Source: Aurantiacibacter gangjinensis (GTDB taxonomy: Bacteria > Pseudomonadota > Alphaproteobacteria > Sphingomonadales > Sphingomonadaceae). Taken from it: a DNA stretch of 64,000 bases. The notes under the pieces were generated by a model that was not told the DNA's origin, did not search any database, and was given only the letters and a program-made list of their open reading frames with translations. A program made the translations under genes and the position numbers. Shown here one piece after another: positions 1 to 64,000 of this stretch (positions within the stretch are counted from its first letter, which is position 1; every line of letters begins with the position of its first letter). The stretch lies in assembly GCF_001886695.1 (NCBI RefSeq), contig NZ_CP018097.1, positions 620,001 through 684,000 on the forward strand, read 5' to 3'.

Positions 1-1
1 A

Positions 2-778
2 ATGCGGCGTATCGCCGTGGTCGACACCGAAACGACGGGCCTTGCCGTAGAGCATCACCAGATCATCGAACTGTGCATGGCAGTCGTGCTGGTGAACGAT
101 GCCGGACGGATTGCCGCTGTCGAAGTTGTCAGAAGTGGGCTGGTCGATCCCGGTCATCCGCTGACAGCAGAAATTGCCGAACTAACCGGGCTGACGGATC
201 AGGATCTGGCCGGGCGGTCGATCGACGAGGAACAGGTCGCAGAGATGCTGGCATCCTGCGACGGGGTGGTGGCATACAATGCGGCGTTCGACAGGCCCTT
301 CGTCGAAAAGATGATCGACCGGCATGTGCCTGTCCCGTGGGGCTGCGCAATGGCTGACATGCCGTGGCGCAAACTTGGGTTCGAGTCGGGACCGCAGGGC
401 TACCTTCTCAATCAGGCTGGTTACTACATGCCTTCAGCCCACCGCGCGAAGGACGATGTCCTCGCCTTGATCCAGCTGCTCGATCACGTCTGTGCTGATG
501 GCGAAACCGTTATGGCCAAGACTCTGGCAGCTATGGACGCTCCAGCGTGGAGGTTCGAAGCGCAGGGAGCACCATACGGTTACAAGGACGATCTGCGTGA
601 GCAACGTTACCGTTGGGCGTGGGGGCGGCTGCACGATGTGTGGCACAAACATGTGCGCGCCGAGGCCTACCAGGCCGAGCTTGATTGGTACGTGTCAACC
701 ATCGGGAAGGACCCGGTGATCGTCCCGCTACCCGCGAGCGAGCGGTATCGCTTCCATACGACTTGGACACAGGCCTGA
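2..778 (+). CDS. DnaQ-like DEDDh 3'-5' exonuclease (epsilon-subunit family)
   Basis: The 258-aa protein carries the full DEDDh signature: exo I D8-x-E10 in VVDTETTG, exo II D97 in AYNAAFD, and exo III H147 with D152 in HRAKDD. Such enzymes remove nucleotides from DNA or RNA 3' ends using two metal ions. The C-terminal third (about 165-258) is not typical of the replicative epsilon subunit and has no motif I recognise. The ATG at base 2 is at the window edge, so an upstream start cannot be excluded, although the DxE position fits a true N-terminus. It opens a run of island genes on the same strand and is more likely an island-encoded nuclease than the polymerase III proofreader. Confidence 0.8.
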   Translation: MRRIAVVDTETTGLAVEHHQIIELCMAVVLVNDAGRIAAVEVVRSGLVDPGHPLTAEIAELTGLTDQDLAGRSIDEEQVAEMLASCDGVVAYNAAFDRPFVEKMIDRHVPVPWGCAMADMPWRKLGFESGPQGYLLNQAGYYMPSAHRAKDDVLALIQLLDHVCADGETVMAKTLAAMDAPAWRFEAQGAPYGYKDDLREQRYRWAWGRLHDVWHKHVRAEAYQAELDWYVSTIGKDPVIVPLPASERYRFHTTWTQA

Positions 779-877
779 GAAGCATAGACCTCAAGAAGGC
801 AAGGAACGTGAGCCATCCGGCTGAACGGAAAAGAGCTCCGGCCGATAGGCCGCCATCCACACAACAAGGAATTACGA

Positions 878-1417
878 ATGATCGATCTCGATATCGGCGG
901 GGCATGCCCCCGCCAGCAGTTGACCTGTGCCCTGTCGCAAGCGCTGGGTCTGCCCACCGACCCCGGCGCCGGCACCGATGCTCTGACAATCGGCACGATG
1001 GACTATCCATCCGAACCCGCGCTCGAAATGGTCGCCCGGGCGGCGATGCAAGCAAGGCAGGACTCGCTGCTGGCGCTGTTCGCCAACGACCAGACCAGCA
1101 TCTGCGGCGGTCTCGCACTGATTTACCGGACGCGGGACGGTGCGCGGATCATGCAGGTCGAGCCGTGCCGCCTGAGCAGTAGCAAGCCGATCATTGTGAT
1201 CACCACCGATCGTCGCCAGGCCTTCCGTCTCGACAAACGGTGCCTGCTGCGATCGTGCGCCGTGCCATCGCGAGCGAAGGTCGAGCGCGGCGTCGAACGC
1301 GCATGGCAGGACATCCGCGCTGCGATGAGCACGGTCGAGGTCGACCCTGACCAGTGGGAAGCCGGCTATTTCAGCCTGTTCACGGATGCGCAGGCCTTCG
1401 CCGACTTCATGGCCTGA
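878..1417 (+). CDS. Hypothetical island protein, 179 aa
   Basis: I do not recognise the family. The reading frame is preceded by AAGGAA eight bases before the ATG and lies between two exonuclease-like genes in the same direction, which supports it being real. The protein is mixed alpha/beta in appearance, with a basic middle (about residues 125-150) and an acidic/aromatic C-terminus; there is no signal peptide or membrane segment. Four cysteines are scattered without a metal-binding spacing. Confidence 0.6.
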   Translation: MIDLDIGGACPRQQLTCALSQALGLPTDPGAGTDALTIGTMDYPSEPALEMVARAAMQARQDSLLALFANDQTSICGGLALIYRTRDGARIMQVEPCRLSSSKPIIVITTDRRQAFRLDKRCLLRSCAVPSRAKVERGVERAWQDIRAAMSTVEVDPDQWEAGYFSLFTDAQAFADFMA

Positions 1418-1506
1418 CCGGCTTCACATCTTCCATCACCACTACACAGACGGCGTCTCCAACCGGAGGCGCCGCCTGTCTTGTTTCTCAGAACAGGATT
1501 TTCAGC

Positions 1507-2091
1507 ATGCCCCATCCCCATAGGCGCCATCCGCGGGTGCTATGCTCGCTCGCGATCATCCGCGATCCCGGCGAAAGCAGCCCCCGTTCGGCTATTCGTT
1601 CGACCGCCATCTTCACCGTCACCAGTGAGCAAAAAGGCGGCGCAAGGTTCGCTATCGATCACCGCGCCTTCGATCGGACAGCGAACCGGGCCGATATTCT
1701 GGCCGGACTAGCCGATCGCATTCCGGAAGGAGCGACCGTGATCGCGCGCGCATCCCGGACATCACAGCATTACCTTCGGCACGCATTCGCCGCTGGCGGA
1801 CCGCTGCCACCAGCGGACTTGCAGCTGCTCCAACGGGATCGCCCGGACCTCGATATCCTTCCGCTCCAATGCGCGAACGGCGTGCTCGAAGAGATTGCAG
1901 CCGCATATCGGATCGAGCGAGCCGGGCCCGGTTCGAACGTCCTGTCGCGATCGCGCGGGGCACCGGACGAAGCACAGTGCCTGTGGGCAGCGTTCCTGTG
2001 GTCGCAATGTTCGCCGCACCAGCGGGCATCGCTTGCCGCCGCGTGGCAGGCATGGCGAGCGCTCGAGCGGGCGCGCCCGCTCCCCTTCTGA
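1507..2091 (+). CDS. Hypothetical protein, possibly a degenerate DEDD exonuclease fold
   Basis: The frame is open from further upstream (1354), but starts before 1507 would overlap the previous gene; the ATG at 1507 gives 194 aa. Residues about 57-90 (ADILAGLADRIPEGATVIAR followed by YLRHAF) resemble the exo II neighbourhood of DnaQ-type nucleases. RGAPDEAQCLWAAFLW resembles an exo III helix without the catalytic histidine. The DxE motif is missing, so catalysis looks unlikely. The relationship is inference from pattern only; it could equally be an unrelated conserved island protein. Confidence 0.5.
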   Translation: MPHPHRRHPRVLCSLAIIRDPGESSPRSAIRSTAIFTVTSEQKGGARFAIDHRAFDRTANRADILAGLADRIPEGATVIARASRTSQHYLRHAFAAGGPLPPADLQLLQRDRPDLDILPLQCANGVLEEIAAAYRIERAGPGSNVLSRSRGAPDEAQCLWAAFLWSQCSPHQRASLAAAWQAWRALERARPLPF

Positions 2092-2133
2092 CGAAGCGCG
2101 ATGATGCCAACACTAAGTGAAAGGAAAAGCAGA

Positions 2134-2889
2134 ATGGCAAAAACGTATATCGCGCTCGACGCGGAATTTTACTGGGACCGGGACCTGCATGAACTGCATC
2201 GGGCGATGGATCCCAAATCGCAGCGTCATGCAGTCGCAGTGAAGAGGGTCATGGCTGCCGCAGCGTTTCAGTTCACGATCGACGAGGAAGGCCGCGTCAG
2301 CACTGGTGAGATCGGCAGTTGGAGCGAGCGGGACTGGGTTGATGAAAAGGGCGTAGTCACCAAGGTCTTCGATTACCTGCGCGCGAACGAGGACAAGCCC
2401 ATCGTTACATACGGCGGCCTGGCAATTGATGTGCCGGTTCTGTTGCATGCGAGCATGGCCCACGGTCTCCGACTGCCACCGCAACTCATCGACCAGCCCG
2501 GAAGGCGCGGCCCACGACCGCACCTCGACCTCGGCCTTCAATTGAAGGGATCCGGCCGGACCTGGACGCATCTCAGCCAGCTCTTGCTGCGCATGGGCGT
2601 GCCGTTCGATCTTGTCGCAGCGAAGTCGAACGTGCCGCGGCCAGCAAGCGCCGCCGCTTGGCAAAACCTGCGCGATCACGTCGAGCTTGATTGTCTTCTG
2701 CTCGCTATTGCGAAGGTTGGCTGGTTGGTCGCGCAATGCACGAATGGACTGCGACTGGAGCCGGCGATCATCACGCTGGTAGAAGGGTTTTTGCGACGAC
2801 GTCCAGACCACGGGCTCGCTGGCGAATTGCGAGCCTTCGTTGGCAGCTTGCACGGCAAGATCGCAGAGGCTTTCGACGACGCGGCTTGA
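2134..2889 (+). CDS. PolB-like DEDD 3'-5' exonuclease
   Basis: The 251-aa protein has a DEDD-type exonuclease core: exo I D9-x-E11 (IALDAEF), exo II D99 in TYGGLAID, and exo III H182-x3-D186 (HVELD). The layout matches stand-alone predicted 3'-5' exonucleases related to the proofreading domain of DNA polymerase B, here with H in place of the usual Y before the last Asp. The ATG at 2134 is chosen over 2101 because AAAGGAAAA precedes it and the N-terminus then begins just before the first beta strand. It is the second clear exonuclease-fold gene within 2.9 kb. Confidence 0.72.
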   Translation: MAKTYIALDAEFYWDRDLHELHRAMDPKSQRHAVAVKRVMAAAAFQFTIDEEGRVSTGEIGSWSERDWVDEKGVVTKVFDYLRANEDKPIVTYGGLAIDVPVLLHASMAHGLRLPPQLIDQPGRRGPRPHLDLGLQLKGSGRTWTHLSQLLLRMGVPFDLVAAKSNVPRPASAAAWQNLRDHVELDCLLLAIAKVGWLVAQCTNGLRLEPAIITLVEGFLRRRPDHGLAGELRAFVGSLHGKIAEAFDDAA

Positions 2890-3193
2890 GCTTTCACCAA
2901 ACATATGCGCCGGACTGGAGAAATTCGGACATCGTCGGTCCGGCGCAAGAAAAATCAACCTCCGCTGATGCGGAAAGGCGACAGTAACCATTTCTTAAAC
3001 TGTTCCATGGCAAAGCAGTGTCGCGATGTAGCGTGCCGGGACAGAACCCCGAGCCGGAGACCTTAATTCGAGTCGCACTAACCCTGTGAACCCGCACAAA
3101 CCCGTGCGCGTTCGACTGGCGCTCGAGGTCGCGAAATGACATTTTCGACATTGCTGTCCACACCCGTGGTCTCGCTCGCCCAGCGAGGAAACC
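2890..3193. other. Intergenic region without a recognised gene
   Basis: About 300 bases separate the PolB-like exonuclease from the sigma-like gene. Short frames on both strands have no recognisable content. The right end carries GAGGA before the next ATG. I see no tRNA, clear hairpin terminator or repeat here; it probably holds the promoter of the downstream gene. Confidence 0.5.
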
Positions 3194-3838
3194 ATGGCAA
3201 AGGCATCCGCCGGCAACGGCAACCAAATCAAAAAATTGACGAGCGCCTGTCCGAATTCCGGCAGCGGCGCGCATACATCATCGAATACCGCTGCAGGCTC
3301 GCATCTCACGAAGACACAGGTTCGGGCAGCGCTTGCGGCGATCGACACTAGGGCAAACTCGAAGCTCATGCGGGTCGCGCACTACCGTGCTTTAACCGCC
3401 GGCATCGATGCGGAAGACCTCCTGCAAGAAGCGATACTGCGGACGCTGACCTCGCGCGCTTGTCCTGCCGGACTCAAGATGGAGCATTTCCTAATGGCGG
3501 TCATGCGTTCAATCGCAAGCGCGATCATTGTGAGGCGCAAGAGGAACGAGGCCCATTATTGCGAAGAATTCGACCTCGTGGTGTCGCCGTTAGCACCAGA
3601 TGAAGAATGCGAAATCGCTCAACGCTCCGATGCATGGCGGCAAGCTCTAGAAGAACTCGCTGAAGGATTTCCAGAGATCGAGGAAATGATCGACGGTATA
3701 GGTCAAGGCTTGTGCGGAAAAGCGCTTGCCGAGTTTGCAGGCCTGGATCAGACCGAGCTCGCGACTAGACGCAGGCTAATGAAGCGGCGAGGTGCAAAAG
3801 CGTGGAAGAAACTCGGGGATCTGGATCTAGCTGCATAG
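3194..3838 (+). CDS. Sigma-70/ECF-like RNA polymerase sigma factor
   Basis: A 214-aa protein. After a Ser/Gly-rich N-terminal stretch of about 38 residues comes a region 2-like helix (DAEDLLQEAILRTL), a typical core-polymerase/-10 binding signature. The C-terminal half (about 170-210) resembles a region 4 helix-turn-helix (GKALAEFAGLDQTELATRRR). It probably directs RNA polymerase to a small set of island promoters. No anti-sigma gene is visible next to it. GAGGA lies just upstream of the ATG. The assignment is to the superfamily, not to a named subfamily. Confidence 0.65.
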   Translation: MAKASAGNGNQIKKLTSACPNSGSGAHTSSNTAAGSHLTKTQVRAALAAIDTRANSKLMRVAHYRALTAGIDAEDLLQEAILRTLTSRACPAGLKMEHFLMAVMRSIASAIIVRRKRNEAHYCEEFDLVVSPLAPDEECEIAQRSDAWRQALEELAEGFPEIEEMIDGIGQGLCGKALAEFAGLDQTELATRRRLMKRRGAKAWKKLGDLDLAA

Positions 3839-4031
3839 AATGTAATTTGGCGGGATGGGCTGATTTCAGGATGGTGGCTCGCAGGAGCCCTTCATGGCAG
3901 CGCGAAGTCTTCAAAGGACATCGTCAAGCTTTCTAACGTGTGCCGGAAATCCCCCAAGCGACCTTGTTGGAAGTCGCCCGTTCCGAATTCTGCGAACCGT
4001 GCTAACCCTCGATCGCTTTAGGGAGAATTGC

Positions 4032-6512
4032 GTGAACGAAGAAGGATTCCGGGACTGGCTTGAAAAGAATTACCGCAAGAATACGGTCCAGACAAAGATG
4101 TCCGAAGCACGGCAACTCAACCGAGCTTATGGCGACCTCGACCAGCTATACGACGAGGACGAGCTAAACGCTGTTATGAAGACGCTGCGCTATTCGGCGA
4201 GCGATAAGGCTGATGACAAACCGAACCCATCCAAGGTCCCGCTGGCGAGCGATCTCTATCGCGACCTAAGCAATCTGCGCACCACCGTGAATTATTACCG
4301 CCGCTTTCGCGGAGAAGGGACGGTCGCAAGACCGGACGTTCCGGCGGTGAACAAGGCGGTCGACGAATGCGAGGACGTCGGTTTCGACACATTCCTCGCG
4401 ACCTACGGCTTCGGCAAGAATATCGACTACTGGGTCCTGCGCAAGGGTAAGCGCTATCCCTCCAAGGCAATCTTCGGGGTCGCCCACCAATTCATGCCCG
4501 ATGGTGCCCCGCTCGACGGTCAGACCTCTAACGGAACGGATGCAAGGCTCCACCTGGAAAGCTTGGGCTTCGAGATCGTCAAGGGCGAGGCTGCGGGTGG
4601 CCCGACCCGACCTTTCGTACTGTTCGATGTGCAGGGAGCGGCGTTCCAGCCGGTCCGCAATGGTGGTTCGAAAGGCTCAATGTTCAAAGTCAAGCCCAAG
4701 GGCGCTAGCAACCGATCAGAGGATGCGCGCGAGGTCGCGACCCTTGCCGAGGTCGCACGCGCAATGCTGATCGAAGGTCTGCCCGCGCGTGTCCAGTCCG
4801 TCCACAAGGGCCCGGTCAATTACGTCGGTTACGGCAAGCAGAAGCTCGTCGCTTACGAACTCGACGCGGAAATCGCACAGGAGATCGGCGTGCCGCCGAA
4901 GGGCAGCGTCGAACAGTACGATAGCGAGGAAGATACGGAATACGGCATCATGGCACAGACCACCAACTTGATCCTTTACGGGCCTCCCGGGACCGGCAAA
5001 ACCTGGAGCACGGCGATCGAGGCCGTCAGGCTGTGCGATGGCGTCACACCCTCCTCTCGCGAGGATCTGATGCGGCGCTACCACGAGTTGGTCAAAGCGA
5101 GGCGGATCGATTTCGTCACCTTCCATCAGAGCTACAGCTACGAGGAATTCGTTGAGGGGATGCGCCCCAAGCAGTCTTCTACAGAGGGCGAGACGGGTGA
5201 AGCGAAGGCAGGTTTCTCGCTCGAACCCGAGGAAGGCGTGTTCCAACGCATCGCTCACCGCGCTGCCATCAGCCGCGGCGGACGCGGCGCCTTTACCATC
5301 GGCGACCGGCAGGTATTCAAGCTGTCGATCGGCGAAGCGGCCAATTCAGAAGACGATTACCTTTTCGAGGAAGCGCTCGAGGAGGGCCATATCCTCCTCG
5401 GCTACGACGATATCGACTGGAGCGACGATCGCTTCGAAGAGCGCGATGCGATCATCGCGGCCTGCCGCGAATACGATGTAGAGCATCCGGAGAATGACCG
5501 GCCTAGCCCGACAGCACGTACCGGTCGGGTCCAGTGTCCGCTCATCTTCCGCAACTGGATGGAGAAGGGCGACATCGTAGTAGTGTCGAAAGGCAATTCG
5601 CGATTCCGGGCGATCGGCGAGATCACCGGAGATTACGAATACGCGCCGCGCGAGAGCGGCGTCTATTCGCATCGACGCACGGTCGACTGGCTCTGGTTCG
5701 ACCAGACCGGCGCCCCGGTCGAGGACATCTATTCCAAGGGTTTCTCGATGCGCGCGGCGTACTTGCTCACCCGCGCCGAACTCGATTTCGCCGCGCTGGA
5801 GGGCTATATCAACAGCCAGTCGGCGGGCAGCGACGCGTCGGCGCCCGAGCCCTATGTGCTGATCATCGACGAGATCAATCGCGGCAATATCTCGAAGATT
5901 TTTGGCGAGCTTATCACGCTGATCGAGCCCGACAAACGCGCGGGTCGCATGAATGCGCTCGAAGTGCGACTGCCCTATTCGAAAAAGCCCTTCTCGGTTC
6001 CTCCCAATCTCCATCTCATCGGCACGATGAATACCGCCGACCGGTCGATCGCGCTGCTCGATACCGCACTCAGGCGGCGCTTCGTTTTCCGCGAGACCCC
6101 GCCCGATTCCGAGCGCCTTGGCGAGAATGTCGACGGCGTCCCACTGAGGCGCGTACTTGAGACGATCAACGACCGGATCGAATACCTGGTCGATCGCGAA
6201 CACCGCATTGGCCATGCCTTCTTTATCGGCTGTACGACCCGCGACGAGATCGACGCGGTTATGCACGACAAGGTCATCCCGCTCCTCCAAGAATATTTCT
6301 TCGAGGACTGGAGCCGGGTCGCCGCGGTCCTTGGCGGACCCAGCGGCAAGGGCGGCGGCTTCCTCGACTGCCGCATGCTCGGGGATCCCACCGGCCAGGA
6401 CGGAGAGGAGCGCGAGAGCTGGAGCGTGCGTAAGAAATTCGCGGGCGATGCCTATGCCAGGCTGGTCGGGACCGCTCCGGCAGAATCTCCCGAAGCCGAC
6501 GAGGTGGTGTGA
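4032..6512 (+). CDS. mcrB: McrB-like AAA+ NTPase with ScoMcrA-like head and inserted EVE-like domain
   Basis: This is the motor subunit of a modification-dependent McrBC restriction system. The chosen start is GTG at 4032, preceded by AGGGAG at six bases; an upstream ATG at 3894 adds 46 residues without visible homology. The order is: helical N-terminus (about 1-85, FRDWLEKNY type); a ScoMcrA-type head (about 115-180, WVLRKGKRYPSKAIFG and LESLGFEIV); a linker domain; Walker A GPPGTGK at about 317-323; Walker B LIIDEINRG from about 610; then sensor 1 and arginine finger (MNTADRSIALLDTALRRRF). The roughly 290 residues between Walker A and B are far more than usual. They contain an EVE/PUA-like domain (HILLGYDDIDW, GDIVVVSKG, IGEIT), predicted to read modified bases. 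The gene overlaps mcrC by four bases. Confidence 0.88.
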   Translation: MNEEGFRDWLEKNYRKNTVQTKMSEARQLNRAYGDLDQLYDEDELNAVMKTLRYSASDKADDKPNPSKVPLASDLYRDLSNLRTTVNYYRRFRGEGTVARPDVPAVNKAVDECEDVGFDTFLATYGFGKNIDYWVLRKGKRYPSKAIFGVAHQFMPDGAPLDGQTSNGTDARLHLESLGFEIVKGEAAGGPTRPFVLFDVQGAAFQPVRNGGSKGSMFKVKPKGASNRSEDAREVATLAEVARAMLIEGLPARVQSVHKGPVNYVGYGKQKLVAYELDAEIAQEIGVPPKGSVEQYDSEEDTEYGIMAQTTNLILYGPPGTGKTWSTAIEAVRLCDGVTPSSREDLMRRYHELVKARRIDFVTFHQSYSYEEFVEGMRPKQSSTEGETGEAKAGFSLEPEEGVFQRIAHRAAISRGGRGAFTIGDRQVFKLSIGEAANSEDDYLFEEALEEGHILLGYDDIDWSDDRFEERDAIIAACREYDVEHPENDRPSPTARTGRVQCPLIFRNWMEKGDIVVVSKGNSRFRAIGEITGDYEYAPRESGVYSHRRTVDWLWFDQTGAPVEDIYSKGFSMRAAYLLTRAELDFAALEGYINSQSAGSDASAPEPYVLIIDEINRGNISKIFGELITLIEPDKRAGRMNALEVRLPYSKKPFSVPPNLHLIGTMNTADRSIALLDTALRRRFVFRETPPDSERLGENVDGVPLRRVLETINDRIEYLVDREHRIGHAFFIGCTTRDEIDAVMHDKVIPLLQEYFFEDWSRVAAVLGGPSGKGGGFLDCRMLGDPTGQDGEERESWSVRKKFAGDAYARLVGTAPAESPEADEVV

Positions 6513-7795
6513 CGTACAGAACCGTTCGCGAATGGGAACGCATCGCGGTCGGCGATGGCGGTTTCACGCGGGGCGAGGCGAACACGCTGCTCGCAGCGGC
6601 GCGCGCGCATCGCCTAGGAGGTCGCGACGGAACCGACATCCTCTGCGACCATCACCGCTATCTGCGCGCGCAGCAGATGGTCGGGGTGATCGCCGGCGAG
6701 CGCTGCAGCCTCGAAGTCCTGCCCAAGGTCGACCCGGAGGCGCCGGTCGAGGACGAATCGAGCGTGCGCGGACAGCTGGTCCATATGCTCGACGTCTCAC
6801 TGGGCCTGGGACTTTCAACCGGCGAGACGAGTACCATGGCGCGCAAGGCGGAGTCGCTGCTCGAAATCTTCATCAGCGCTTTCGCCGAACGGCTGCTCGC
6901 CGAGGCGCGGCGCGGCCTCCCACGCCAGTATCTGCGCCACGAGGAGGACCTCAAGGCATTGCGCGGCACACTCGACGTGGTGCGGCAATTCACCGTCAAT
7001 GCCGTGCGCCCCGATCGGCTCGCCTGCCGGTTCGACGAACTCGATAGCGACATCCCGCTCATGCAGGTGATGAAGGCATGCGTGGTGAAGGTCGAGAAGC
7101 ATGCGCGTGCCGCCGCGACACGGCGCAAACTCGCCGAACTGCGCCTGATGCTCAGTGATGTGAGCGACATTCGTCCCGAAGCCCTGCCTTGGAGATCCGT
7201 CAGGATCGACCGGTCGAGCTTGCGCTGGCGCGCGTTGATCGAACTGGCCCGGCTGCTCCTAGGCCAGCAATGGCAGGACACGCGCGCCAGCGCGAGCGAC
7301 CCTGAGGGAATGACGCTGCTGTTCCCGATGAATGACCTATTCGAACGCTATATCGCGGTCCAGCTGCGGCGAGCGCTAAACGGCACTGGACTGGAAGTCG
7401 TCGCCCAAGGCGGCCATCGCCATTGTCTCGGACCCTGGAACGAAGGAACCGACTGTATCGGCGACAGCCACAGCACCCGTCCCGACATTCTTGTGCGCCG
7501 CGAGGGCGAGGTGCTGGCCGTGATCGATACCAAGTGGAAGCGGTTCGCCGATGGCATCGCGCAGGCCGATGCCTACCAGATGATGGCTTATTCGAGGCTT
7601 TATCGCTGCGACCGGCTGGCACTGCTATATCCGGCGGGCCACGGTGAATGGGTAGCAAGATCTAAAATTAGAGGCATTGCGTTTGGTCCTGAGCGGCTCG
7701 ACACCATCGCCATCCCCATGTCGGGCTCGGGAGCCGAGGTCTGCCAGACACTGGCTGAAACGGTCGGAGAGCTGTTTCTCGCTCCACCCGAGTAA
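6509..7795 (+). CDS. mcrC: McrC-like PD-(D/E)xK nuclease subunit
   Basis: A 428-aa protein starting at GTG within the GTGA overlap with mcrB, so translation is probably coupled. The N-terminal part has the McrC beta-rich region (LRAQQMVGVIAGERCSLEVLPK) and the middle is helical (ALRGTLDVVRQF, FPMNDLFERYIA). The C-terminus holds the nuclease core: D326 in RPDILV and D340-x-K342 in VIDTKWKR. In McrBC systems this subunit activates the McrB ring and cuts DNA after translocation. All catalytic residues are present, so the system looks intact. Confidence 0.9.
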   Translation: MTYRTVREWERIAVGDGGFTRGEANTLLAAARAHRLGGRDGTDILCDHHRYLRAQQMVGVIAGERCSLEVLPKVDPEAPVEDESSVRGQLVHMLDVSLGLGLSTGETSTMARKAESLLEIFISAFAERLLAEARRGLPRQYLRHEEDLKALRGTLDVVRQFTVNAVRPDRLACRFDELDSDIPLMQVMKACVVKVEKHARAAATRRKLAELRLMLSDVSDIRPEALPWRSVRIDRSSLRWRALIELARLLLGQQWQDTRASASDPEGMTLLFPMNDLFERYIAVQLRRALNGTGLEVVAQGGHRHCLGPWNEGTDCIGDSHSTRPDILVRREGEVLAVIDTKWKRFADGIAQADAYQMMAYSRLYRCDRLALLYPAGHGEWVARSKIRGIAFGPERLDTIAIPMSGSGAEVCQTLAETVGELFLAPPE

Positions 7796-7925
7796 TCTTT
7801 CATGCAGCGACTGGGAAGATTTTCCGGATCATGACTTTTGAGACCATGCCCTGCCGCCGCCCTTACATCTCTCTTGTCCGGACTTGCCAACTACAACTAT
7901 GTGATAAGCAATAAAGGGGAGCCAC

Positions 7926-8291
7926 TTGGGCATCACATCATTCCAAAAACGGGTTGAGAGCTGGCTAGAGGCCTGCTTTCCCGTTGCCGTCCGGTCCAAT
8001 CGCGCTGAACGGACGCATCGGTTTCTCGAGGAAGCGCTGGAGCTGGCACAGGCGAACGATTGTTCGCGTGAGGATGCGCTGGCGCTAGTCGATTACGTCT
8101 ACGAGCGTCCAGTTGGAGAACCGGATCTCGAAGTTGGTGGCGTCATGGTGACTTTGGCGGCTTTATGCAGCGCTTCTGGAATCAATATGGACGAGGCCGG
8201 CGACAGCGAGCTGGAGCGGAACTGGGATCGCATCGAGACGATCCGCGCGAAGCAGGCCGCCAAGCCCCATGGTTCGCCACTCCCGCAGTGA
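7926..8291 (+). CDS. MazG-like all-alpha NTP pyrophosphohydrolase
   Basis: A 121-aa protein starting at TTG; GGGGAG sits five bases upstream, which decides the start. The sequence RFLEEALELAQ followed by the GGVMVTLAALC helix has the spacing of the metal-binding E-x-x-E and later helix of MazG-type phosphohydrolases. These hydrolyse (d)NTPs to NMPs and pyrophosphate, often as housecleaning or phage-related enzymes. The canonical ExxD of the second motif is not clear, so activity is uncertain. It lies between mcrBC and the toxin-like gene, in the same direction. Confidence 0.6.
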   Translation: MGITSFQKRVESWLEACFPVAVRSNRAERTHRFLEEALELAQANDCSREDALALVDYVYERPVGEPDLEVGGVMVTLAALCSASGINMDEAGDSELERNWDRIETIRAKQAAKPHGSPLPQ

Positions 8292-8348
8292 CCTTCCGAA
8301 AAGCACTTATGCCAACAAGAAAGATGCCTCGTGGCGTATGTGAGGGGC

Positions 8349-8373
8349 TGTGCTAAACGTTTCTTTTAGCACA
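8349..8373. promoter_or_regulatory. Inverted repeat overlapping the toxin start codon (candidate operator)
   Basis: TGTGCTAAA (8349-8357) and TTTAGCACA (8365-8373) are perfect 9-bp arms around a 7-base spacer. The left arm contains the GTG start codon of the HigB-like gene. This is the size of site bound by an HTH antitoxin; it could also form an mRNA hairpin over the start. The repeat is seen directly; its function is inference. Confidence 0.5.
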
Positions 8374-8664
8374 AAAAAACTGAAAGCTATCTGCACGAAG
8401 ATTGAGGTGGCCCAAGCGCAACTCGGCCCGGGTGCAGCCGCAGAATTGCACGAGCTTTTGGCTGAAGCGGAGTCGTTTCTTACCGCCGACGAACTGATAG
8501 ATTTCCGAGGGGGCAAAATTGTGGGAGGGGATTCCCTTTTCTTCCCGTTCGGTCCACACTACCGGGCATCGTTTAAAGCGGTCGGCGAAGATCTGCCGCG
8601 CGATGTCGATGGTAGTGTCGCGTGGGGGAAAGTGCGTCGAATTATGCTAGTTGATATATCGTGA
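8350..8664 (+). CDS. HigB/RelE-like toxin
   Basis: A 104-aa protein starting at GTG with GAGGGG just upstream. The N-terminus VSFSTKKLKAICT and C-terminus DGSVAWGKVRRIMLVDI match the pattern of HigB-type (RelE superfamily) toxins, which are mRNA-cleaving ribosome-dependent nucleases; in many of them the chain starts with a conserved SFxTxKLxKxC strand-helix. It overlaps the next gene by four bases, as expected for a toxin followed by its antitoxin. Catalytic residues in this family are poorly conserved, so activity cannot be judged from sequence. Confidence 0.62.
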   Translation: MLNVSFSTKKLKAICTKIEVAQAQLGPGAAAELHELLAEAESFLTADELIDFRGGKIVGGDSLFFPFGPHYRASFKAVGEDLPRDVDGSVAWGKVRRIMLVDIS

Positions 8665-9764
8665 TGGCCACTGTCGAAGCTCAACTTCAAGAAAAAGACT
8701 GGTTTTCAAGGCCCGGCGATAGCGTGCTATCAGCGATGCGTCGGCGTAGCGTATCTGCCGGAGCGCTTGCAGAGCGCCTAAAGGGTGGCATGGAGCAACT
8801 TCGCGACTTGACCAGTGGCGTTGGCACCATCGACGAGGACACCGCTAACGCACTTTCGGCCATGCTTGGGGGGTCCACTGCCTTCTGGAAGACCAGGCAG
8901 GCGAAATATGAGGAAGCCTTGACCCACGCGGTCAATCAACTGTCGGACGAGGAAGCCAATGCTTGGTTGGACCGTATCCCTGCTCCCGGGAGCAAGGGAC
9001 GGATCACAGCGAAGAGGCGCTCGGCAGAACTCGAGCGTCGATTAGCATATTTCGGGGTCAGCACGCTGAAGTCTTGGGATGCGCGCTACGGGCCTCATCA
9101 GAGCCACGCCAGATTCCGTCGGTCGCTGGCATTCACCCAGCATGATGGCGCAACGTCAATGTGGCTGCGCGAAGGGGAGCTCGATGCCAATCTTCGCCTA
9201 ACGGCCGAGTGGTCCAGCGATGCACTTCGGGCCCGTCTCGAACAGATTCGTGCGCTGTCTAGGATCAGCAAGCCTAGCCGATTTATGCCACAGTTGGTGA
9301 CGATGCTTGCTGACGCAGGCGTTGCGCTCGTAGTCGCAAAGGCTCCGCAAGGTTGCCGCGCGAGCGGCGCAAGCAGAATGATTGCGCCGGACAAGGCGAT
9401 GATCCTGATGAGTTTCAGGCATCGTGCAGACGACCATTTCTGGTTCACGCTCTTCCATGAGATCGGCCATCTGCTTCTTCATGAAGCTTCATCCTTTGTG
9501 GATGCTGAGGGCATAGACGAGGAAGATTCTTGCGAAAAAGAGGCGAATGAATTCGCCGCTCGCATGATTGTTCCGGAGAAACGCGAGGCCGAATTGTTGA
9601 GTCTCGCCCCTACAGATGATGCAATTCGGAGATTTGCTGTCTCACTGGGGGTGGCACCAGGGCTTATTCTCGGCCAGCTGCAGCATCGCGGGATCGTCGC
9701 TCATGGGGCTCTGCGGCGGCTCCGCCGCCACTGGACGTGGGACCAAATCAGAGAAGCGCTCTAA
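8661..9764 (+). CDS. HTH (HigA-like) plus ImmA/IrrE metallopeptidase protein, probable antitoxin
   Basis: A 367-aa protein; GTG 8661 or ATG 8664 are both possible starts. The N-terminal part (about 15-80) looks like an XRE/HigA-type helix-turn-helix (GALAERLKGGMEQLRDL). The C-terminal part is an ImmA/IrrE peptidase with H266-E-I-G-H270 and a downstream acidic motif (CEKEANEFAARMIVP), giving the usual zinc ligands. Such proteins pair with HigB/RelE-like toxins as antitoxins or act as protease-regulators. Translation is coupled to the toxin gene through the overlap. Confidence 0.78.
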   Translation: MMATVEAQLQEKDWFSRPGDSVLSAMRRRSVSAGALAERLKGGMEQLRDLTSGVGTIDEDTANALSAMLGGSTAFWKTRQAKYEEALTHAVNQLSDEEANAWLDRIPAPGSKGRITAKRRSAELERRLAYFGVSTLKSWDARYGPHQSHARFRRSLAFTQHDGATSMWLREGELDANLRLTAEWSSDALRARLEQIRALSRISKPSRFMPQLVTMLADAGVALVVAKAPQGCRASGASRMIAPDKAMILMSFRHRADDHFWFTLFHEIGHLLLHEASSFVDAEGIDEEDSCEKEANEFAARMIVPEKREAELLSLAPTDDAIRRFAVSLGVAPGLILGQLQHRGIVAHGALRRLRRHWTWDQIREAL

Positions 9765-9797
9765 CCGAAAGCGGTCGCACGCTGTCTCGCTTGGGCT

Positions 9798-10724
9798 CTA
9801 TCCTTTGAAGTGCACGAAAGCAGTCGGGCTCTTTTGCCAGTTGCAAATCGCGTCTTCGAGCACCTCCATGCCCACCTGCAGGGTTGTATCTAGCTCATCA
9901 AGCCACTGTTGAAGTGGAACATACCCGGTGCCTGAATTCGCGTTGCCTGCGAACAGAAGGCGCATTCCTGCTTTCGGCCCGGTCGCTGTTTTCAAGTAAG
10001 CCGAGCCTGCCTCGGCCGGTGCGAAGCCATATCGCGAGAGCATCGTCGTCCAGTCGAACCGCCCCAACCGTCCATATCCTTTCACCGGAAGCGCCTTGTA
10101 GAATGCGTCGAAGATTACATTGGGATCGTTGCCGGCGGTCAGGATGATTTGAGAAAAAAGCGCTTGGTGGCCGCCAGCGGCGTTCACCCAGTTTACGTAG
10201 TCTACGACGGCTGGGCCCATAGCCCGCTGCTTGCTCGGATCGAGGCTCTCATACTTGCGATGGTTACCAAACTTGCCTCTTATCGATTGCCAGTTAGCTG
10301 CAAGCCACTGCTCGAATGCGGCAGGATTGGTGCTGCCAGCAGCCCAATCCCATCGCCCTTGCCCAAGCTTGCCGTAGATGTCGCGTAGTCGGCGCCACCC
10401 GTCGGTTGCGGGCTTACCGAGATGGACCATGAGGAAGATTAGCCATGCGGCTTCGTCATACGCATTCTGCTGAATAAAATGGACAACGCCGAGTTCCGCC
10501 TCAAAACTGTCATGGTGGGGATCAGCGCGCCTGGGGCTTATCGGCCCGCGCCGCTGGATGACCTGGTAATACTCCTCTCTTCGAAGGCTCGCCACGATCT
10601 GCATTGCAAGCGTATCGCGAGCGGCCAAGCCCGCGGAGCCCGGAAGCGGTCGAACCTGTTGGTGATGGGAGAGAAGCTGAGCGGAGATCTGCTGTTTGCG
10701 CGGCTGACGGCTGGGCCACTGCAT
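9798..10724 (-). CDS. Alpha-glutamyl/putrescinyl thymine pyrophosphorylase-like protein (clade 3 type)
   Basis: A 308-aa protein. It shows a set of motifs I associate with the AGPT-Pplase3 family: RRGPISPRRADP near the N-terminus, GNHRKYESL in the middle, GRFDWTTML, TGPKAGMRLLF, and LEDAICNWQKSP at the C-terminus. The family was described from comparative genomics of DNA-base hypermodification and belongs to a DNA-glycosylase-like fold; the reaction of clade 3 has not, to my knowledge, been shown. Its ATG overlaps the stop of the thymidylate-synthase-like gene by one base (TAATG), so the two are translationally coupled. No glutamyl- or putrescinyl-transferase gene is adjacent. Confidence 0.72.
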   Translation of the reverse strand: MQWPSRQPRKQQISAQLLSHHQQVRPLPGSAGLAARDTLAMQIVASLRREEYYQVIQRRGPISPRRADPHHDSFEAELGVVHFIQQNAYDEAAWLIFLMVHLGKPATDGWRRLRDIYGKLGQGRWDWAAGSTNPAAFEQWLAANWQSIRGKFGNHRKYESLDPSKQRAMGPAVVDYVNWVNAAGGHQALFSQIILTAGNDPNVIFDAFYKALPVKGYGRLGRFDWTTMLSRYGFAPAEAGSAYLKTATGPKAGMRLLFAGNANSGTGYVPLQQWLDELDTTLQVGMEVLEDAICNWQKSPTAFVHFKG

Positions 10725-11704
10725 TAGATATCCTCCGCCTTGTTGGCTTTCCGCATCCGCTCCGCAATGCGATCGCGTTGGTCTTCGATCGAAGAATGAT
10801 AGATATCACTATGCATTCTTACCGAAATTTCCTTGATGACCTCGTCGTCCTGTCCAGCGAAACTGATCTGTATGAGACTGCCGATATCCGACCAATAGGG
10901 ATCATTCAGGTCCCCGTTCGGATCGACACTCTTGCCGGCTCGAACCTTCTGCTCGAATGCGAGCAAATCGTCGATCTTCTTGAAGGGATTAGAGTGGGGC
11001 ATCGCCGGCATTTCAGCGGCCCGCTGGTAACCCTCCCTCCTGTATCGCTCGGCCCGGCCTCGGTCTCGGTCATATAGGTGCATACTGCCGACCATGTGGA
11101 TGTATTCGCCAAGTTCAAGCTTGAGTTCGGCAGCGACCAGCTCTTGGAGCATGGTGAAGCAGAACACATCATGCGGGAGGCCCAGATAGGCATCATTGGA
11201 CCGCATAGCCACCGACATGTGAAGGACACCGCCTCGACGATGGAACTGCAGGGTAGTGGTGCACGGAATATCAGTGCCATCATCTGCCAAAAGGTCCCTT
11301 GCTTCATAGAGCTGAATCACGCACCTGCGGCTGCCGTCTTTCCGCTGTAGTAATTCTATGGCCGCCTGGAGTTGGTCGAATCCGTGTCGCGACCTAATCC
11401 GAGGACCGTAGGCGCCGTTCACGACGGCTGGCTTTCCATCTTTTACATAGAAAGGAATGTACGGGCCGACGAAGGCCGCCTCGTCCGATCCAGATAGGTA
11501 CCAAAGGAGCTCGCCAAGGGCGCTAAATGGTCGCGCCCTAGTCTGCGACCGGCTTAGCCTAGCGCGCGGTTTGGCGATCCGCAGCGTCACGCCGAGAAGC
11601 TCAAGCGAACCTCCATTAGTGCTCACGTTATGCACGCCATCGTTCAGAAGGGCATGGTAAAGATCGTTGAGAACATCATCGAGACCCTCGCCAAGAAATT
11701 CCAT
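10724..11704 (-). CDS. Thymidylate-synthase-fold enzyme, likely dCMP-type (Asp at the base-selecting position)
   Basis: A 326-aa protein of the ThyA/dCMP-hydroxymethylase superfamily, with LGELLWYLSG, nucleophile C148 in IPCTT, RSNDAYLGLPHD and a C-terminal HMVGSMHLYDRD block. Two substitutions stand out. ThyA has PCH where this protein has PCT. The base-reading Asn of ThyA (GLPFN) is Asp179 here; in T4 dCMP hydroxymethylase an Asp at this position selects cytosine. The enzyme may therefore methylate or hydroxymethylate dCMP rather than dUMP. A TAGGAAA ribosome binding site precedes the ATG. It is transcribed with the pyrophosphorylase-like gene downstream and is probably not the housekeeping thymidylate synthase. 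Confidence 0.78.
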   Translation of the reverse strand: MEFLGEGLDDVLNDLYHALLNDGVHNVSTNGGSLELLGVTLRIAKPRARLSRSQTRARPFSALGELLWYLSGSDEAAFVGPYIPFYVKDGKPAVVNGAYGPRIRSRHGFDQLQAAIELLQRKDGSRRCVIQLYEARDLLADDGTDIPCTTTLQFHRRGGVLHMSVAMRSNDAYLGLPHDVFCFTMLQELVAAELKLELGEYIHMVGSMHLYDRDRGRAERYRREGYQRAAEMPAMPHSNPFKKIDDLLAFEQKVRAGKSVDPNGDLNDPYWSDIGSLIQISFAGQDDEVIKEISVRMHSDIYHSSIEDQRDRIAERMRKANKAEDI

Positions 11705-11860
11705 TTTCCTACCCTCGAACAGAGCACAGCTAATTCGCTAGACGTTTAGACGCGCTGTCCCCCCGAGCAACAGGCGACCACGACAGATCTCAGAGGGTTA
11801 TGCACGGACGGCGCCACCAGAGCCAAATTCAGACAGAATAAAAAAGTGCTTGGGAAAATC

Positions 11861-11895
11861 GGATCTGCATCCTTTAAGCTCAAAGATGCAGATCC
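11861..11895. repeat. 35-bp near-palindrome between the TS-like pair and the integrase
   Basis: GGATCTGCATC (11861-11871) and GATGCAGATCC (11885-11895) are perfect 11-bp arms. The 13-base centre is itself nearly symmetric (TTTAAGCTCAAA). No T-run follows on either strand, so it is not a typical terminator. It lies in a 299-base gene-free stretch (11,705-12,003) that must hold the promoter of the minus-strand TS-like operon. It could be a protein-binding or recombination site. Confidence 0.6.
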
Positions 11896-12003
11896 AGATC
11901 TTCTCGAACGACAGAAAAGCGCTGAGCCCGCGGTTGACAAGCGCATGCCACGGGGACTGGCAGCGAAATCGCCTAGCAATGCATAGCCGGGGAGGATGGC
12001 GCC

Positions 12004-12357
12004 ATGCCTCCCTCCGATGATTCCCAGAAACTTGCCGCACTTGAGCACTTGCGCTCGAGGTTCACCAAGAAATTCGATGGAGGGCACGGGCTGCGACTGC
12101 AGCCTGACGAGCTGCTCGTATTCGTAGAAATCGGATTTCTAACGAGGCTGGATGAGGAGATTGCAGCCGAAAGGAAAAAAGAATGCGAAAGAAGAAGATT
12201 TACGAACGCGGCGACTACTACCTCGCATTCGACACGAACCCAGATGGAACGGCCCGCTCTAAAAACCTCTACATCTTCTATTACGACCGCGAAGGAGGAA
12301 GGGGTCGCAGCCATTCAACGGGCACGTCGGATCTCGAACTCGCGAAGGAAGAACTAG
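12004..12357 (+). CDS. Possible small protein upstream of and overlapping the integrase
   Basis: The first 60 residues (FTKKFDGGHGLRLQPDELLVFVEIGF) look like a real coding sequence, and GGGGAGGA precedes the ATG. The frame then runs 175 bases into the integrase gene in another phase, where its composition becomes Ser/Thr/Arg-rich and noncoding-like. Either a short real protein has lost its original stop or the upstream part is chance. It could encode a small recombination-directionality-type partner, but no motif shows this. Confidence 0.35.
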   Translation: MPPSDDSQKLAALEHLRSRFTKKFDGGHGLRLQPDELLVFVEIGFLTRLDEEIAAERKKECERRRFTNAATTTSHSTRTQMERPALKTSTSSITTAKEEGVAAIQRARRISNSRRKN

Positions 12358-13409
12358 ACCGCTTTTACGAGAAGCGGGAAAAGTCTCATAAATTCTGCCC
12401 CACCTGCGGACAGGCTTTCAGCGGCGAACTTCCGCCGCTTGTTGCCACCGCTATCGCGGAATACCTTGAGAGCACTGACTACGAGGCCGCCACTGCGCGG
12501 TTAGCTCACGTTCTCGCTTATCTCGAAGCCAAAGGCTTGGAAGACGCTCGATGCGACGAAATCAATGACGCGTGGGTAAAAAAATTCCGCAAGTGGGCAT
12601 CAGGGGTAGATATTGTCTCGCCTACCGGAAAGATTAGGAAACGTTCGCCGACGACGGTCGCGGCAAGCGTTTCGATGTTGCGCACAGCGATCAATCAAGC
12701 GTTCGAGAGCCGGAAGCTTCTGCATCGAGCAGCAATCAGCGTGAAGAAGTCCGAGATTGAGGGTAAATCCCCTTGGTTCCGAGCTTCGGAAAGTCAGATC
12801 ATCGGAATGTTTAGATACGCCCTGGCCTTGGACTTTCCGGAAAACTCCAGCGACAAACAGATACAGAAATGGAAGCGCGAGAGGAGCAATCTCCTACAAT
12901 ATCTTCGCCTCGGCGTAGCTACTTGGGCTCGGCCTGATGCAATCATGGATTTTTCAACGTCCGAAGAAGCCGAGCAATGGAACCCTGGAAATGGTTACAT
13001 CGAGCTCAATCCCTTTGGCCGCGAACAGTCGGAGAAGTATCGCCCTCTGGTTCGAGCTCCTCGACAGCTAATCCCTCTTCTGAATGAAAACGTCGGGAAA
13101 TTCGTCAAAAGTGCGTCCGTTCGAACTGCCTTTCGGCAGATGGCAAGCACACTTGGATTCCCTGACAAAGGTCAAAGCGGTGAGAAGCTCATTCGCCGCA
13201 GCACGGCTAGTCTAATACGACCTCTACTGGAGTCGAATGGTGCTTGGGAGAGTCAGGGGCGGCTGATGCTTGGCCACATCCGACCAAACGTTTCAGACAA
13301 GTACGCCACGCCTTATCATGAGGATTATCTCGTCGATGCGCTTCGCCTCACCGAAGAGTTGATCGACCGCATCGAAGCCGCCGCGCCAGGCGCGTTCTCG
13401 TTAAATTAG
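12183..13409 (+). CDS. Tyrosine recombinase (island integrase)
   Basis: A 408-aa phage-type integrase. The N-terminus (YYLAFDTNPDGTARSKNLYIFYYD) is an arm-type DNA-binding region and a CPTCG motif follows at about 75. The core-binding domain spans about 85-210. Catalytic residues visible are R250 (ATWARPDA), R338/R339 (LIRRSTAS, with Ile instead of the usual His before them), H365 (MLGHI) and the presumed nucleophile Y374 (SDKYATPY). AAAGGAAAA precedes the ATG. It reads toward tRNA-Arg 54 bases away, which is the probable attachment site. Confidence 0.88.
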   Translation: MRKKKIYERGDYYLAFDTNPDGTARSKNLYIFYYDREGGRGRSHSTGTSDLELAKEELDRFYEKREKSHKFCPTCGQAFSGELPPLVATAIAEYLESTDYEAATARLAHVLAYLEAKGLEDARCDEINDAWVKKFRKWASGVDIVSPTGKIRKRSPTTVAASVSMLRTAINQAFESRKLLHRAAISVKKSEIEGKSPWFRASESQIIGMFRYALALDFPENSSDKQIQKWKRERSNLLQYLRLGVATWARPDAIMDFSTSEEAEQWNPGNGYIELNPFGREQSEKYRPLVRAPRQLIPLLNENVGKFVKSASVRTAFRQMASTLGFPDKGQSGEKLIRRSTASLIRPLLESNGAWESQGRLMLGHIRPNVSDKYATPYHEDYLVDALRLTEELIDRIEAAAPGAFSLN

Positions 13410-13463
13410 CCGGAGTTTCGCCGGAGCTAGTGTGCCGCCCAGTTCAGTAAACGGCGGAAAAGC

Positions 13464-13544
<81 letters not shown>

Positions 13545-13661
13545 ATCAGGGCGTGGCGACTAGCAATGGCGGCGCGGTTCGCCAAGCGATAAGTCGGGCG
13601 CGGTTGATCGATCCGCGATGCGATAACCGATTGGCAACCTCGCGCCGCTATCGGCAGTGCG

Positions 13662-14063
13662 ATGAACGCTGTATCGCAAACCTTCGGCTCGACTGGCGGA
13701 CTTTCGCAGTCCACCGCCAATGCCAGCTCCACCAGCCTGCGCTGGGCCGCTTTGGGCGAGGCAGGGCAGGTCGTTGCGATGATGGCAGGCGTCACGCCCG
13801 AAGAAACGAGCCGCGAGGTCCGCAATTTCGCTGCCATCATGCGCGATTCGGCCAAGTGGCGGCGCGACCTGGCAGATCGTGCCTGCGCGGAACTTGCTGC
13901 CGTGATGGAGCCGGGAATCAGCGCTCTGTTGGCGATCAATGCGCGCGGTGCAAACCCGCAGCCTGCAGCGCAAGCGCTGTGGGGCGAATTCAGCAAGGCC
14001 CGCCAAGAGATGCTCGCGCTGTTGCCGCCATCGGGCACGCACGGACCGCGCCGCAGCGCCTGA
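13662..14063 (+). CDS. Conserved-type hypothetical protein, 133 aa
   Basis: First gene on the core side of tRNA-Arg. The protein is alanine-rich and helical, with [19 protein letters not shown] and a C-terminal [17 protein letters not shown] segment; there is no signal peptide. I do not recognise a named family. Long overlapping frames on both strands exist here, but this frame has the most protein-like composition and ends just before mmcB in the same direction. Confidence 0.55.
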
Positions 14064-14123
14064 CGCATAGCGCCAGAGAAGCGCGGTCTTGACCGTGTTC
14101 CTATTTCGTTCCAATCAGGCCGC

Positions 14124-14642
14124 ATGAATGATTCGTGTGCCCTCGCCGCCGTCCCCTCGCCATCCGAAGATGATTTCGCGCGGCGATCCCATGCGGTGTG
14201 CCGCGGGATCGGGCGACTGTTTGCGCGCAACGATATCTGGGTCCTTCCGGAAATGCCGCTGCGTGGCGGCAGGCGGGCAGACCTGATGGGTGTCGACGCC
14301 AAGGACAAGATCGTGATCGTGGAGATCAAGACCTCGCGCGCAGACCTGTTGGGCGATGGCAAATGGCCCGACTATCTCGAGCATTGCGACCGCTTCTATT
14401 GGGGCCTGCCGCCCGAGCTGGATCGCGCCGTGCTGGAAAATGACGATTTCCGCCCCGATTGCTGCGGCGTGATCGTCGCCGATGGCTACGATGCGGAGAT
14501 CGTGCGGCCCGCGCCCAGCCATCCGCTCGCTGCCGCGCGGCGCAAGGTCGAGGTAGAGCGGCTGGCGCGCACGGCGCTGCGGCGGCTGCAGGTCGGACTG
14601 GACCCGCATTGCAACAGTTGGGGCGGCGAGTTGGCGGGCTGA
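14124..14642 (+). CDS. mmcB: MmcB family DNA repair protein (putative nuclease)
   Basis: A 172-aa protein with a PD-(D/E)xK-like core: RRADLMGVDAKDKIVIVEIKTSRADLLGD supplies D...E-x-K, followed by KWPDYLEHCDRFYWGLP. This pattern is characteristic of alphaproteobacterial MmcB, linked to the mitomycin C/SOS damage response in Caulobacter. The ATG lies 60 bases after the preceding gene. Confidence 0.85.
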   Translation: MNDSCALAAVPSPSEDDFARRSHAVCRGIGRLFARNDIWVLPEMPLRGGRRADLMGVDAKDKIVIVEIKTSRADLLGDGKWPDYLEHCDRFYWGLPPELDRAVLENDDFRPDCCGVIVADGYDAEIVRPAPSHPLAAARRKVEVERLARTALRRLQVGLDPHCNSWGGELAG

Positions 14643-14682
14643 ACGTTTCGCGCTCGCAAAGCGTTTACCGCTTTGGCATAGG

Positions 14683-15408
14683 ATGGCCGGGACCATGTGG
14701 ACGGCCATCATCCTTTCCGCGCTCGCCATGACGGCGATCGTTGCGCTGCGCTATTTCGCGGCGAGCGGCGTATTCGCGTTCGCGACATCGAAGGTGCGGC
14801 CAGGTCTGTATGCCGGGCTCAACCCGCAGATCCGGCGCGAGATGGGCTGGTCGCTGGTGTCGGCGGCAATCTATGGCATCCCCGCCGGCATCGTCGCCTG
14901 GGGCTGGCAAAATGCCGGCTGGACCCTGATCTACACCGATATCGCCGCATACCCGCTCTGGTACCTGCCGCTTTCGGTCTTTCTCTACCTCTTCGCGCAT
15001 GACACGTGGTTCTACTGGAGCCACCGCTTCATGCATCGGCCCAAATGGTTTCGCATCGCCCATGCGGTGCACCATGCCAGCCGCCCACCTACGGCCTGGG
15101 CGGCCATGAGTTTCCACCCCATCGAGGCGTTGACAGGCGCCGTGGTCATTCCGCTGCTGGTCTTCCTCATCCCCATACATGTGGCGATGCTGGGGCTGGT
15201 GCTGGGCATTATGACGCTGATGGGCGTCACCAACCACATGGGGTGGGAGATGTTTCCGCGATGGCTCGTTCATTCGCGGTTGGGGGGATGGCTGATAACC
15301 GCCAGCCATCATCAGCGGCATCATGACGAATATCGCTGTAATTACGGACTCTATTTCAGATTTTGGGATCGACTGTGCAAAACCGACAAAGGCCTCGCTT
15401 CGCCCTGA
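14683..15408 (+). CDS. Sterol desaturase / fatty acid hydroxylase superfamily membrane protein
   Basis: A 241-aa integral membrane protein with about four to five hydrophobic segments. The diiron histidine clusters are present: HDTWFYWSHRFMH, HAVHHAS and HHQRHHDEYRCNYG. The family inserts oxygen or double bonds into lipids. The substrate is unknown. The 3' end overlaps the start of the next gene, suggesting co-expression. Confidence 0.85.
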   Translation: MAGTMWTAIILSALAMTAIVALRYFAASGVFAFATSKVRPGLYAGLNPQIRREMGWSLVSAAIYGIPAGIVAWGWQNAGWTLIYTDIAAYPLWYLPLSVFLYLFAHDTWFYWSHRFMHRPKWFRIAHAVHHASRPPTAWAAMSFHPIEALTGAVVIPLLVFLIPIHVAMLGLVLGIMTLMGVTNHMGWEMFPRWLVHSRLGGWLITASHHQRHHDEYRCNYGLYFRFWDRLCKTDKGLASP

Positions 15409-15848
15409 TCATCGCTGCTGCCGCTTCGCTGGCCGTGCCCATGGGCGCGCCCGGCGTAGCTGCGCAAGGTGCTGGCACGACGGTGACATTGGAGATCACC
15501 AATATCCGCAATGCGGATGGCGTGGTGCGCGCCTGCATGACGGCAGACGAGGATCGCTTCCCTCGCTGCCAGGGCAGCGCGAACGGCTATAGCGCGGTTG
15601 TTCCTGCAGGTGAGGCGACCACGCTGCGCTTCCGCAACGTCGCGCCCGGCACCTATGCCATCGCCCTGTTGCATGACGAGAACGACAATGGCCGCGCCGA
15701 TCGCGCGCTGGGCATGATGCCGCGCGAAGGCTTTGGCTTTTCGCGCGACGCACGCGTACGGATGGGACCGCCGCGCTTCGATGAAGCCGCCATCGAAGTC
15801 GGCACGACGTCAACGCGCCAGACCATCCGCATGCGCTACATGCTGTGA
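15375..15848 (+). CDS. DUF2141 domain secreted protein
   Basis: From GTG 15375 the product is 157 aa with an N-terminal signal peptide ending near GVAAQG; TTG 15363 is an alternative. The mature part (VTLEITNIRNADGVVRACM, PGTYAIALLHDENDNGRAD, RMGPPRFDEAAI) matches the beta-sandwich DUF2141 pattern. Function is unknown; the protein is probably periplasmic. It follows the desaturase with a short overlap. Confidence 0.78.
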   Translation: MQNRQRPRFALIIAAAASLAVPMGAPGVAAQGAGTTVTLEITNIRNADGVVRACMTADEDRFPRCQGSANGYSAVVPAGEATTLRFRNVAPGTYAIALLHDENDNGRADRALGMMPREGFGFSRDARVRMGPPRFDEAAIEVGTTSTRQTIRMRYML

Positions 15849-16009
15849 TCGTGAAAGCGGATTAAGCTTCGTAAGGGGCGGAAACGCACCGGAAACCTGC
15901 CAAAAACTCCGGCACAACTTTACACTATTTTTACCAAAAATGGCCAAATGTGTCTTTGCAAACGGTCCGGGCACGCAGTCCGGGCGCATCGCTTTGGAAG
16001 GCATATCTG

Positions 16010-17413
16010 ATGGACAATCTGCGCGGCAATTTCGGTGCTCTGGACGCATCCGACCTCGGCCCTGGTCTCGATTCGCTGGGGCTTGAGCCTGCCGTCGATT
16101 TCGATGAGCCGGAAGAGGATCACGATCCCACACCGCCGCCTTCCATCGGCACGGATGAGCGCCGCATGCAGGTGCGCGCCTACAATTTCTGGGCCAGCCT
16201 GCTCGACAATTGCAATTTCCCTTCGATCGAGGATCTTGATCCGGACAACCTTCCCGATTTCGGCCCGCATTCGGTGCTGCTCGATTTCTCCTGCGGTATC
16301 GACAATCCCGAAGTCAGCTATCTGGGCGACAAGCTGGCCGAGGAATGCGATGCCGGCAGCGCGACCATCACCCGCCTCTCGGATGTCCCGGCACGCTCTT
16401 TGCTGAGCCGCATCACCGATCATTACATGCAGATCATCGCCAACCAGGCACCGATCGGTTTCGAGGCGGAATTCGTCAACCAGCGCGGCGCGACGATCCT
16501 TTATCGCGGCATCCTGCTGCCTTTCTCCAGCGACGATGACACGATCGATTTCATCTATGGCGTCATCAACTGGAAGGAGATGGCCGAGGCCGATGCGGCA
16601 GACGAGCTGCTGCTCGAAGTGGACCAGGCTCTCGATGCGCCGGAAGAGCCGCGCCGCACTGAGGATTCCGGCATGGTGGACTGGGCCGATGGTCCTGCCG
16701 CTTTCGATATCGAAGAGCCGCTGGAACTGACGCATACGGTAGACGACCTTGCGCCGGTTGCCGGCCTTGCCGCTACCGATATCGCCGTCGCTGATCCTGC
16801 GGAGATGGAGTTGGCCGACTGGCTGGCGGTCGCCCGCGAGATGGCGCAGACCGCCAAGAGCAGCGAAGAGCGCACGCGCGCTTCCCTGTATGAAGCGGTG
16901 TCGCGCGCATACGACTTCGCTCTCGCCGCATTCGAAACGCCGGCCGAATTCGCAGAATTGCTGGCCGATTCCGGGCTGACGAGGCAGGATCGCGCGCCGA
17001 TGACGCCGGTCGTGAAGCTCGTCTTCGGCGGCGAATACGACAAGACCCGTCTCACCGAATATGCCGCCGTCCTCAGCTGGGCCAAGCGTAATGCTGTGGA
17101 GCGCGGCGCCTTGGCAGAATTCCTGCGCAATGCCGAAGGCGGCCTTAAAGGGATTATCGCCGCCGAACGCGATTTCCGCCGCGACGCGGAAGGCACACCG
17201 CCTGCCCCCAAGAAAACGCGCGGGCCGAAAAAATCCATCGCCCGCAAACTGCGCGCCATCGAACCGCGCCGCTTCGAATCGCTCGCCAGCGAAGGCGAGG
17301 AATTTGCGCTGGTCATGGTCCGCCGCACCGAAAGCGGCGATGTGGTGATGCTGGGTGAAGTGCCCGGCAACACCGCGCTGATTGAAAAGGCGGCGCGCGA
17401 ACTTATCGGCTGA
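16010..17413 (+). CDS. PAS_5-type PAS domain protein
   Basis: A 467-aa protein; the ATG at 16010 with GGAAGG upstream is preferred to an earlier in-frame start. Residues about 50-190 show the alphaproteobacterial PAS_5 pattern (YNFWASLLDNCNFPSIEDL, RGILLPFSSDDDTIDFIYGVINW). The rest is acidic and helical with a basic stretch near 400 (PKKTRGPKKSIARKL), without a kinase or cyclase domain. It is probably a cytoplasmic sensor or scaffold with unknown output. Confidence 0.7.
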   Translation: MDNLRGNFGALDASDLGPGLDSLGLEPAVDFDEPEEDHDPTPPPSIGTDERRMQVRAYNFWASLLDNCNFPSIEDLDPDNLPDFGPHSVLLDFSCGIDNPEVSYLGDKLAEECDAGSATITRLSDVPARSLLSRITDHYMQIIANQAPIGFEAEFVNQRGATILYRGILLPFSSDDDTIDFIYGVINWKEMAEADAADELLLEVDQALDAPEEPRRTEDSGMVDWADGPAAFDIEEPLELTHTVDDLAPVAGLAATDIAVADPAEMELADWLAVAREMAQTAKSSEERTRASLYEAVSRAYDFALAAFETPAEFAELLADSGLTRQDRAPMTPVVKLVFGGEYDKTRLTEYAAVLSWAKRNAVERGALAEFLRNAEGGLKGIIAAERDFRRDAEGTPPAPKKTRGPKKSIARKLRAIEPRRFESLASEGEEFALVMVRRTESGDVVMLGEVPGNTALIEKAARELIG

Positions 17414-17458
17414 AACCGTTATCGGAACCAGCCGCCATGCGGGCGGGTTGGAGAAAGC

Positions 17459-18607
17459 ATGCCGCTTTTCCCGACCCGCCCGCTTCGCATCCAACCCTAT
17501 TTCGGCCATCGCAGCGCCAGCCGCCTGATCCTGTCCGCCCGCGCCCTATATGGCGGGGAAGCGACCTTCGGCGAGAAGAGCGGCATGGCTGCCATCGGAA
17601 CCATGCTCGGCCAATTCATCAGCCACGAGGCGGAGGGCGTAGAAGTCACTCTGGAAGTCGAGGGCGAGGACGGCCCGATCCTCTCGCACACGGAGATCAC
17701 CGATAGCGAAGGTTTTGTCGAATTCGATGTTGCGCTCGATCCCGAATGGGATTTGCCCGATCATCCGATGTGGGAAACTGTAACCCTGCGCTGGACCAGT
17801 AGTGATGATTCGCAACAGGTCGAGGCTCATGTCCTCGCCCCGGCAGCCGATGGCAAACTGGCGGTTATTTCGGACATCGACGACACGATCATCGAAACCG
17901 GCATTACCGGCGGGTTGAAATCGGTCGCCGCAAACTGGGACCGGGTCTTCGCGCAAATGCCCTCGGGCCGCACCATCGTGCCCGGTGCCGACAGCTTTTA
18001 TGCCGGGATCGGCGGCGGAGCGGCTGGCGGCAAGCGCTGTCCGAAAGAGCAGATGCCCGCGACGAAGCGGCCGTTTTTCTATGTCTCGTCGAGCCCGTGG
18101 AACCTCTTTCCCTACCTCGTCGCGTTCCAGCGCATGCGCGGCCTGCCGCTCGGCCCCCTGAAGTTGCGCGATTGGGGGCTGAACAAGCAGACCTTCGGCA
18201 AGTCGAGCCACGGTTCGCACAAGACATCGGCGATCGCCGACATTATCGAGATGTATCCCGACAAGCGCTTCGCCATGATCGGCGACGACACGCAGGGCGA
18301 CTTGCCGGCCTTCGCCCATGCGGTAAAACAATTTCCCGGACGGATCGCCGCCGTTTTCATGCGCACAGTCTCGACAAAGCAATTCTCGCCCGAAGAAGAG
18401 GCCGGTATCGCGGCGATCAAGGATGCGGGCATCCCGCTGTGGATGGGCGAAGATTACGCCACCGGGCTGGAATTCCTTGCCGCCAATGGCTTTACGCCGG
18501 GCGGCGAGACCGAGCAGATCGTCAAGACGGTAGATCGCGTCGCGGATGACGACGCCCAGACCACCGCCGAAGGACAAGCCGCCGCAGTGCCGAGCCAGCC
18601 CGCATAA
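17459..18607 (+). CDS. App1-family phosphatidate phosphatase-like protein (DUF2183)
   Basis: A 382-aa protein with the haloacid-dehalogenase signature D139-x-D141-x-T143 (ISDIDDTI), a YVSSSPWNLFPYL motif II region, and GDDTQGDLPAF for the acidic motif. These define the App1 catalytic domain. The yeast relative dephosphorylates phosphatidate; bacterial substrates are not established. GGAGAAAGC precedes the ATG. No signal peptide is visible. Confidence 0.85.
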   Translation: MPLFPTRPLRIQPYFGHRSASRLILSARALYGGEATFGEKSGMAAIGTMLGQFISHEAEGVEVTLEVEGEDGPILSHTEITDSEGFVEFDVALDPEWDLPDHPMWETVTLRWTSSDDSQQVEAHVLAPAADGKLAVISDIDDTIIETGITGGLKSVAANWDRVFAQMPSGRTIVPGADSFYAGIGGGAAGGKRCPKEQMPATKRPFFYVSSSPWNLFPYLVAFQRMRGLPLGPLKLRDWGLNKQTFGKSSHGSHKTSAIADIIEMYPDKRFAMIGDDTQGDLPAFAHAVKQFPGRIAAVFMRTVSTKQFSPEEEAGIAAIKDAGIPLWMGEDYATGLEFLAANGFTPGGETEQIVKTVDRVADDDAQTTAEGQAAAVPSQPA

Positions 18608-18655
18608 TCTTCAGTTCCGGTTCAGCGCACAAGCCGCTAGGTTGGCGGCGATACT

Positions 18656-20029
18656 ATGCGCATTCTCCGACTGATCCTCGTTCGCCTTACCGCGATTCTC
18701 GCTCTTTTCGCGATGGGCGTGCAGCCCGTCGCCGCGCAGGGCATTTCCGTGCTCCGCGATGCGGAGACGGAGGCGCTGCTGCAGGATATGACCGATCCGC
18801 TGGCGGATGCTGCGGGGCTTGGCCAAGGCGCTGTCGAGATCGTCTTGGTCAATGACAACTCGATCAACGCGTTCGTGGCGGGCGGACAGCGCATTTTCAT
18901 CCATTCCGGCCTCATCAACGAGGCCGACACCGCGAATGAAGTGCAGGGCGTGATCGCGCACGAGCTGGGCCATATCACCGGCGGGCATATCAACCGCTTC
19001 TCCGAAGGCGCGGGTCAGTATACGCGGATTTCGCTGCTTTCCGCCCTGCTGGCCGTGGGCGCGGCGCTGGCAGGCGCGGGCGATGCGGCCATGGGCGTGC
19101 TGGCAGCCGGACAACAGGCGGCCATGGGCAGCTTCCTCGCCTTCAGCCGCTCGCAGGAGGCATCCGCCGATGCCGCAGGGGCGGAATATCTCTCCGTCGC
19201 CGGTATCAGCGGGCGCGGCAGCCTGACTTTCTTCGAGAAGCTGCAGAGCTTCGAATTCCGCCGCGGCATCAGCCAGGCGAATGAGCGCGAATATGGCCGC
19301 ACCCACCCGCTTACGGGCACCCGCCTCGCGCGCCTGCGCGAAGTGTATGAGGCCGATCCCGCATGGGATGCACCCAGCGATCCCGACCTGGAGCGTCGCT
19401 TCCAGGCGGTCAAAGGCAAGCTCTATGGCTTCCTCGCGCCGCATGCGCGGGTGATGGCGGCCTATCCTGCCTATATGACCGGCACACCTGCGCGCTATGC
19501 CCGTGCCTATTCCTACCACCGCGAGGCACTGATCCCCGAAGCCTTGGCCGAGGTGGATGCGCTGATCGCCAGCGAACCGCAAAATCCCTATTTTCTCGAA
19601 CTGCGCGGACAGATCCTGCTGGAGTCGGGCCGCGTCGAAGAAGCGCTACCGGCGCTGCGCGAAGCCACCCGCCTCACCAATTCCAACCCGCTGATCGCCA
19701 CCAGCCTCGGCCATGCGCTGATCGCGACCGAAGAACCGGAGAACTATGTCGAGGCAGAGCAGGTGCTGCGCGCTGCCATCGGGCGCGATCACCAGAACCC
19801 GTTCGCGTGGTACCAGCTGGGCGTTGTCTACAATCACAATGGCGATGTTCCGCGCGCGCGCCTTGCAAGTGCAGAGCAGCAGGTGATGCAGGGCAATTTC
19901 CAGGGGGCCTTGGTGAACGCACAGGCGGCGGAGAACGCCCTCCCCACCGGCTCGCCGGACTGGCTGCGTGCGCAGGATGTGGGCTTGCAGGCGCGGCAAT
20001 TGCTTGAACGGCAGCGCGATCGCAATTAG
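18656..20029 (+). CDS. M48 family metalloprotease with TPR repeats (BepA-like)
   Basis: A 457-aa protein with a signal peptide ending near VAAQG, zinc motif H102-E-L-G-H106, and the downstream glutamate in QEASADAAG. The C-terminal half (about 280-450) consists of TPR-like helices. This is the architecture of periplasmic BepA/YfgC proteases that survey outer-membrane protein assembly. It is followed 12 bases later by a DsbA-like gene, consistent with a periplasmic quality-control unit. Confidence 0.88.
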   Translation: MRILRLILVRLTAILALFAMGVQPVAAQGISVLRDAETEALLQDMTDPLADAAGLGQGAVEIVLVNDNSINAFVAGGQRIFIHSGLINEADTANEVQGVIAHELGHITGGHINRFSEGAGQYTRISLLSALLAVGAALAGAGDAAMGVLAAGQQAAMGSFLAFSRSQEASADAAGAEYLSVAGISGRGSLTFFEKLQSFEFRRGISQANEREYGRTHPLTGTRLARLREVYEADPAWDAPSDPDLERRFQAVKGKLYGFLAPHARVMAAYPAYMTGTPARYARAYSYHREALIPEALAEVDALIASEPQNPYFLELRGQILLESGRVEEALPALREATRLTNSNPLIATSLGHALIATEEPENYVEAEQVLRAAIGRDHQNPFAWYQLGVVYNHNGDVPRARLASAEQQVMQGNFQGALVNAQAAENALPTGSPDWLRAQDVGLQARQLLERQRDRN

Positions 20030-20041
20030 GCCCACTGCCCT

Positions 20042-20737
20042 ATGAAAAGCTGGCTACTCACCGCCGCGATTGCGCTCATTGCCGGATTCGCCGGAGCGGC
20101 GGCATGGGATCATTCCGGCCTCGCGCCCGACCGCACGCGCGATGCCCTGATGGCCGAACCCGAAATGTTGCCCGAAGCGATGGCCGAATTGCAGCGCCGC
20201 GACATGATGGAGCGGATCGAGCCGATGCGCGCCGAGCTGGAAACGCCCTTTCCGGGTGCGGTGATGGGGAACCCGGATGGTAACATCACGCTCGTCGAAT
20301 TCACCGATTACGCATGCGGCTTCTGTCGATCCAGCCTCGCCGACGTCAACAGCCTGATCGCCGCGAACCCCGATTTGCGGGTAGTGGTAAGGGAGTATCC
20401 GATCCTGTCGGATGGCAGCGTGGAGGCAGCACGCATGGCGCTCGCAGCAGCGCAGCAAGGCCGGTACGAAGCCTTCCACAATGCGATGTTCGCTGCCGAT
20501 GGCCTGTCGACCGCGACGATCGAGGCGGCCGCGCAGCAGGCCGGGGTCGATCTGCAACAAGCACGCGCCGCCATCGACACCGGCATGCTCGACGATCAAT
20601 TGCAGAACAACGTCTTCCTCGCCCGCAATCTCGGCCTCACCGGCACACCGGCATGGATCGTGGGCGACCAGGTGCTGAATGGAGCCGTCGGGGAAGAGAC
20701 CCTGAGCGAGGCCATCGCCGAGGCCCGAGATTCCTGA
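20042..20737 (+). CDS. DsbA-family thiol:disulfide protein
   Basis: A 231-aa protein with an N-terminal membrane anchor or signal (about 1-22), a thioredoxin fold with C92-G-F-C95 (FTDYACGFC), and the cis-proline loop TGTPAW. It resembles Com1/DsbA-like proteins that oxidise or isomerise disulfides in the periplasm. It sits directly behind the M48 protease gene. Confidence 0.87.
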   Translation: MKSWLLTAAIALIAGFAGAAAWDHSGLAPDRTRDALMAEPEMLPEAMAELQRRDMMERIEPMRAELETPFPGAVMGNPDGNITLVEFTDYACGFCRSSLADVNSLIAANPDLRVVVREYPILSDGSVEAARMALAAAQQGRYEAFHNAMFAADGLSTATIEAAAQQAGVDLQQARAAIDTGMLDDQLQNNVFLARNLGLTGTPAWIVGDQVLNGAVGEETLSEAIAEARDS

Positions 20738-20816
20738 GACAGGCCGCCTCGATTCCGCGGCGGACCCCACGCCTACGGCACTGAAATCCGCAGAGGGCCG
20801 CGCTAGAACCGGCTCG

Positions 20817-22031
20817 ATGGCCGTCCTGCCGATCGAGCCCGTCCCGTTTTTCGAGGACAAGAACCGCGCCTTCTGGCGGCTGCAAATGCTCGGCTGGGGC
20901 GGCGCCTTCGTGCTGCGCGTGGCAACCTCTGTCGCGAATGAACGGCCATGGGACTTCCTGATCGTGGTCGCAATCGCAGCAATCGCGGGCTTTTCGATCA
21001 GCAGCGTGTTGTCGGTCGTCTATTCGCATCTCATCAACCGCAGCCCGGTGGTCACATGGACGGCCACCACGCTGGTGCTGCTGGTGGCAGTATCGGTTTC
21101 CGCCTTCATCAATGCATGGACCATCGATGTCTATCAGGGCGGCAGCGAGGGCGGCTTCATCCAGCTGATGCTGGGCGTGTTCTATATCGACATGGCGCTA
21201 CTGGGCGCATGGTCGGCGCTGTATTACGCCATCAATTTCTTCCTGCAGGTGGAACAACAGGCGGACCGGCTGGAGCGGCTGGAAGCGCAGGCGACTAGCG
21301 CGCAGCTCGCCATGCTGCGTTACCAGCTCAATCCGCATTTCCTGTTCAACACGCTGAATTCCATCTCCACACTCGTGCTGCTGAAGCAGACAGAGCCCGC
21401 CAATGCGATGCTGACGCGGCTCTCGGGTTTCCTGCGCCACACGCTGGTCAACCAGCCGGGCGGCAAGGTGACCGTCGCCCAGGAAGTGGAGACGTTGAAA
21501 CTCTATCTCGATATCGAGCGCATGCGTTTCGAAGAGCGGCTGCGCACCGATTTCCGGATCGATGATCGCGCCGCCCATGGCTGCATCCCCTCCTTCCTGC
21601 TCCAGCCCCTGGTCGAGAACGCGATCAAATACGGCGTCTCCGCGCAGGAGGAAGGCGCGCGCATTTCACTCGCCGCGCAAGTCATCGGCAGCCGCCTGCG
21701 CCTCACCGTTTCCGATACGGGGCCGGGCTTGCAGGGCACGCAGCGCAATGCCGAGAACATCGCCAGCCAGCCATCATCGACCGGCGTCGGCCTTGCCAAT
21801 ATCCGCGACCGGCTGGCGCAGGCCTATGGCGAGGATCACCGCTTCGATATCGAGACGCCGCCCGATGGCGGCTTCACTGTTATAATCGAGCTGCCTTTCG
21901 AGCGTGAGGAGCCAGAAACCGCACCGCAGAAACTTCCCGCCGCTTCGCCCGTTGGTTCGGGGCGGGCGGTGAGTAGACCCGAGACAGAACCGCAATCCGT
22001 CACTGCCCCCCAGACCGGAGCCAATGCATGA
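20817..22031 (+). CDS. LytS/YehU-type sensor histidine kinase
   Basis: A 404-aa protein with four predicted membrane segments between about residues 30 and 145, a short coiled coil, and the His_kinase box with H174 (NPHFLFNTLN). An ATPase domain follows (ENAIKYGV, DTGPGL, GVGLANIRDRL). There is no extracellular sensor domain of note. The gene overlaps the LytTR regulator by four bases, so the two form one module. Confidence 0.92.
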   Translation: MAVLPIEPVPFFEDKNRAFWRLQMLGWGGAFVLRVATSVANERPWDFLIVVAIAAIAGFSISSVLSVVYSHLINRSPVVTWTATTLVLLVAVSVSAFINAWTIDVYQGGSEGGFIQLMLGVFYIDMALLGAWSALYYAINFFLQVEQQADRLERLEAQATSAQLAMLRYQLNPHFLFNTLNSISTLVLLKQTEPANAMLTRLSGFLRHTLVNQPGGKVTVAQEVETLKLYLDIERMRFEERLRTDFRIDDRAAHGCIPSFLLQPLVENAIKYGVSAQEEGARISLAAQVIGSRLRLTVSDTGPGLQGTQRNAENIASQPSSTGVGLANIRDRLAQAYGEDHRFDIETPPDGGFTVIIELPFEREEPETAPQKLPAASPVGSGRAVSRPETEPQSVTAPQTGANA

Positions 22032-22822
22032 GCATCCGCACTATCCTCGTCGATGACGAGAAACTCGCCATTCAGGGCCTTCAGGTCCGCCTCGAACCGC
22101 ACAAGGATATCGAGGTGATCGAAACCTGCGCCAATGGCCGCGAGGCTATCCGCGCCATCAAGACGCTGAAGCCGGACCTTGTTTTCCTCGACATCCAGAT
22201 GCCGGGTTTCGACGGGTTTTCCGTCGTCAAAGGCGTGATGGACGTGGAGCCGCCGCTCTTCGTTTTCGTCACCGCTTTCCAGGAACACGCCATCCGCGCC
22301 TTCGAGGCAAATGCCGTCAATTACCTGATGAAGCCGGTGGATGAAGACAAGCTGGCCGACACGATCGAGCGTGTGCGCCAGCGCATGGCCGAAAAGGCCA
22401 GCGCGCAGGAGGCCGAGAAGCTGAAGGATGTGCTGGCCGAAGTCAGCCCCGAAAGCCTCGACGATATCGGCGGCGAGGACGGCAGCTCGGCCCGCTATGA
22501 AAAGATGATCAACGTGAAGGATCGGGGGCAGATCTTCCGCGTGGATGTCGACACGATCGAGCATATCGAAGCCGCAGGCGACTATATGTGCATCTACACC
22601 GGCGACAATTCGCTGATCCTGCGCGAGACGATGAAGGATCTGGAACGGCGTCTGGACCCGAAGAATTTCCAGCGCGTCCACCGCTCCACCATCGTCAATC
22701 TCGACCAGGTGCGGCAAGTAAAACCGCACACCAATGGCGAATGCTTCCTCGTGCTGGATTCAGGGGCTGAGGTGAAGGTTTCGCGGTCCTATCGCGATGT
22801 GGTGGCGCGTTTCGTGCATTAG
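22028..22822 (+). CDS. LytTR response regulator
   Basis: A 264-aa regulator. The receiver domain has D9/D10 and the phosphoacceptor D55 (VFLDIQMPG), and K at YLMKPV. The LytTR DNA-binding domain spans about 155-262 (INVKDRGQIFRVDVDTI, FQRVHRSTIVNLDQVRQV). It is the partner of the kinase upstream. A second, paralogous pair lies at 60,507-62,437. Confidence 0.93.
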   Translation: MSIRTILVDDEKLAIQGLQVRLEPHKDIEVIETCANGREAIRAIKTLKPDLVFLDIQMPGFDGFSVVKGVMDVEPPLFVFVTAFQEHAIRAFEANAVNYLMKPVDEDKLADTIERVRQRMAEKASAQEAEKLKDVLAEVSPESLDDIGGEDGSSARYEKMINVKDRGQIFRVDVDTIEHIEAAGDYMCIYTGDNSLILRETMKDLERRLDPKNFQRVHRSTIVNLDQVRQVKPHTNGECFLVLDSGAEVKVSRSYRDVVARFVH

Positions 22823-22861
22823 GTGCTCTTGCGGTAGCCCGGCGACCGTGCCACCCATTCC

Positions 22862-22940
22862 CCGTTCGTCCTGAGCTTGTCGAAGGGCGAATTGGCGAAA
22901 CCTGCGCGGTTTCGTGCTTCGACAGGCTCAGCACGAACGG
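22862..22940. repeat. REP-like inverted repeat before nadC
   Basis: The left arm (22862-22885) begins CCGTTCGTCCTGAGC and the right arm (22917-22940) is its near-complement ending GCACGAACGG, with 22 of 24 positions matching. Sequences of this type are scattered in sphingomonad genomes. The right arm ends six bases before the nadC ATG. Confidence 0.8.
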
Positions 22941-22946
22941 ACAATT

Positions 22947-23807
22947 ATGACGTTTTCCCTTCAAGGCTTCGACCTCGACCGTTTTGTCCGCGAGACGCTG
23001 GCAGAAGACCTTGGCGAAGGCCTGGCTGGCGGCGGGACCGATGTTACCGCCACCAGCGTGATCCCCGCCGATGCGCGTTTCCAGGGCGTGATGGACAGCC
23101 GCGACGCCGTCACCGTGGCGGGCTTGCCCATTGCCGTCGCCTTCTTCCGCCACCTCGACCCGGACATGCAAATCGATGTGCTCGTGGACGAAGGCGCGAA
23201 GGTCGAACCCGGCGCGGACCTGTTGCGCCTTTCCGGCAACGCCCGCGCCATGCTGACCGCCGAGCGCAGCGCATTGAACACGGTGCAGCACCTTTCGGGT
23301 ATCGCCACCCTGGTCCGGCAATATGTCACCGCGATGGACAACCCTGATTGCACCCTTCTCGACACGCGCAAGACCATTCCCGGGCTGCGCCACATCGAGA
23401 AATACGCCGTGCGCATGGGCGGCGGCAGCAACCATCGCATGGGGCTGTGGGATGCCGCCATGATCAAGGACAATCACATCCTCGTCGCTGGCAATGTGGG
23501 CGAAGCGGTGCGCCGTGCGCGCGATGCCGGTGTCGCCAACATCATCTGCGAAGTGGACCGTATCGACCAGATCGAACCGGCGCTGGCCGCAGGCGCCGAT
23601 CACTTGCTGCTCGACAATATTTCGCCCGAAACCCTGCGCGAAGCCGTGCGCCTGATCGACGGCCGTGCCAAGACCGAAGCGAGCGGCGGCATCACGCTCG
23701 AAACGATCAAGGCCAAAGCCGCCAGCGGGGTGGATTACGTGTCCGTCGGTCGCCTTACACAGAGCGCGCCTGCTGCCGATATCGGCCTCGATTTCACGGT
23801 TGCGTGA
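22947..23807 (+). CDS. nadC: Nicotinate-nucleotide pyrophosphorylase (carboxylating)
   Basis: A 286-aa quinolinate phosphoribosyltransferase of NAD synthesis. Visible motifs are LAEDLGEGLAGGGTDVTA, ERSALNTVQHLSGIAT, DTRKTIPGLRHIEKYA and GGGSNHRMGLWD, which line the quinolinate/PRPP site, plus EASGGI near the end. ATG 22947 is used because upstream in-frame codons fall inside the repeat arm. The ribosome binding site is weak and would lie in the repeat. Confidence 0.95.
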   Translation: MTFSLQGFDLDRFVRETLAEDLGEGLAGGGTDVTATSVIPADARFQGVMDSRDAVTVAGLPIAVAFFRHLDPDMQIDVLVDEGAKVEPGADLLRLSGNARAMLTAERSALNTVQHLSGIATLVRQYVTAMDNPDCTLLDTRKTIPGLRHIEKYAVRMGGGSNHRMGLWDAAMIKDNHILVAGNVGEAVRRARDAGVANIICEVDRIDQIEPALAAGADHLLLDNISPETLREAVRLIDGRAKTEASGGITLETIKAKAASGVDYVSVGRLTQSAPAADIGLDFTVA

Positions 23808-23816
23808 GGCAGAGCC

Positions 23817-24263
23817 ATGAAGTTGGCGCGCGGGCCGAGGCCGTGGTCCATTCGGCTGTTCGCCATCCTGTTCCTCGCCTCGGCACTGATCCGCTTCGTT
23901 GACGGACTGCTCGATCCGACCACAATGATCGTCGATCTCTTCCGCTGGTTGCCGAATATAACCATCACGCAGGACATTGCCGTCGTCGCGCTCAACGCGC
24001 AATTCACCATCGCATTGATACCGGTCGCGCTGATTTGGTTTCGCGCCAGCCGCATTGCGCGCATCCTGATCGGCGTGATGGTCGGCGTCCGGTTGCTAGC
24101 GCTTTCAGAGCTCGTAGCGGCATGGCAACAATGGGGCGCGCTCGATCCCGTGGAGCCGATAATGCTGGCCTTGTCCGCCGCCGCGCTGGCGCAACTGTTC
24201 ACTCCGTCAGCCAATCGCTGGATTGCGCTCAAGGGGAGGCGTGAGGCCGATGCGTTCGAATAA
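23817..24263 (+). CDS. Small integral membrane protein, unknown function
   Basis: A 148-aa protein with about four hydrophobic segments (IRLFAILFLASALIRFV; FTIALIPVALIWF; ARILIGVMVGVRLLAL; IMLALSAAALAQLF). No family recognised. It starts 10 bases after nadC and overlaps the next gene by 14 bases, suggesting one transcript. Confidence 0.7.
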   Translation: MKLARGPRPWSIRLFAILFLASALIRFVDGLLDPTTMIVDLFRWLPNITITQDIAVVALNAQFTIALIPVALIWFRASRIARILIGVMVGVRLLALSELVAAWQQWGALDPVEPIMLALSAAALAQLFTPSANRWIALKGRREADAFE

Positions 24264-24972
24264 GATCAGCGTGAGGATGGGCATGGCGGCGGCGCTATGT
24301 GCGCTGGTCCCGACAACCGCCCTCGCCCAGGCCTATCAGTGCCGCGTGCCCGATGCGCCGGTCAGCCTGCCGCGCATCGAGCGTGACGGGCCGGTGCGGC
24401 AGATGCCGGTGACGGGATATACTCTGGCGCTCAGCTGGAGCCCGGAATTCTGCCGCTTCCGCGATGACGAGGCGCGCCATGCCCGCCAATGCTCGGGGCG
24501 CGCGGGGCGCTTTGCCTTCGTCGTCCACGGCCTGTGGCCCAATGGCGAGCGGGGCTGGCCGCAATGGTGCCCCACGCGCCGCCAGCCGAGCCAGTCCGAG
24601 GTGCGCGCCAGCATGTGCATGTCGCCCGACGCCGCGCTGATCGCCCGGCAATGGGCGAAGCACGGCAGCTGCATGACACGCGATCCGGACGCCTACCAGC
24701 AGGTCACGCGCATCCTGTGGAACAGCCTGCGCTGGCCCGATTTCGACCGCCTCTCCCGCCGCCGCGACCTGACCGCCGGCGAGATCCGCACCGCCTTCGC
24801 CGATGCCAACCCGTACTGGAATGCGGAGGATGTCGGGCTAGTGCTCAATAGCCGCGGATGGCTGCGCGAAATGCGCCTGTGCTACGGCGCGGACTTCATG
24901 CCGACGGCCTGCGACGCGCGGCGGTATGGTCCAGATGACGGGGACGAGGTGCGCATTTGGCGGGGGCTTTAG
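24250..24972 (+). CDS. Ribonuclease T2 family protein
   Basis: From ATG 24250 the product is 240 aa with a signal peptide ending near TTALAQA. Both catalytic segments are present: H93 in FVVHGLWPNG and H138 in WAKHGSC. Several cysteines are likely disulfide-bonded (C70-range, C107, C141). It is a periplasmic or secreted endoribonuclease cutting single-stranded RNA through a 2',3'-cyclic intermediate. The start overlaps the previous membrane-protein gene. Confidence 0.9.
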   Translation: MRSNKISVRMGMAAALCALVPTTALAQAYQCRVPDAPVSLPRIERDGPVRQMPVTGYTLALSWSPEFCRFRDDEARHARQCSGRAGRFAFVVHGLWPNGERGWPQWCPTRRQPSQSEVRASMCMSPDAALIARQWAKHGSCMTRDPDAYQQVTRILWNSLRWPDFDRLSRRRDLTAGEIRTAFADANPYWNAEDVGLVLNSRGWLREMRLCYGADFMPTACDARRYGPDDGDEVRIWRGL

Positions 24973-24983
24973 GAACCTGCACC

Positions 24984-25015
24984 ACGTCACCCCGGACTTG
25001 ATCCGGGGTCCCGCT
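24984..25015. repeat. Left 32-bp terminal inverted repeat of the GIY-YIG unit
   Basis: Contains the palindromic core CCCCGGACTTGATCCGGGG. Its full 32 bases match the reverse complement of 25341-25372 at 31 of 32 positions. It begins 12 bases after the RNase T2 stop codon. Confidence 0.9.
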
Positions 25016-25034
25016 TATTGTGAGAGTGACAGCC

Positions 25035-25334
25035 ATGGATCGCGAAACGCACGGCGGTTGGCTGTACATCATGGCTGACCGTTATCGTGGCACAATGTAT
25101 GTCGGTATGACTGCCGACTTAGCCGCGCGGATCGTTCAGCACCGCGATGGGTCTGGCTCCAAGTTCTGCGCAGAATACGGACTTACCAAGCTTGTTTGGG
25201 CGGAGAAGATTGCGCCAATCCACCTTTGCATCGAACAGGAAAAGCGCATGAAGAAGTGGCGGCGTGAATGGAAAATCGCGCTAGTCGAAAAGGCTAATCC
25301 TGACTGGAAGGAGCTGTTCGAGCAACTGATCTAG
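25035..25334 (+). CDS. Small GIY-YIG endonuclease domain protein
   Basis: A 99-aa single-domain protein. WLYIMADRYRGTMYVGMT is the GIY-YIG core (Y-I at 11-12, Y-V-G at 22-24), R32 the catalytic arginine and E68 in CIEQEKRMKKW the metal-binding glutamate; N89 fits the final motif. It belongs to the UvrC/Slx1-like small proteins (UPF0213 type). ATG 25035 is chosen; GTG 25020 would add five residues. The gene fills the space between two terminal inverted repeats and may encode the enzyme acting on them. Confidence 0.88.
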   Translation: MDRETHGGWLYIMADRYRGTMYVGMTADLAARIVQHRDGSGSKFCAEYGLTKLVWAEKIAPIHLCIEQEKRMKKWRREWKIALVEKANPDWKELFEQLI

Positions 25335-25340
25335 AAAGAG

Positions 25341-25372
25341 AGCGGGGCCCCGGATCAAGTCCGGGGTGACGT
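25341..25372. repeat. Right 32-bp terminal inverted repeat of the GIY-YIG unit
   Basis: Reverse complement of the left repeat with one mismatch. It starts six bases after the GIY-YIG stop codon and ends 13 bases from the tadA stop codon. Confidence 0.9.
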
Positions 25373-25385
25373 CAAAAAACCGAAA

Positions 25386-25841
25386 TTACCGCCTCTCCCT
25401 GAAAAACCCGCGCAACAATTCTGCCGCTTCAGCCTCACCCATGCCCGAATACACTTCCGGCGCATGCAGGCATTGCTCTTGCGCGAAAACCCGCGCGCCG
25501 TGATCGACCGCGCCGCCTTTCGGGTCCGGCGCGCCATAATAGACGCGCGCGATGCGGGCATGGCTGATGGCGCCTGCGCACATGGCGCACGGTTCCAGCG
25601 TCACATAGAGGTCACAGCCTGTCAGGCGGTCGTCGCCCAGCGCCTTGGCTGCGCGGCGAATCGCTTCGACTTCGGCATGGGCGGTCGGATCGTGGGCGCT
25701 GCGGGTCAGGTTGTAGCCTTCGCCAATGATCTCGCCCTGCTTGACGACCACGGCTCCCACGGGCACTTCGCCGACGCGTGCCGCCTCCTGCGCCAGCGCC
25801 AACGCGCGCTGCATCGGTTCGGGAAGGGGCCATTTCGTCAC
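25386..25841 (-). CDS. tadA: tRNA(Ile/Arg)-type adenosine-34 deaminase
   Basis: A 151-aa zinc deaminase with H55-A-E57 (TAHAEVEAI) and P84-C85-x-x-C88 (LEPCAMC), the cytidine-deaminase-fold active site. It converts A34 of tRNA-Arg(ACG) to inosine. The GTG at 25841 gives the usual N-terminus ([16 protein letters not shown]); a later ATG at 25814 is possible. The longer open frame upstream crosses rpmB on the other strand and is not used. Confidence 0.94.
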
Positions 25842-25950
25842 GGCATCGGCGCTACAGCTTCGCTTGACGAATCTCCACCCCCCCTGTATGCGCGCGGCTT
25901 TCCAGCCTACACGCTGTATCCAACCACGTTTCGAAACGAGAGAATTCGCC

Positions 25951-26253
25951 ATGTCGCGCATCTGCGAACTTACCGGCAAGGGCCGCCAGGTCGGCCACAA
26001 TGTGAGCCACGCCAACAACAAGACCAAGCGCGTCTTCCTGCCCAATCTGCAGAACGTCACGCTGATGAGCGAGAAGCTGGAAAAGAGCTTCAAGTTCCGC
26101 GTGTCCACGCACGGCCTGCGCTCGGTGGAGCACAATGGTGGTCTCGACAACTGGCTGCTCAAGACCCGTAACGAGAAGCTGTCCACGCGCGCCCAGAAGG
26201 TGAAGCGCGAGCTGAAGAAGGCCCTGAACGAGGCCGATACGCAAGCAGCCTAA
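25951..26253 (+). CDS. rpmB: 50S ribosomal protein L28
   Basis: A 100-aa ribosomal protein beginning [23 protein letters not shown], with typical [12 protein letters not shown] and a basic C-terminus. It is transcribed alone, divergent from tadA and convergent with the esterase-like gene; a strong hairpin terminator follows. Confidence 0.97.
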
Positions 26254-26262
26254 GCCGCTTCG

Positions 26263-27273
26263 CTATTCTTCGAAGACATGCAGAAAAGCGCGCGTGGGTT
26301 CTCCCTCGCGCGCTTTTTCTTGTTCGCCGTCCAGATCAAGGAAAAGCTGCACCACCAGCGTGCGCTGGAAAGCGCTGAAATTGTCGTCCGAGATAAGCCA
26401 GATCTCCGCGCGGCCATCTGCCGTCTCGCGCACGGCGATGCCCTCGTAATTCTCGCGCGGGACGATATCGTCCAGCCGCACCAGGATTTCGGGCGACAGC
26501 GTATCGCCTCCTGCCACAGAGCCGATATCGGCGATTGCCAAGGTGACCGAGAAACTCGGTGGCAGACTGTAATCAACCGTCCGCAGCAGCACCAGCAGGC
26601 GGCCATCGGGCAGCAGCGCCGCATCGGTGACGCCGTGATCTTCCACCGGCCATTCCACCGTGAAATCGGTGAGCGGCGTTCCGGCAATAGGGTCGCGGGC
26701 GAGGATATGCGCAGTCTGGCGCAATTCCGGGAATAGCAGGAAGCGACCGTCGGGCAGCCGCACCATGCCTTCCAGCCCGACATTGCTACCCCAATCGACC
26801 TCGTCGCCCAGCATGCGCAGCCCATCGGCCTCGCCGCGCGGCGGAAAGCGATGGATGGCATGGGTATATTCGAAACCGAGCCACAACCGGCCATCGGGCG
26901 CGGTGACGGCGGATTCCACATCCCACACACCCTGCGGATAGGTGCGATGCGGTCGCACCGGGCGAATGTCGTAGGCCGAACGCCGAGCGGTCGGCGGATC
27001 GAAGGCGAGGACATGGCCCCTGTCCGAGAACGCATGCAACCGGTCATCCTGCCAGACCAGCGCGGAAAAACCGCCAAAGCCCGACCCGCTGCCGTGTATG
27101 TCCCACACGCCGCCGACTTCGACGCCATCGGGCGGTTCTGAAACGACCTCCCGCTCGACCGCGGCAACCTCAAGCGTCCCGCTCGCCTGTTCCGTCAGGG
27201 CGGTTCGCACGAAGGTGCCGGGTGCCAGCGTCAGAGCCAGCGCCATTCCTGCCAGAAGATGCTTGCCCCGCAT
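26263..27273 (-). CDS. Esterase-like (phytase-type beta-propeller) exported protein
   Basis: A 336-aa protein with a signal peptide (about 1-27) and a beta-propeller pattern: FGGFSALVWQDDRLHAFSDRGHVLAFD, GVWDVESAVTAPDGRLWLGFEYTHAIHRF, SNVGLEGMVRLPDGRFLLFPE. This matches the 'esterase-like activity of phytase' family. Enzymatic activity is unproven. It ends 10 bases from rpmB in convergent orientation. Confidence 0.8.
   Translation of the reverse strand: MRGKHLLAGMALALTLAPGTFVRTALTEQASGTLEVAAVEREVVSEPPDGVEVGGVWDIHGSGSGFGGFSALVWQDDRLHAFSDRGHVLAFDPPTARRSAYDIRPVRPHRTYPQGVWDVESAVTAPDGRLWLGFEYTHAIHRFPPRGEADGLRMLGDEVDWGSNVGLEGMVRLPDGRFLLFPELRQTAHILARDPIAGTPLTDFTVEWPVEDHGVTDAALLPDGRLLVLLRTVDYSLPPSFSVTLAIADIGSVAGGDTLSPEILVRLDDIVPRENYEGIAVRETADGRAEIWLISDDNFSAFQRTLVVQLFLDLDGEQEKAREGEPTRAFLHVFEE
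26284..26318 (+). terminator. Rho-independent terminator of rpmB, inside the convergent gene
   Basis: AAAAGCGCGCG (26284-26294) pairs with CGCGCGCTTTT (26307-26317), followed by another T. The 11-bp stem ends in a run of five T. It lies within the last 20 or so codons of the minus-strand gene at 26263-27273; by symmetry it could also act on that strand. Confidence 0.8.
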
Positions 27274-27297
27274 GGCCCTGACGCGCGTCGGCGCGCC

Positions 27298-28236
27298 TTA
27301 CGGCATGGGGCCGGTAAAGAGGATCGGGTCGAGCCGCGCATCGTGCCATTTCAGGCTCCAGTGCAAATGAGGGCCAGTCGCCCGACCGCTCGATCCGATT
27401 GCACCCAGCCGCTGGCCTTGGCGCACCACATCGCCTTCGCTCACCGCAATATCGGACAGGTGCAGGAAAGCGCTGTTGAGCCCCGCGCCGTGGTCGATGA
27501 TGAGGAGATAGCCTTCGAGGCTGTAGGGTCTGCCCGTCGCCAGCGTCACTACGCCATCGGCAGGCGAAACGAATGGCGTGCCTGTGGGCAGCGCGATGTC
27601 GATACCCGAATGATAGCTGCCCGGCTCACCCTGGTAGATGCGCTGCCGGCCGAACATGCCGGAGATACGGCCCGTCGCAGGCCAGATGAAATCCTGCGCC
27701 CAGCCGCCTGTATCGGAGCGCACCTGCCGCGCATTCCAGATCGCTTCCAGTTCCGGCGCGCGGCGGCGGCGGAATGCCTCGCTGCTGCCGCTTGGGCGCA
27801 GCGGCACATTCACGCGCTCGATATTCCAGCTGCGCGGCGAAACGCTGACAGGGCTGCGGATTTCGCGGCCATCGGCCAGCGTGGCGACCAGCGCCATGGT
27901 TTCGCCAGCATCGCGGTCGAACGCGGCGAGGAATCGGCCGTCGCCGTCGATCAGCAATTCCTGCTCGCCGAGGCGCGCGGAAACCGTGCCGCCCGGCACC
28001 TGGCCGCGGATGTAGCCGCCTTGCGTCAGCTCGCCATCGAAGAGGAAGGTGGTCGGGCCGGTCGGGGTCGGGGTGGGCGTAGGCGTCGGTGCTGGCGTCG
28101 GCGTGGCAATCGGCTGCACGACCTCCACCGTCGTCGGACTGGCCGCGGGCGCGGGTTCGGGCGCTTCGGCCTCGGGCACTACGGCGCATGCGGACAGAGC
28201 GAGAGCGAGCGCGCTCCCGGCGAGCAGGCGGATCAC
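27298..28236 (-). CDS. M23 family (LytM-type) peptidase lipoprotein
   Basis: From GTG 28236 the product is 312 aa with a lipobox ending in C17 (LALALSAC). A Pro/Thr-rich linker (TPTPAPTPTPTPTPTGP) precedes a folded region. The C-terminal LytM domain has HSGIDIALPTG (zinc ligands H and D) and GPHLHW. It is predicted to be a peptidoglycan endopeptidase on a lipid anchor. The start overlaps the DUF2093 gene by four bases (GTGA). Confidence 0.9.
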   Translation of the reverse strand: MIRLLAGSALALALSACAVVPEAEAPEPAPAASPTTVEVVQPIATPTPAPTPTPTPTPTGPTTFLFDGELTQGGYIRGQVPGGTVSARLGEQELLIDGDGRFLAAFDRDAGETMALVATLADGREIRSPVSVSPRSWNIERVNVPLRPSGSSEAFRRRRAPELEAIWNARQVRSDTGGWAQDFIWPATGRISGMFGRQRIYQGEPGSYHSGIDIALPTGTPFVSPADGVVTLATGRPYSLEGYLLIIDHGAGLNSAFLHLSDIAVSEGDVVRQGQRLGAIGSSGRATGPHLHWSLKWHDARLDPILFTGPMP

Positions 28237-28436
28237 ATATCCTCCAGCGCGGCGCGGGTGGAGAGTTCGCAGGACGCATAGGCCTCCTGCCGGTCCACGC
28301 TCCAATAGCGCAATTCCTCCAGCGGCACGGGTACGCCGCTCATGGCGCACAGCACGTAATGGCCGGGTTTCACAACGCGAAAGCCGTTCGGGCCGTAGAT
28401 CAATGTGGCGGGATTATCGGATGAAGACATCAGCAT
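28233..28436 (-). CDS. DUF2093 family small protein
   Basis: A 67-aa protein (or 65 from the second ATG at 28430). TLIYGPNGFRVVKPGHYVLCAMSG and LRYWSVDRQEAYAS match the alphaproteobacterial DUF2093 pattern; function unknown. It is coupled to the M23 lipoprotein gene and follows xseA in the same direction. Confidence 0.82.
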   Translation of the reverse strand: MLMSSSDNPATLIYGPNGFRVVKPGHYVLCAMSGVPVPLEELRYWSVDRQEAYASCELSTRAALEDM

Positions 28437-28463
28437 GGCTCGTCATGTAGGGGCTCGCTGGCA

Positions 28464-29933
28464 TCAAAGCAATTTGCCTTGGCTGTCATCGGCAGCAGGC
28501 CGGCTGCGCTTCTTCGGGCGCGGGGTGGCAGGAGCCGGCGGCGGCGCATCGCCGGGCGCGACCTGCACCGATCCATCTGCGAATTCCAGCGTAAGCCGCG
28601 ACTGGGCGGCGGCCACATCGCGGCTGGCGATGACGGGGTGGCCCTCGGCGCTCACCAGAGCATAGCCGCGCTTCAGAGGCGCTTTCGGGTCGAGTTGCAG
28701 GCGCAAGCGCTCCAGCGCAGCGAGGCGCTGGCGGCCATCGGCGAGAGGGCGCTGCACCAATGGAGGCGTGAGACGCGCCGAAGCGAGGCGCTGGCGAGCA
28801 TCGCGCAGGTTTCCGCGCAGGATAGCGGGCGACAAGCGCAAATCCGCCAGCCGCTCGCGCCCCTTGGCCGCGCGGTCGACCAGCCCTCGCCGCAATCGCT
28901 CGCCCAGATCGTCCAGACGTTGCGCGTAGGGTTGCAACAATTGCTCGATCGGCGGCAGGCGGTCCGCGCGCGCCGCCAGCCTTTCGCGCCCCAGCTCGAC
29001 AGGGCGCATCACCACCTTGCGCTGGCGCAGGCCGAGATCGTCCAGAGTGGCGACGAGATCGCGCAGCACCGGCACCGCCATTTCCGCAGCCGCAGTGGGA
29101 GTAGGCGCACGCTTGTCCGCCGCATAGTCGCACAGCGTGGTGTCGGTTTCGTGCCCTACCGCGCTGATGACCGGGATGGGCGATTCGGCCACCGCGCGCA
29201 CCACCATTTCCTCATTGAAGCTCCACAGATCTTCGATAGAGCCTCCGCCGCGCGCTACGATCAGCAGGTCCGGGCGCGGAACGGACCCATCTGGTTCGAG
29301 TGCGCCAAAGCCACGAACCGCATCGGCAACCTGCTTTGCCGCGCCCTCGCCCTGCACCAGCACCGGCCACACGATCACATGCGTGGGAAAGCGATCCTCC
29401 AGCCGGTGGAGGATATCGCGGATCACTGCGCCCGTGGGTGACGTCACGACGCCAATGGTTCTTGGCGCAAAGGGCAAAGCGCGCTTGCGCTCGGGTGCGA
29501 AAAGCCCCTCCGCCTCCAGCCGGGCCTTGGTCTTTTCCAGCAGCGCCAGCAACGCGCCTTCGCCCGCAATCTCCATCCGCTCGATAACGATCTGGTATTT
29601 GCTGCGCCCGGGATAGGTGGTCAGCTTGCCGGTCGCGACGACTTCCAGCCCGTCCTCGGGACGAAAAGCCAGCCGCCCCGCCGTCCCTTTCCACATCACG
29701 CCATCGAGCACTGCCTTCTCGTCTTTGAGAGCGAGGTAGACATGCCCCGATGCCGCCCGCTTCACGCCCGACAATTCGCCGCGCAGCCGCACATAGCCAA
29801 AGCGATCTTCCACCGTGCGCTTCAGCGCAGCGGAAATTTCGCTAATGGAGAGGGGCGCGGAATTGTCGCCCGCCTCGCTGGTCGCTACGAGCCTGTCACT
29901 GGAATCGTCGTCGAATGGGGAATTGCGGTTCAT
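28464..29933 (-). CDS. xseA: Exodeoxyribonuclease VII large subunit
   Basis: A 489-aa protein. It has an OB-fold N-terminal domain (about 30-130, [23 protein letters not shown]), then the catalytic region with [35 protein letters not shown] and [15 protein letters not shown], and a long helical C-terminus with arginine-rich repeats. It degrades single-stranded DNA with the XseB subunit, which is not in the window. Its ATG shares two bases with the divergent purD ATG. Confidence 0.95.
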
Positions 29934-31212
29934 GAATATCCTGGTGCTTGGCGGGGGCGGCCGCGAACATGCCCTGTGCTGGAAGCTGGCGCAATCCGAT
30001 CGCGTAGCGAAAAACGGGGGCAGGTTGTTCGCCGCGCCGGGTAATCCGGGCATGGCCGAATGCGCCGAGTTGGTGACACTTGATGCAAAAGACCATGGCG
30101 CGGTAGCCAGCTTTTGCGCCGCGCATGCCATCGGCCTCGTCGTGATCGGTCCGGAAGCGCCGCTGGTGGACGGCCTCGCCGATAGCTTGCGCGCGGCGGA
30201 CATCGCCGTCTTCGGCCCGTCGAAAGCAGCCGCCCAACTGGAAGGCAGCAAGAATTTCACCAAGGCGCTGTGCGATCGCGCGGGCATCCCCACCGCAGGC
30301 TATGTCCATCGCACCTCGCTGGAGCAGGCCCGCCAGGCGCTCACCACATTCGCTCCGCCCTTCGTGCTAAAGGCAGACGGGCTCGCCGCGGGCAAGGGCG
30401 TAGTGATTGCCGACAGCGAGGAGCACGCGCTCGAAGCGCTGGAGGACATGTTCGGCGGCGCATTCGGCGATGCCGGCGCCGAGGTGGTGATCGAGGAATT
30501 CATGGCCGGCGAGGAAGCCAGCTTCTTCGCGCTCACCGATGGCGAGACCGTGCTGCCTTTCGGCACGGCGCAGGATCACAAGCGCGTGGGCGAAGGCGAT
30601 ACCGGCCCGAATACCGGCGGCATGGGCGCGTATAGTCCGGCGCGCGTGCTGACCGATGAGCTTGTCGCCGAGACGATGGAGCGCATTATCTTTCCCACCG
30701 TGCGCCAGCTGGCGAAGGACGGCACCCCTTATTCAGGCGTGCTCTATGCAGGCCTGATGTTGACCGACGACGGCCCGAAACTGGTCGAATACAATGCCCG
30801 CTTCGGCGATCCGGAATGCCAGGTGCTGATGATGCGCCTGCAAAGCGATCTCGCCGACTACATGCTCGCCTGCGCCAGCGGCACGCTAGCCGCGATGCCC
30901 GAGCCGGACTTTGCCGATGACACCGCCATGACCGTTGTCATGGCCGCAAAGGGCTATCCCGGCACGCCCGAAAAGGGCGGCGCGATCGATCTGGGTGATG
31001 CCGAGGCAGATGGCGCGAAAGTCTTCCATGCAGGAACGGCAACGCGCGACGGCCAGCTAGTGGCGAATGGGGGCCGCGTGCTGAATGTCACTGCGGTGGG
31101 TGCGGACACCAAAGCCGCGCAGGACGCCGCCTACCGCGCGGTGGATGCGGTGGATTTCCCCAGCGGCTTCGTGCGGCGCGACATTGGCTGGCGCGAGGTT
31201 TCGCGGGGTTAG
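29932..31212 (+). CDS. purD: Phosphoribosylamine-glycine ligase
   Basis: A 426-aa ATP-grasp enzyme of purine synthesis, starting [15 protein letters not shown]. It contains [48 protein letters not shown] and [13 protein letters not shown]. The ATG at 29932 overlaps the divergent xseA start codon; TGGGGAA lies upstream inside xseA. Confidence 0.97.
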
Positions 31213-31574
31213 GCTTTTCGCTCGGCGGCCTTCGGTTCTGATGGGTGTCCCATACCAACTCCGCTCGTCCTGAGCCTGTCGAAGGACTGCTTTTTCTTGC
31301 AGTCCTCACGCTGAAGAAAGGGTAGCAACCCTTCGGAGTCGACGGCGGCACGCAGCGCCACCAGCTCAGGACGAGCGGTGGCGTGGCAAAGGCTTTCCTA
31401 CAGCTCCACCCGCAGGCAAGCCGGTGCGTTATGCGCTACACCGCCACCTGTCATACGCTGTTTTCTCCCGGCGAAGTGTCAACTTCGCGATTCCAGCACT
31501 ATACCGTTGGAACACAGGCAGAATCTGAGCGAAAAGCCCGCCGCAGCCGTGTCAACTTTGTCAGCTTCGACCGC
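31213..31574. repeat. 362-base gene-free gap with a nested REP-like inverted repeat
   Basis: CCGCTCGTCCTGAGC (31261-31275) and its exact complement (31364-31378) form outer arms. Within them GGACTGC (31284-31290) and GCAGTCC (31299-31305) form a smaller hairpin. This is the same repeat type as at 22862, in a longer form. The remaining 31,379-31,574 shows nothing I recognise; purD and the kinase converge here, so the hairpins may also terminate transcription. Confidence 0.7.
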
Positions 31575-32570
31575 TCAGCCAACTTTCTCCGCCATAAGCG
31601 CTTTCAAATCGGCTTCGGGACGGGGGCCGTAATGGCTGATGATCTCGGCAGCAGCGACCGCGCCGCGCTTGAGGCACTTGGCGGGGTCTTCGCCGCGCAC
31701 ATGGCCGTAGAGGAAGCCAGCTGCGAAGAGGTCGCCCGCGCCAGTCGTGTCGACCACCTTGTCGATGGGCTCTGCCGCCACATCGGAGCGGGTGCCGCCG
31801 GTGACACAGGTCGCGCCCTTCTCGCTGCGCGTGGCGACCAGCACGGACACCTTGTCTTGCAGTGCGGCAATGCCATCATCGAAGCTCTCCTCGCCCGTCA
31901 GCGCGGCAAGCTCAACCTCGTTGCAGAACAGGATGTCGATCAGCCCGTCGTCGATCAGCGCGCGGAAATCATCGCCGTGGCGGGAGATCACGAATGCATC
32001 GGAGAGCGTGAAGGCAACCTTGCGGCCCGCGCCGCGCGCGGTTTCGATGGCAGCGCGCATGGCGCGGCGCGGCTCTTCCGGGTCCCAGAGATAGCCTTCA
32101 AGGTAAAGGATCTGCGCGCCGCCAATGGCTTCCTCGTCCAGCGCTTCTGCCGGAAGGAACTGGCTCGCGCCAAGGAAGGTGTTCATCGTGCGCTGCCCGT
32201 CGGGCGTCACGAAGATGAGGCAGCGCGCGGTGCTTGGCTCGCCTTCACGCGAGGGCGTGTCGAAGTCGATGCCCACGGCGCGAATGTCATGGGCGAAGAC
32301 ATTGCCCAGCTGGTCGTCCGCCACCTGCCCCACGAAAGCGCATTGCGCACCCATGGCGGAAAGGCCCGCCAGCGTGTTGGCGGCGCTCCCGCCGCTGATT
32401 TCCTTTGCCGGACCCATCGCGGAATAGAGATCAGCCGCCTGCGCCTCGTCCACCAGCTGCATGCCGCCGCGCGTCAGGCCCAGCTCTTCCACCAGTTCAT
32501 CCGAAGCGGGGGCCATCACATCGACAATGGCATTGCCAATGGCGATTACGTCGTAACGAGGGGAAGTCAT
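31575..32570 (-). CDS. PfkB-family adenosine kinase
   Basis: A 331-aa ribokinase-fold protein. GNAIVDVMAP near the N-terminus, SGGSAANTLAGLSAMG for nucleoside binding, and DTTGAGDLFAAGFLYG for the anion hole and catalytic Asp are all present. It resembles bacterial adenosine kinases that convert adenosine to AMP. The sugar or nucleoside specificity is by family resemblance only. Confidence 0.88.
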   Translation of the reverse strand: MTSPRYDVIAIGNAIVDVMAPASDELVEELGLTRGGMQLVDEAQAADLYSAMGPAKEISGGSAANTLAGLSAMGAQCAFVGQVADDQLGNVFAHDIRAVGIDFDTPSREGEPSTARCLIFVTPDGQRTMNTFLGASQFLPAEALDEEAIGGAQILYLEGYLWDPEEPRRAMRAAIETARGAGRKVAFTLSDAFVISRHGDDFRALIDDGLIDILFCNEVELAALTGEESFDDGIAALQDKVSVLVATRSEKGATCVTGGTRSDVAAEPIDKVVDTTGAGDLFAAGFLYGHVRGEDPAKCLKRGAVAAAEIISHYGPRPEADLKALMAEKVG

Positions 32571-32650
32571 GCAGGGTCCTTCTAAAAATCGTGTCGCTAT
32601 GCGCGAAGCGGCGTTGACTTGGCGGAAGGCCCGCGCAATCGCAAGCGCTT

Positions 32651-33358
32651 ATGGGCGTTCTCGCGACATCGCTGGCTCTGGGCCTTCGCCAGATGTGGGA
32701 TGGCGCGGTGCTGCGCGTATTGCTGAAGAGCCTCGCGGTGACGCTGGTGCTGTTCGTGATCGTGGCGACGGCGGGCTGGTTCGCGCTGGACTGGCTGCTG
32801 GCGCGCAGCGGGCTGGAAGATACGCTGTTCACCGGTGCGGGCGCATTGCGCGGGGCGTTGTCGCTGCTGCTGGCTCTGCTGGGCCTGTGGGTCATCTGGC
32901 GGATCGTGGCGATGGGCGTGATCAATTTTTACGCCGACGACGTGGTGCAGGCGGTGGAGCGGCGGCACTATCCCGATGCCGCGCATCAAGCCCGCGACTT
33001 GCCGCTGGGCGAGCAGCTGCGCGCCGCTTTGGCGGCGGCGGGCCGCGCGCTGGTCGCCAATCTGATTGCGGCGCCGATAGCGCTGGTCCTGCTGTTTACA
33101 GGCGTCGGGCCGTTCCTCGTCTTCTGGCTGGCCAATGCCGTGCTGCTGGGGCGCGAATTGCAGGACATGGTCTGGCTGCGTCATCGCCATGCGAGAGGCC
33201 AGCGCGCGCCGGTGCGCAAGGCGGAGCGCTTTGCTCTCGGCGGTGTGGTTGCGGGCCTCCTTGCCATCCCCTTCGCCAATTTACTCGCACCGATCCTCGG
33301 CGCGACGAGCGCCACCCATCTGGTCCATCGCCGCTTGCGGGCCCATGAAAGTTCCTGA
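32651..33358 (+). CDS. EI24/CysZ-like membrane protein
   Basis: A 235-aa protein with about four strongly hydrophobic segments (TLVLFVIVATAGWFALDW; LSLLLALLGLWVIW; LIAAPIALVLLFTGVGPFLVFWLANAVLLG; VVAGLLAIPFANLL). The GPFLVFWLANAVLLGRE segment is typical of the EI24 domain. CysZ relatives take up sulfate, but the role here is unknown. The next gene starts two bases after its stop. Confidence 0.78.
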   Translation: MGVLATSLALGLRQMWDGAVLRVLLKSLAVTLVLFVIVATAGWFALDWLLARSGLEDTLFTGAGALRGALSLLLALLGLWVIWRIVAMGVINFYADDVVQAVERRHYPDAAHQARDLPLGEQLRAALAAAGRALVANLIAAPIALVLLFTGVGPFLVFWLANAVLLGRELQDMVWLRHRHARGQRAPVRKAERFALGGVVAGLLAIPFANLLAPILGATSATHLVHRRLRAHESS

Positions 33359-33359
33359 C

Positions 33360-33794
33360 ATGCGTTTTTCGATCCTGCTTCTCGGCAGCCTCGCCCTGGC
33401 CGCCTGCACCACTACGCCGCAGCCGCAAGCCGCGCCGCCCCCGCCGCCGCGGGAAGTCCCGCCGCAAGTCGTACCGCCAACCGATGCGCGACCGGTTGTC
33501 ACTGCTCCCGGCTTCATCGCGCCGCAGATCATGGAAGGGCCGGGACTGGGCGGCATCATCCGCGAGGCTGCGCCCACACTGCTCGCGCGCTTCGGCCAGC
33601 CGCGGCTGGACACGCCCGAAGGCGATATGCGCAAGCTTCAATTCCGGTCGGAGGCTTGCGTGCTCGATGTCTATCTCTACCCGCTTTCGCCGGGCGCGGA
33701 GCCGGTGGCGACATGGGTCGAAGCGCGCCGGGCCAGCGACGGTGCGGCGGTGGACAGGCTGGCCTGCATCCAGGCGCTTTCCGTCCCGCGCTAG
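33360..33794 (+). CDS. Small lipoprotein, unknown function
   Basis: A 144-aa protein with signal and lipobox ending in C16 (SLALAAC), a proline-rich linker (about 20-48), and a compact C-terminal domain (GGIIREAAPTLLARFGQP, KLQFRSEACVLDVYLYPL) that repeats in alphaproteobacterial lipoproteins. It follows the EI24 gene almost without a gap. Confidence 0.72.
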   Translation: MRFSILLLGSLALAACTTTPQPQAAPPPPPREVPPQVVPPTDARPVVTAPGFIAPQIMEGPGLGGIIREAAPTLLARFGQPRLDTPEGDMRKLQFRSEACVLDVYLYPLSPGAEPVATWVEARRASDGAAVDRLACIQALSVPR

Positions 33795-33867
33795 GCGGTT
33801 CTACGCATGCGCTAACCGCGTTTTAACCCTGCTGCGGCATGCTGGCGCGCGACAGGAGACACTATCG

Positions 33868-34806
33868 ATGAGCTACGAATTCGCCGCAATTGCCCGCAAG
33901 GCATCCGTTGATGGCACGATTACCGCAGACGAAGTGCTGGCACTGCGCCAGTCCGGCTGGGCCGATGGCCGCATGGACCAGGAAGAGGCGGAAATCATCT
34001 TCGCCACGCAGCGCGCCATCGACGCACCGGGCACGGAATGGACGGATTTCTTCGTCGAGGCGATCCAGAACTTCGTGCTGAACGGCAGCGATCCGAAGGG
34101 CTTCGCCAGTGCAGAAGAATCGCAATGGCTGATTGGCGAGATCGAGAAAGACGGCCGCGTCTGCTCGATGACAGAGCTGGAACTGCTCGTGCGCATTATC
34201 GAACGCGCGCAGAATGTGGCCGAGACGCTCAAGACCTACACGCTCGGCGTGCTGGAGAAAGAAGTGCTGGAGGGCCATGGGCCTACCCGCGATGGCGGGA
34301 AGCTCGACGACAGCCGCGTGACCGAGACCGAGGCCAAGCTGATCCGGCGCGTCATTTTCGGCAGCGGCGGCGATCGTCCCGCGGCCGTCAGCAAGCGCGA
34401 GGCGGAAATGCTGTTTCGCGTGAAAGACGCATCGCGCGGCGCCGACAACGCGCCCGATTTCAAGCGCCTCTTCGTTCAGGGCGTGGGCAATTACTTGATG
34501 GGCTTTGCCAGCGCGAGCGGCCAGATCAGCCGCGAACGGCGCATGGAACTGGACAAGTTCGTCGCCGACAATTCCTCCAGCGTCGGCGGCTTTATCGGCC
34601 GCATGGCGAAAAGCGCTCCGACCGCATTCGGCGTTGTCTTTGGCAAGCGCGATGCGCCGAGCCGCGAAGAGCAAGCTGCAGAAGACGCGGAAGTGACGGG
34701 TATCGAGCAGGAATGGCTGGACGCCCAGATCGCCGCCAATGGCGAAGTGGACGAATACGATCAGGCGCTACTGGAGTTCATCGCCGAGGAAACCGGCGAA
34801 GCTTAG
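33868..34806 (+). CDS. Hypothetical helical cytoplasmic protein, 312 aa
   Basis: The ATG at 33868 is preceded by ACAGGAGA, which decides the start. The protein is acidic and almost all helical, with internal similarity between segments such as DGTITADEVLALRQSGWADGRMDQEEAEIIF and the later SKREAEMLF/DNAPDFKRLF region. This resembles TerB-like or EF-hand-like helical repeats, but no metal-binding loop is convincing. Function unknown. Confidence 0.72.
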   Translation: MSYEFAAIARKASVDGTITADEVLALRQSGWADGRMDQEEAEIIFATQRAIDAPGTEWTDFFVEAIQNFVLNGSDPKGFASAEESQWLIGEIEKDGRVCSMTELELLVRIIERAQNVAETLKTYTLGVLEKEVLEGHGPTRDGGKLDDSRVTETEAKLIRRVIFGSGGDRPAAVSKREAEMLFRVKDASRGADNAPDFKRLFVQGVGNYLMGFASASGQISRERRMELDKFVADNSSSVGGFIGRMAKSAPTAFGVVFGKRDAPSREEQAAEDAEVTGIEQEWLDAQIAANGEVDEYDQALLEFIAEETGEA

Positions 34807-34812
34807 GCGCGG

Positions 34813-35022
34813 TCAGTCAAACTCGAGCGGAGCTTCGGCGCCGCCATGCTTCGGAAGTGGTCCCTTAGGTGGCTCGACTAGCGCAGGAGCCATGCCGGGA
34901 GGCCGCTTGCGGCTGTTACGGCGAGCCTGTCCCTCGATATCGTCACCGCGATAGCGCGCCATGACCCGTTCAACGAAACCGTTCGATTGCTTTTGGCGGG
35001 AGGGATTGCGAGGCAAAGACAT
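34813..35022 (-). CDS. Small basic conserved-type protein, 69 aa
   Basis: A basic, probably disordered protein ending PKGPLPKHGGAEAPLEFD. The frame is convergent with the gene at 33868 and lies between it and the suf operon. The C-terminal motif looks conserved in sphingomonads from memory; no function is known. Confidence 0.55.
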   Translation of the reverse strand: MSLPRNPSRQKQSNGFVERVMARYRGDDIEGQARRNSRKRPPGMAPALVEPPKGPLPKHGGAEAPLEFD

Positions 35023-35088
35023 CTCGGTGTCTTACCACAATAAGTCACCCTCTTCCAGTCTGGGAATTACAGCCGGAAATGACGGACT

Positions 35089-35454
35089 TCACACCATGAA
35101 GCTTTCGCCGCAGCCGCAAGAACCCTTCGCGTTCGGGTTCTCGAAAACGAAGCCGGCGGTGAAATCGTCTTCAACCCAGTCCATCGTGCTGCCGACAAGG
35201 TAGAGCACGCTCGCACCGTCGATGTAGAACGTGCCGCCGGGCGTCTCGATCTTCTCGTCGAAAGCGACTTCCTCGCTTACGTAATCGACCGAATAGGCAA
35301 GGCCCGAACAGCCCCGCCGCGGGGTGGAGAGCTTTACGCCGATGGCATCTTCAGGCGCTTTCGCCATCAGGTCGGCGACGCGCTGCTCGGCGGCGGGCGT
35401 CAGGATGACGGCGGCCTTGGGCGCGGGGCGGATCTTTGTGGAGCTTTCGGTCAT
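35089..35454 (-). CDS. sufA: A-type iron-sulfur carrier, SufA/IscA family
   Basis: A 121-aa protein with the three cluster-binding cysteines C49, C113 and C115 (RRGCSG and GSCGCGES). It carries Fe-S clusters from SufBCD to target proteins. It is the last gene of the suf operon and overlaps the preceding acetyltransferase gene by four bases. Confidence 0.93.
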   Translation of the reverse strand: MTESSTKIRPAPKAAVILTPAAEQRVADLMAKAPEDAIGVKLSTPRRGCSGLAYSVDYVSEEVAFDEKIETPGGTFYIDGASVLYLVGSTMDWVEDDFTAGFVFENPNAKGSCGCGESFMV

Positions 35455-35951
35455 ATCAGTGTCTTCTGCCAGAACTGCGCGGTGCCGGTTTCCGGGTCGA
35501 GCGAATAATCGCCATAGCCGCAGCTGCGATACAGCGCCTTGGCGGTGTCATTGCCGCCCAGCACTTCCAATGTGACCTTGCACGCGCCGCGCTTCAAGGC
35601 CTCCGCCTCGACCGCCTGCATCAGCGCACGGCCCACGCCCTTGCCGCGATGGGCAGGCAGCACGGCCATGTCGTGGATATTGACCAGCGGGGCAGCGGCG
35701 AAAGTGGAAAAGCCGGTGAAGCAATTGGCGAGGCCGACGGCGGTATCGTCGAGGCGCGCAATCAGAGAGAATGCACCGGGAAAGCTGGCCAACGCATCGA
35801 CCAGCGTATCGCGAGTGGTGTCGGCCAGCGGCTCCCCGCCACCCATCGGATCGCGGGCATAGGCATCGAGCAGGCCCACAATGGCCGCGCCATCCGCCGG
35901 ATCGTCGTAATCGGCGAGCGCGATGGTCAGTTCGGGCGCGGTCGTGCTCAC
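35451..35951 (-). CDS. GNAT family N-acetyltransferase
   Basis: A 166-aa protein; GTG 35951 is used because it overlaps the sufT stop (GTGA). The acetyl-CoA motif is DMAVLPAHRGKGVGRALMQAVE, followed by NDTAKALYRSCGY. It is inserted between sufT and sufA with overlaps on both sides. The substrate is unknown. Confidence 0.87.
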   Translation of the reverse strand: MSTTAPELTIALADYDDPADGAAIVGLLDAYARDPMGGGEPLADTTRDTLVDALASFPGAFSLIARLDDTAVGLANCFTGFSTFAAAPLVNIHDMAVLPAHRGKGVGRALMQAVEAEALKRGACKVTLEVLGGNDTAKALYRSCGYGDYSLDPETGTAQFWQKTLI

Positions 35952-36475
35952 AGCATCCCCAGTTCGAGCCGCGCCTCGTCGCTCATCTTCGAAGGGTCCC
36001 ATGGCGGATCCCATGTCACGACCACTTCGGCATCGCGCACGCCGGGCAGCGAGGCCGCGCGCATTTCCACCTCGGCAGGCATGCTTTCGGCGACCGGGCA
36101 ATTGGGCGTGGTGAGCGTCATGGTGATGACGACATCGGCATCTTCGGCCACTTCAACATTGTAGATGAGGCCAAGATCGTAAATGTTCACCGGAATCTCC
36201 GGATCGTAGATTTCCTTCAGCGCGTCGATCACCGCCTGATGCAGCTCACCGCCCGGCTCGCCCGGAGCCACGCTTTTTGGCTTCTTGGCGAGGAAGCCCT
36301 CGAGGTAGTCGCGCTTGCGCTCCAGCTTTTCGCCAGCGGTTTCCTCATCGGGCAGCGGCGCATCGGAGACGCGCGCACGCCGGGGCTTTTGCACCATATC
36401 CGCCTGTTCCACAGGCGACGGGGCGGCGATCGTATCGCTGTCTTCCCTGGTGTCGGTCTTGTCGTGACTGTCCAT
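35948..36475 (-). CDS. sufT: SufT-type Fe-S assembly protein (DUF59/MIP18)
   Basis: A 175-aa protein with a charged N-terminal extension of about 75 residues and a C-terminal DUF59 domain (IYDPEIPVNIYDLGLIYNV, TPNCPVAESM, WDPPWDPSKMSDEAR). SufT assists maturation of Fe-S proteins. The start overlaps the sufS stop by one base. Confidence 0.9.
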   Translation of the reverse strand: MDSHDKTDTREDSDTIAAPSPVEQADMVQKPRRARVSDAPLPDEETAGEKLERKRDYLEGFLAKKPKSVAPGEPGGELHQAVIDALKEIYDPEIPVNIYDLGLIYNVEVAEDADVVITMTLTTPNCPVAESMPAEVEMRAASLPGVRDAEVVVTWDPPWDPSKMSDEARLELGML

Positions 36476-37662
36476 CAGCCGAAAATCCTCTTGGTCCGTT
36501 CGATCCCGCGGATGAGCGCGGCGACATCGTCCTCGCTCGAATAGATGCCGAAGCTGGCACGCGCGGTGGCGGGAATGCCGTAATGCTCCATCAGCGGCTG
36601 GGCACAGTGGTGGCCTGCGCGGATGGCGACGTTCTCTTCATCCAATATGGTGCCCAGATCGTGCGGGTGAATACCCTGCAGCATGAAGCTGATGATGCCC
36701 GCGCTGTCCTCCGGCCCATAGAGCGTCACATCGTTCATGCCACGCAAGGCTTCGCGGGTCTGCGCGACAAGTTTGGCTTCATGCGCATGAATCGCCTCCA
36801 CGCCGATATTCGCGACGTAATCGCAGGCCGCGCCAAAGCCGATGGCCTCGATGATGGCAGGCGTGCCCGCTTCGAAGCGCTGCGGTGCGGGCGCATAAGT
36901 CGTGCGCTCGAACGAAACGGCATCGATCATCGCGCCGCCGCCTTGCCATGGGGGCATGGCATCCAGCAGGTCCGCTCGGCCCCACAGCGCGCCGATGCCT
37001 GTCGGGCCATAAAGCTTGTGCGAGGAGAAGGCGTAGAAATCGCAGTCAAGTTCGGCAACGTCCACCGGGAGACGCGGCACGGACTGGCAGCCATCCAGCA
37101 GCAGCTTCGCGCCGACGCTGTGCGCGAGATCGGCGGCGCGCTTTCCGTCGACCACGCTGCCCAGCACATTCGACACATGCGCGAAGCTCACCATAGTATG
37201 CTCGGGCGTCAGCATCTTTTCAGCCGCATCGAGGTCGATCCGGCCATCCTCGGTCAGCGGACAGACATCCACTTGCCAGCCGGCGAGCTGCCAAGGCACG
37301 ATATTGGAGTGATGCTCCAGCTGGCTCAGCAGCACGCGGCCCTTGTCAGGATAGCAATAGGCGACAAGGTTGATTGCTTCGGTCGCTCCGCGCGTGAAGA
37401 CCAGCTCTTCCTCGCGCCCGCCGATAAATGCGGCGACCTTGCGCCGCGCGGCCTCGTAGCCAAGCGTCATTTCGGCCGAGCGCGAATAGACGCCGCGATG
37501 GACTGTGGCATAATCCTCGCCCATGGCCCGCGCCAACGCGTCGATCACCGCCTGCGGTTTTTGCGCGGTCGCGGCGCTATCGAGATAGTGCCACGGCGCG
37601 CCATCCGCGGTGAAAAGGCCGGGAAAGTCGTCCTTGCGTGTTCTGGTCAGCGTATCGGTCAC
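36475..37662 (-). CDS. sufS: Cysteine desulfurase SufS
   Basis: A 395-aa PLP enzyme, group II cysteine desulfurase. It has YLDSAATAQKP at the N-terminus, the SSHKLYGPTGIG Schiff-base lysine motif, and RAGHHCAQP with the catalytic cysteine near the C-terminus. It supplies sulfur for Fe-S clusters. The stop of sufD overlaps its start by four bases. Confidence 0.96.
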   Translation of the reverse strand: MTDTLTRTRKDDFPGLFTADGAPWHYLDSAATAQKPQAVIDALARAMGEDYATVHRGVYSRSAEMTLGYEAARRKVAAFIGGREEELVFTRGATEAINLVAYCYPDKGRVLLSQLEHHSNIVPWQLAGWQVDVCPLTEDGRIDLDAAEKMLTPEHTMVSFAHVSNVLGSVVDGKRAADLAHSVGAKLLLDGCQSVPRLPVDVAELDCDFYAFSSHKLYGPTGIGALWGRADLLDAMPPWQGGGAMIDAVSFERTTYAPAPQRFEAGTPAIIEAIGFGAACDYVANIGVEAIHAHEAKLVAQTREALRGMNDVTLYGPEDSAGIISFMLQGIHPHDLGTILDEENVAIRAGHHCAQPLMEHYGIPATARASFGIYSSEDDVAALIRGIERTKRIFG

Positions 37663-38417
37663 AGCGTCGCCTCGTCCAGCTTGGCGAGCGCCTGTACCAT
37701 CAGCGCATCGCGCATGGCGTCATCATCGCAGGCTACGAAAGCGTCCCCAATGAAGGCCTGCACCAGCAGCTTTCGCGCGACGGCAGGCGGCAGGCCGCGG
37801 CTGGCCATGTAATAGCGCGCCATCTCGTCCAGCTGGCCGATGGCTGCACCGTGCGCGCATTGCACATCGTCGGCGAAGATTTCGAGTTCCGGCTTGGTAT
37901 TCGCGGTAGCGCCCTTCTCCAGCAGGATCGCGCGGAAATTCTGCGCGGCATCGGTTTTCTGCGCATCCTTCACAACCTCGATGCGGCCCAGGAAATTGCC
38001 GGTGGACTGTCCCCATTGCACCGCGCGGACGGTCTGGTTGGACGTGCCGTTCGGATGCGCATGGACGACGCGGGTCACGAATTCGCGGGTCGAGGTCTTG
38101 CCGCCGATGGTAACGCCGCCAAATTCGAAATGCGCGCCCTCATCCAGCGTGGCTTCCACTTCGACACGGGCAAACTCGCCGCTGTCGAGCACGCCGAACG
38201 CTTCATAGCGACCGCCCTTGCCAACTTTCACGCGCACACGCTCGACAGCATCGCCGCTATCGCCGAGCACTTCGCGCAGCGTCTCGCCGGCAGGGACTGT
38301 GACATTCCGCCATGTATGCACGGCATCGGCGTCGGCTGAAGCGAGCCATGCGCTATCGGAATAGCGCCAATCCTCGTCACGATTGGTGGGAACGGTGAGG
38401 GTCGCAGTGTCGCTCAC
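37659..38417 (-). CDS. sufD: Fe-S assembly scaffold subunit SufD
   Basis: A 252-aa SufBD-core protein; GTG 38417 overlaps the previous gene's stop (GTGA). DEDWRYSD near the N-terminus and KPELEIFADDVQCAHGAAIGQLDEMARYYMASRGL in the core are typical. It is shorter than the E. coli SufD (about 420 aa), lacking much of the N-terminal domain, as in other alphaproteobacteria. Confidence 0.94.
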   Translation of the reverse strand: MSDTATLTVPTNRDEDWRYSDSAWLASADADAVHTWRNVTVPAGETLREVLGDSGDAVERVRVKVGKGGRYEAFGVLDSGEFARVEVEATLDEGAHFEFGGVTIGGKTSTREFVTRVVHAHPNGTSNQTVRAVQWGQSTGNFLGRIEVVKDAQKTDAAQNFRAILLEKGATANTKPELEIFADDVQCAHGAAIGQLDEMARYYMASRGLPPAVARKLLVQAFIGDAFVACDDDAMRDALMVQALAKLDEATL

Positions 38418-38740
38418 GAACGCTCCTCCCGCAACTGACGGCGGAAATCGTCCAGCGTGCGGCTGCGATGGGTACGCACGCAATCTTCGATGGCGGTGCG
38501 GTCATCGCCATGCTCGCGCACGCATCCGGTGGTCGTGCGGCACAGGCGGCTGTCGATGATCTCGCTGCCGCTGGAGGCGGAAAGGCTGCAGTGCCAGTTT
38601 CCGTCCGGACCGCGCCCGACATTCACCTCGATCGAGCGCAGCCGCTCGGCCATGACGAGGATCTCGTTCTCAATCTCGTCCGTCGGCGTTGCGGGCACGG
38701 CATGTTGGGCCAAAGCCATGGCGATGGCGGTGCTAAGCAT
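38414..38740 (-). CDS. Small secreted protein inside the suf operon (paralogue A)
   Basis: A 108-aa protein with an N-terminal signal-like segment (MLSTAIAMALAQHAVPA). The mature part has AERLRSIEVNVG, HCSLSASSGSEIIDSRLC, GCV and a further cysteine. The cysteine pattern and AERLR motif parallel the protein at 40035-40409. It overlaps sufC by eight bases and sufD by four, so it is an integral operon member. Function unknown. Confidence 0.72.
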   Translation of the reverse strand: MLSTAIAMALAQHAVPATPTDEIENEILVMAERLRSIEVNVGRGPDGNWHCSLSASSGSEIIDSRLCRTTTGCVREHGDDRTAIEDCVRTHRSRTLDDFRRQLREERS

Positions 38741-39482
38741 TGGCCATCACCGCGTCATAGCCCTCCGCTTCCAGGCGTTTGGCTAAGTCCGGTCCGCCGG
38801 TCTGGACGATGCGGCCATCGGCAAGAATGCTCACCTTGTCGGGGCGCACATAGTCGAGCAGGCGCTGGTAGTGGGTGATGAGCAGCACGCCCTTATTCTC
38901 GTCGCGCATTATGGCGTTGATGCCCTCGCCCACCACGCGAAGCGCATCGATGTCGAGGCCGCTATCGGTCTCGTCGAGCACGGCGAATGTGGGATCGAGA
39001 ATGCCCATCTGCACCATTTCGTTGCGCTTCTTCTCGCCGCCGGAGAAGCCGACATTCACATTGCGCTTGAGCATTTCCATGTCGAGCCCCAGCAGCGCGG
39101 CCTTTTCCTTTGCTAGCTTCAGGAAGTCCCCGCCCGATAGCGGGTCTTCACCGCGTTCCTTGCGCTGGGCGTTCAGCGCCTCCCGCAGGAATTGGACGTT
39201 GGAGACGCCGGGGATTTCGACCGGATACTGGAAGCCCAGGAACAAGCCCGCCGCGGCCCGCTCATGCGGTTCCATGTCGAGCAAGTCGGTTCCATTGAAG
39301 CTGACGCTGCCGCTCGTTACTTCGTAACCGGGTCGGCCACCCAGCGCATAGGATAGCGTGGACTTGCCCGCGCCATTGGGGCCCATGACCGCATGGATTT
39401 CGCCCGCTTCGATTGTGAGCGAAAGCCCCTTGAGGATTTGCTTGCCGTCGATTTCGGCGTGAAGGTTTTTGATTTCTAGCAT
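38733..39482 (-). CDS. sufC: Fe-S assembly ATPase SufC
   Basis: A 249-aa ABC-type ATPase with Walker A GPNGAGKST, signature SGGEKKRNE and Walker B AVLDETDSGLD. It powers the SufBCD scaffold. Its ATG abuts the DUF559-like gene. Confidence 0.97.
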   Translation of the reverse strand: MLEIKNLHAEIDGKQILKGLSLTIEAGEIHAVMGPNGAGKSTLSYALGGRPGYEVTSGSVSFNGTDLLDMEPHERAAAGLFLGFQYPVEIPGVSNVQFLREALNAQRKERGEDPLSGGDFLKLAKEKAALLGLDMEMLKRNVNVGFSGGEKKRNEMVQMGILDPTFAVLDETDSGLDIDALRVVGEGINAIMRDENKGVLLITHYQRLLDYVRPDKVSILADGRIVQTGGPDLAKRLEAEGYDAVMANA

Positions 39483-40042
39483 CAGTCTTTCCGGTCGTCG
39501 CGTTGCGCATCATCGCGCGGCGGGCCGTTGCCGTCGCGGTCGTAACGCGGTTTCGTCTGGCGGGGGTTTTCGGCGAAATGCTGGCGGCGCGCCTCGGCCT
39601 TGTCGGCGATGCGCAGTCGCATGCCTGCTGTGATGCGTTTGAGCACATCGTCCATGTTTTCCAGGATATCGGCGGCCTCGAGGTGCATCACCTTCACGCC
39701 CACCGCTTCCAGCGATTTGTCGCGGCGACGCATCAGCTGCGGGCCGAGCGCTTCCTCGCCTTCCTCGTCGATGATGATTGCCATGCCGAGGTTGTGACAG
39801 TTGAAATCGACAATCGCGCTGCCGACCACGGCGAAGCGCTTAAAAGTATACTTGCCCAGGTCCGCCTTGCTGAAACGCGCGGCCAGCGCCTTATGCGCCT
39901 CGGACGAGTGCCGACGCATCTTGCGTGCCTGCTCATGCAAATTGTCGAGCCGCTTCTCGCTGATTTCCCAGCCGCGCCCCTTCTTCTTGAGCTTGGGCGC
40001 TTCGGCGTCTTCGCGGACTTTAAGTGTCTTGCGCTCAGTCAT
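39482..40042 (-). CDS. DUF559-like (Vsr-fold) protein in the suf operon
   Basis: A 186-aa protein. ARKMRRHSSEAHKALAARF, IVDFNCHNLGMAIIIDE and RRRDKSLEAVGVKVMHLEAADIL follow the DUF559/very-short-patch-repair nuclease layout (D..., xxE/D, late helix). The N- and C-terminal flanks are charged. A nuclease-like gene between sufB and sufC is recurrent in sphingomonads in my recollection, but its role is unknown. Confidence 0.68.
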   Translation of the reverse strand: MTERKTLKVREDAEAPKLKKKGRGWEISEKRLDNLHEQARKMRRHSSEAHKALAARFSKADLGKYTFKRFAVVGSAIVDFNCHNLGMAIIIDEEGEEALGPQLMRRRDKSLEAVGVKVMHLEAADILENMDDVLKRITAGMRLRIADKAEARRQHFAENPRQTKPRYDRDGNGPPRDDAQRDDRKD

Positions 40043-40409
40043 CGAAGTGCCTCTCCAGTTCTCGCAATCGCTGCGTGGAGCAATCGCGCATGACGGTGCG
40101 GGTCTGCTGGACGGCGGCGCGGCGCTCTGCTCGTGCGAGCGAACGATCCCGCCCGCGTGCGATCGTCATCAGGTTTTCGTCTACGCATTGCAGGATGGCC
40201 TCGCATGCAAGCGTGTCGAGAGTGTCGTCGCCGGTACTCCGACGGACTTCGCATAGGGCACTGCCGGTATCGGGTAGATGCCACCGCCCGCGAAAATCGC
40301 GCAGTCGCTCTGCGGCCACCGTAATGGCTGGCACATCCATCGTCTCGGTTGAGTCAGCTTCCTGAGGTGTCGCTGAAAGAAGAGCCAGAAGAAGGATCGC
40401 GGAAATCAC
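40035..40409 (-). CDS. Small secreted protein inside the suf operon (paralogue B)
   Basis: From GTG 40409, overlapping the sufB stop (GTGA), the product is 124 aa with a signal-like N-terminus ([15 protein letters not shown]). The mature part has [38 protein letters not shown] and a late DCS. It aligns with the protein at 38414-38740 around AERLR, the S-x-G-D/S-x3-D segment and the Cys positions. It overlaps the DUF559-like gene by eight bases. Function unknown. Confidence 0.7.
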
Positions 40410-41917
40410 CCCACGCTCCCCTCGAGCGAGATCGCCAGCAGCTTCTGTGCCTCGACAGCAAACTCCATCGGCAGTTCTTTCAGCACTTCCTTGGCAAAGC
40501 CGTTGACGATCAGCGCCACGGCCTCCTCCTCGCCCAGTCCGCGCTGCATGGCGTAAAAGAGCTGGTCGTCGCTGATCTTGCTGGTCGTGGCCTCGTGCTC
40601 GATCTGCGCGCTCGGGTTCTTCACCTCGATATAAGGCACGGTGTGCGCGCCGCAGGTGTCGCCCAGCAGCAGACTGTCGCATTGGGTGAAATTGCGCACG
40701 CCATCGGCATTCGCCGCGACCCGCACGAGCCCCCGATAGGTGTTGTTGGAGACGCCTGCCGAAATACCCTTGGAGATGATTGTAGAGCGCGTCCCCTTGC
40801 CATTGTGAACCATTTTGGTTCCGGTATCGGCCTGTTGATGGTTATTTGTAACCGCGACCGAGTAGAACTCGCCCACGCTGTCTTCGCCGTTCAACACACA
40901 GGACGGGTATTTCCACGTCACCGCAGAGCCGGTCTCGACCTGCGTCCATGAAATCTTCGAGCGCGCCCCCTGGCACAGGCCGCGCTTGGTGACGAAATTG
41001 TAGATCCCGCCCTTGCCGTCGGCATCGCCGGGATACCAGTTCTGAACGGTGGAGTATTTGATCTCCGCATCCTCCATCGCCACCAGTTCGACAACCGCCG
41101 CGTGCAGCTGGTTCTCGTCCCGCTGAGGCGCCGTGCAGCCTTCGAGATAAGAGACGTAAGACCCCTTCTCGGCGACGATCAGCGTGCGCTCGAACTGCCC
41201 TGTATTCTCGGCATTGATGCGAAAATAGGTGCTCAGCTCCATCGGGCAGCGCACGCCCTCCGGGATGTAAACGAAGGTGCCATCGGAAAAAACCGCGCAA
41301 TTGAGCGTCGCGAAGTAGTTGTCGCGCTGCGGCACGACTTTGCCCAGCCACTTCTTCACCAGCTCGGGATGCTCCTTGATCGCCTCGCTGATGGAGAGGA
41401 AGATGACGCCTGCCTTCTTCAGCTCCTCGCGAAACGTGGTGGCGACGCTTACGCTGTCGAACACCGCATCCACAGCAACCTTGCGGCTGCCTTTAACATT
41501 GGCGAGCACTTCCTGCTCCGCCACGGGAATGCCGAGCTTGTCGTACACTTCCTTGATCGCCGGATCGAGCTCGTCGAGCGAGCCCAGCTCCGCCTTCTTC
41601 TTCGGCGCGGCGTAATAATAGGCGTTTTGGTAATCGATCTTCGGGTAGCCGAGCTTCGCCCAATCCGGCTCTTCCATCTGCTCCCACATGCGGAAGGCTT
41701 TCAGCCGCCAGTCGAGCATCCATTCAGGCTCGCCCTTCTTGCCGCTGATGAAGCGGACCGTGTCTTCGGTGAGGCCTTTCTCGGCAAATTCGGTGTCGAT
41801 ATCGGAAGACCAGCCATGCTCGTATTCGGCAGCCTTCGCAGCCGCATCGCGGGCGTCCTGATCGGTTTCTGGCTCATCCATCTCGGACCGATCGCGGACA
41901 TCCAGTTCTTCGCTCAT
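40406..41917 (-). CDS. sufB: Fe-S assembly scaffold subunit SufB
   Basis: A 503-aa protein with the SufB hallmark regions [72 protein letters not shown] and [21 protein letters not shown]. It starts at ATG 41917, overlapping the regulator gene by four bases. It is the main scaffold for de novo cluster assembly with SufC and SufD. Confidence 0.97.
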
Positions 41918-42330
41918 GCCATTTCTCTCTTCTGCGCCAGCTGCACCAGGCTGACATCGGCCAGCGCGCCGCGCAGTGCATTGTTCACTATCGGCCAGTG
42001 CGGCTGGACCCGGCAGGTGCCTTCCAGCGCGCAGTCGCTTCTCGTCGCGTCCACGCAGCTGGTGAGCGCGATAGGGCCTTCCACCGCCTCGACAATATCG
42101 GCGAGGCTGATGGCCGCCGCTGGCCGTGCCAGCTGCAAACCGCCACCCGCACCGCGCGAGGAACGCAAAAGGCCGGCAGCAGTCAACTTGCTGACAACCT
42201 TTTGCACGGTGGGCGCCGGAATGCCCGTTTCGCCGGCCAGTTCGGACGCGCTCGTCTTGCCCCCGCCGCAATGGCGAGCCGCAGCGCTCATCGTAACGAC
42301 GGCGTAATCGGCAAGGTTGGACAGTCGCAT
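41914..42330 (-). CDS. Rrf2-family Fe-S-sensing regulator (IscR/SufR type)
   Basis: A 138-aa regulator starting [11 protein letters not shown]. The winged helix is at about 25-70 ([28 protein letters not shown]) and three cysteines C92, C100 and C106 resemble the cluster ligands of IscR. It is the first gene of the suf operon. It probably represses the operon when its cluster is loaded; a palindrome upstream is the candidate operator. Confidence 0.9.
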
Positions 42331-42348
42331 GATACCCGCAGCACTTCT

Positions 42349-42371
42349 AATCGGACCAAATTGTTCCGATT
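42349..42371 (-). promoter_or_regulatory. Candidate operator of the suf operon
   Basis: AATCGGA (42349-42355) and TCCGATT (42365-42371) are perfect 7-bp arms with a 9-base spacer, 19 bases upstream of the regulator ATG. On the minus strand AACAAT within the site could serve as a -10 with TTTCCG 17 bases upstream. Size and position fit an Rrf2-type repressor. Confidence 0.6.
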
Positions 42372-42426
42372 GCGCAGATATGCGGAAAACCAGCGGAATC
42401 AAGCCATTTCAGCTTGTTGCGAGTCG

Positions 42427-43317
42427 TTAGCAATCGAGCTCGCGCAGGTTCTTCCCGCCGACCATTTCATTGAGGTACGGCGAGTCCGGGTCGCCGATCC
42501 GCGCAGGTGTTCGTCCCACGAATTCGCGAATCTCGCGTATCATATGCGGCTGGTCGTAAAAGGCTTCCGCCAGGGCGGCCTCGTCTTCCGGCGCCATTTC
42601 CGGCTGGGAAAGCATGGCAGCGGCGCGCAGAGCGCGGTATTTACGCCGCAGGGCAACGGGCGAAAGGCCGAAATATTGCTGGACCAGACGCTGGGTCTGG
42701 CGGCGGGAGAAGCTGCTGGCTGCGTAAAGTTCGTCGACATCGGGCAACAGGCTACTGCCAAGCCAGGTTCCGACTGCTTGCATCAGTTCTACATGGCGCG
42801 GTCGCGGTATTTTCGCATGCTTGAGGATCAACGCGCCCAGCGCATCGAAATACTCTTGCACCCGCCCTTGGTCCTGGCGGTAGGCTTCGCACAGCCGCGC
42901 TCCCTGTTCGGCAATTTCGGCGGGCAGATAGTCCGATGCGCGGTAGAGGCGATTGGCATGCTCGCACGCGTACATGCCGGTAAGCGCTGCCCAGCCCAGC
43001 GGAGACAGCGCCGCGCCGACGGCATGAAACGGACCTTTCACCTCGAACGGCGCAGCGCAGGCGAAGGGCGTCAGGAGGTTGACCTCGCAGGATGGATCGC
43101 TGCCGCCATCGGGTAGGCTCATTTTCCCCTCGCCATAGGGGAATAGCGTGAGGTGCCCCACGGCGGCGGGCTGCATGTCGCGCACCAGCGGATCGTCGCA
43201 GCGGAAATGGTAGAAAGTGGTGACGAAGTTCGCGACCGGCCCTTCAGGCGCGAAATAGTCGATGGTGAAGCGGTGGGGCGCTGTCAATTCGCCGCCTTCG
43301 AGACCGTCCCGCTTCAT
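42427..43317 (-). CDS. AraC family transcriptional regulator
   Basis: A 296-aa protein from ATG 43317. The C-terminal helix-turn-helix pair is clear: VDELYAASSFSRRQTQRLVQQYFGLSPVALRRKYRALRAA and then the second helix-turn-helix with FYDQPHMIREIREFVGRTPARI. The N-terminal domain (about 1-180) is a DUF6597-like sensor shape. It is not adjacent to an obvious target gene; the divergent start region is short. Confidence 0.87.
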   Translation of the reverse strand: MKRDGLEGGELTAPHRFTIDYFAPEGPVANFVTTFYHFRCDDPLVRDMQPAAVGHLTLFPYGEGKMSLPDGGSDPSCEVNLLTPFACAAPFEVKGPFHAVGAALSPLGWAALTGMYACEHANRLYRASDYLPAEIAEQGARLCEAYRQDQGRVQEYFDALGALILKHAKIPRPRHVELMQAVGTWLGSSLLPDVDELYAASSFSRRQTQRLVQQYFGLSPVALRRKYRALRAAAMLSQPEMAPEDEAALAEAFYDQPHMIREIREFVGRTPARIGDPDSPYLNEMVGGKNLRELDC

Positions 43318-43354
43318 TGCCGCCCCCTTGCCCTTTGTCCCCGTATCTTCCGCT

Positions 43355-45172
43355 TCAGCCGGCTTCTGCAGCAATCCAGTCGTCGACCTGCTCTTCCAGG
43401 ATAGACAAAGGTACAGGGCCGTTGCGCAGCACGAGTTCATGGAACTGGCGGATATCGAACTCGTCGCCGAACGCCGTGCGCGCCCGTTCGCGCAGCTCCA
43501 TGATCTTCAGCTTGCCGATCATGTAGGCCGTCGCCTGCCCGGGATAGACGATGTAGCGTTCGATAGCTTTGCGGATATCGCCTTCCGGGTTGGGCGTGTT
43601 CGCCTGCAGATAGGCAATCGCTTCCTCCCGGCTCCAGCGCTGGTCGTGGATGCCGGTATCGACCACCAGACGGGCGGCGCGCCACAATTCCATGCCCAGC
43701 CGCCCGAAATCGGAATAGGGATCGGTGTAGAAGCCCATCTCTTTGGGCAGTTCTTCCGAATAGAGGCCCCAGCCTTCGGTATAGGCGGTGAAGCCGCCAA
43801 AGCGGCGGAACGGCGGCAGGTCCGTCAGCCCGGTCTGAATAGCGCGCTGCATGTGGTGGCCGGGATTGGCCTCGTGGTAGGCAAGCGCCTCCAACTCGTT
43901 GCGGCTCATATCGCGCAGATTGTAGAGGTTCACGTAATAGATGCCGGGCCGCGAACCATCGGGTGCGGGGCTCTGGTAGAATGCCTTGCCCGCGCTCTGT
44001 TCGCGGAACGCTTCCACCGGCTGCACGCGCAGCTCGTATTGCGGGAGAGTGATGAAGTAGTCGGGCAGCCGCTCGTTCATGGCGGCGACGACGGCGTCCA
44101 CTTCGGCGAGGTAATCCTCGCGGCTGGTGTGGAAGAAGCGGTCGTCCGTGCGGGTATATTCGAAAAACTCCTGCAAGGTGCCTTCGAAGCCGACCTGCGC
44201 CATGATCGCGCGCATCTCGCCATGGATCCGGTCCACTTCGCGAAGGCCGATGGCGTGAATTTCATCCGCCGAGAGCTCTGTAGTGGTGTAATACTTAAGA
44301 AGCGCGGCGTAGTACTCCTCGCCTTCGTCGAAACGCCAGATGCCGTCATCGGTTGGCGCCATGGCCTGTTGCCGCTGCATCTCGACCTTGAGCTGGGCGA
44401 AAGCGGGGGCCGCGTTGTTCGCCCATGCCTGTTCGGCCTCGCCGATCAATTCCGCGCGGCGCACATCGGAAAGGTCCAGGTCGGCCACTTCGCTGCGGAA
44501 ATCCTCCAGCACGGCGTTTTGCATGCCAGCACTCAGGACATTGTCGATGTCAGAAATGACGTAGGGGTAGACCCAGTCGGGCGGCATGACGCCTGCCGCC
44601 GCGCGCTCGACGGATTGCCGGATCAGCGTGTCGACCACATTGCCAAGCCCACGGATACGCTCGACATAGGCCTCGGCATGTTCCTCGGTCTGCACCGTGT
44701 GCGTATTGATCAGGAAAGCGGGCAGACTGCTTTGCGCGCCGCGCATCTGGTCAAAATCCCAAGTGAGATGCTGGAACGGATCGAGCAGCGCATCGCGCTC
44801 TATGGTCGCTTCGAACAGGCGGTAGGACAGGCGATCTTCCTCGGACAGGTCCGCCAGATCATAGCCAGCACGCATCCGCGCCAGCCATTCCTGCCGCATT
44901 GCGCGGCGCGCCTCGTCGGCAGCCTCACTGCGATCGCTCCATGTGCCGTAATCCGCATCGCGAATGCCGCGAAAGGTCTTCGTTTCCGGCGACATGGCGA
45001 GCATTGCGTCGTCATATTGCTCGAAGAACATATCGATCTCGGCAGGCACCGCTGCTTCCGCCTGTGCCTCCATCGCAATCTCGCGCTGCTGATTCGCGGC
45101 GCACGAGGCAAGCGCCAAGGCGCTGGCGGTGAGGAGGGCGTGGCGGAAGGGGCGTGCGATCATGTGCGGCAA
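43355..45172 (-). CDS. DUF885 family lipoprotein (putative zinc peptidase)
   Basis: A 605-aa protein with a lipobox ending in C24 (ALALASC). The DUF885 signature is present: YHEANPGHHMQ resembling a zinc HExxxxH site, with EGWGLYSEELPKE downstream as the third-ligand region. Related proteins are predicted metallocarboxypeptidases of the gluzincin type. ATG 45163 is an alternative start. Confidence 0.87.
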   Translation of the reverse strand: MPHMIARPFRHALLTASALALASCAANQQREIAMEAQAEAAVPAEIDMFFEQYDDAMLAMSPETKTFRGIRDADYGTWSDRSEAADEARRAMRQEWLARMRAGYDLADLSEEDRLSYRLFEATIERDALLDPFQHLTWDFDQMRGAQSSLPAFLINTHTVQTEEHAEAYVERIRGLGNVVDTLIRQSVERAAAGVMPPDWVYPYVISDIDNVLSAGMQNAVLEDFRSEVADLDLSDVRRAELIGEAEQAWANNAAPAFAQLKVEMQRQQAMAPTDDGIWRFDEGEEYYAALLKYYTTTELSADEIHAIGLREVDRIHGEMRAIMAQVGFEGTLQEFFEYTRTDDRFFHTSREDYLAEVDAVVAAMNERLPDYFITLPQYELRVQPVEAFREQSAGKAFYQSPAPDGSRPGIYYVNLYNLRDMSRNELEALAYHEANPGHHMQRAIQTGLTDLPPFRRFGGFTAYTEGWGLYSEELPKEMGFYTDPYSDFGRLGMELWRAARLVVDTGIHDQRWSREEAIAYLQANTPNPEGDIRKAIERYIVYPGQATAYMIGKLKIMELRERARTAFGDEFDIRQFHELVLRNGPVPLSILEEQVDDWIAAEAG

Positions 45173-45230
45173 TCCTCGTTGTTCGTCATGAGGTTATGCC
45201 GAGGCAGCGCTGTATGTAAACGACAAAAGA

Positions 45231-45260
45231 AGGGCGGCACTCCGGTGTGGAGGCCGCCCT
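45231..45260 (-). terminator. Hairpin with T-run on the minus strand, without an obvious upstream gene
   Basis: AGGGCGGC (45231-45238) and GCCGCCCT (45253-45260) are perfect arms. On the minus strand the stem is followed by TTCTTTTG, a terminator shape; on the plus strand only GTTAGTTT follows. No convincing gene lies between 45,261 and pyrD on the minus strand, so it may end a small RNA or insulate the DUF885 gene. Confidence 0.5.
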
Positions 45261-45451
45261 GTTAGTTTGGAGAACTCGACAGGCCGAAGCCTCGAGCCCT
45301 TCGGGTCGCATGTGATGATGTATCCGCAAACTGTGACGATTTCTTGTAAAAACACGTCATTCTGGACATAATTTTTGTTTGTTTTGCGAAATCGCAGCTG
45401 CGGTACCGTTGTCGCTTGCGCTCGCTGCGCCGATCCTGCCAAGGAGCGGGC

Positions 45452-46483
45452 ATGGTCTATTCGCTCATCCGTCCGGCGCTTTTCACTCTCAATGCTGAGC
45501 GCGCGCATGGCCTGACTATCCGTGCATTGAAAGCGCTACCGAAGGGAAAACCGGCCAGGCCGGGAGGTCCGCTGGCGGTGCGCGTGGCGGGAACGGACTT
45601 TCCCAATCCGGTCGGCATGGCAGCAGGCTTCGACAAGGATGCCGAAGTGGCCGACGCGCTGTTCGGGCTCGGCTTCGGCTTCGTCGAAGTCGGCTCGATC
45701 ACCCCGCGCCCACAAGCGGGCAATCCCAAGCCGCGGCTGTTCCGGCTGGCGGAGGACCGCGCCGTCATCAACCGCATGGGCTTCAACAATGGCGGGGGCG
45801 AAGCGGCAGCGGCGCGTATCCGGGCGCGCGGCACGCGGCCCGGCGTGCTCGGAATCAATATCGGCGCCAACAAGGATAGCGAGGACCGCATCGCCGATTA
45901 TGCCGCGATGACGCGGCTGATGGCGCCGCTCGCCACCTATCTCGCAGTCAATATCTCCAGCCCCAACACGCCCGGCCTGCGCGCCTTGCAGGATGAGAGT
46001 GCATTGGCCGACCTCTTGGACGCTGTGCTCGAAGCGCGGAGTGGCGAGCGCCCGCCGGTCTTCCTGAAAGTCGCGCCCGATCTGGAGCCGGCAGATGTGG
46101 AGGCGATCACCCGCATAGCCATGGACAAGGGCCTCGACGCGCTCATCGTGTCGAACACCACCATCGCCCGGCCCGCGTTGAAATCGAGTCATGCCGAGGA
46201 GACCGGCGGCCTTTCAGGCGAACCGCTGCGTGAGGTCGCGCTGGCCATGCTGCGCAATTTCCGCCGCGAGTCGGGCGGCGAAATCCCGCTGATCGGCGTC
46301 GGCGGCATCGCCACGGCGGCCGATGCGTGGCAACGTATCAGGGCGGGCGCCTCACTGGTGCAGCTCTACAGCGCCATGGTCTATCGTGGCCCGGGCATTG
46401 CGCGCGATATCGTGCGCGGGATGGAACAGCTGATGCGGCGCGATGGCTTTGCCTCCATTGCAGAGGCGGTCGGAACAGAATAG
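45452..46483 (+). CDS. pyrD: Quinone-dependent dihydroorotate dehydrogenase (class 2)
   Basis: A 343-aa flavoprotein of pyrimidine synthesis. It has the N-terminal membrane-associating helices of class 2 (YSLIRPALFTLNAERAHGLTI), NPVGMAAGFDKDAE, INRMGFNNGG, VNISSPNTPGLR with the catalytic serine, and GVGGIATAADAW for FMN phosphate. AAGGAG precedes ATG 45452. Confidence 0.96.
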   Translation: MVYSLIRPALFTLNAERAHGLTIRALKALPKGKPARPGGPLAVRVAGTDFPNPVGMAAGFDKDAEVADALFGLGFGFVEVGSITPRPQAGNPKPRLFRLAEDRAVINRMGFNNGGGEAAAARIRARGTRPGVLGINIGANKDSEDRIADYAAMTRLMAPLATYLAVNISSPNTPGLRALQDESALADLLDAVLEARSGERPPVFLKVAPDLEPADVEAITRIAMDKGLDALIVSNTTIARPALKSSHAEETGGLSGEPLREVALAMLRNFRRESGGEIPLIGVGGIATAADAWQRIRAGASLVQLYSAMVYRGPGIARDIVRGMEQLMRRDGFASIAEAVGTE

Positions 46484-46494
46484 CAGTCCTGCCC

Positions 46495-48231
46495 ATGGGA
46501 CTTCGCACATTTTCCGCTCTTTGCGCTGCATTACTGGCGACGGCCTGCCAGACTGCGCCTGCGCCCGATCCGCTTAGCACGGCAAGCGCCGTCGCGGCAG
46601 CGCCTGTCGGCACCGGAATGGTGAGCGCGGCGGATCCGCGCGCCGCGGCGGCAGGCGCGCAGATCCTGCGGCAAGGCGGCAGCGCCACCGATGCCGCCAT
46701 CGCCGTGATGCTGGCGCTTACCGTGGTCGAGCCGCGAAGTTCCGGCATTGGCGGGGGCGGCTTTTATCTGCGCAGCGATGCGGCGGGAAATGTCGTATCG
46801 CTGGATGGCCGCGAGACAGCGCCATCGGCAGCGACGCCGGATTGGTTTCTCGACGAGAATGGTGAGCGGCTGGGCTATCGCGACGTCGTGACCACCGGCC
46901 TCAGCGTCGGCGTTCCGGCCAATGTCGCCCTCGCTGCAGAAGCACATGCCCGCTACGGCACGCTCCCTTGGGCAGACCTGTTCCAGCCCGCGATCAGGCT
47001 TGCCAGCGATGGCTGGATCCTCACCGAACGCGGCGCGAACTTTGCCGAGCGCGTGGGGGAGCGGGCCACGCATGACCTCTCTCTGCCGACGCTGATGTTC
47101 GATGCCGAAGGCACGGTCCTGCCGGTGGGCACGCGCATCACCAATCCCGACCTTGCCATCACCCTGCAAAACCTTGCCGCGGAAGGCCCTGGCTGGCTTT
47201 ATTCAGGGGAATCGGCAGACGCGCTCGCGACACATATCGCCGCCAATACGCCTGGCCGCGACGGCATGGTGCCTGCCGATATCGCCAGCTACCGCGCGAT
47301 CTGGCGCGACCCGGTGTGCGGGGAATATCGCGGCTATCGCATTTGCGGCATGGGGCCGCCATCCTCAGGCGCGACGACGGTTTACGCGATCCTTGTCCAG
47401 CTGGAATCGTATGACCTGTCCGCTCTCGGTCCGGATAGCCCGACATTCTGGCATCTCTTCGCCGAGAGCCAGCGACTCGCTTATGCCGACCGCGAGCTGT
47501 ATCTTGCCGATGGCGATTTCTTGCAGGTGCCGGTGGATGGCCTCATGGACCGCCACTACCTCGCAGAGCGCGGGATGCGGATCGACACTGCGGCTCGCAT
47601 GGAGATTGTCGAGGCGGGCGAAGTCCCGCTCGTAGGCGGCCACAGCGAAGCCCGCGCGGACGGCGACGAGCCCGAAGAGAACGGCACCAGCCATTTCTCC
47701 ATCGTTGATGCGGACGGGAATGTCGTTTCCTACACCTCGACCATCGAGGGGCCGTTCGGTTCGGGGCTCTATTTCGGCGGCTTCTACCTCAATAACGAAC
47801 TCACCGATTTCAGCTTCTCGCCCGAGCGCGACGGTGTGCCGGTCGCCAACCGCGTGGAAGGCGGAAAACGGCCACGCAGCTCGATGTCGCCGACGCTGGT
47901 GTTCGATCCGGAAGGGCGGTTGATCCTCAGCATCGGCGCGGCGGGTGGCGGCACGATCCCGGTGCAGGTCGCCAAGGCCCTGTTCGGCATTATCGATTTC
48001 GGCCTGACCGCGCCTGAAGCGCTAGCGCTGCCGACGCTCTACTCGCCGGGCGATACCGTAACGATCGAGGAAGGCTCGGCGCTGGAAGCGATGCGCGGCG
48101 ACCTGGAAGCGCTCGGCCATACGGTCACGGCGCGCAGCCTGCCGCTCAAGGCGAATGCCGTGCAGCTGGTGGATGGCGCCTGGCTGGGCGCAGCCGATCC
48201 GCGCAGCGAAGGCGCGGCCATCGCACCCTGA
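46495..48231 (+). CDS. ggt: Gamma-glutamyltransferase (gamma-glutamyltranspeptidase)
   Basis: A 578-aa exported protein; the signal ends at a cysteine (ALLATAC, C18) and may be lipidated. The autoprocessing nucleophile is T398 in ENGTSHFSIVD. SGIGGGGFYL and the C-terminal SIGAAGGGTIP loop complete the family pattern. It cleaves glutathione and related gamma-glutamyl compounds in the periplasm. It starts 11 bases after pyrD. Confidence 0.93.
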   Translation: MGLRTFSALCAALLATACQTAPAPDPLSTASAVAAAPVGTGMVSAADPRAAAAGAQILRQGGSATDAAIAVMLALTVVEPRSSGIGGGGFYLRSDAAGNVVSLDGRETAPSAATPDWFLDENGERLGYRDVVTTGLSVGVPANVALAAEAHARYGTLPWADLFQPAIRLASDGWILTERGANFAERVGERATHDLSLPTLMFDAEGTVLPVGTRITNPDLAITLQNLAAEGPGWLYSGESADALATHIAANTPGRDGMVPADIASYRAIWRDPVCGEYRGYRICGMGPPSSGATTVYAILVQLESYDLSALGPDSPTFWHLFAESQRLAYADRELYLADGDFLQVPVDGLMDRHYLAERGMRIDTAARMEIVEAGEVPLVGGHSEARADGDEPEENGTSHFSIVDADGNVVSYTSTIEGPFGSGLYFGGFYLNNELTDFSFSPERDGVPVANRVEGGKRPRSSMSPTLVFDPEGRLILSIGAAGGGTIPVQVAKALFGIIDFGLTAPEALALPTLYSPGDTVTIEEGSALEAMRGDLEALGHTVTARSLPLKANAVQLVDGAWLGAADPRSEGAAIAP

Positions 48232-48289
48232 CGCGCGCACATCGCAAACACTTGCCGGGAACCTCAGGCTTACGTAATCCGCTGTGCAC

Positions 48290-50140
48290 ATGACAAAGCC
48301 GGGACAACCGGCGGACCGGGAAGCCAGCAGGGAGAGTACGCCGGTGGAACTGAGCGATATCGAAAATGCCAAAAGCCTTGTCGGGCTGTTCCTGACACGG
48401 GCGGACCAGCAGGGCGACAAACCCTTCCTCACCGCCAAGATCGACGGTGAATGGCAATCCATCTCCTACCGCGAAGCTGCCGAAAAGGTGTGCCTCGCCG
48501 CAAAGGCCCTGCGCGACATGGGCCTGGCCGATGGCGACCGTGTGGTCATTGTTGCCGAGAACCGTCCGGAATGGTGCATGATGGACCTCGCCGTCATGGC
48601 CGCAGGCTGCGTCACCACCCCTGCCTACACCACCAATACGACGGCAGACCATTGCCACATCCTCGACGATTCGGGCGCAAGCGCAGTCGTGATCGGCAAT
48701 GCCAAGCTCGCCAAGCCCCTGTTTCCCGCCATCCTGCAAACCGGCAATGTGCGCCATGTGATCGCCATCGATCCGATCCCGGCGCATCAGAGCGGCCAGT
48801 TCGACATGCACGGCTGGTCCGACATGACAACGGGCGATGCCGCTGCCGCACGGGCCGAGGTGGATGCGCGGCTGGAAGGCGTCACCCGCGACGACATGGC
48901 GTGCATCATATACACCAGCGGCACCAGCGGCGCGCCGCGCGGGGTGATGCTGCATCACGGCGCAATCCTGTGCAATGTGATCGGCGCTGCGGAATTGATC
49001 GCGCAGGATCTGGGCTGGGGGGAAGAGCGCTTCCTCTCCTTCCTGCCGCTAAGCCACGCTTTCGAACACACTGCTGGCTTCTTCCTCGCGCTGGGGCTGG
49101 GCGGCGACATCTGGTTCTCCGAGGGGCTGGACAAGCTCGCCACCAATCTGGAGGAAGCGCAGCCCACCATCATGGTCGTGGTGCCGCGCCTGTTCGAAGT
49201 GCTGCGCAACAAGATGATCAAAGCGATCGAGAAGCAGGGCGCGCTCGCCAATTTCCTGCTTGGGCGCGCGCTGGCGCTGGGCGAGAAGCAAGTGGCCGGC
49301 ACCGACGGCATCCTCACCAAGCCCGACGAATTGCTGCTGAGCCTGACGCTGCGCCCGAAGATCAAGCAACGTTTCGGCGGGCGAGTAAAGGCGCTGGTGT
49401 CGGGCGGCGCGCCGCTCAACCCCGAAGTCGGCGGCTTCTTCCAGGCCATGGGCCTCACCATGCTGCAGGGCTACGGCCAGACCGAAAGCGCGCCGGTCAT
49501 CAGCTGCAACATCCCCTCGGGCGGAATCAAGCTCGACACGGTCGGCCCTCCCTTGCGAGGAGTAGAGGTGAAGATCGCCGAGGATGGCGAAATCCTGGTG
49601 CGCGGCGAGCTGGTCATGAAAGGCTATTGGCAGCGCCCCGAAGATACGGCCCGCGCGCTGGAAGGCGGCTGGCTGCATACAGGCGATGTCGGCCATATCG
49701 ACGAGCGCGGACGCATCAAGATCACCGATCGCAAGAAAGACATCATCGTCAACGACAAGGGCGACAATGTCGCCCCGCAAAAGCTGGAAGGGATGCTTAC
49801 TCTCCAGCCCGAAATCATGCAGGCAATGGTCTCGGGCGACAAGAAACCCTACATGGTCGCGTTGATTGTGCCCGACGCCGAATGGGCGGTGCAATGGGCC
49901 AAGGAGAACGGCAAGACGTTCGACATGGCCGAATTGCAGGCCCTGCCGGAATTCCAGCGCGCGATCAAAGCCGCCGTCGATCGCACGAACCAGGATCTCT
50001 CGGTAATCGAGAAAGTGCGCAAGTTCGTGATCGCGGATGAGCCGTTCAGCACCGAAAACGAGATGATGACGCCGACGATGAAGATCCGCCGGATGCAGAT
50101 TCGCGAAACCTATCAAGGCAGGCTGGACGCGCTCTACTAA
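48290..50140 (+). CDS. Long-chain acyl-CoA synthetase (AMP-binding)
   Basis: A 616-aa adenylate-forming enzyme (GTG 48284 adds two residues). The P-loop motif IIYTSGTSGAPRGVMLHH, GYGQTESAPVISCN, GWLHTGDVGHID and DRKKDIIVNDKG define a long-chain FadD/ACSL-type ligase. It activates fatty acids to acyl-CoA. There is no membrane segment of note. Confidence 0.93.
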   Translation: MTKPGQPADREASRESTPVELSDIENAKSLVGLFLTRADQQGDKPFLTAKIDGEWQSISYREAAEKVCLAAKALRDMGLADGDRVVIVAENRPEWCMMDLAVMAAGCVTTPAYTTNTTADHCHILDDSGASAVVIGNAKLAKPLFPAILQTGNVRHVIAIDPIPAHQSGQFDMHGWSDMTTGDAAAARAEVDARLEGVTRDDMACIIYTSGTSGAPRGVMLHHGAILCNVIGAAELIAQDLGWGEERFLSFLPLSHAFEHTAGFFLALGLGGDIWFSEGLDKLATNLEEAQPTIMVVVPRLFEVLRNKMIKAIEKQGALANFLLGRALALGEKQVAGTDGILTKPDELLLSLTLRPKIKQRFGGRVKALVSGGAPLNPEVGGFFQAMGLTMLQGYGQTESAPVISCNIPSGGIKLDTVGPPLRGVEVKIAEDGEILVRGELVMKGYWQRPEDTARALEGGWLHTGDVGHIDERGRIKITDRKKDIIVNDKGDNVAPQKLEGMLTLQPEIMQAMVSGDKKPYMVALIVPDAEWAVQWAKENGKTFDMAELQALPEFQRAIKAAVDRTNQDLSVIEKVRKFVIADEPFSTENEMMTPTMKIRRMQIRETYQGRLDALY

Positions 50141-50189
50141 TCGAATGCATTGGTGGTGAACGCGATCTTTACCTTCGCCCTCTAGCTAG

Positions 50190-50230
50190 AGCACCTTTCC
50201 AGGCCCGGTAGAGGGCCGGTCGAAGGTGCT
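50190..50230 (+). promoter_or_regulatory. Leader hairpin covering the porin ribosome binding site
   Basis: AGCACCTT (50190-50197) pairs exactly with AAGGTGCT (50223-50230), and GGCCC (50202-50206) with GGGCC (50213-50217) inside. The right arm contains AAGGTG, the only Shine-Dalgarno-like sequence before the porin ATG at 50235. TTTTC after the stem also allows it to act as a terminator of the acyl-CoA synthetase gene. Confidence 0.55.
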
Positions 50231-50234
50231 TTTC

Positions 50235-51833
50235 ATGCTTGCCATTTTCTCGCGTAGCCGCGCGCTCCTGTTTGCCACCAGCGCGCTTGTCGCCATCGCG
50301 CCAGCATCAGCCATGGCGCAGGATGCACAGATCCTCGAACGGCTCGAAGCGATGGAAGACCGCCTCGAAGCGCTGGAGCAGGAAAACGCGGCGCTGCGTG
50401 CGCAATTGCAGGGGTCGCCCTCTGCGCCGGTGATTGCAGACACGCCAGCACCCGATGCCGCAGCGCAGGACCAGGTGCCCGGCGAGCCCGTCACGCTGGC
50501 CGAAGCGGGAGCGGCGCAGGTCGATCCGGTGGCCGAAATGGACGATCCGCGCGAGATCGATGTGGCGGGCTCGCAGAACTTCGTAGGTACCAACAGCACC
50601 TATGCCTACGCGATGCTGGACCATGCGGAGAATGTGAATACCAAGCCGCTGATGCAGCTGACTGCATTGCAGGATGGCGAACTCACCGACCGCGTCACGC
50701 TGTCGGGCGGCATCACCGCCATCGCCAACTGGCAATTTGCCAGCGTGGACGACAAGTTCGGCTACCTCATGCGTCACCCCACCAGCGCCAATCAGCTGGG
50801 TGACGAAGTGTCCGAAGTGGTGCTCCATTCGGCGAATTTCGCTTTCACGGCGCAGCTTGCACCGAACCTGACAGGCTATGCGGAATTTCTCTACGACCCG
50901 CAGCAGAGCTTTGGCCCGGGCACGATTACCGCGCTCACCCGCAACCAGCTGCAGCTGCGCCGCGGATGGGTGATGTATGGCGACCTGAACGACCACCCGT
51001 TCTACGTAGCGGTGGGCAAGATGGACACGCCCTTCGGCCTCAACGACACGGTCAGTCCGTTCACCAATTCGACCAACTGGCATGCCTTCTCCGGCCTTGC
51101 ATTCGGCGGGCAGGCAGGGTTCGTTTCGGGCGGTCTGCACCTTCGCGGGATGATCATTCAGGGCGGCGCGCAGTTTCGCGCGGCGAATGTGCCGGTGGAA
51201 GGCTCCAGCGTACCCTCGCGCGCCAACAATTTTGCGTTCGATGCGCGCTACACGCTCGCCCTGGGCGGAGAGGAAGCGAACAGCGCGATGGTGGGCGCAA
51301 GCTACCAGCACGGCACCGCCTATTGCCAGGGCTATCCCGTCTTCCACTTCAACCCGTGCGCCGACAACAACCCCGGGGTCGCCGTGTATGGGCGCGTGAA
51401 TTACGGTCCGCTCACGCTGCTGGGCGAGTATGCCCGCACGACTGACGAGTGGGAAGGCACCGCCGTGCCGATCCCGAACAATCCGCTCAGCATTTACGAT
51501 CCGGTCGCGCCCGAAGCCTTTACGCTCGGCGCGCGCCTGGGGTTCGGAGACGACCGCGCGGCGATGCAACGGCGCGAATTCGCGCTGTCGGCAGAGTTTT
51601 CGCGCTTCATTTCGGGCGAGGACGGTTCGCCGTGGGAGCGGCAGAACCAGCTGGTACTGGGCACATCGTGGTTCCCGCTGCCCAATGTGAACCTGTTCGG
51701 CGAATTCATCCACGTCGATGGCTTCGTGCCGCTAAACTTCCTGTCGGGCGGCAACTTCCCCGATGGCAGCACCTGGTCCGAGCAGGGCGCGGACACCGAT
51801 GTCATCATGGCGGGCGCGCAAGTCGCCTTCTAG
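50235..51833 (+). CDS. Outer-membrane porin with N-terminal coiled coil
   Basis: A 532-aa protein from ATG 50235 (GTG 50226 adds three residues). Signal peptide ends near SAMAQD. A short coiled coil (LERLEAMEDRLEALEQENAAL, about 28-52) and Ala/Pro linker precede a beta-barrel region from about 110 with alternating aromatic strands and a terminal phenylalanine (AGAQVAF). The layout resembles LbtU-like or phosphate-selective-type porins; the substrate is unknown. Its stop codon shares CTAG with the convergent gene's stop. Confidence 0.82.
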   Translation: MLAIFSRSRALLFATSALVAIAPASAMAQDAQILERLEAMEDRLEALEQENAALRAQLQGSPSAPVIADTPAPDAAAQDQVPGEPVTLAEAGAAQVDPVAEMDDPREIDVAGSQNFVGTNSTYAYAMLDHAENVNTKPLMQLTALQDGELTDRVTLSGGITAIANWQFASVDDKFGYLMRHPTSANQLGDEVSEVVLHSANFAFTAQLAPNLTGYAEFLYDPQQSFGPGTITALTRNQLQLRRGWVMYGDLNDHPFYVAVGKMDTPFGLNDTVSPFTNSTNWHAFSGLAFGGQAGFVSGGLHLRGMIIQGGAQFRAANVPVEGSSVPSRANNFAFDARYTLALGGEEANSAMVGASYQHGTAYCQGYPVFHFNPCADNNPGVAVYGRVNYGPLTLLGEYARTTDEWEGTAVPIPNNPLSIYDPVAPEAFTLGARLGFGDDRAAMQRREFALSAEFSRFISGEDGSPWERQNQLVLGTSWFPLPNVNLFGEFIHVDGFVPLNFLSGGNFPDGSTWSEQGADTDVIMAGAQVAF

Positions 51834-52360
51834 GCGGCTTCGACCTCGACCCGCTCCGGATAGAAAGCCGGCTCGCGGCGCGACCAGCCGGGCGCGGTGG
51901 CAGCGGCCTCGCTGAGCGATTGCAGCAGCTGGCGGCGCGTGGCGGGTGCCACTTGCGGCAGTGCCGCTGCGCCGCAAAAGGCGGCCGGAAGGTAAGGCCG
52001 CACCGCGGCGCCCAGCAGGCGCTCGTACAAAAAGCGGTAGGCGGAAAAGCTCTCGATGCGCCCGAGCGCCAGATCCTGCGCGGAAATGCGGGTCAGCGTG
52101 CCCATGAAGGTTTCCAGCCCGTCGAAGCCGTCATCATCCGGCACCAGAGCGCGCAGCTGCTTCAACTCGCGATAGGCGATGTACTGTCCGCGAATGGCGC
52201 ATTGGTCGGCTATGGATTGGCTCCAGACCTTGAAGGCATCGCAGCGACCGAGCGCGATATCGAGGCTACGCTCGATGAATTCCTGCTCACTCGCGGTGAA
52301 AGCGGCAAATTCCCGCATCTCGGCGATGGTGAGCGAAAAACCTTTTGATTCGTGCCCCAT
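51830..52360 (-). CDS. Hypothetical helical protein, 176 aa
   Basis: A cytoplasmic helical protein (FSLTIAEMREFAAFTASEQEFIERSLDIALGRCDAF, FETFMGTLTRI-like region). No signal peptide; no known family recognised. It converges with the porin gene and the two stop codons overlap within CTAG. Confidence 0.65.
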   Translation of the reverse strand: MGHESKGFSLTIAEMREFAAFTASEQEFIERSLDIALGRCDAFKVWSQSIADQCAIRGQYIAYRELKQLRALVPDDDGFDGLETFMGTLTRISAQDLALGRIESFSAYRFLYERLLGAAVRPYLPAAFCGAAALPQVAPATRRQLLQSLSEAAATAPGWSRREPAFYPERVEVEAA

Positions 52361-52452
52361 GGTCCGGGTTCCCTGTCCGTTATGGACTGAGGTGTGCGCG
52401 GATATGGTTAATTTTGTGTGAGCGAATGCTGAGGTCGGCGTGTGGGGCTAAG

Positions 52453-53448
52453 CTAAATCAAGCCCGCTAGCGGACTGCTGGGATCGGCATACTTCCGGCG
52501 ACCCATCCGTCCGGAGAGATAAGCATCGCGTCCGGCCTGCACCGCCAACTTCATCGCGCGCGCCATGCGCAGCGGGTCTTTCGCTTCGGCGATGGCGGTG
52601 TTCATCAGCACACCGTCGCAGCCCAGCTCCATGGCCACCGCCGCATCGGATGCAGTGCCCACTCCGGCATCGACCAGCACAGGGACGCTAGCGCCTTCCA
52701 CGATCAGGCGGATGGTCACCTGGTTCTGGATGCCGAGGCCCGACCCGATCGGTGCGCCCAGCGGCATGATGGCGACCGCGCCGGCCTCTTCCAGCTGCTT
52801 GGCAGCGATCGGATCGTCCACGCAATAGACCATCGGCTTGAAGCCTTCATTGGCCAGCGTCTCGCACGCGGTCAGCGTTTCGCGCATGTCGGGATAAAGC
52901 GTTTTCGCCTCGCCCAGCACTTCCAGCTTCACCAAGTCCCAGCCGCCTGCCTCGCGCGCCAGGCGCAGCGTGCGGATCGCCTCGTCCGCCGTAAAGCAGC
53001 CCGCGGTATTGGGCAGGTAGGTGACCTTTTTGGGGTCAATGAAATCCATCAGCACCGGCTGGCTGGGATCGGAGACGTTCACACGCCGCACGGCGACGGT
53101 CACGATTTCGGCACCGGAGGCTTCGACCGCCGCGGCGTTCTGCGCAAAATCCTTGTATTTGCCCGTCCCGACGATCAGGCGGCTGGTGAAGCGGTGACCG
53201 GCGACTTCCCAGCTATCGTCCTCGTTCTCGCCGGAGCCTCCACCCACAAAATGGACGATCTCCAGCGTATCGCCATCGGCCAGGCGCACATCGCCAAGCG
53301 TCGAACGCGGCGCGATTTCACCATTATGCTCCACCGCCACCTTTTCAGGCGACAGGCCAAGCTCGCGCACCAAAGCGGCGACGGTTTCGGCGGAGGTGCG
53401 GCGCGTATCGCCGTTTACGGTGAGAGTCAGGGGCTGGAGATCGGTCAT
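52453..53448 (-). CDS. thiG: ThiS-ThiG fusion: sulfur carrier and thiazole synthase
   Basis: A 331-aa protein from ATG 53448. Residues 1-71 are a complete ThiS ([16 protein letters not shown]), with the glycines at 69-71 that in free ThiS form the thiocarboxylate C-terminus. They run directly into ThiG, starting near [21 protein letters not shown]. The Schiff-base lysine K174 is in LVKLEVLGE, and [13 protein letters not shown] and [22 protein letters not shown] follow. It makes the thiazole of thiamine. The fusion raises the question of how the ThiS tail is freed. It follows the MerC gene by 23 bases. Confidence 0.93.
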
Positions 53449-53471
53449 TACGCTGCGCGAGATAGCGCAGA

Positions 53472-53849
53472 TCAGGCGCGACGCAAGTTGAGGATGTGGC
53501 CGGCGGCCACAAGAGTCACCCCGATCACGGTCAGCAACGCTTCCTCGAAGCCATGGCCGACAGCCAGCGCGCCGCCCATGAAGGAGAGGCCCGTCATCGC
53601 GACGACGAAAGGCTTGGCCCGGCGGTGGCGCACAGCGCCCACGCCAATAGCGACGGCGGCGATGATCGTTGCCAGCAACAGGCCCCAGCGATGGATGTCG
53701 GGATGGAACAGGAAGGTGCTGCCAAGGCCCAGGCCGGCCACCAGTGCAAGCCCCACGACACAATGGAGCAGGCATAACGCCGAAAGCGTAATACCGATGC
53801 GGTCCAACCGGCCGCGAATCCAAGGCGCAATGGAAGCCATGGCGCGCAT
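53472..53849 (-). CDS. MerC domain membrane protein
   Basis: A 125-aa protein (ATG 53849; ATG 53840 possible) with about four membrane segments. [23 protein letters not shown] carries the cysteine-containing first helix typical of MerC. These proteins are linked to mercury or other metal transport, and in alphaproteobacteria often to zinc homeostasis. A palindrome resembling a Zur box overlaps its ribosome binding region. The thiSG gene follows closely. Confidence 0.82.
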
Positions 53850-53855
53850 ATATGT

Positions 53856-53869
53856 AATGTTATCACATT
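53856..53869. promoter_or_regulatory. Possible Zur-type box between merC-like gene and ctaA
   Basis: AATGT-TATC-ACATT forms a 5-bp inverted repeat with a 4-base spacer, close in sequence to known proteobacterial Zur sites (AATGTTATNNCATT type). It is seven bases upstream of the MerC-like ATG. Only partial agreement with the longer consensus is seen. Confidence 0.4.
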
Positions 53870-53963
53870 TGGCAAGGATGGGGTCGGCCCCGCACCCGAA
53901 TTCCTGCGATGCAGCCCAAAGCACGGCTTGCGATTTGTCCTCGTCAGGTCCAAATCGCAGCGC

Positions 53964-55013
53964 ATGATGGCTACCGTCGCTGCCGCCGCCCCAACCGATT
54001 CTCGTGCGCGCCCGCTGGCCATCGCCAATTGGCTGTTCGTGGTCGCGGGCATGGTTCTGGTGATGATCGCCGTGGGAGGGATTACGCGCCTCACCGAGAG
54101 CGGCCTCTCCATTACCGAATGGAAGCCCGTAACCGGCGCCATACCTCCGTTGACCGAGGAAGCATGGTTGAAAGAGTTCGAACTCTACAAAACCACCGGA
54201 GAATACCAGAACGTTAGCGGCCCCGCCGGCATGGATCTGGCGGCGTTCAAATTCATCTATTTCTGGGAATGGTTTCACCGCTTCCTGGGCCGCGTGATCG
54301 GCCTCGCCTTTGCGGTGCCGCTGGCATGGTACTGGGTCAAGAGTGCAATCCCTGCAGGGTACAAGCCGCGGCTTGTCGCGCTGCTGGCGCTGGGCGGACT
54401 GCAGGGCGCGTTCGGCTGGTTCATGGTCCGCTCCGGCCTTGGCAGCGAGATGACCGACGTGTCGCATTTCTGGCTGTCGATCCATCTGCTGACCGCATTC
54501 ATCACGCTGGGCGGATTGGTGTGGACCGCGCTCGACCTGCGGCGCCTGCATGCGACCGGCGACAATATGCCTGCGCGTTTTACCGGGCTGGTATGGGTGG
54601 CCGCGGCAATCCTGTTCATCCAGATGCTGCTGGGCGCATGGGTCGCCGGACTGAATGCAGGTCTTGCATCCAACACCTGGCCGCTGATGCAGGAGCGGTT
54701 GGTGCCCGAAGTCAGCTGGGCAAGCGGCTTCTGGTACACGTTCACGCATGACCCGTTCTGGCTGCATTTCCTGCATCGCTGGTGGGCGTGGGTCGCCGTT
54801 GGCGCGCTGATGGTGATGGCGGTGCAGGTCAAAAAGCGCGCGCGGCGCGCCTCCGTCGCGATGCATGCAGTGCTGGGCACGCAAATCCTGCTCGGCATTG
54901 CAACCGTGCTCAGCGGCGTAGCGCTCTGGATCGCTGTGGCGCACCAGCTGGTGGGTGCGCTGCTGGTAGCGGCCTTCGCATGGGGCGCACATGTGCTGGG
55001 ACGGCGCGCGTGA
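53964..55013 (+). CDS. ctaA: Heme A synthase
   Basis: A 349-aa COX15/CtaA protein from ATG 53964. About eight membrane segments are visible. Key regions are GGITRLTESGLSITEWKPVTGAIPP, EWFHRFLGRVIGLAF, QGAFGWFMVRSGL, and FLHRWWAWVAVGAL with the conserved histidine pairs. It converts heme O to heme A for cytochrome oxidase. It overlaps cutA by four bases. Confidence 0.95.
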   Translation: MMATVAAAAPTDSRARPLAIANWLFVVAGMVLVMIAVGGITRLTESGLSITEWKPVTGAIPPLTEEAWLKEFELYKTTGEYQNVSGPAGMDLAAFKFIYFWEWFHRFLGRVIGLAFAVPLAWYWVKSAIPAGYKPRLVALLALGGLQGAFGWFMVRSGLGSEMTDVSHFWLSIHLLTAFITLGGLVWTALDLRRLHATGDNMPARFTGLVWVAAAILFIQMLLGAWVAGLNAGLASNTWPLMQERLVPEVSWASGFWYTFTHDPFWLHFLHRWWAWVAVGALMVMAVQVKKRARRASVAMHAVLGTQILLGIATVLSGVALWIAVAHQLVGALLVAAFAWGAHVLGRRA

Positions 55014-55342
55014 GCGATAATGGCGCGGCGTTGATCTGGTGCCCTTTTCCTGACGTCGAAAGCGCGAAAGCTGCGGCGCAGGTTCTACTCGAAGAGCGGC
55101 TGGTTGCCTGCGCGAACATCGCGCCCGCGATGACATCGGTGTTCCGCTACAAGGATAAGGTCCAGTCAGCGACCGAGGCTGGCGCATTGTTCAAGACGAC
55201 CGGCGCACTGCTCGATGCTGCGATAGAGCGGCTTGCGGCGTTGCACCCTTACGACACTCCGGCAATTTCCGGTTGGCATGCTGACAGCGCGCCACAGACT
55301 ACTGTAGGCTGGCTCCACGACGAGACCGTGGGGGGCGATTAG
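55010..55342 (+). CDS. cutA: CutA divalent-cation tolerance protein
   Basis: A 110-aa protein starting GTG in the GTGA overlap with ctaA. LLEERLVACANIAP, SVFRYKDKVQSATEAGALFKTT, and HPYDTPAI are the CutA1 hallmarks. It forms a trimer related to PII proteins and is associated with copper tolerance, though the mechanism is not clear. Confidence 0.93.
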   Translation: MSDNGAALIWCPFPDVESAKAAAQVLLEERLVACANIAPAMTSVFRYKDKVQSATEAGALFKTTGALLDAAIERLAALHPYDTPAISGWHADSAPQTTVGWLHDETVGGD

Positions 55343-55343
55343 G

Positions 55344-56078
55344 ATGGCTATGGCAGACAGGCGGCGCATGCTTGCGCTGGCGGCAGCCGCTATTGCCGCG
55401 CCCGCATGGACGGCAGCGTTGGCGCGGCCTGTATCGACGGGCCGGATCATCTCTCCGCCTTCCGGCATGATGCGCTACACGCGAACGGCAATACGGCAAC
55501 TTGGCCAGCACGAGACACTGCAGGTAACGCGCAGCTTCGATGTCGATTTTCGCAGTTTCGAACATGGCTTCATGTTGCACGGCCAGCAGGTGGCGGCGCG
55601 CGTCGAAGCACCTGAAGCGCTGCGCAGCTTCGGCCGGCTCGAAGAAGCGCGCGACGAAAGCGCACTCTTTCCCATCGCGCTTAATGCCTACGGCCAAATC
55701 CTCTCGAGCGATCTGGCTCCGCTGGAAAACGACGGGGTTGCGGCAGCTATCGCCGAAGCGGTGGAGATTTTGCGACAGCAGCAATTGCCGCAAGATGAGC
55801 GCGCACAGCTCGCCAGCTCGATTGCGGCCATGCAACGCGCCGCACAGAGGGTGATTGCGCATTTGCCGACGGATATATTCGCCCCCTCTGCCGGTCCGCG
55901 CGTGGTCGAGCAGGCACTGGCCCTTCCGGGCGGCATGGCTGGGCGGTTGGAAACGCGGTTTGCCGGAGAAAGCGATTTCGCCACTGGCCTGATGCGCTCC
56001 GCAACGCGCGAGATCGTCACCGAAGTCGAAGGTTCGACGCGGCGCGCTCATGAGAGATGGAGCCTCACTGCGATATAG
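55344..56078 (+). CDS. Hypothetical exported protein, 244 aa
   Basis: A protein with a Tat- or Sec-like signal (RRRMLALAAAAIAAPAWTAALA). The mature part looks like a two-layer beta then helical domain (TGRIISPPSGMMRYTRTAIRQL, FPIALNAYGQILS, DERAQLASSIAAMQRAA). Not recognised. It starts one base after cutA ends, so it is probably in the ctaA-cutA operon. Confidence 0.68.
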   Translation: MAMADRRRMLALAAAAIAAPAWTAALARPVSTGRIISPPSGMMRYTRTAIRQLGQHETLQVTRSFDVDFRSFEHGFMLHGQQVAARVEAPEALRSFGRLEEARDESALFPIALNAYGQILSSDLAPLENDGVAAAIAEAVEILRQQQLPQDERAQLASSIAAMQRAAQRVIAHLPTDIFAPSAGPRVVEQALALPGGMAGRLETRFAGESDFATGLMRSATREIVTEVEGSTRRAHERWSLTAI

Positions 56079-56142
56079 TCGCTGAAGCGGCATTCGATGC
56101 GAGGCGGTATTATTATACCTCTCCGCAAAGCCGCAGAATCGC

Positions 56143-56171
56143 TTGACTTGAGCGCCATCGCACGACAAATG
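56143..56171 (+). promoter_or_regulatory. Possible rplM promoter
   Basis: TTGACT (56143-56148) is followed by 17 bases and CAAATG (56166-56171), about 80 bases upstream of rplM. The -35 fits; the -10 is poor. Offered as a candidate only. Confidence 0.35.
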
Positions 56172-56249
56172 CGCGCATCCGCAGCGATGCCCATGCCGAT
56201 TCTGTCAGCTGGCATTGCTGGCAAAGTTTAGATCAAGGAACGAAAAGCC

Positions 56250-56729
56250 ATGAAGGCTCTGAGCAAGACCACCCGGTCGATCAAGCCGGCTGAAGTCGAA
56301 AAGAAGTGGCACGTTATCGATGCCGAAGGTCTGGTCGTCGGCCGCCTCGCATCGATCATCGCCAACATTCTTCGCGGCAAGCACAAGCCGAGCTACACCC
56401 CGCATGTCGATTGCGGCGACCACGTTATCGTCCTGAATGCCGACAAAGTGCAGTTCACCGGCGGCAAGGCCGGCAAGAAGGTGTATTACAAGCACACCGG
56501 CTATCCGGGCGGCCTGAAGGAAGTGACTGCCGACAAGGTTCTGGCGGGCCGCTTCCCCGAGCGCGTTCTGGAAAAGGCTGTCGAGCGCATGATCCCGACC
56601 GGCCCGCTGGGCCGCGCGCAGATGAAGGCGCTTCACCTCTATAACGGCACCGAGCACCCGCATGACGGCCAGAAGCCCGAAGTGCTCGACGTCGCCTCGA
56701 TGAACCGCAAGAACAAGGTGTCCGCATAA
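56250..56729 (+). CDS. rplM: 50S ribosomal protein L13
   Basis: A 159-aa L13 with [25 protein letters not shown] near the N-terminus, [21 protein letters not shown], and [19 protein letters not shown]. It is translationally coupled to rpsI (TAATG). Confidence 0.97.
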
Positions 56730-57271
56730 TGGCGACCGAAGAAACCAAAACCGCGACCGACCTCGCCGACATCAAGGATGTGGTCGAGGACGCTCCCGCC
56801 GCCGACGCTGCTGCCGGCGAAGGTGAAGGCGATACCGCACCCGCTGCGCCGACGATGCCGCTGCGCGAGCAGGAGATCGACGATCAGGGCCGTGCCTACG
56901 CCACCGGTCGCCGCAAGGATGCCACCGCACGCGTCTGGCTGAAGCCCGGCTCCGGCAAGATCACCGTCAATGGCAAGGACCAGGAAGTGTATTTCGCACG
57001 TCCGACGCTGCGCCTCGTGATCAACCAGCCTTTCGCCATCACCGAGCGTGAAGGCCAGTACGATATCGTCGCGACCGTCACCGGTGGCGGCCTGTCCGGC
57101 CAGGCCGGTGCTGTGAAGCACGGTATCAGCCAGGCGCTGACCCGTTATGAACCCGCCCTGCGCGCAACGGTGAAGGCCGCTGGCTTCCTCACCCGCGACA
57201 GCCGCGTGGTGGAGCGCAAGAAGTACGGCCGTGCCAAGGCACGTCGCAGCTTCCAGTTCAGCAAGCGCTAA
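56729..57271 (+). CDS. rpsI: 30S ribosomal protein S9 with acidic N-terminal extension
   Basis: A 180-aa S9. Residues about 50-180 are the conserved domain ([20 protein letters not shown] to the basic tail [11 protein letters not shown]). The first 50 residues are an Ala/Glu/Asp-rich extension absent from E. coli S9, known from other alphaproteobacteria. Its start shares one base with the rplM stop. Confidence 0.97.
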
Positions 57272-57307
57272 AAGCGACAACCAGTTTCCTCGACGGAGGA
57301 AAATGCG

Positions 57308-57339
57308 AAGGGCGGCCCCCACGAAGGGTCGCCCTTTTT
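57308..57339 (+). terminator. Rho-independent terminator after rplM-rpsI
   Basis: AAGGGCGGCC (57308-57317) pairs with GGTCGCCCTT (57327-57336) with one G-T pair, followed by three more T. It lies 37 bases after the rpsI stop. Confidence 0.88.
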
Positions 57340-57362
57340 GCATTCCGGCTGCCTGACTATCC

Positions 57363-57740
57363 CTAGTGGACGGTCTCGCCCAGCAGCGCGTCGACTTCGC
57401 GTAGCAGCGTGTCGATGTTGAGGGGCTTGGCGAGATAGGAGCTCGCGCCTGCCTTGCGAATCTCTTCTTCGTCACGCTTGCCCGCAAACGCCGTGATGGC
57501 GAGAATCGGGATATTGGCCGTATCCGGATTGCGCGTGATTTTGCGGATCAGCTTGCGGCCCGAAACATGCGGCAGATGGATGTCCATGGTGATGAGATCC
57601 GGGCCGAAGGTCTCGACCGCATCCAGCACGCGCGCGCCATCGTCCACCAGCATCAGCTCGTAGCCACGCTGCTTGAACACCGCTTCGTAAAACATGCGGT
57701 TGAGGACATCGTCCTCGACGATCAGGACCTTCGTGGCCAT
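57363..57740 (-). CDS. Single-domain response regulator, DivK-like
   Basis: A 125-aa receiver domain without an output domain. Phosphoacceptor D53 lies in ITMDIHLPHVSG, with acidic D10/D11 and K105-type lysine in YLAKPLN; TAFAGKRDEEEIRKAG is close to the DivK alpha4 region. DivK controls cell-cycle kinases in alphaproteobacteria. No kinase is adjacent, so the subfamily name is tentative. Confidence 0.8.
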   Translation of the reverse strand: MATKVLIVEDDVLNRMFYEAVFKQRGYELMLVDDGARVLDAVETFGPDLITMDIHLPHVSGRKLIRKITRNPDTANIPILAITAFAGKRDEEEIRKAGASSYLAKPLNIDTLLREVDALLGETVH

Positions 57741-57816
57741 CCTCCGTAGAATACCCTAGCTACGGATTTGGCCCCTGTTCATGCGGCAAAGCGCCGTTTT
57801 CGGGCGGCGAAGCGCA

Positions 57817-58806
57817 TCATTCGTCGCCGTAAATGGCCACCACGCCGTCTTCGCCGTCGGAAATGGCCCCGCGATACATGCCCGGCGTGTTGAAGGAATA
57901 GGCCCAGTCGCCATCCGCGCCCAGCACGATGACGCCTCCCGTGCCGCCCAATTCGAGCGTTTCGGCCTGCACGGCATCGGCCGCCTCTTGCGGCGTTTCT
58001 CCCAAAAAGCGGATGCGCGCGCAGATCTCGTGCGCCACGCCCTCACGGATGTAATACTCGCCCGCCCCCGTGGCGGAGACCGCACAGGCGCGGTTATCGG
58101 CATAGGTGCCAGCCCCGATGATCGGGGAGTCGCCTACGCGGCCATACAGCTTCCCGGTCATCCCGCCGGTGGAGGTGCCCGCGGCGAGGTTGCCCCCGCT
58201 ATCCAGCGCCACGGCGCCGACCGTGCCGAACTTGTAATCGGGATGGGCCGGATCGCCCATGGCCTGATCGCGGTTCAGCCATCCCTGCAAGGCGTCAAAC
58301 CGCTCCTGCGTGAAGAACCATTCGGGCGGTGCCTGTTCCAGCTCCTGCTCGATGGAAAATGCGTTCGCGCCTTCTGCCGCCATCATCACATGCGGAGAAT
58401 CCTCCATCACCGCACGGGCCAGGCTGATCGGATGACGCGTTGCCGTTACACCGGCCACCGCGCCTGCATCGCGCGTGCGGCCATCCATGATCGAGGCATC
58501 GAGTTCGTTGCGCCCGGCCGCGGTGAACACCGCGCCGCGCCCGGCGTTGAAATTGGGATCGTCCTCCAGCACGCGGATCGTCGCTTCGACCGCATCGAGC
58601 GCGCTGCCGCCTTCTGCAAGGATCGCCGCGCCGGTATCCAGCGCATTGTCCAGCGCCGCGCGGATTTCGGCATCGCGCTCGGGCGTCATGCGGTCACGCT
58701 CGATCGTGCCCGCGCCGCCATGGATCACCAGAGTCCATTCATGCGCAGCGGCAGGCGTTGCCATGAATGTCGCGGCGGCCAGCGTGGCAAGGGCTTGCTT
58801 CATCAT
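57817..58806 (-). CDS. Isoaspartyl peptidase / type III L-asparaginase (Ntn hydrolase)
   Basis: A 329-aa protein with a signal peptide (ends near PAAAHE). WTLVIHGGAGTI, the autocleavage site G194-T195 in KFGTVGAVALD and NLAAGTSTGGMTGK are typical of the plant-type asparaginase family. It removes isoaspartyl residues from peptides or hydrolyses asparagine in the periplasm. It overlaps the metallophosphoesterase gene by four bases. Confidence 0.92.
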   Translation of the reverse strand: MMKQALATLAAATFMATPAAAHEWTLVIHGGAGTIERDRMTPERDAEIRAALDNALDTGAAILAEGGSALDAVEATIRVLEDDPNFNAGRGAVFTAAGRNELDASIMDGRTRDAGAVAGVTATRHPISLARAVMEDSPHVMMAAEGANAFSIEQELEQAPPEWFFTQERFDALQGWLNRDQAMGDPAHPDYKFGTVGAVALDSGGNLAAGTSTGGMTGKLYGRVGDSPIIGAGTYADNRACAVSATGAGEYYIREGVAHEICARIRFLGETPQEAADAVQAETLELGGTGGVIVLGADGDWAYSFNTPGMYRGAISDGEDGVVAIYGDE

Positions 58807-59591
58807 CGGGTTGTCTCCAGCTCGGTCATCTGTTCCAAAGGATATTGCGGTTCTACGGCAATTCTGTCGGGCGTGATCGTGACGAGGTTCCAGCTCGGCT
58901 CCGCGCCGCGCAGGCGACGCGATAATGTCCCCGCTCCGATCATGCGCATTGCGTGTCCCTCGCGGCTGCGCGTCAGGTCGAATGGCACGTGGACATGCCC
59001 CGACATCACTGCGTTCGCCCCGGCCCTTGCCAGCGCTGCAAATGCCATGTCGCCGCGGATGGTGGGGTTTTTCCGGTCGTCAGTCGCGGGCAGAAGGGGA
59101 TGGTGGCAGGCGACGATCTTCATCCTCGGATCGTCCGCCAATTCGCCCAGCCGTTCCAGCGTCGCATCGAGCTTGCGCTGCTTGATCACCCCGTCCGACC
59201 ACGGCCAGCGCCACTGTGCGGTGACATTGGTATCGAGCGGCACGATCACCGCATGGCGCAAGGAAATCTCGCGGCCTACCGCGTCTTCGAGAGAGCCGAA
59301 GCGCTTGTACGGGTCGCGAAACCGCTCGAGCAAATTGCCATAGGGCATGTCGTGATTGCCCGGCATCACCATAACCGGCGCATCGAAAGCGGCAAACCAT
59401 TTACGCGCGGCATCCCATTGCCCGTGGAAAGCGCGCTGCGTGATGTCGCCCGTGCAGATAACGGCATCGGGCTGCAATTCCTCCACCGAAGCAGCGAAGG
59501 CATCCATCGCGGCAGGATTCTCCACGCCGAAATGCACATCGCTGACATGCATGATCCGGTCGGGAGCCGCCTGCGCGCCCGCCTCGCTCAT
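58803..59591 (-). CDS. Calcineurin-like metallophosphoesterase
   Basis: A 262-aa protein from ATG 59591 with the five metallophosphoesterase motifs: MHVSDVHFG, ICTGDITQ, MPGNHDM, CHHPLLP and SGHVHVP. Probably a cytoplasmic nucleotide or phospholipid phosphoesterase. It is second in a three-gene minus-strand unit with overlapping genes. Confidence 0.92.
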   Translation of the reverse strand: MSEAGAQAAPDRIMHVSDVHFGVENPAAMDAFAASVEELQPDAVICTGDITQRAFHGQWDAARKWFAAFDAPVMVMPGNHDMPYGNLLERFRDPYKRFGSLEDAVGREISLRHAVIVPLDTNVTAQWRWPWSDGVIKQRKLDATLERLGELADDPRMKIVACHHPLLPATDDRKNPTIRGDMAFAALARAGANAVMSGHVHVPFDLTRSREGHAMRMIGAGTLSRRLRGAEPSWNLVTITPDRIAVEPQYPLEQMTELETTR

Positions 59592-59845
59592 CCCATGCGC
59601 CCTGTCGCGATGGCCCAGGCCGATCCGATGTTCAGAAGCGTGTAGCCCGCATAGATCCACAACCAGTGCGTCGCGCCCGACGCGGCGGCGTAAAGCGCGC
59701 CGGCCAGCAGCACGAATTCCAGCGCGCGCAGCATCCAAAGGATGGGCGGCGGCATATTGGTGATGAGCGCATTGGAACTTTCCAGCGCCGCGCGCTGGCA
59801 CGCGAAATTGCCCATGCCGAGGATGAAGGTGATGACCAGAGCCAT
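59588..59845 (-). CDS. Small membrane protein, 85 aa
   Basis: From ATG 59845 the protein has three hydrophobic segments (ALVITFILGMGNFACQ; LWMLRALEFVLLAGALYAA; WLWIYAGYTLLNIGSAWAIA). Overlaps the phosphoesterase gene by four bases. No family recognised. A longer open frame upstream is not protein-like. Confidence 0.72.
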   Translation of the reverse strand: MALVITFILGMGNFACQRAALESSNALITNMPPPILWMLRALEFVLLAGALYAAASGATHWLWIYAGYTLLNIGSAWAIATGRMG

Positions 59846-60097
59846 GCACAAGGGTCTGCCCGATAGGACGCGCGGACGCAATCGGTCGTTGGTGGAGCGG
59901 TATCGGCGCTTCGTCCGCTGCTTTGCCTCCTCGTCGAGCGTCGAGGCGCGCCAATCGACCTGTTGCAGCGCCGGCGCAAGGACGCGCCTACATACGTAAT
60001 CGCACCGCAGCCGTTCCAGTCCCACCGGCTGCGGTGTAACCGCTCTCACTGGGACAGGGACGATTGGGATAAGATTTCAGGAACAAGGATTTATCCG

Positions 60098-60427
60098 ATG
60101 AAAGCTTATTCGTTCGCAAGTGCCGCACTTCTCTCGGCGAGCCTCGCCTCCGCCCCTTCAGCCATGGCACAGAGCGCAGAAACGCAGACGGTCGCCGTCT
60201 CCTATGCCGACCTCGATCTCAGCACGGAAGAAGGCGTGCAGCGCTTCGACCAGCGGATCGATCGCGCCGCACGAGAGGTTTGCCGCTACGACGAGCCGGT
60301 GACCGGGTCGCGCATTCGCAGCGCCGAGGCCCATGAATGCTACACGGAGGCCCGCAGCCGAATTGCCCGCCAGCAGGCCCGGCTGGTAGAACGCGCGCGG
60401 GCTCGCACGATCGCGCTGAACCGCTGA
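60098..60427 (+). CDS. UrcA family protein
   Basis: A 109-aa exported protein. Signal peptide ends at SAMAQS. The UrcA pattern VAVSYADLDLSTEEGVQRFDQRIDRAAREVC with two cysteines and R-rich helices follows. The family is common in sphingomonads; function unknown. A hairpin terminator follows. Confidence 0.9.
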   Translation: MKAYSFASAALLSASLASAPSAMAQSAETQTVAVSYADLDLSTEEGVQRFDQRIDRAAREVCRYDEPVTGSRIRSAEAHECYTEARSRIARQQARLVERARARTIALNR

Positions 60428-60457
60428 CAGGTCTGCCACCCACTTTACGTAATGAGG

Positions 60458-60488
60458 GAAAAGGCGTCGCACCATGCGGCGCCTTTTC
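60458..60488. terminator. Bidirectional hairpin terminator
   Basis: GAAAAGGCG (60458-60466) and CGCCTTTTC (60480-60488) are perfect arms with an inner GC stem. The A-run on one side and T-run on the other allow termination of both the UrcA gene and the convergent LytTR gene. Confidence 0.82.
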
Positions 60489-60506
60489 GTCGTCTCGGGC
60501 AAGCCG

Positions 60507-61253
60507 TCACCGTCCGGCCATCGCCTTCACTTTTTTCAGGTAAGTGCGCCCGATCCGCAGCGCTTCGCCGTCGGCGAGTTCCGCGCACCACACGCCCAGC
60601 CCCTCATGCTTGAGGCCCGCAATCACGTCGCGGCGAAGGATGGTGGAGCGGTGGATGCGGATGAACTTTTCCGGATCGAGCTTTTCTTCCAGCCCGGCAA
60701 TGGTCTGCAGCAGGAGGTAACTGGTCTCGCCGACATGCAGGCGGACATAATCGCGCTCGGCATCGATGCGGTGGACCTCTGCAACATCCACGCGCAGCAA
60801 TTCACTGCGGTGCGGCACCCAGAATTCGCTCAGCCATCTGTCGTCCGCGCCGCCATCCGCCTGCCTACTCTCGCGGCGGGCCAGCGCCCGTTCGATGGCG
60901 CGTTCCAGGCGATCACCGGCAACGGGTTTGAGCACGTAATCGATGGCTTCCAGATCGAAAGCCTCGACGGCGAAATTCTCATGCGCGGTGACGAAGATCA
61001 CGGCGGGCGGCGGATCGAGCTTCCCGGCCTCGGCAGCCACTTGCAGCCCGTCCTTACCCGGCATGGTCATGTCGAGCAGCAATAGGTCCGGCCCTAGCTT
61101 CTCCGCCAGCCGCAGTGCCGAATCGCCCTCGCTCGCTGTGCCGACCACGGTCAGCTGCGGGATTTCGGCGCACAATACCTGCATCCGCTCGATAGCGAGC
61201 GGTTCATCATCGACGATAAGCGTGCGCAGCGTTTGTGCATCGGAATCGGTCAT
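60507..61253 (-). CDS. LytTR response regulator (second pair)
   Basis: A 248-aa regulator with receiver D61 (LLLLDMTMPGKDG), K in VLKPVAG, and a LytTR domain at about 140-245 (FIRIHRSTILRRDVIAGL). It overlaps its kinase partner by four bases. It is clearly paralogous to the regulator at 22028-22822. Confidence 0.93.
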   Translation of the reverse strand: MTDSDAQTLRTLIVDDEPLAIERMQVLCAEIPQLTVVGTASEGDSALRLAEKLGPDLLLLDMTMPGKDGLQVAAEAGKLDPPPAVIFVTAHENFAVEAFDLEAIDYVLKPVAGDRLERAIERALARRESRQADGGADDRWLSEFWVPHRSELLRVDVAEVHRIDAERDYVRLHVGETSYLLLQTIAGLEEKLDPEKFIRIHRSTILRRDVIAGLKHEGLGVWCAELADGEALRIGRTYLKKVKAMAGR

Positions 61254-62437
61254 GCCTTTGCCCTTTCCGGCAGCAATTGCATCGGCAAACGCAGATGGGT
61301 GGCATATCCATCGGGCACATGGCCCGACACGACTGTCGCTTCATTGCCGAAGCGCGCCTCCAGCCGCTCGCGCACATTGGCAAGGCCGATGCCGTAGCCG
61401 GGGCGGATGTCGTCGCGATCCGGCTCGCTTTTGCCATTGTCGGACACTGTAACGACCAGCCGGCCATACTCTTCGCGCGCCGACAGGGTGATGGTCACCG
61501 GCTCGGTGGAAGGCGCGACACCGTGCTTGACCGAATTCTCGATCAGCGGTTGCAGGATCATGCCCGGGATCATCGCGTTGCACAGCTCTTGCGGCACATC
61601 GTACCTGGCCACCAACCGCTTGGGAAAGCGGACCGCCTCGATATCGAGATAAAGCTTTTGCACCGCGATCTCCTCGCACAGCGGCACGTCCTGGGTGGGA
61701 TCGTCCGCCAAAGACCGGCGGTAGAAGGTGCTGATCATGTGAATCATCTTTTCCGCTTCCTCGGGCTTGCGCGTCAGCACGAGGGCGGAAAGGGAATTCA
61801 AGGTGTTGAACAGGAAATGCGGATTCACCTGGTACCGTAGCGAGCGCAGCTCCGCCGCCTTGGCCGCGCTGCGAAACTGCTGCTCGCGCCGCTCGGCCGT
61901 GCGCGCTTTCTCGCCGGTGAGCATGGCAAGGTAGAGTGCGCACCAGGCCAACATCATGAAATAACGGCTGAAGGCGATTTCGATAATCTGGTTGCGATTG
62001 GAAAGCTCGACCATCTGGGCGATATCTTCCATCACATCGCCATCGACCGCGCCGTTCAGACGGTTGGCTGCCTCGATGGTCTGCTCTTCCTGCCGCTCGG
62101 TGAGTTCTGCCTGCATTTCGGCAAAGACGATGCGGTTCGCCTGCATGCTAAGCAGCGCCGCTGGCAGGGCAAAGATCAGCGCGGCGGCGATCTTGCCCCA
62201 GAGCGGCTGCGTATCGAACGGCCGCAACGCCAGCCACAGGCCGAGCGTGATGACGACGCCGAGACAGCTTGCGATTACGCGGCGCTCGAACAACTCCCAC
62301 GCCATATCCATGTCGAGCAGGTATGCCCGCAGCGTCATCAGCACGAGATACGTCGCCCACAGGCCGATGGCCGAGAGCAGCACCGTCTTGAACGGCACGC
62401 GCGCGGGCGCCTCGGTAATTTGGGGCTTGTCCATCAC
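61250..62437 (-). CDS. LytS/YehU-type sensor histidine kinase (second pair)
   Basis: A 395-aa protein with four membrane segments (about 20-40, 53-72, 82-100, 152-173). It has the phospho-acceptor box with H207 (NPHFLFNTLN) and an ATPase domain (ENSVKHGV, GIGLANVRERL). No separate sensor domain. Partner of the adjacent LytTR regulator. Confidence 0.92.
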   Translation of the reverse strand: MMDKPQITEAPARVPFKTVLLSAIGLWATYLVLMTLRAYLLDMDMAWELFERRVIASCLGVVITLGLWLALRPFDTQPLWGKIAAALIFALPAALLSMQANRIVFAEMQAELTERQEEQTIEAANRLNGAVDGDVMEDIAQMVELSNRNQIIEIAFSRYFMMLAWCALYLAMLTGEKARTAERREQQFRSAAKAAELRSLRYQVNPHFLFNTLNSLSALVLTRKPEEAEKMIHMISTFYRRSLADDPTQDVPLCEEIAVQKLYLDIEAVRFPKRLVARYDVPQELCNAMIPGMILQPLIENSVKHGVAPSTEPVTITLSAREEYGRLVVTVSDNGKSEPDRDDIRPGYGIGLANVRERLEARFGNEATVVSGHVPDGYATHLRLPMQLLPERAKA

Positions 62438-62523
62438 CGCCGTTTAGCGATGCGGAGTGCGCCAAGGCCAGAGCGCAAGGCGGTTTCTGTCGAAACCTCT
62501 ATGCCGCTGGTCGATGATCGCCG

Positions 62524-64000
62524 TCATTTTGCCCCCAGCAGACCTTCCTCGCGGATTTTCTCGCGCCAGTGCAGCGGGGCGAGCGTGTGGACGTTGTTGC
62601 CATCGGAATCGACCGCCACCGTCACCGGCATGTCTTTGACGGTAAACTCGTAGATCGCTTCCATCCCGAGGTCTTCGAATGCGATGATTTTGCTGCCCTT
62701 GATCGCGCGGCTGACCAGATAGGCCGCCCCGCCCGTCGCCATGAGGTATGCGACCTTGAACCGGCTTATGACTTCTACCGCATCATGCCCCCGCTCCGCC
62801 TTGCCGATCATGGCGAGCAGGCCGAGATCCAGCATCATTTCGGTGAACACGTCCATCCGCGTGGCGGTGGTGGGGCCTGCCGGGCCGACGACTTCGCCCA
62901 TCACCGGATCGACCGGGCCGACATAGTAGATGGCGCGCCCCTTGAAGCTGCAGGGCAGCTCTTCGCCGCGGTCCAGCATGTCCTTGATGCGCTTGTGTGC
63001 CGCGTCGCGCCCGGTCAGCATCGCGCCGCTCAGCAGCAGGCGGTCGCCATGCTTCCAGCTGGCCACTTCCTCGGGCGTGAGATTGTCGAGATCGACGCGC
63101 TTCGCCTCCGCATCGGGCTCCCACTGCACATCGGGCCAAGCGTCCAGATCGGGCTGCGGAATATAGGCAGGCCCGCTACCGTCCAGCGTCACATGCGCAT
63201 GGCGCGTGGCGGCGCAATTCGGGATCATGGCGACAGGCTTGCCCGCGGCATGGCACGGCCAGTCAAGGATTTTCACATCGAGCACGGTGGAAAGCCCGCC
63301 CAGCCCCTGTGCGCCGACGCCCGTGGCGTTCACCGCATCGAAAATGTCGATCCGCAGCTGCTCGATATCGCTCTGCGCCCCGCGTGCCTTCAGCTGGCCC
63401 ATGTCGATCGGGTCCATCAGCGATTGCTTGGCGAGCTTCATACAATGCTCTGCCGTGCCGCCGATACCGATGCCCAGCATTCCGGGCGGGCACCAGCCCG
63501 CGCCCATGCTGGGAATTTGCTCCAGCACCCAGTCGACGATATTGTCGCTGGGGTTCATCATCTTGAACTTGGACTTGTTCTCGCTGCCCCCACCTTTGGC
63601 CGCTACATCGACGCCGACCGTGTTGCCGGGCACCATGTCCACGCTCAGCACGCAGGGCGTGTTGTCGCGCGTGTTGCGGCGGGTGAAGGCCGGGTCTGCC
63701 AGGATGGAGGCGCGCAGCTTGTTGTCGGCGTGGTTATAGGCGCGGCGCACGCCTTCATCGACCACATCCTGCAAACTGCGCTGCGAATCCAGACGGCAGT
63801 TCTGGCCCCATTTCAGGAAGACATTGACGATGCCCGTATCCTGACAGATCGGGCGATGCCCTTCGGCGCACATCCGGCTGTTGGTAAGGATCTGCGCGAT
63901 CGCATCCTTGGCGGCCGGGCCCTGCTCCGCCTTGTAGGCTTCCCCCAGCGCCTGGATGTAATCCATCGGGTGGTAGTAGGAGATATATTGCAGCGCATCC
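62524..64000 (-). CDS. Class I fumarate hydratase, 5' end outside window
   Basis: The reading frame stays open to the right edge, so at least 491 residues are present; the true start lies beyond 64,000. Before the internal ATG at 63,966 the frame reads DALQYISYYHP, as in full-length class I fumarases. Iron-sulfur ligands appear in RPICQDTG, AGWCPPGMLGIGIGG and ELPCSFKGR regions, and PAGPTTATRMD is a family hallmark. It hydrates fumarate to malate in the TCA cycle using a [4Fe-4S] cluster. Confidence 0.94.
   Translation of the reverse strand, partial: DALQYISYYHPMDYIQALGEAYKAEQGPAAKDAIAQILTNSRMCAEGHRPICQDTGIVNVFLKWGQNCRLDSQRSLQDVVDEGVRRAYNHADNKLRASILADPAFTRRNTRDNTPCVLSVDMVPGNTVGVDVAAKGGGSENKSKFKMMNPSDNIVDWVLEQIPSMGAGWCPPGMLGIGIGGTAEHCMKLAKQSLMDPIDMGQLKARGAQSDIEQLRIDIFDAVNATGVGAQGLGGLSTVLDVKILDWPCHAAGKPVAMIPNCAATRHAHVTLDGSGPAYIPQPDLDAWPDVQWEPDAEAKRVDLDNLTPEEVASWKHGDRLLLSGAMLTGRDAAHKRIKDMLDRGEELPCSFKGRAIYYVGPVDPVMGEVVGPAGPTTATRMDVFTEMMLDLGLLAMIGKAERGHDAVEVISRFKVAYLMATGGAAYLVSRAIKGSKIIAFEDLGMEAIYEFTVKDMPVTVAVDSDGNNVHTLAPLHWREKIREEGLLGAK

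Follow-up and report, generated by a model that had tools for sequence, protein, structure and literature searches.

A mobile bacterial gene module coupling a predicted dCMP hydroxymethylase to an ADDT-family protein

Gene organisation and mobile setting

The window (the whole 64,000-nucleotide stretch analysed) carries two minus-strand genes that overlap by a single shared base in the sequence TAATG. The upstream gene (10724 to 11704) encodes a thymidylate synthase (TS)-fold enzyme of 326 residues (PF00303, E 2e-23), a predicted dCMP 5-hydroxymethylase; its key residues are R126, D145, C148 (within IPCTT), S169, D171 and D179 (within GLPHD). The downstream gene (9798 to 10724) encodes a 308-residue protein of the aGPT-Pplase clade 3 (aGPT3) and ADDT families (PF18746, PF18724). 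Both reading frames, their overlap and the residues C148 and Asp179 had been called in a first-pass annotation and are confirmed here. Convergent with this pair (operon A) lies a plus-strand gene (8661 to 9764) for an XRE (HigA-like)-ImmA/IrrE metallopeptidase of the M78 family with an HExxH motif (PF06114, E 5e-11). It is overlapped by the gene of a small HigB-like, RelE-fold protein of 104 residues (8350 to 8664, plus strand), assigned by hhalign; we call these two genes operon B. An accessory gene (7926 to 8291, plus strand) encodes a 121-residue protein that is possibly, on a weak match, MazG-like. A promoter and terminator scan gave matches at chance level only.

The window copy sits in an integrative element of about 24.5 kb (G000:C1:608997-633516, ending at window position 13516). 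The integration site is a tRNA-Arg(CCG) gene (13464 to 13540, minus strand), and the element is bounded by a 53-bp repeat (98% identical), a copy of the 3′ part of this tRNA lying 11 kb left of the window. Abutting the tRNA is a gene for a tyrosine-recombinase-like integrase (12183 to 13409, plus strand; PF13102, E 8e-6), which belongs to the element and lies outside the module described below. The cargo comprises an HsdRSM type I restriction-modification system, a MobA-like (relaxase-like) gene, the module and a McrB/McrC type IV restriction pair (3894 to 7795, plus strand; PF07728, PF10117). McrBC was considered as a module component and rejected, as no McrBC cluster recurs at other loci; it is a neighbour only. 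The same genome holds a second full copy of the module, about 50% identical (L003, G000:C1:1227500-1247000), near a large serine recombinase gene (L003:3918-5678). Other copies are found on plasmids, including a P1-like phage-plasmid, and on proviral contigs, and a search of 50,697 phage records gave no match. The first-pass annotation had placed the pair in a cellular defence island rather than in a phage. The type I system, McrBC, integrase and tRNA att sites bear out the island; "rather than in a phage" proved too strong, given the proviral contigs and the phage-plasmid. One viral contig of 118,644 bases has the module close to each of its ends (L103 and L104), a pattern that points to a phage-plasmid, similar to the Pantoea one (L028), assembled with terminal redundancy.

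A conserved module

Using aGPT3 alone as the query, 57 loci were gathered from genomes, viral contigs and plasmids; both copies of this genome are included and some viral loci duplicate genome loci, so that independent cases number fewer than 57. The TS gene adjoins aGPT3 in all 55 loci that could be judged, the other two contigs stopping at aGPT3. The XRE-ImmA/IrrE gene likewise lies beside aGPT3 in 55 of 55 judgeable loci (two others are at contig ends), and it is convergent with the pair except in one rearranged locus (L011). In most loci the convergent genes end with their stop codons some 50 nt or less apart. The small HigB-like family is present in 50 of the 57 loci. The 121-residue accessory occurs in 13, the closest relatives of the window copy, and a gene for a 263-residue uracil-DNA glycosylase (UDG)-superfamily protein in 12, where it mostly lies between TS and aGPT3. 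Hosts span at least four phyla and include Proteobacteria, Actinobacteria, Bacteroidota and Leptospira (on a plasmid). The module is rare: in a class sample of 385 genomes one has aGPT3, and in a phylum sample of 349 four do, this genome being counted each time.

Co-evolution was examined in the 40 non-duplicate loci that hold all four genes. Pairwise protein distances correlate with r between 0.83 and 0.95, against permutation maxima near 0.2; for TS and aGPT3, r = 0.92 and the highest of 1000 permutations reached 0.21. The correlation shows co-inheritance of the four proteins, to which shared species history could contribute. Of the records in the plasmid collection, eight carry aGPT3, and these same eight give the best TS matches. 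The genome survey yielded three further genomes with aGPT3, of which two carry the module and one has a divergent orphan. The coupling of the pair that the first-pass annotation proposed is thus upheld, this orphan excepted. Together the TS and aGPT3 genes make up one half of a mobile module of four to five genes. Its gene families, active-site residues, co-inheritance and mobile, defence-rich setting are all computational observations. As two core operons plus two optional genes it forms a defined gene set that can be cloned whole. The orphan (L143:1651-2556) is about 31% identical to aGPT3, has neither TS nor ImmA neighbours, and is altered at T248, D291 and N295, positions that are otherwise invariant (SGP, EMEAICHWQK).

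Active site of the TS-fold enzyme

Among solved structures the closest relative of the TS-fold protein is the CMP 5-hydroxymethylase MilA (E 8.5e-38); its best match to a thymidylate synthase (2e-16) ranks behind. The protein was aligned residue by residue with T4 dCMP hydroxymethylase (T4dCH, gp42), MilA, E. coli ThyA and gp51 of phage PaMx11. Asp-179 occupies the column of the base-reading Asn of ThyA (Asn177), as had been claimed from the sequence; this column holds Asp in T4 gp42 and MilA, and Asn in ThyA and PaMx11 gp51, so the site is of the cytosine type. In T4dCH, Asp179 reads and protonates cytosine and so selects it (PMC6400193). Residues C148, S169, D171, D179, H209 and Y211 are invariant across the 40 loci.

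Three residues before the cysteine, T4dCH has Asp145, which activates the water for hydroxymethylation, and TS has Leu (PMC6400193). The window copy has Asp at this position; among its relatives 32 of 40 have Asp or Glu and 8 of 40 have Ser or Asn, so not all members need form hydroxymethyl products. A Ser/Arg versus an Ala/Lys pair sets the choice between dCMP and CMP (PMC5175136). The positions of Ala176 and Lys133 in MilA correspond to Ser169 and Arg126 here, the dCMP-type pair; position 126 is Arg in 31 of 40 relatives and Lys in 9. The one departure from T4dCH lies two residues before the active-site Tyr, where a Ser or Thr was sought and Gly97 stands in place of Ser94. The alignment places Gly at this position in PaMx11 gp51 as well, and the S94A mutant of T4dCH retains about 25% activity (PMC6400193).

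Because D179, D145 and the Ser169/Arg126 pair are all present, we predict from sequence that the protein is a dCMP hydroxymethylase. Asp145 argues for hydroxymethylation and not methylation, and Ser169/Arg126 for a deoxyribose substrate, dCMP and not CMP. The PaMx11 enzyme provides a contrast case, since it is of the Asn type and is clustered with a 5-hmdU kinase homologue (PF18723) and the glycinyltransferase PUGT. The first-pass annotation had proposed that the pair makes or acts on a modified deoxycytidine nucleotide or base. This is sharpened here to dCMP hydroxymethylation; the ImmA/IrrE and HigB-like pair and the UDG-fold protein had been missed.

The aGPT3 protein

The clade-3 assignment of the first-pass annotation is borne out by a profile search: aGPT3 scores 426.5 bits on PF18746 (cut-off 25, E 6e-128) and covers positions 2 to 279 of the 279 in the model. 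None of the three findings that would have told against that annotation, an unrelated family, misalignment of Asp179 or lack of co-occurrence, was made. aGPT3 also matches the ADDT model PF18724 (213 bits, gathering cut-off 26.2), on which PaMx11 gp46 (PUGT) scores 97 bits. Homology between aGPT3 and PUGT is therefore well supported at the level of sequence families, this shared Pfam model being a stronger link than their hhalign match, which is weak (prob 16, E 0.0017) although colinear. The C-terminal E..(I/L)C.W motif aligns between the two proteins. Across 40 aGPT3 sequences nineteen positions never vary, leaving aside gaps in one truncated member; they include H155-R156, R219, F223-D224, T248-G249-P250 and E290-D291..C294-N-W-Q-K298.

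A profile search of aGPT3 against PDB sequences found no relative. The AlphaFold2 model (pLDDT 91.4) is all-helical and gave no significant Foldseek match in the PDB. Against the viral library, the model best matches a phage protein labelled "Amino acid:DNA transferase domain" (E 5e-4). In VIA-align the top structure is PUGT (8z2m; Z 10.2, 218 residues, rmsd 4.1 Å), followed by a queuine-salvage DUF2419 protein (Z 9.3) crystallised with queuosine-5′-monophosphate. The HhH glycosylases MutY, EndoIII and OGG1 reach Z 5 to 9 against 3.6 for globins, values to be read in the light of the high chance scores of helical proteins. We regard the fold class suggested by the model as moderately supported. 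Phage ADDT enzymes act on a base activated by a 5-hmdU DNA kinase. The chemistry known to us for this family is on uracil derivatives, not cytosine, and we know of no cytosine hypermodification by ADDT or aGPT proteins. A search that does detect the kinase family PF18723 in PaMx11 gave no hit to it in this genome.

Operon B and the optional genes

The 367-residue XRE-ImmA/IrrE protein has a HigA-like N-terminus (TIGR02607 HigA, 1e-3), and its best PADLOC match is PD-Lambda-2_B (8.9e-24). The HExxH motif is kept in 40 of 40 sequences. PADLOC and Pfam scans of 25 of the small proteins gave no consistent family, and no relative among PDB sequences came up in a profile search with the small protein; the 104-residue family is related to HigB on the strength of hhalign (prob 90, E 1.5e-6), where unrelated controls remain below prob 1. 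PD-lambda-2 is a validated anti-phage system with three proteins, of which two are a HigB-like protein and an XRE-peptidase; the peptidase is toxic and the HigB-like protein relieves the toxicity (PMC9519451). As in PD-lambda-2/RosmerTA, the XRE-ImmA/IrrE gene of the module follows a HigB-like gene (PMC9519451). The third component, related to a P4 phage antitoxin, was not found: none of seven window proteins matches PD-lambda-2_C. Operon B therefore resembles PD-lambda-2 and is not a member of it; in place of the third component the module has the convergent TS/aGPT3 operon.

The 121-residue protein has a weak hhalign match to MazG (E 0.0055). Its family also resembles domains within larger phage proteins (PHROG 14118 and 8593), where function is unassigned.

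The 263-residue protein is found only with this module and is lacking from the window copy. A profile search of its sequence against the PDB gave no relative. Its model matches the UDG superfamily fold: the best Foldseek hit is human TDG with 5-hydroxymethyluracil (E 3.7e-4), and VIA alignment with the superfamily gives Z 12.9 over 180 residues. It has a G-x-N-P motif of the GLNPS type, of which N47 is invariant. Removal of hmC or glucosyl-hmC from phage DNA by enzymes of the UDG superfamily is an established form of defence (PMC11078745, PMC13160076). The optional partner resembles Brig1 and Brig3, by comparison of fold, in its UDG fold and in having modified cytosine as the proposed substrate (PMC11078745, PMC13160076); the difference is that here the bacterium itself encodes the hydroxymethylase.

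Proposed mechanism and alternatives

Hydroxymethylpyrimidines and the hypermodified forms derived from them serve phages as armour. We infer the following activities, order of steps, regulation and defence role for the module. In operon A the TS-fold enzyme would convert dCMP and methylene-THF to 5-hydroxymethyl-dCMP. aGPT3 would act on 5-hydroxymethylcytosine, as the nucleotide or once incorporated in DNA, and would either swap the hydroxyl for an amino-acid or amine group or cut the base out. The HigB-like protein and XRE-ImmA/IrrE protease of operon B would form a toxin-antitoxin-like sensor and switch that keeps operon A harmless until infection. The modified cytosine would then spoil replicating (phage) DNA, and in some lineages the UDG-superfamily protein would excise the modified base. 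To this general reading, a mobile and probably anti-phage module for infection-controlled synthesis of 5-hydroxymethyl-dCMP and its elaboration or excision by aGPT3, we give about an even chance. Its narrower form is a tentative suggestion that we think possible, if doubtful: aGPT3 would be a cytosine-type amino acid:nucleotide/DNA transferase, and the hypermodified product, a cell-made aminoacyl- or amino-methyl deoxycytidine, would serve under toxin-antitoxin-like control as a weapon against replicating phage DNA, joined in some lineages by the UDG-fold glycosylase.

The general reading draws on the conserved module, the presence of D179 and S169 in 40 of 40 sequences, the PUGT match of aGPT3 and the UDG-fold partner. 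The setting also speaks for it, with type I restriction-modification, McrBC, integrase, tRNA-Arg att repeats and a PD-lambda-2-like ImmA protein. Against it stand the uracil chemistry of known ADDT enzymes, Gly97 at the position of T4dCH Ser94, and the adjacent McrBC, since host DNA with hmC in it should be a target for cleavage by this pair. Such a neighbour makes conditional synthesis more plausible than a permanent presence of hmC in host DNA. The activation step is the main gap in the mechanism, the search of this genome having failed to find the PF18723 kinase. Hydroxymethylcytosine may be a direct substrate of aGPT3, or aGPT3 may use a phosphate supplied by another enzyme, or it may be a glycosidase.

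If aGPT3 were an N-glycosidase of the free hydroxymethylated nucleotide, no DNA would be modified; dCMP/dCTP would be drained, or the modified base freed as a toxin or signal. That the closest solved relative of the TS-fold protein is MilA, whose product hmCMP is cut by the N-glycosidase MilB (PMC4081090), would fit such a scheme. So would the DUF2419 protein as second-best fold match, with its QNG1-queuosine monophosphate parallel, the possibly MazG-like accessory gene and the failure to find the DNA kinase in this genome. The sequence family of aGPT3 is however ADDT and not that of MilB or QNG1, and the UDG fold of the optional partner points to DNA as the substrate; we consider depletion at the nucleotide level rather unlikely. 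The pair might instead mark element or host DNA against nucleases, as phages do. To our knowledge every relative of aGPT3 that has been characterised takes part in the modification of phage DNA, and the module does travel on proviruses, plasmids and a phage-plasmid. Yet no gene for a dNMP kinase, DNA polymerase or 5-hmdU kinase recurs alongside, the McrBC pair adjoins the module, and toxin-antitoxin-like regulation together with a UDG-like excision partner fits conditional use better; we consider protective hypermodification slightly less likely still.

A Brig-like role, in which aGPT3 itself attacks modified phage DNA (hmC or hmU) and the TS-fold enzyme makes a nucleotide that serves as ligand or activator, not as substrate, could call on the resemblance of the model to HhH DNA glycosylases and on the precedent of hmC-excising glycosylases directed at phage DNA (PMC11078745, PMC13160076). 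It leaves the constant presence of a catalytically complete hydroxymethylase unexplained, and the Brig proteins belong to the UDG superfamily and not to ADDT, so that we rate it very improbable. Least credible is a housekeeping thymidylate synthase or nucleoside-antibiotic enzyme that neighbours aGPT3 by chance. Plasmid records do carry the annotation "thymidylate synthase", and other MilA-like TS genes lie within nucleoside gene clusters; but no biosynthetic or transport genes recur here, the module is invariant and D179 is of the cytosine type. A canonical ThyA is encoded elsewhere in the same genome (341 bits), and the housekeeping role was rejected on this ground.

Related systems and further loci

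The TS-fold enzyme can be set beside two known hydroxymethylases. With MilA, its closest relative of solved structure, it shares the Asp at the base-reading position and the Asp three residues before the cysteine; MilA, with Ala176/Lys133, prefers CMP, whereas here Ser169/Arg126 is found and no nucleoside antibiotic cluster. With T4 gp42 it has C148, D145, D171, D179 and the Ser/Arg ribose pair in common; T4 has in addition Ser94, other phage hmC genes and glucosyltransferases, where the module has Gly97 and an aGPT3 partner. PUGT (gp46, the 5-PmdU glycinyltransferase of Pseudomonas phage PaMx11) belongs with aGPT3 to the ADDT family and is its best structural match. They differ in that PUGT takes a phosphorylated hmdU substrate and PaMx11 has the kinase homologue, while aGPT3 is paired with a cytosine-type TS in a genome where the kinase was not found.

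DefensePredictor lists an aGPT-Pplase domain in a predicted, unvalidated defence system, and TS and 5-hmdU kinase domains in validated systems, the TS one in E. coli (PMC13092281). Its main text does not link aGPT to a TS, to cytosine or to an ImmA/HigB module (PMC13092281); its aGPT-Pplase gene set may overlap with the module. We found no description of the cytosine-type pair, the conserved four-gene module or the UDG-fold partner in the literature searched. If the preferred reading, infection-controlled synthesis of 5-hydroxymethyl-dCMP, is true, the chemistry of phage armour would become a controlled cellular function in bacteria. For an enzyme family whose name refers to thymine, the work offers a testable prediction of the substrate, dCMP and not dUMP, and it puts ADDT clade 3 in a likely biochemical context.

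Other TS genes were noted during the survey. On an E. coli IncHI1B plasmid (L034:3981-6912), four consecutive genes encode a metallophosphoesterase, an unassigned protein, MazG and a TS of the Asn (dUMP) type, a set that resembles domains validated by DefensePredictor. Firmicutes plasmid clusters L035 and L037 carry D179-type TS genes (two in L037) near AAA ATPase, PqqD-like, CYTH-domain and QueA-like genes, possibly a related nucleotide-modifying or peptide/nucleoside pathway. MilA-like (Ala/Lys) TS genes lie beside nucleoside 2-deoxyribosyltransferase genes on plasmids of Priestia and Streptomyces (L036, L038), and these are probable hydroxymethylcytosine nucleoside pathways.

Follow-up and report, generated by a model that had tools for sequence, protein, structure and literature searches.

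The 99-amino acid GIY-YIG nuclease gene described here lies between two inverted, CGTC-tagged REP sequences, and we consider it rather probable (about 0.6) that gene and repeats together form an autonomous REP dimer, whose nuclease is specific for the REP type at its ends and spreads both whole units and gene-less REPs. This reading builds on the linkage of gene and REP, the REP specificity of individual nuclease lineages, the way REP counts depend on gene presence, the presence or absence of units at orthologous sites, the recent multiplication of whole units and the dispersal of gene-less dimers that end at the tag. The window analyzed is the whole 64-kb stretch of the Aurantiacibacter gangjinensis genome, in which the unit and its neighbors are arranged as follows:

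24223..24972, + strand: RNase T2-like gene (ORF), a neighbor outside the unit used as synteny anchor
24984..25015, + strand: left arm, a CGTC-tagged REP of class A (sequence, hairpin fold)
25035..25334, + strand: gene for the 99-aa GIY-YIG nuclease (ATG ORF, Pfam match, conserved residues)
25341..25372, - strand: right arm, the class A REP inverted with its tag outward, GACG on the + strand (sequence, hairpin fold)
25386..25838, - strand: tadA-like deaminase gene (ORF), a neighbor outside the unit used as synteny anchor

A preliminary description of this DNA had reported inverted repeats closely surrounding a GIY-YIG gene, and this was confirmed: the arms match at 31 of 32 positions and are separated from the ORF by 19 (left) and 6 (right) bases. 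Their 25-bp exact inverted match is the longest within 1 kb across the window, the runner-up measuring 15 bp. The REP-like palindrome core noted in the arms was likewise found, as each of them folds into a hairpin with the CGTC tag outward. In the left arm, the tag at 24985-24988 is followed by an 8-bp stem, the 5-base loop CTTGA and the tail TCCCGCT; the right arm shows one stem mismatch. The only two class A palindromes of the window are the arms of the unit, which is itself present as a single copy. Members of the CGTC REP superfamily exhibit a CGTC tag, a stem of 8-9 bp, a loop of 4-5 bases, a short tail and dispersed copies, all of which are found for the arms (CGTC, 8-bp stem, 5-base loop and tail CCC when the left arm is scored). 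These REPs were defined by Di Nocera, De Gregorio and Rocco in 2013, apparently without a dedicated transposase (PMC3733652). The superfamily is rich in alphaproteobacteria and shares inverted dimers with the unit in addition to the hairpin features; it differs in that no associated transposase gene was found for it (PMC3733652), whereas a GIY-YIG gene is located between the REPs here.

The encoded protein matches the Pfam GIY-YIG domain (PF01541, E 4.6e-10, above the cut-off) and contains the conserved residues Y11, Y22, G24, R32, H36, E69 and N88. Based on this domain match and these catalytic residues, it is assigned to the GIY-YIG nuclease superfamily, and its structure model (pLDDT 90.9) is a high-confidence GIY-YIG fold. 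The closest solved folds are UPF0213 and Slx1, an enzyme acting on branched DNA structures, at weak E-values; both differ from the window protein in their low sequence identity to it, and we know of no REP association for either. No HUH/Y1 domain is present in the protein, profile searches in NCBIfam and PHROGs returned zero matches and a PADLOC search gave one marginal match. The dN/dS ratios of about 0.1-0.2 in most between-species pairs indicate that the nuclease proteins are under purifying selection.

The A. gangjinensis genome (2.72 Mb, 2 contigs) contains six related small GIY-YIG genes, all of which are enclosed by inverted REP pairs of five classes in total. Class A (CCGGACTTGATCCGG) surrounds two genes, the REP tails differing between them, while class B (CCCGCGAAGGCGGG), class C (CTGAACTTGTTTCAG), class D (ATCGCGAG...GCGATCCATGG) and class E (CCCTTCGACAAGCTCAGGG, at locus L018) accompany one gene each. 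A seventh GIY-YIG match is located inside a 759-aa ORF, presumably UvrC. In pattern searches of the genome, the exact palindrome core turned up 12 times, twice within the window unit, and looser patterns matched 19 class A, 14 class B and 9 class C copies. Two observations concern class E. An imperfect inverted pair of this class (CCTGAGCTTGTCGAAGG ... CTTCGACAGGCTCAG) is found between two genes at window positions 22864-22941. At L018 (1492-2190), the nuclease frame crosses the right-hand REP without meeting a stop and continues as a JAB/MPN (desampylase-like) protein, possibly representing a gene fusion made by the unit.

The association of gene and REP extends beyond this genome. Among 119 genomes of the same family, representing 89 genera, 88 carry at least one homologue, with 258 homologues in total and up to 15 per genome. 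Inverted repeats were scored between the 250-bp flanks of 151 of these homologues and of 300 shifted control positions at the same loci. At 133 of the 151 loci they attained a score that was reached by none of the 300 controls; a named REP class common to both sides was identified at 111 loci, again versus 0 of 300. In a second, named set, 55 of 81 loci passed the inverted-repeat test as compared to 2 of 156 controls, including 15 of 25 loci outside the Sphingomonadales (among them Neisseria, Rhodanobacter, Zetaproteobacteria and Nitrospirota). One homologue on the Planktothrix agardhii plasmid p1 has a type IIL restriction-modification gene on one side and DISARM drmA on the other, and is surrounded by GTCATTCTGAG repeats. 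Three PLSDB "plasmid" records are of chromosome size (N. gonorrhoeae, 2.17 Mb; A. caviae, 4.9 Mb; S. meliloti, 3.7 Mb) and are probably mislabelled.

In a maximum-likelihood phylogeny of 160 proteins, many forks of which are unresolved for so short a protein, the REP classes required 11 changes. Shuffling all labels raised this number to a mean of 57 (minimum 49), and confining the shuffle to genes of the same genome gave a mean of 44 (minimum 35). The within-genome result shows a pairing of REP and nuclease gene by gene, and the tree indicates that REP type is constant within individual nuclease lineages. Class A palindromes accompany several separate nuclease lineages; consequently, REPs of similar type originated, or were taken up, repeatedly.

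REP number follows the gene as well. Genomes with the gene (n=88) contain a median of 17 class A-C REPs versus 1 in genomes without it (n=31; p 4e-10), in statistics that ignore relatedness for genomes spread over 89 genera, and the rank correlation between gene and REP number is 0.71. A reversed-pattern control gave zero in nearly every genome. When the copies flanking the genes read are set aside, genomes in which a cognate gene was seen still contain more REPs of the class than those in which all genes seen were of other classes (class A, p 8e-6; class B, p 1e-3; class C, p 2e-6); with 151 of 258 genes read, the latter group may hide cognate genes, which makes these class-by-class tests conservative. 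Some gene-less genomes (G058, G027, G065) retain 11-24 REPs, which counts against the autonomous-dimer reading; such REPs would be expected from lost or undetected genes.

Comparisons of orthologous sites revealed a patchy distribution of units, most related species lacking them at the three sites examined. Of 20 same-genus genomes with both the RNase T2 and the tadA anchor, two carry the unit at this site: that of the window and L132, whose protein is 73% identical (aa) and also REP-flanked. Empty sites were thus found in the RNase T2-tadA regions of relatives, which the preliminary description had singled out for comparison; four have just 2-48 bases between the anchors, others contain unrelated sequence and several harbor no REP. 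In seven Sphingobium plasmid records, one of them with a frameshift, fnrL and a response regulator enclose a unit, while TomTYG64 and TomTYG74 exhibit a single fused palindrome without a gene and TomTYG72 neither palindrome nor unit. The fused palindrome possibly results from a deletion between the ACCCCGGG repeats of both arms, and such deletions are a possible origin of solo REPs. In Azospirillum lipoferum 4B, a unit is situated between sufB and sufC, where three relatives with about 94% identical surroundings have no unit and no REP.

Whole units recur with near-identical sequence in two relatives: four copies (97-98% identical) in the genome G066 and two (98% identical) in G103, in both cases in unrelated surroundings. 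In a further genome, REP dimers of about 105 bp occur at four places, with a common interior and flanks that are unrelated from the CGTC/GACG ends outward. Since they carry no gene and end at the tag, these dimers resemble non-autonomous derivatives. A target duplication was seen neither at the empty and filled sites compared nor at these dimers; the empty-site junctions have diverged, and no exact insertion point or target rule was read from them. In G066 and part of G103, the shared stretch continues outside the tags for another 20-50 bases. Transposition strictly from tag to tag would not be expected to leave such a stretch, which counts against the autonomous-dimer reading. As a separate observation, these stretches at the four G066 units (L037, L053, L055, L065) include GCGGACAT/GTCCGC parts of another repeat. 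The idea that insertion always occurs into this second GCGGAC/GTCCGC repeat was rejected, as it flanks both sides in just 5 of 150 loci, and no empty copy of it was found in G066. In sum, the sequence comparisons support the view that the unit behaves like a small mobile element. Neither of the patterns named in the preliminary description as speaking against mobility, a fixed locus without repeats or equally abundant palindromes in genomes lacking the gene, was observed.

The main rival to the autonomous-dimer reading is homing into existing dimers, whereby the nuclease would cut gene-less REP dimers of the same class, host recombination would copy the unit in during repair, and the REPs themselves would spread otherwise. 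GIY-YIG enzymes are classic homing endonucleases, and those of this type, such as I-TevI and the Seg proteins, belong to the same catalytic superfamily, and selfish spread by cutting is conceivable; these known enzymes differ from the present family in cutting long, unique double-stranded sites and in lacking palindromic terminal repeats. The arms of the unit are the arms of the dimers, the gene-less palindromes of TomTYG64 and TomTYG74 occupy a site at which relatives carry a unit, and the shared G066 flanks could be co-conversion tracts. However, the empty sites of TomTYG72, the three Azospirillum relatives and several tadA loci are free of REPs, the TomTYG64 palindrome can equally be read as a deletion scar, and the relation between REP number and gene presence is left unexplained by homing on its own. 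We regard homing as unlikely. Somewhat more doubtful still is a regulatory role of the Ssn type, in which the nuclease would cut or mark repeats in incoming or exposed ssDNA, thereby tuning transformation or recombination, while the gene would move rarely and the REPs would be kept as sites rather than copies. The Ssn family reportedly comprises GIY-YIG site-specific ssDNA nucleases, the Neisseria member of which is said to bind and cut its repeat and to modulate transformation. A gonococcal homologue located among dRS3-like repeats, which may be this Ssn, is 40% identical to the window protein (E 3e-7) and 59% to the paralogue L016, and the purifying selection on the proteins fits such a role as well. 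Yet selfish spread is suggested by a single genome carrying six copies with different targets, by the recent copying of whole units, by their patchy presence and by dimers with a conserved interior.

The preliminary description had proposed a RAYT-like mobile unit. Its mobility is supported by the absence of the unit from loci in relatives, by recurring units, by the scarcity of REPs without the gene and by the lineage-specific REPs; the likeness to RAYT proved to be one of analogy. REP/RAYT and REPIN systems, based on IS200/IS605-related tyrosine transposases, likewise comprise one small gene bounded by matching inverted REPs together with dispersed gene-less dimers, and there, too, REP and enzyme change together. 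RAYTs differ in being HUH/Y1 enzymes unrelated to GIY-YIG and in their GTAG tag, neither of which was found in the unit. In other bacteria, GTAG REPs border the genes for RAYTs (PMC3733652), and a Y1 domain protein was detected in 21 of the 119 genomes, so a RAYT or other transposase might spread the REPs with the nuclease gene as passenger. This is very improbable, since a domain search of the whole A. gangjinensis genome revealed no Y1 transposase, none was detected in 98 of the 119 genomes, many of them REP-rich, and REP class tracks the GIY-YIG lineage; a RAYT was accordingly rejected as the mobilizer. Least credible of all is the reading of the nuclease gene as an ordinary gene of the host that has palindromes on either side by chance or for regulation, for example as terminators. 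Although REPs often occur downstream of genes (PMC3733652), chance or regulatory flanking is ruled out by the shifted controls, and the REPs on the two sides are of one class, which is distributed in line with the protein tree.

For the autonomous-dimer reading, a mechanism can be proposed in which the nuclease would act as mover of the repeats. The REP would fold into a hairpin whenever the DNA becomes single-stranded, as on the lagging strand or during transformation or repair. The nuclease would then recognize the hairpin of its own class together with the tag and nick at or near the latter, leaving it to host replication and repair to copy the piece or rejoin it at another site. The inference of recognition and cutting draws on the REP pairing, the fold model and the activity reported for Neisseria Ssn. 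Both units and gene-less REPs would thereby spread, as RAYT does for GTAG REPs, with hydrolytic GIY-YIG chemistry replacing the covalent HUH-tyrosine step; the covalent transposition chemistry of RAYTs is not expected for this unit. Since the known GIY-YIG enzymes hydrolyze DNA without rejoining it, host factors would be needed for the joining step.

Part of the nuclease-target pairing may already be covered by the Ssn work of Chenal et al. from 2025. The Ssn family resembles the present one in pairing a small single-domain GIY-YIG protein with a repeated target, and since Ssn reportedly cuts its repeat as ssDNA, nuclease and target are partly known and the chemistry is not wholly new. To our knowledge, that work describes no mobile unit with REP-dimer derivatives. 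In the literature searched, from which the published Ssn work stood apart, we found no paper tying GIY-YIG genes to REPs, nor the mobile-element reading or a tie to CGTC REPs.

Whether by transposition or by homing, the GIY-YIG family is the best candidate enzyme for the CGTC REPs. CGTC REPs, which include the Neisseria dRS3 and Rickettsia RPE-6 and RPE-4 repeats, had been described as lacking a transposase. With a nuclease family that resides inside CGTC REPs, is matched to them by lineage and is predictive of their copy number, the question of the missing enzyme becomes directly testable; the family also offers many natural nuclease-target pairs. We would give even odds to the broader proposal that single-domain GIY-YIG nucleases are the dedicated mobilizers of the CGTC REP superfamily across bacteria, forming a second REP system beside RAYT in which palindromes spread by hydrolytic hairpin nicking. 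If this is true, REP dispersal would have arisen twice, by unrelated chemistry.
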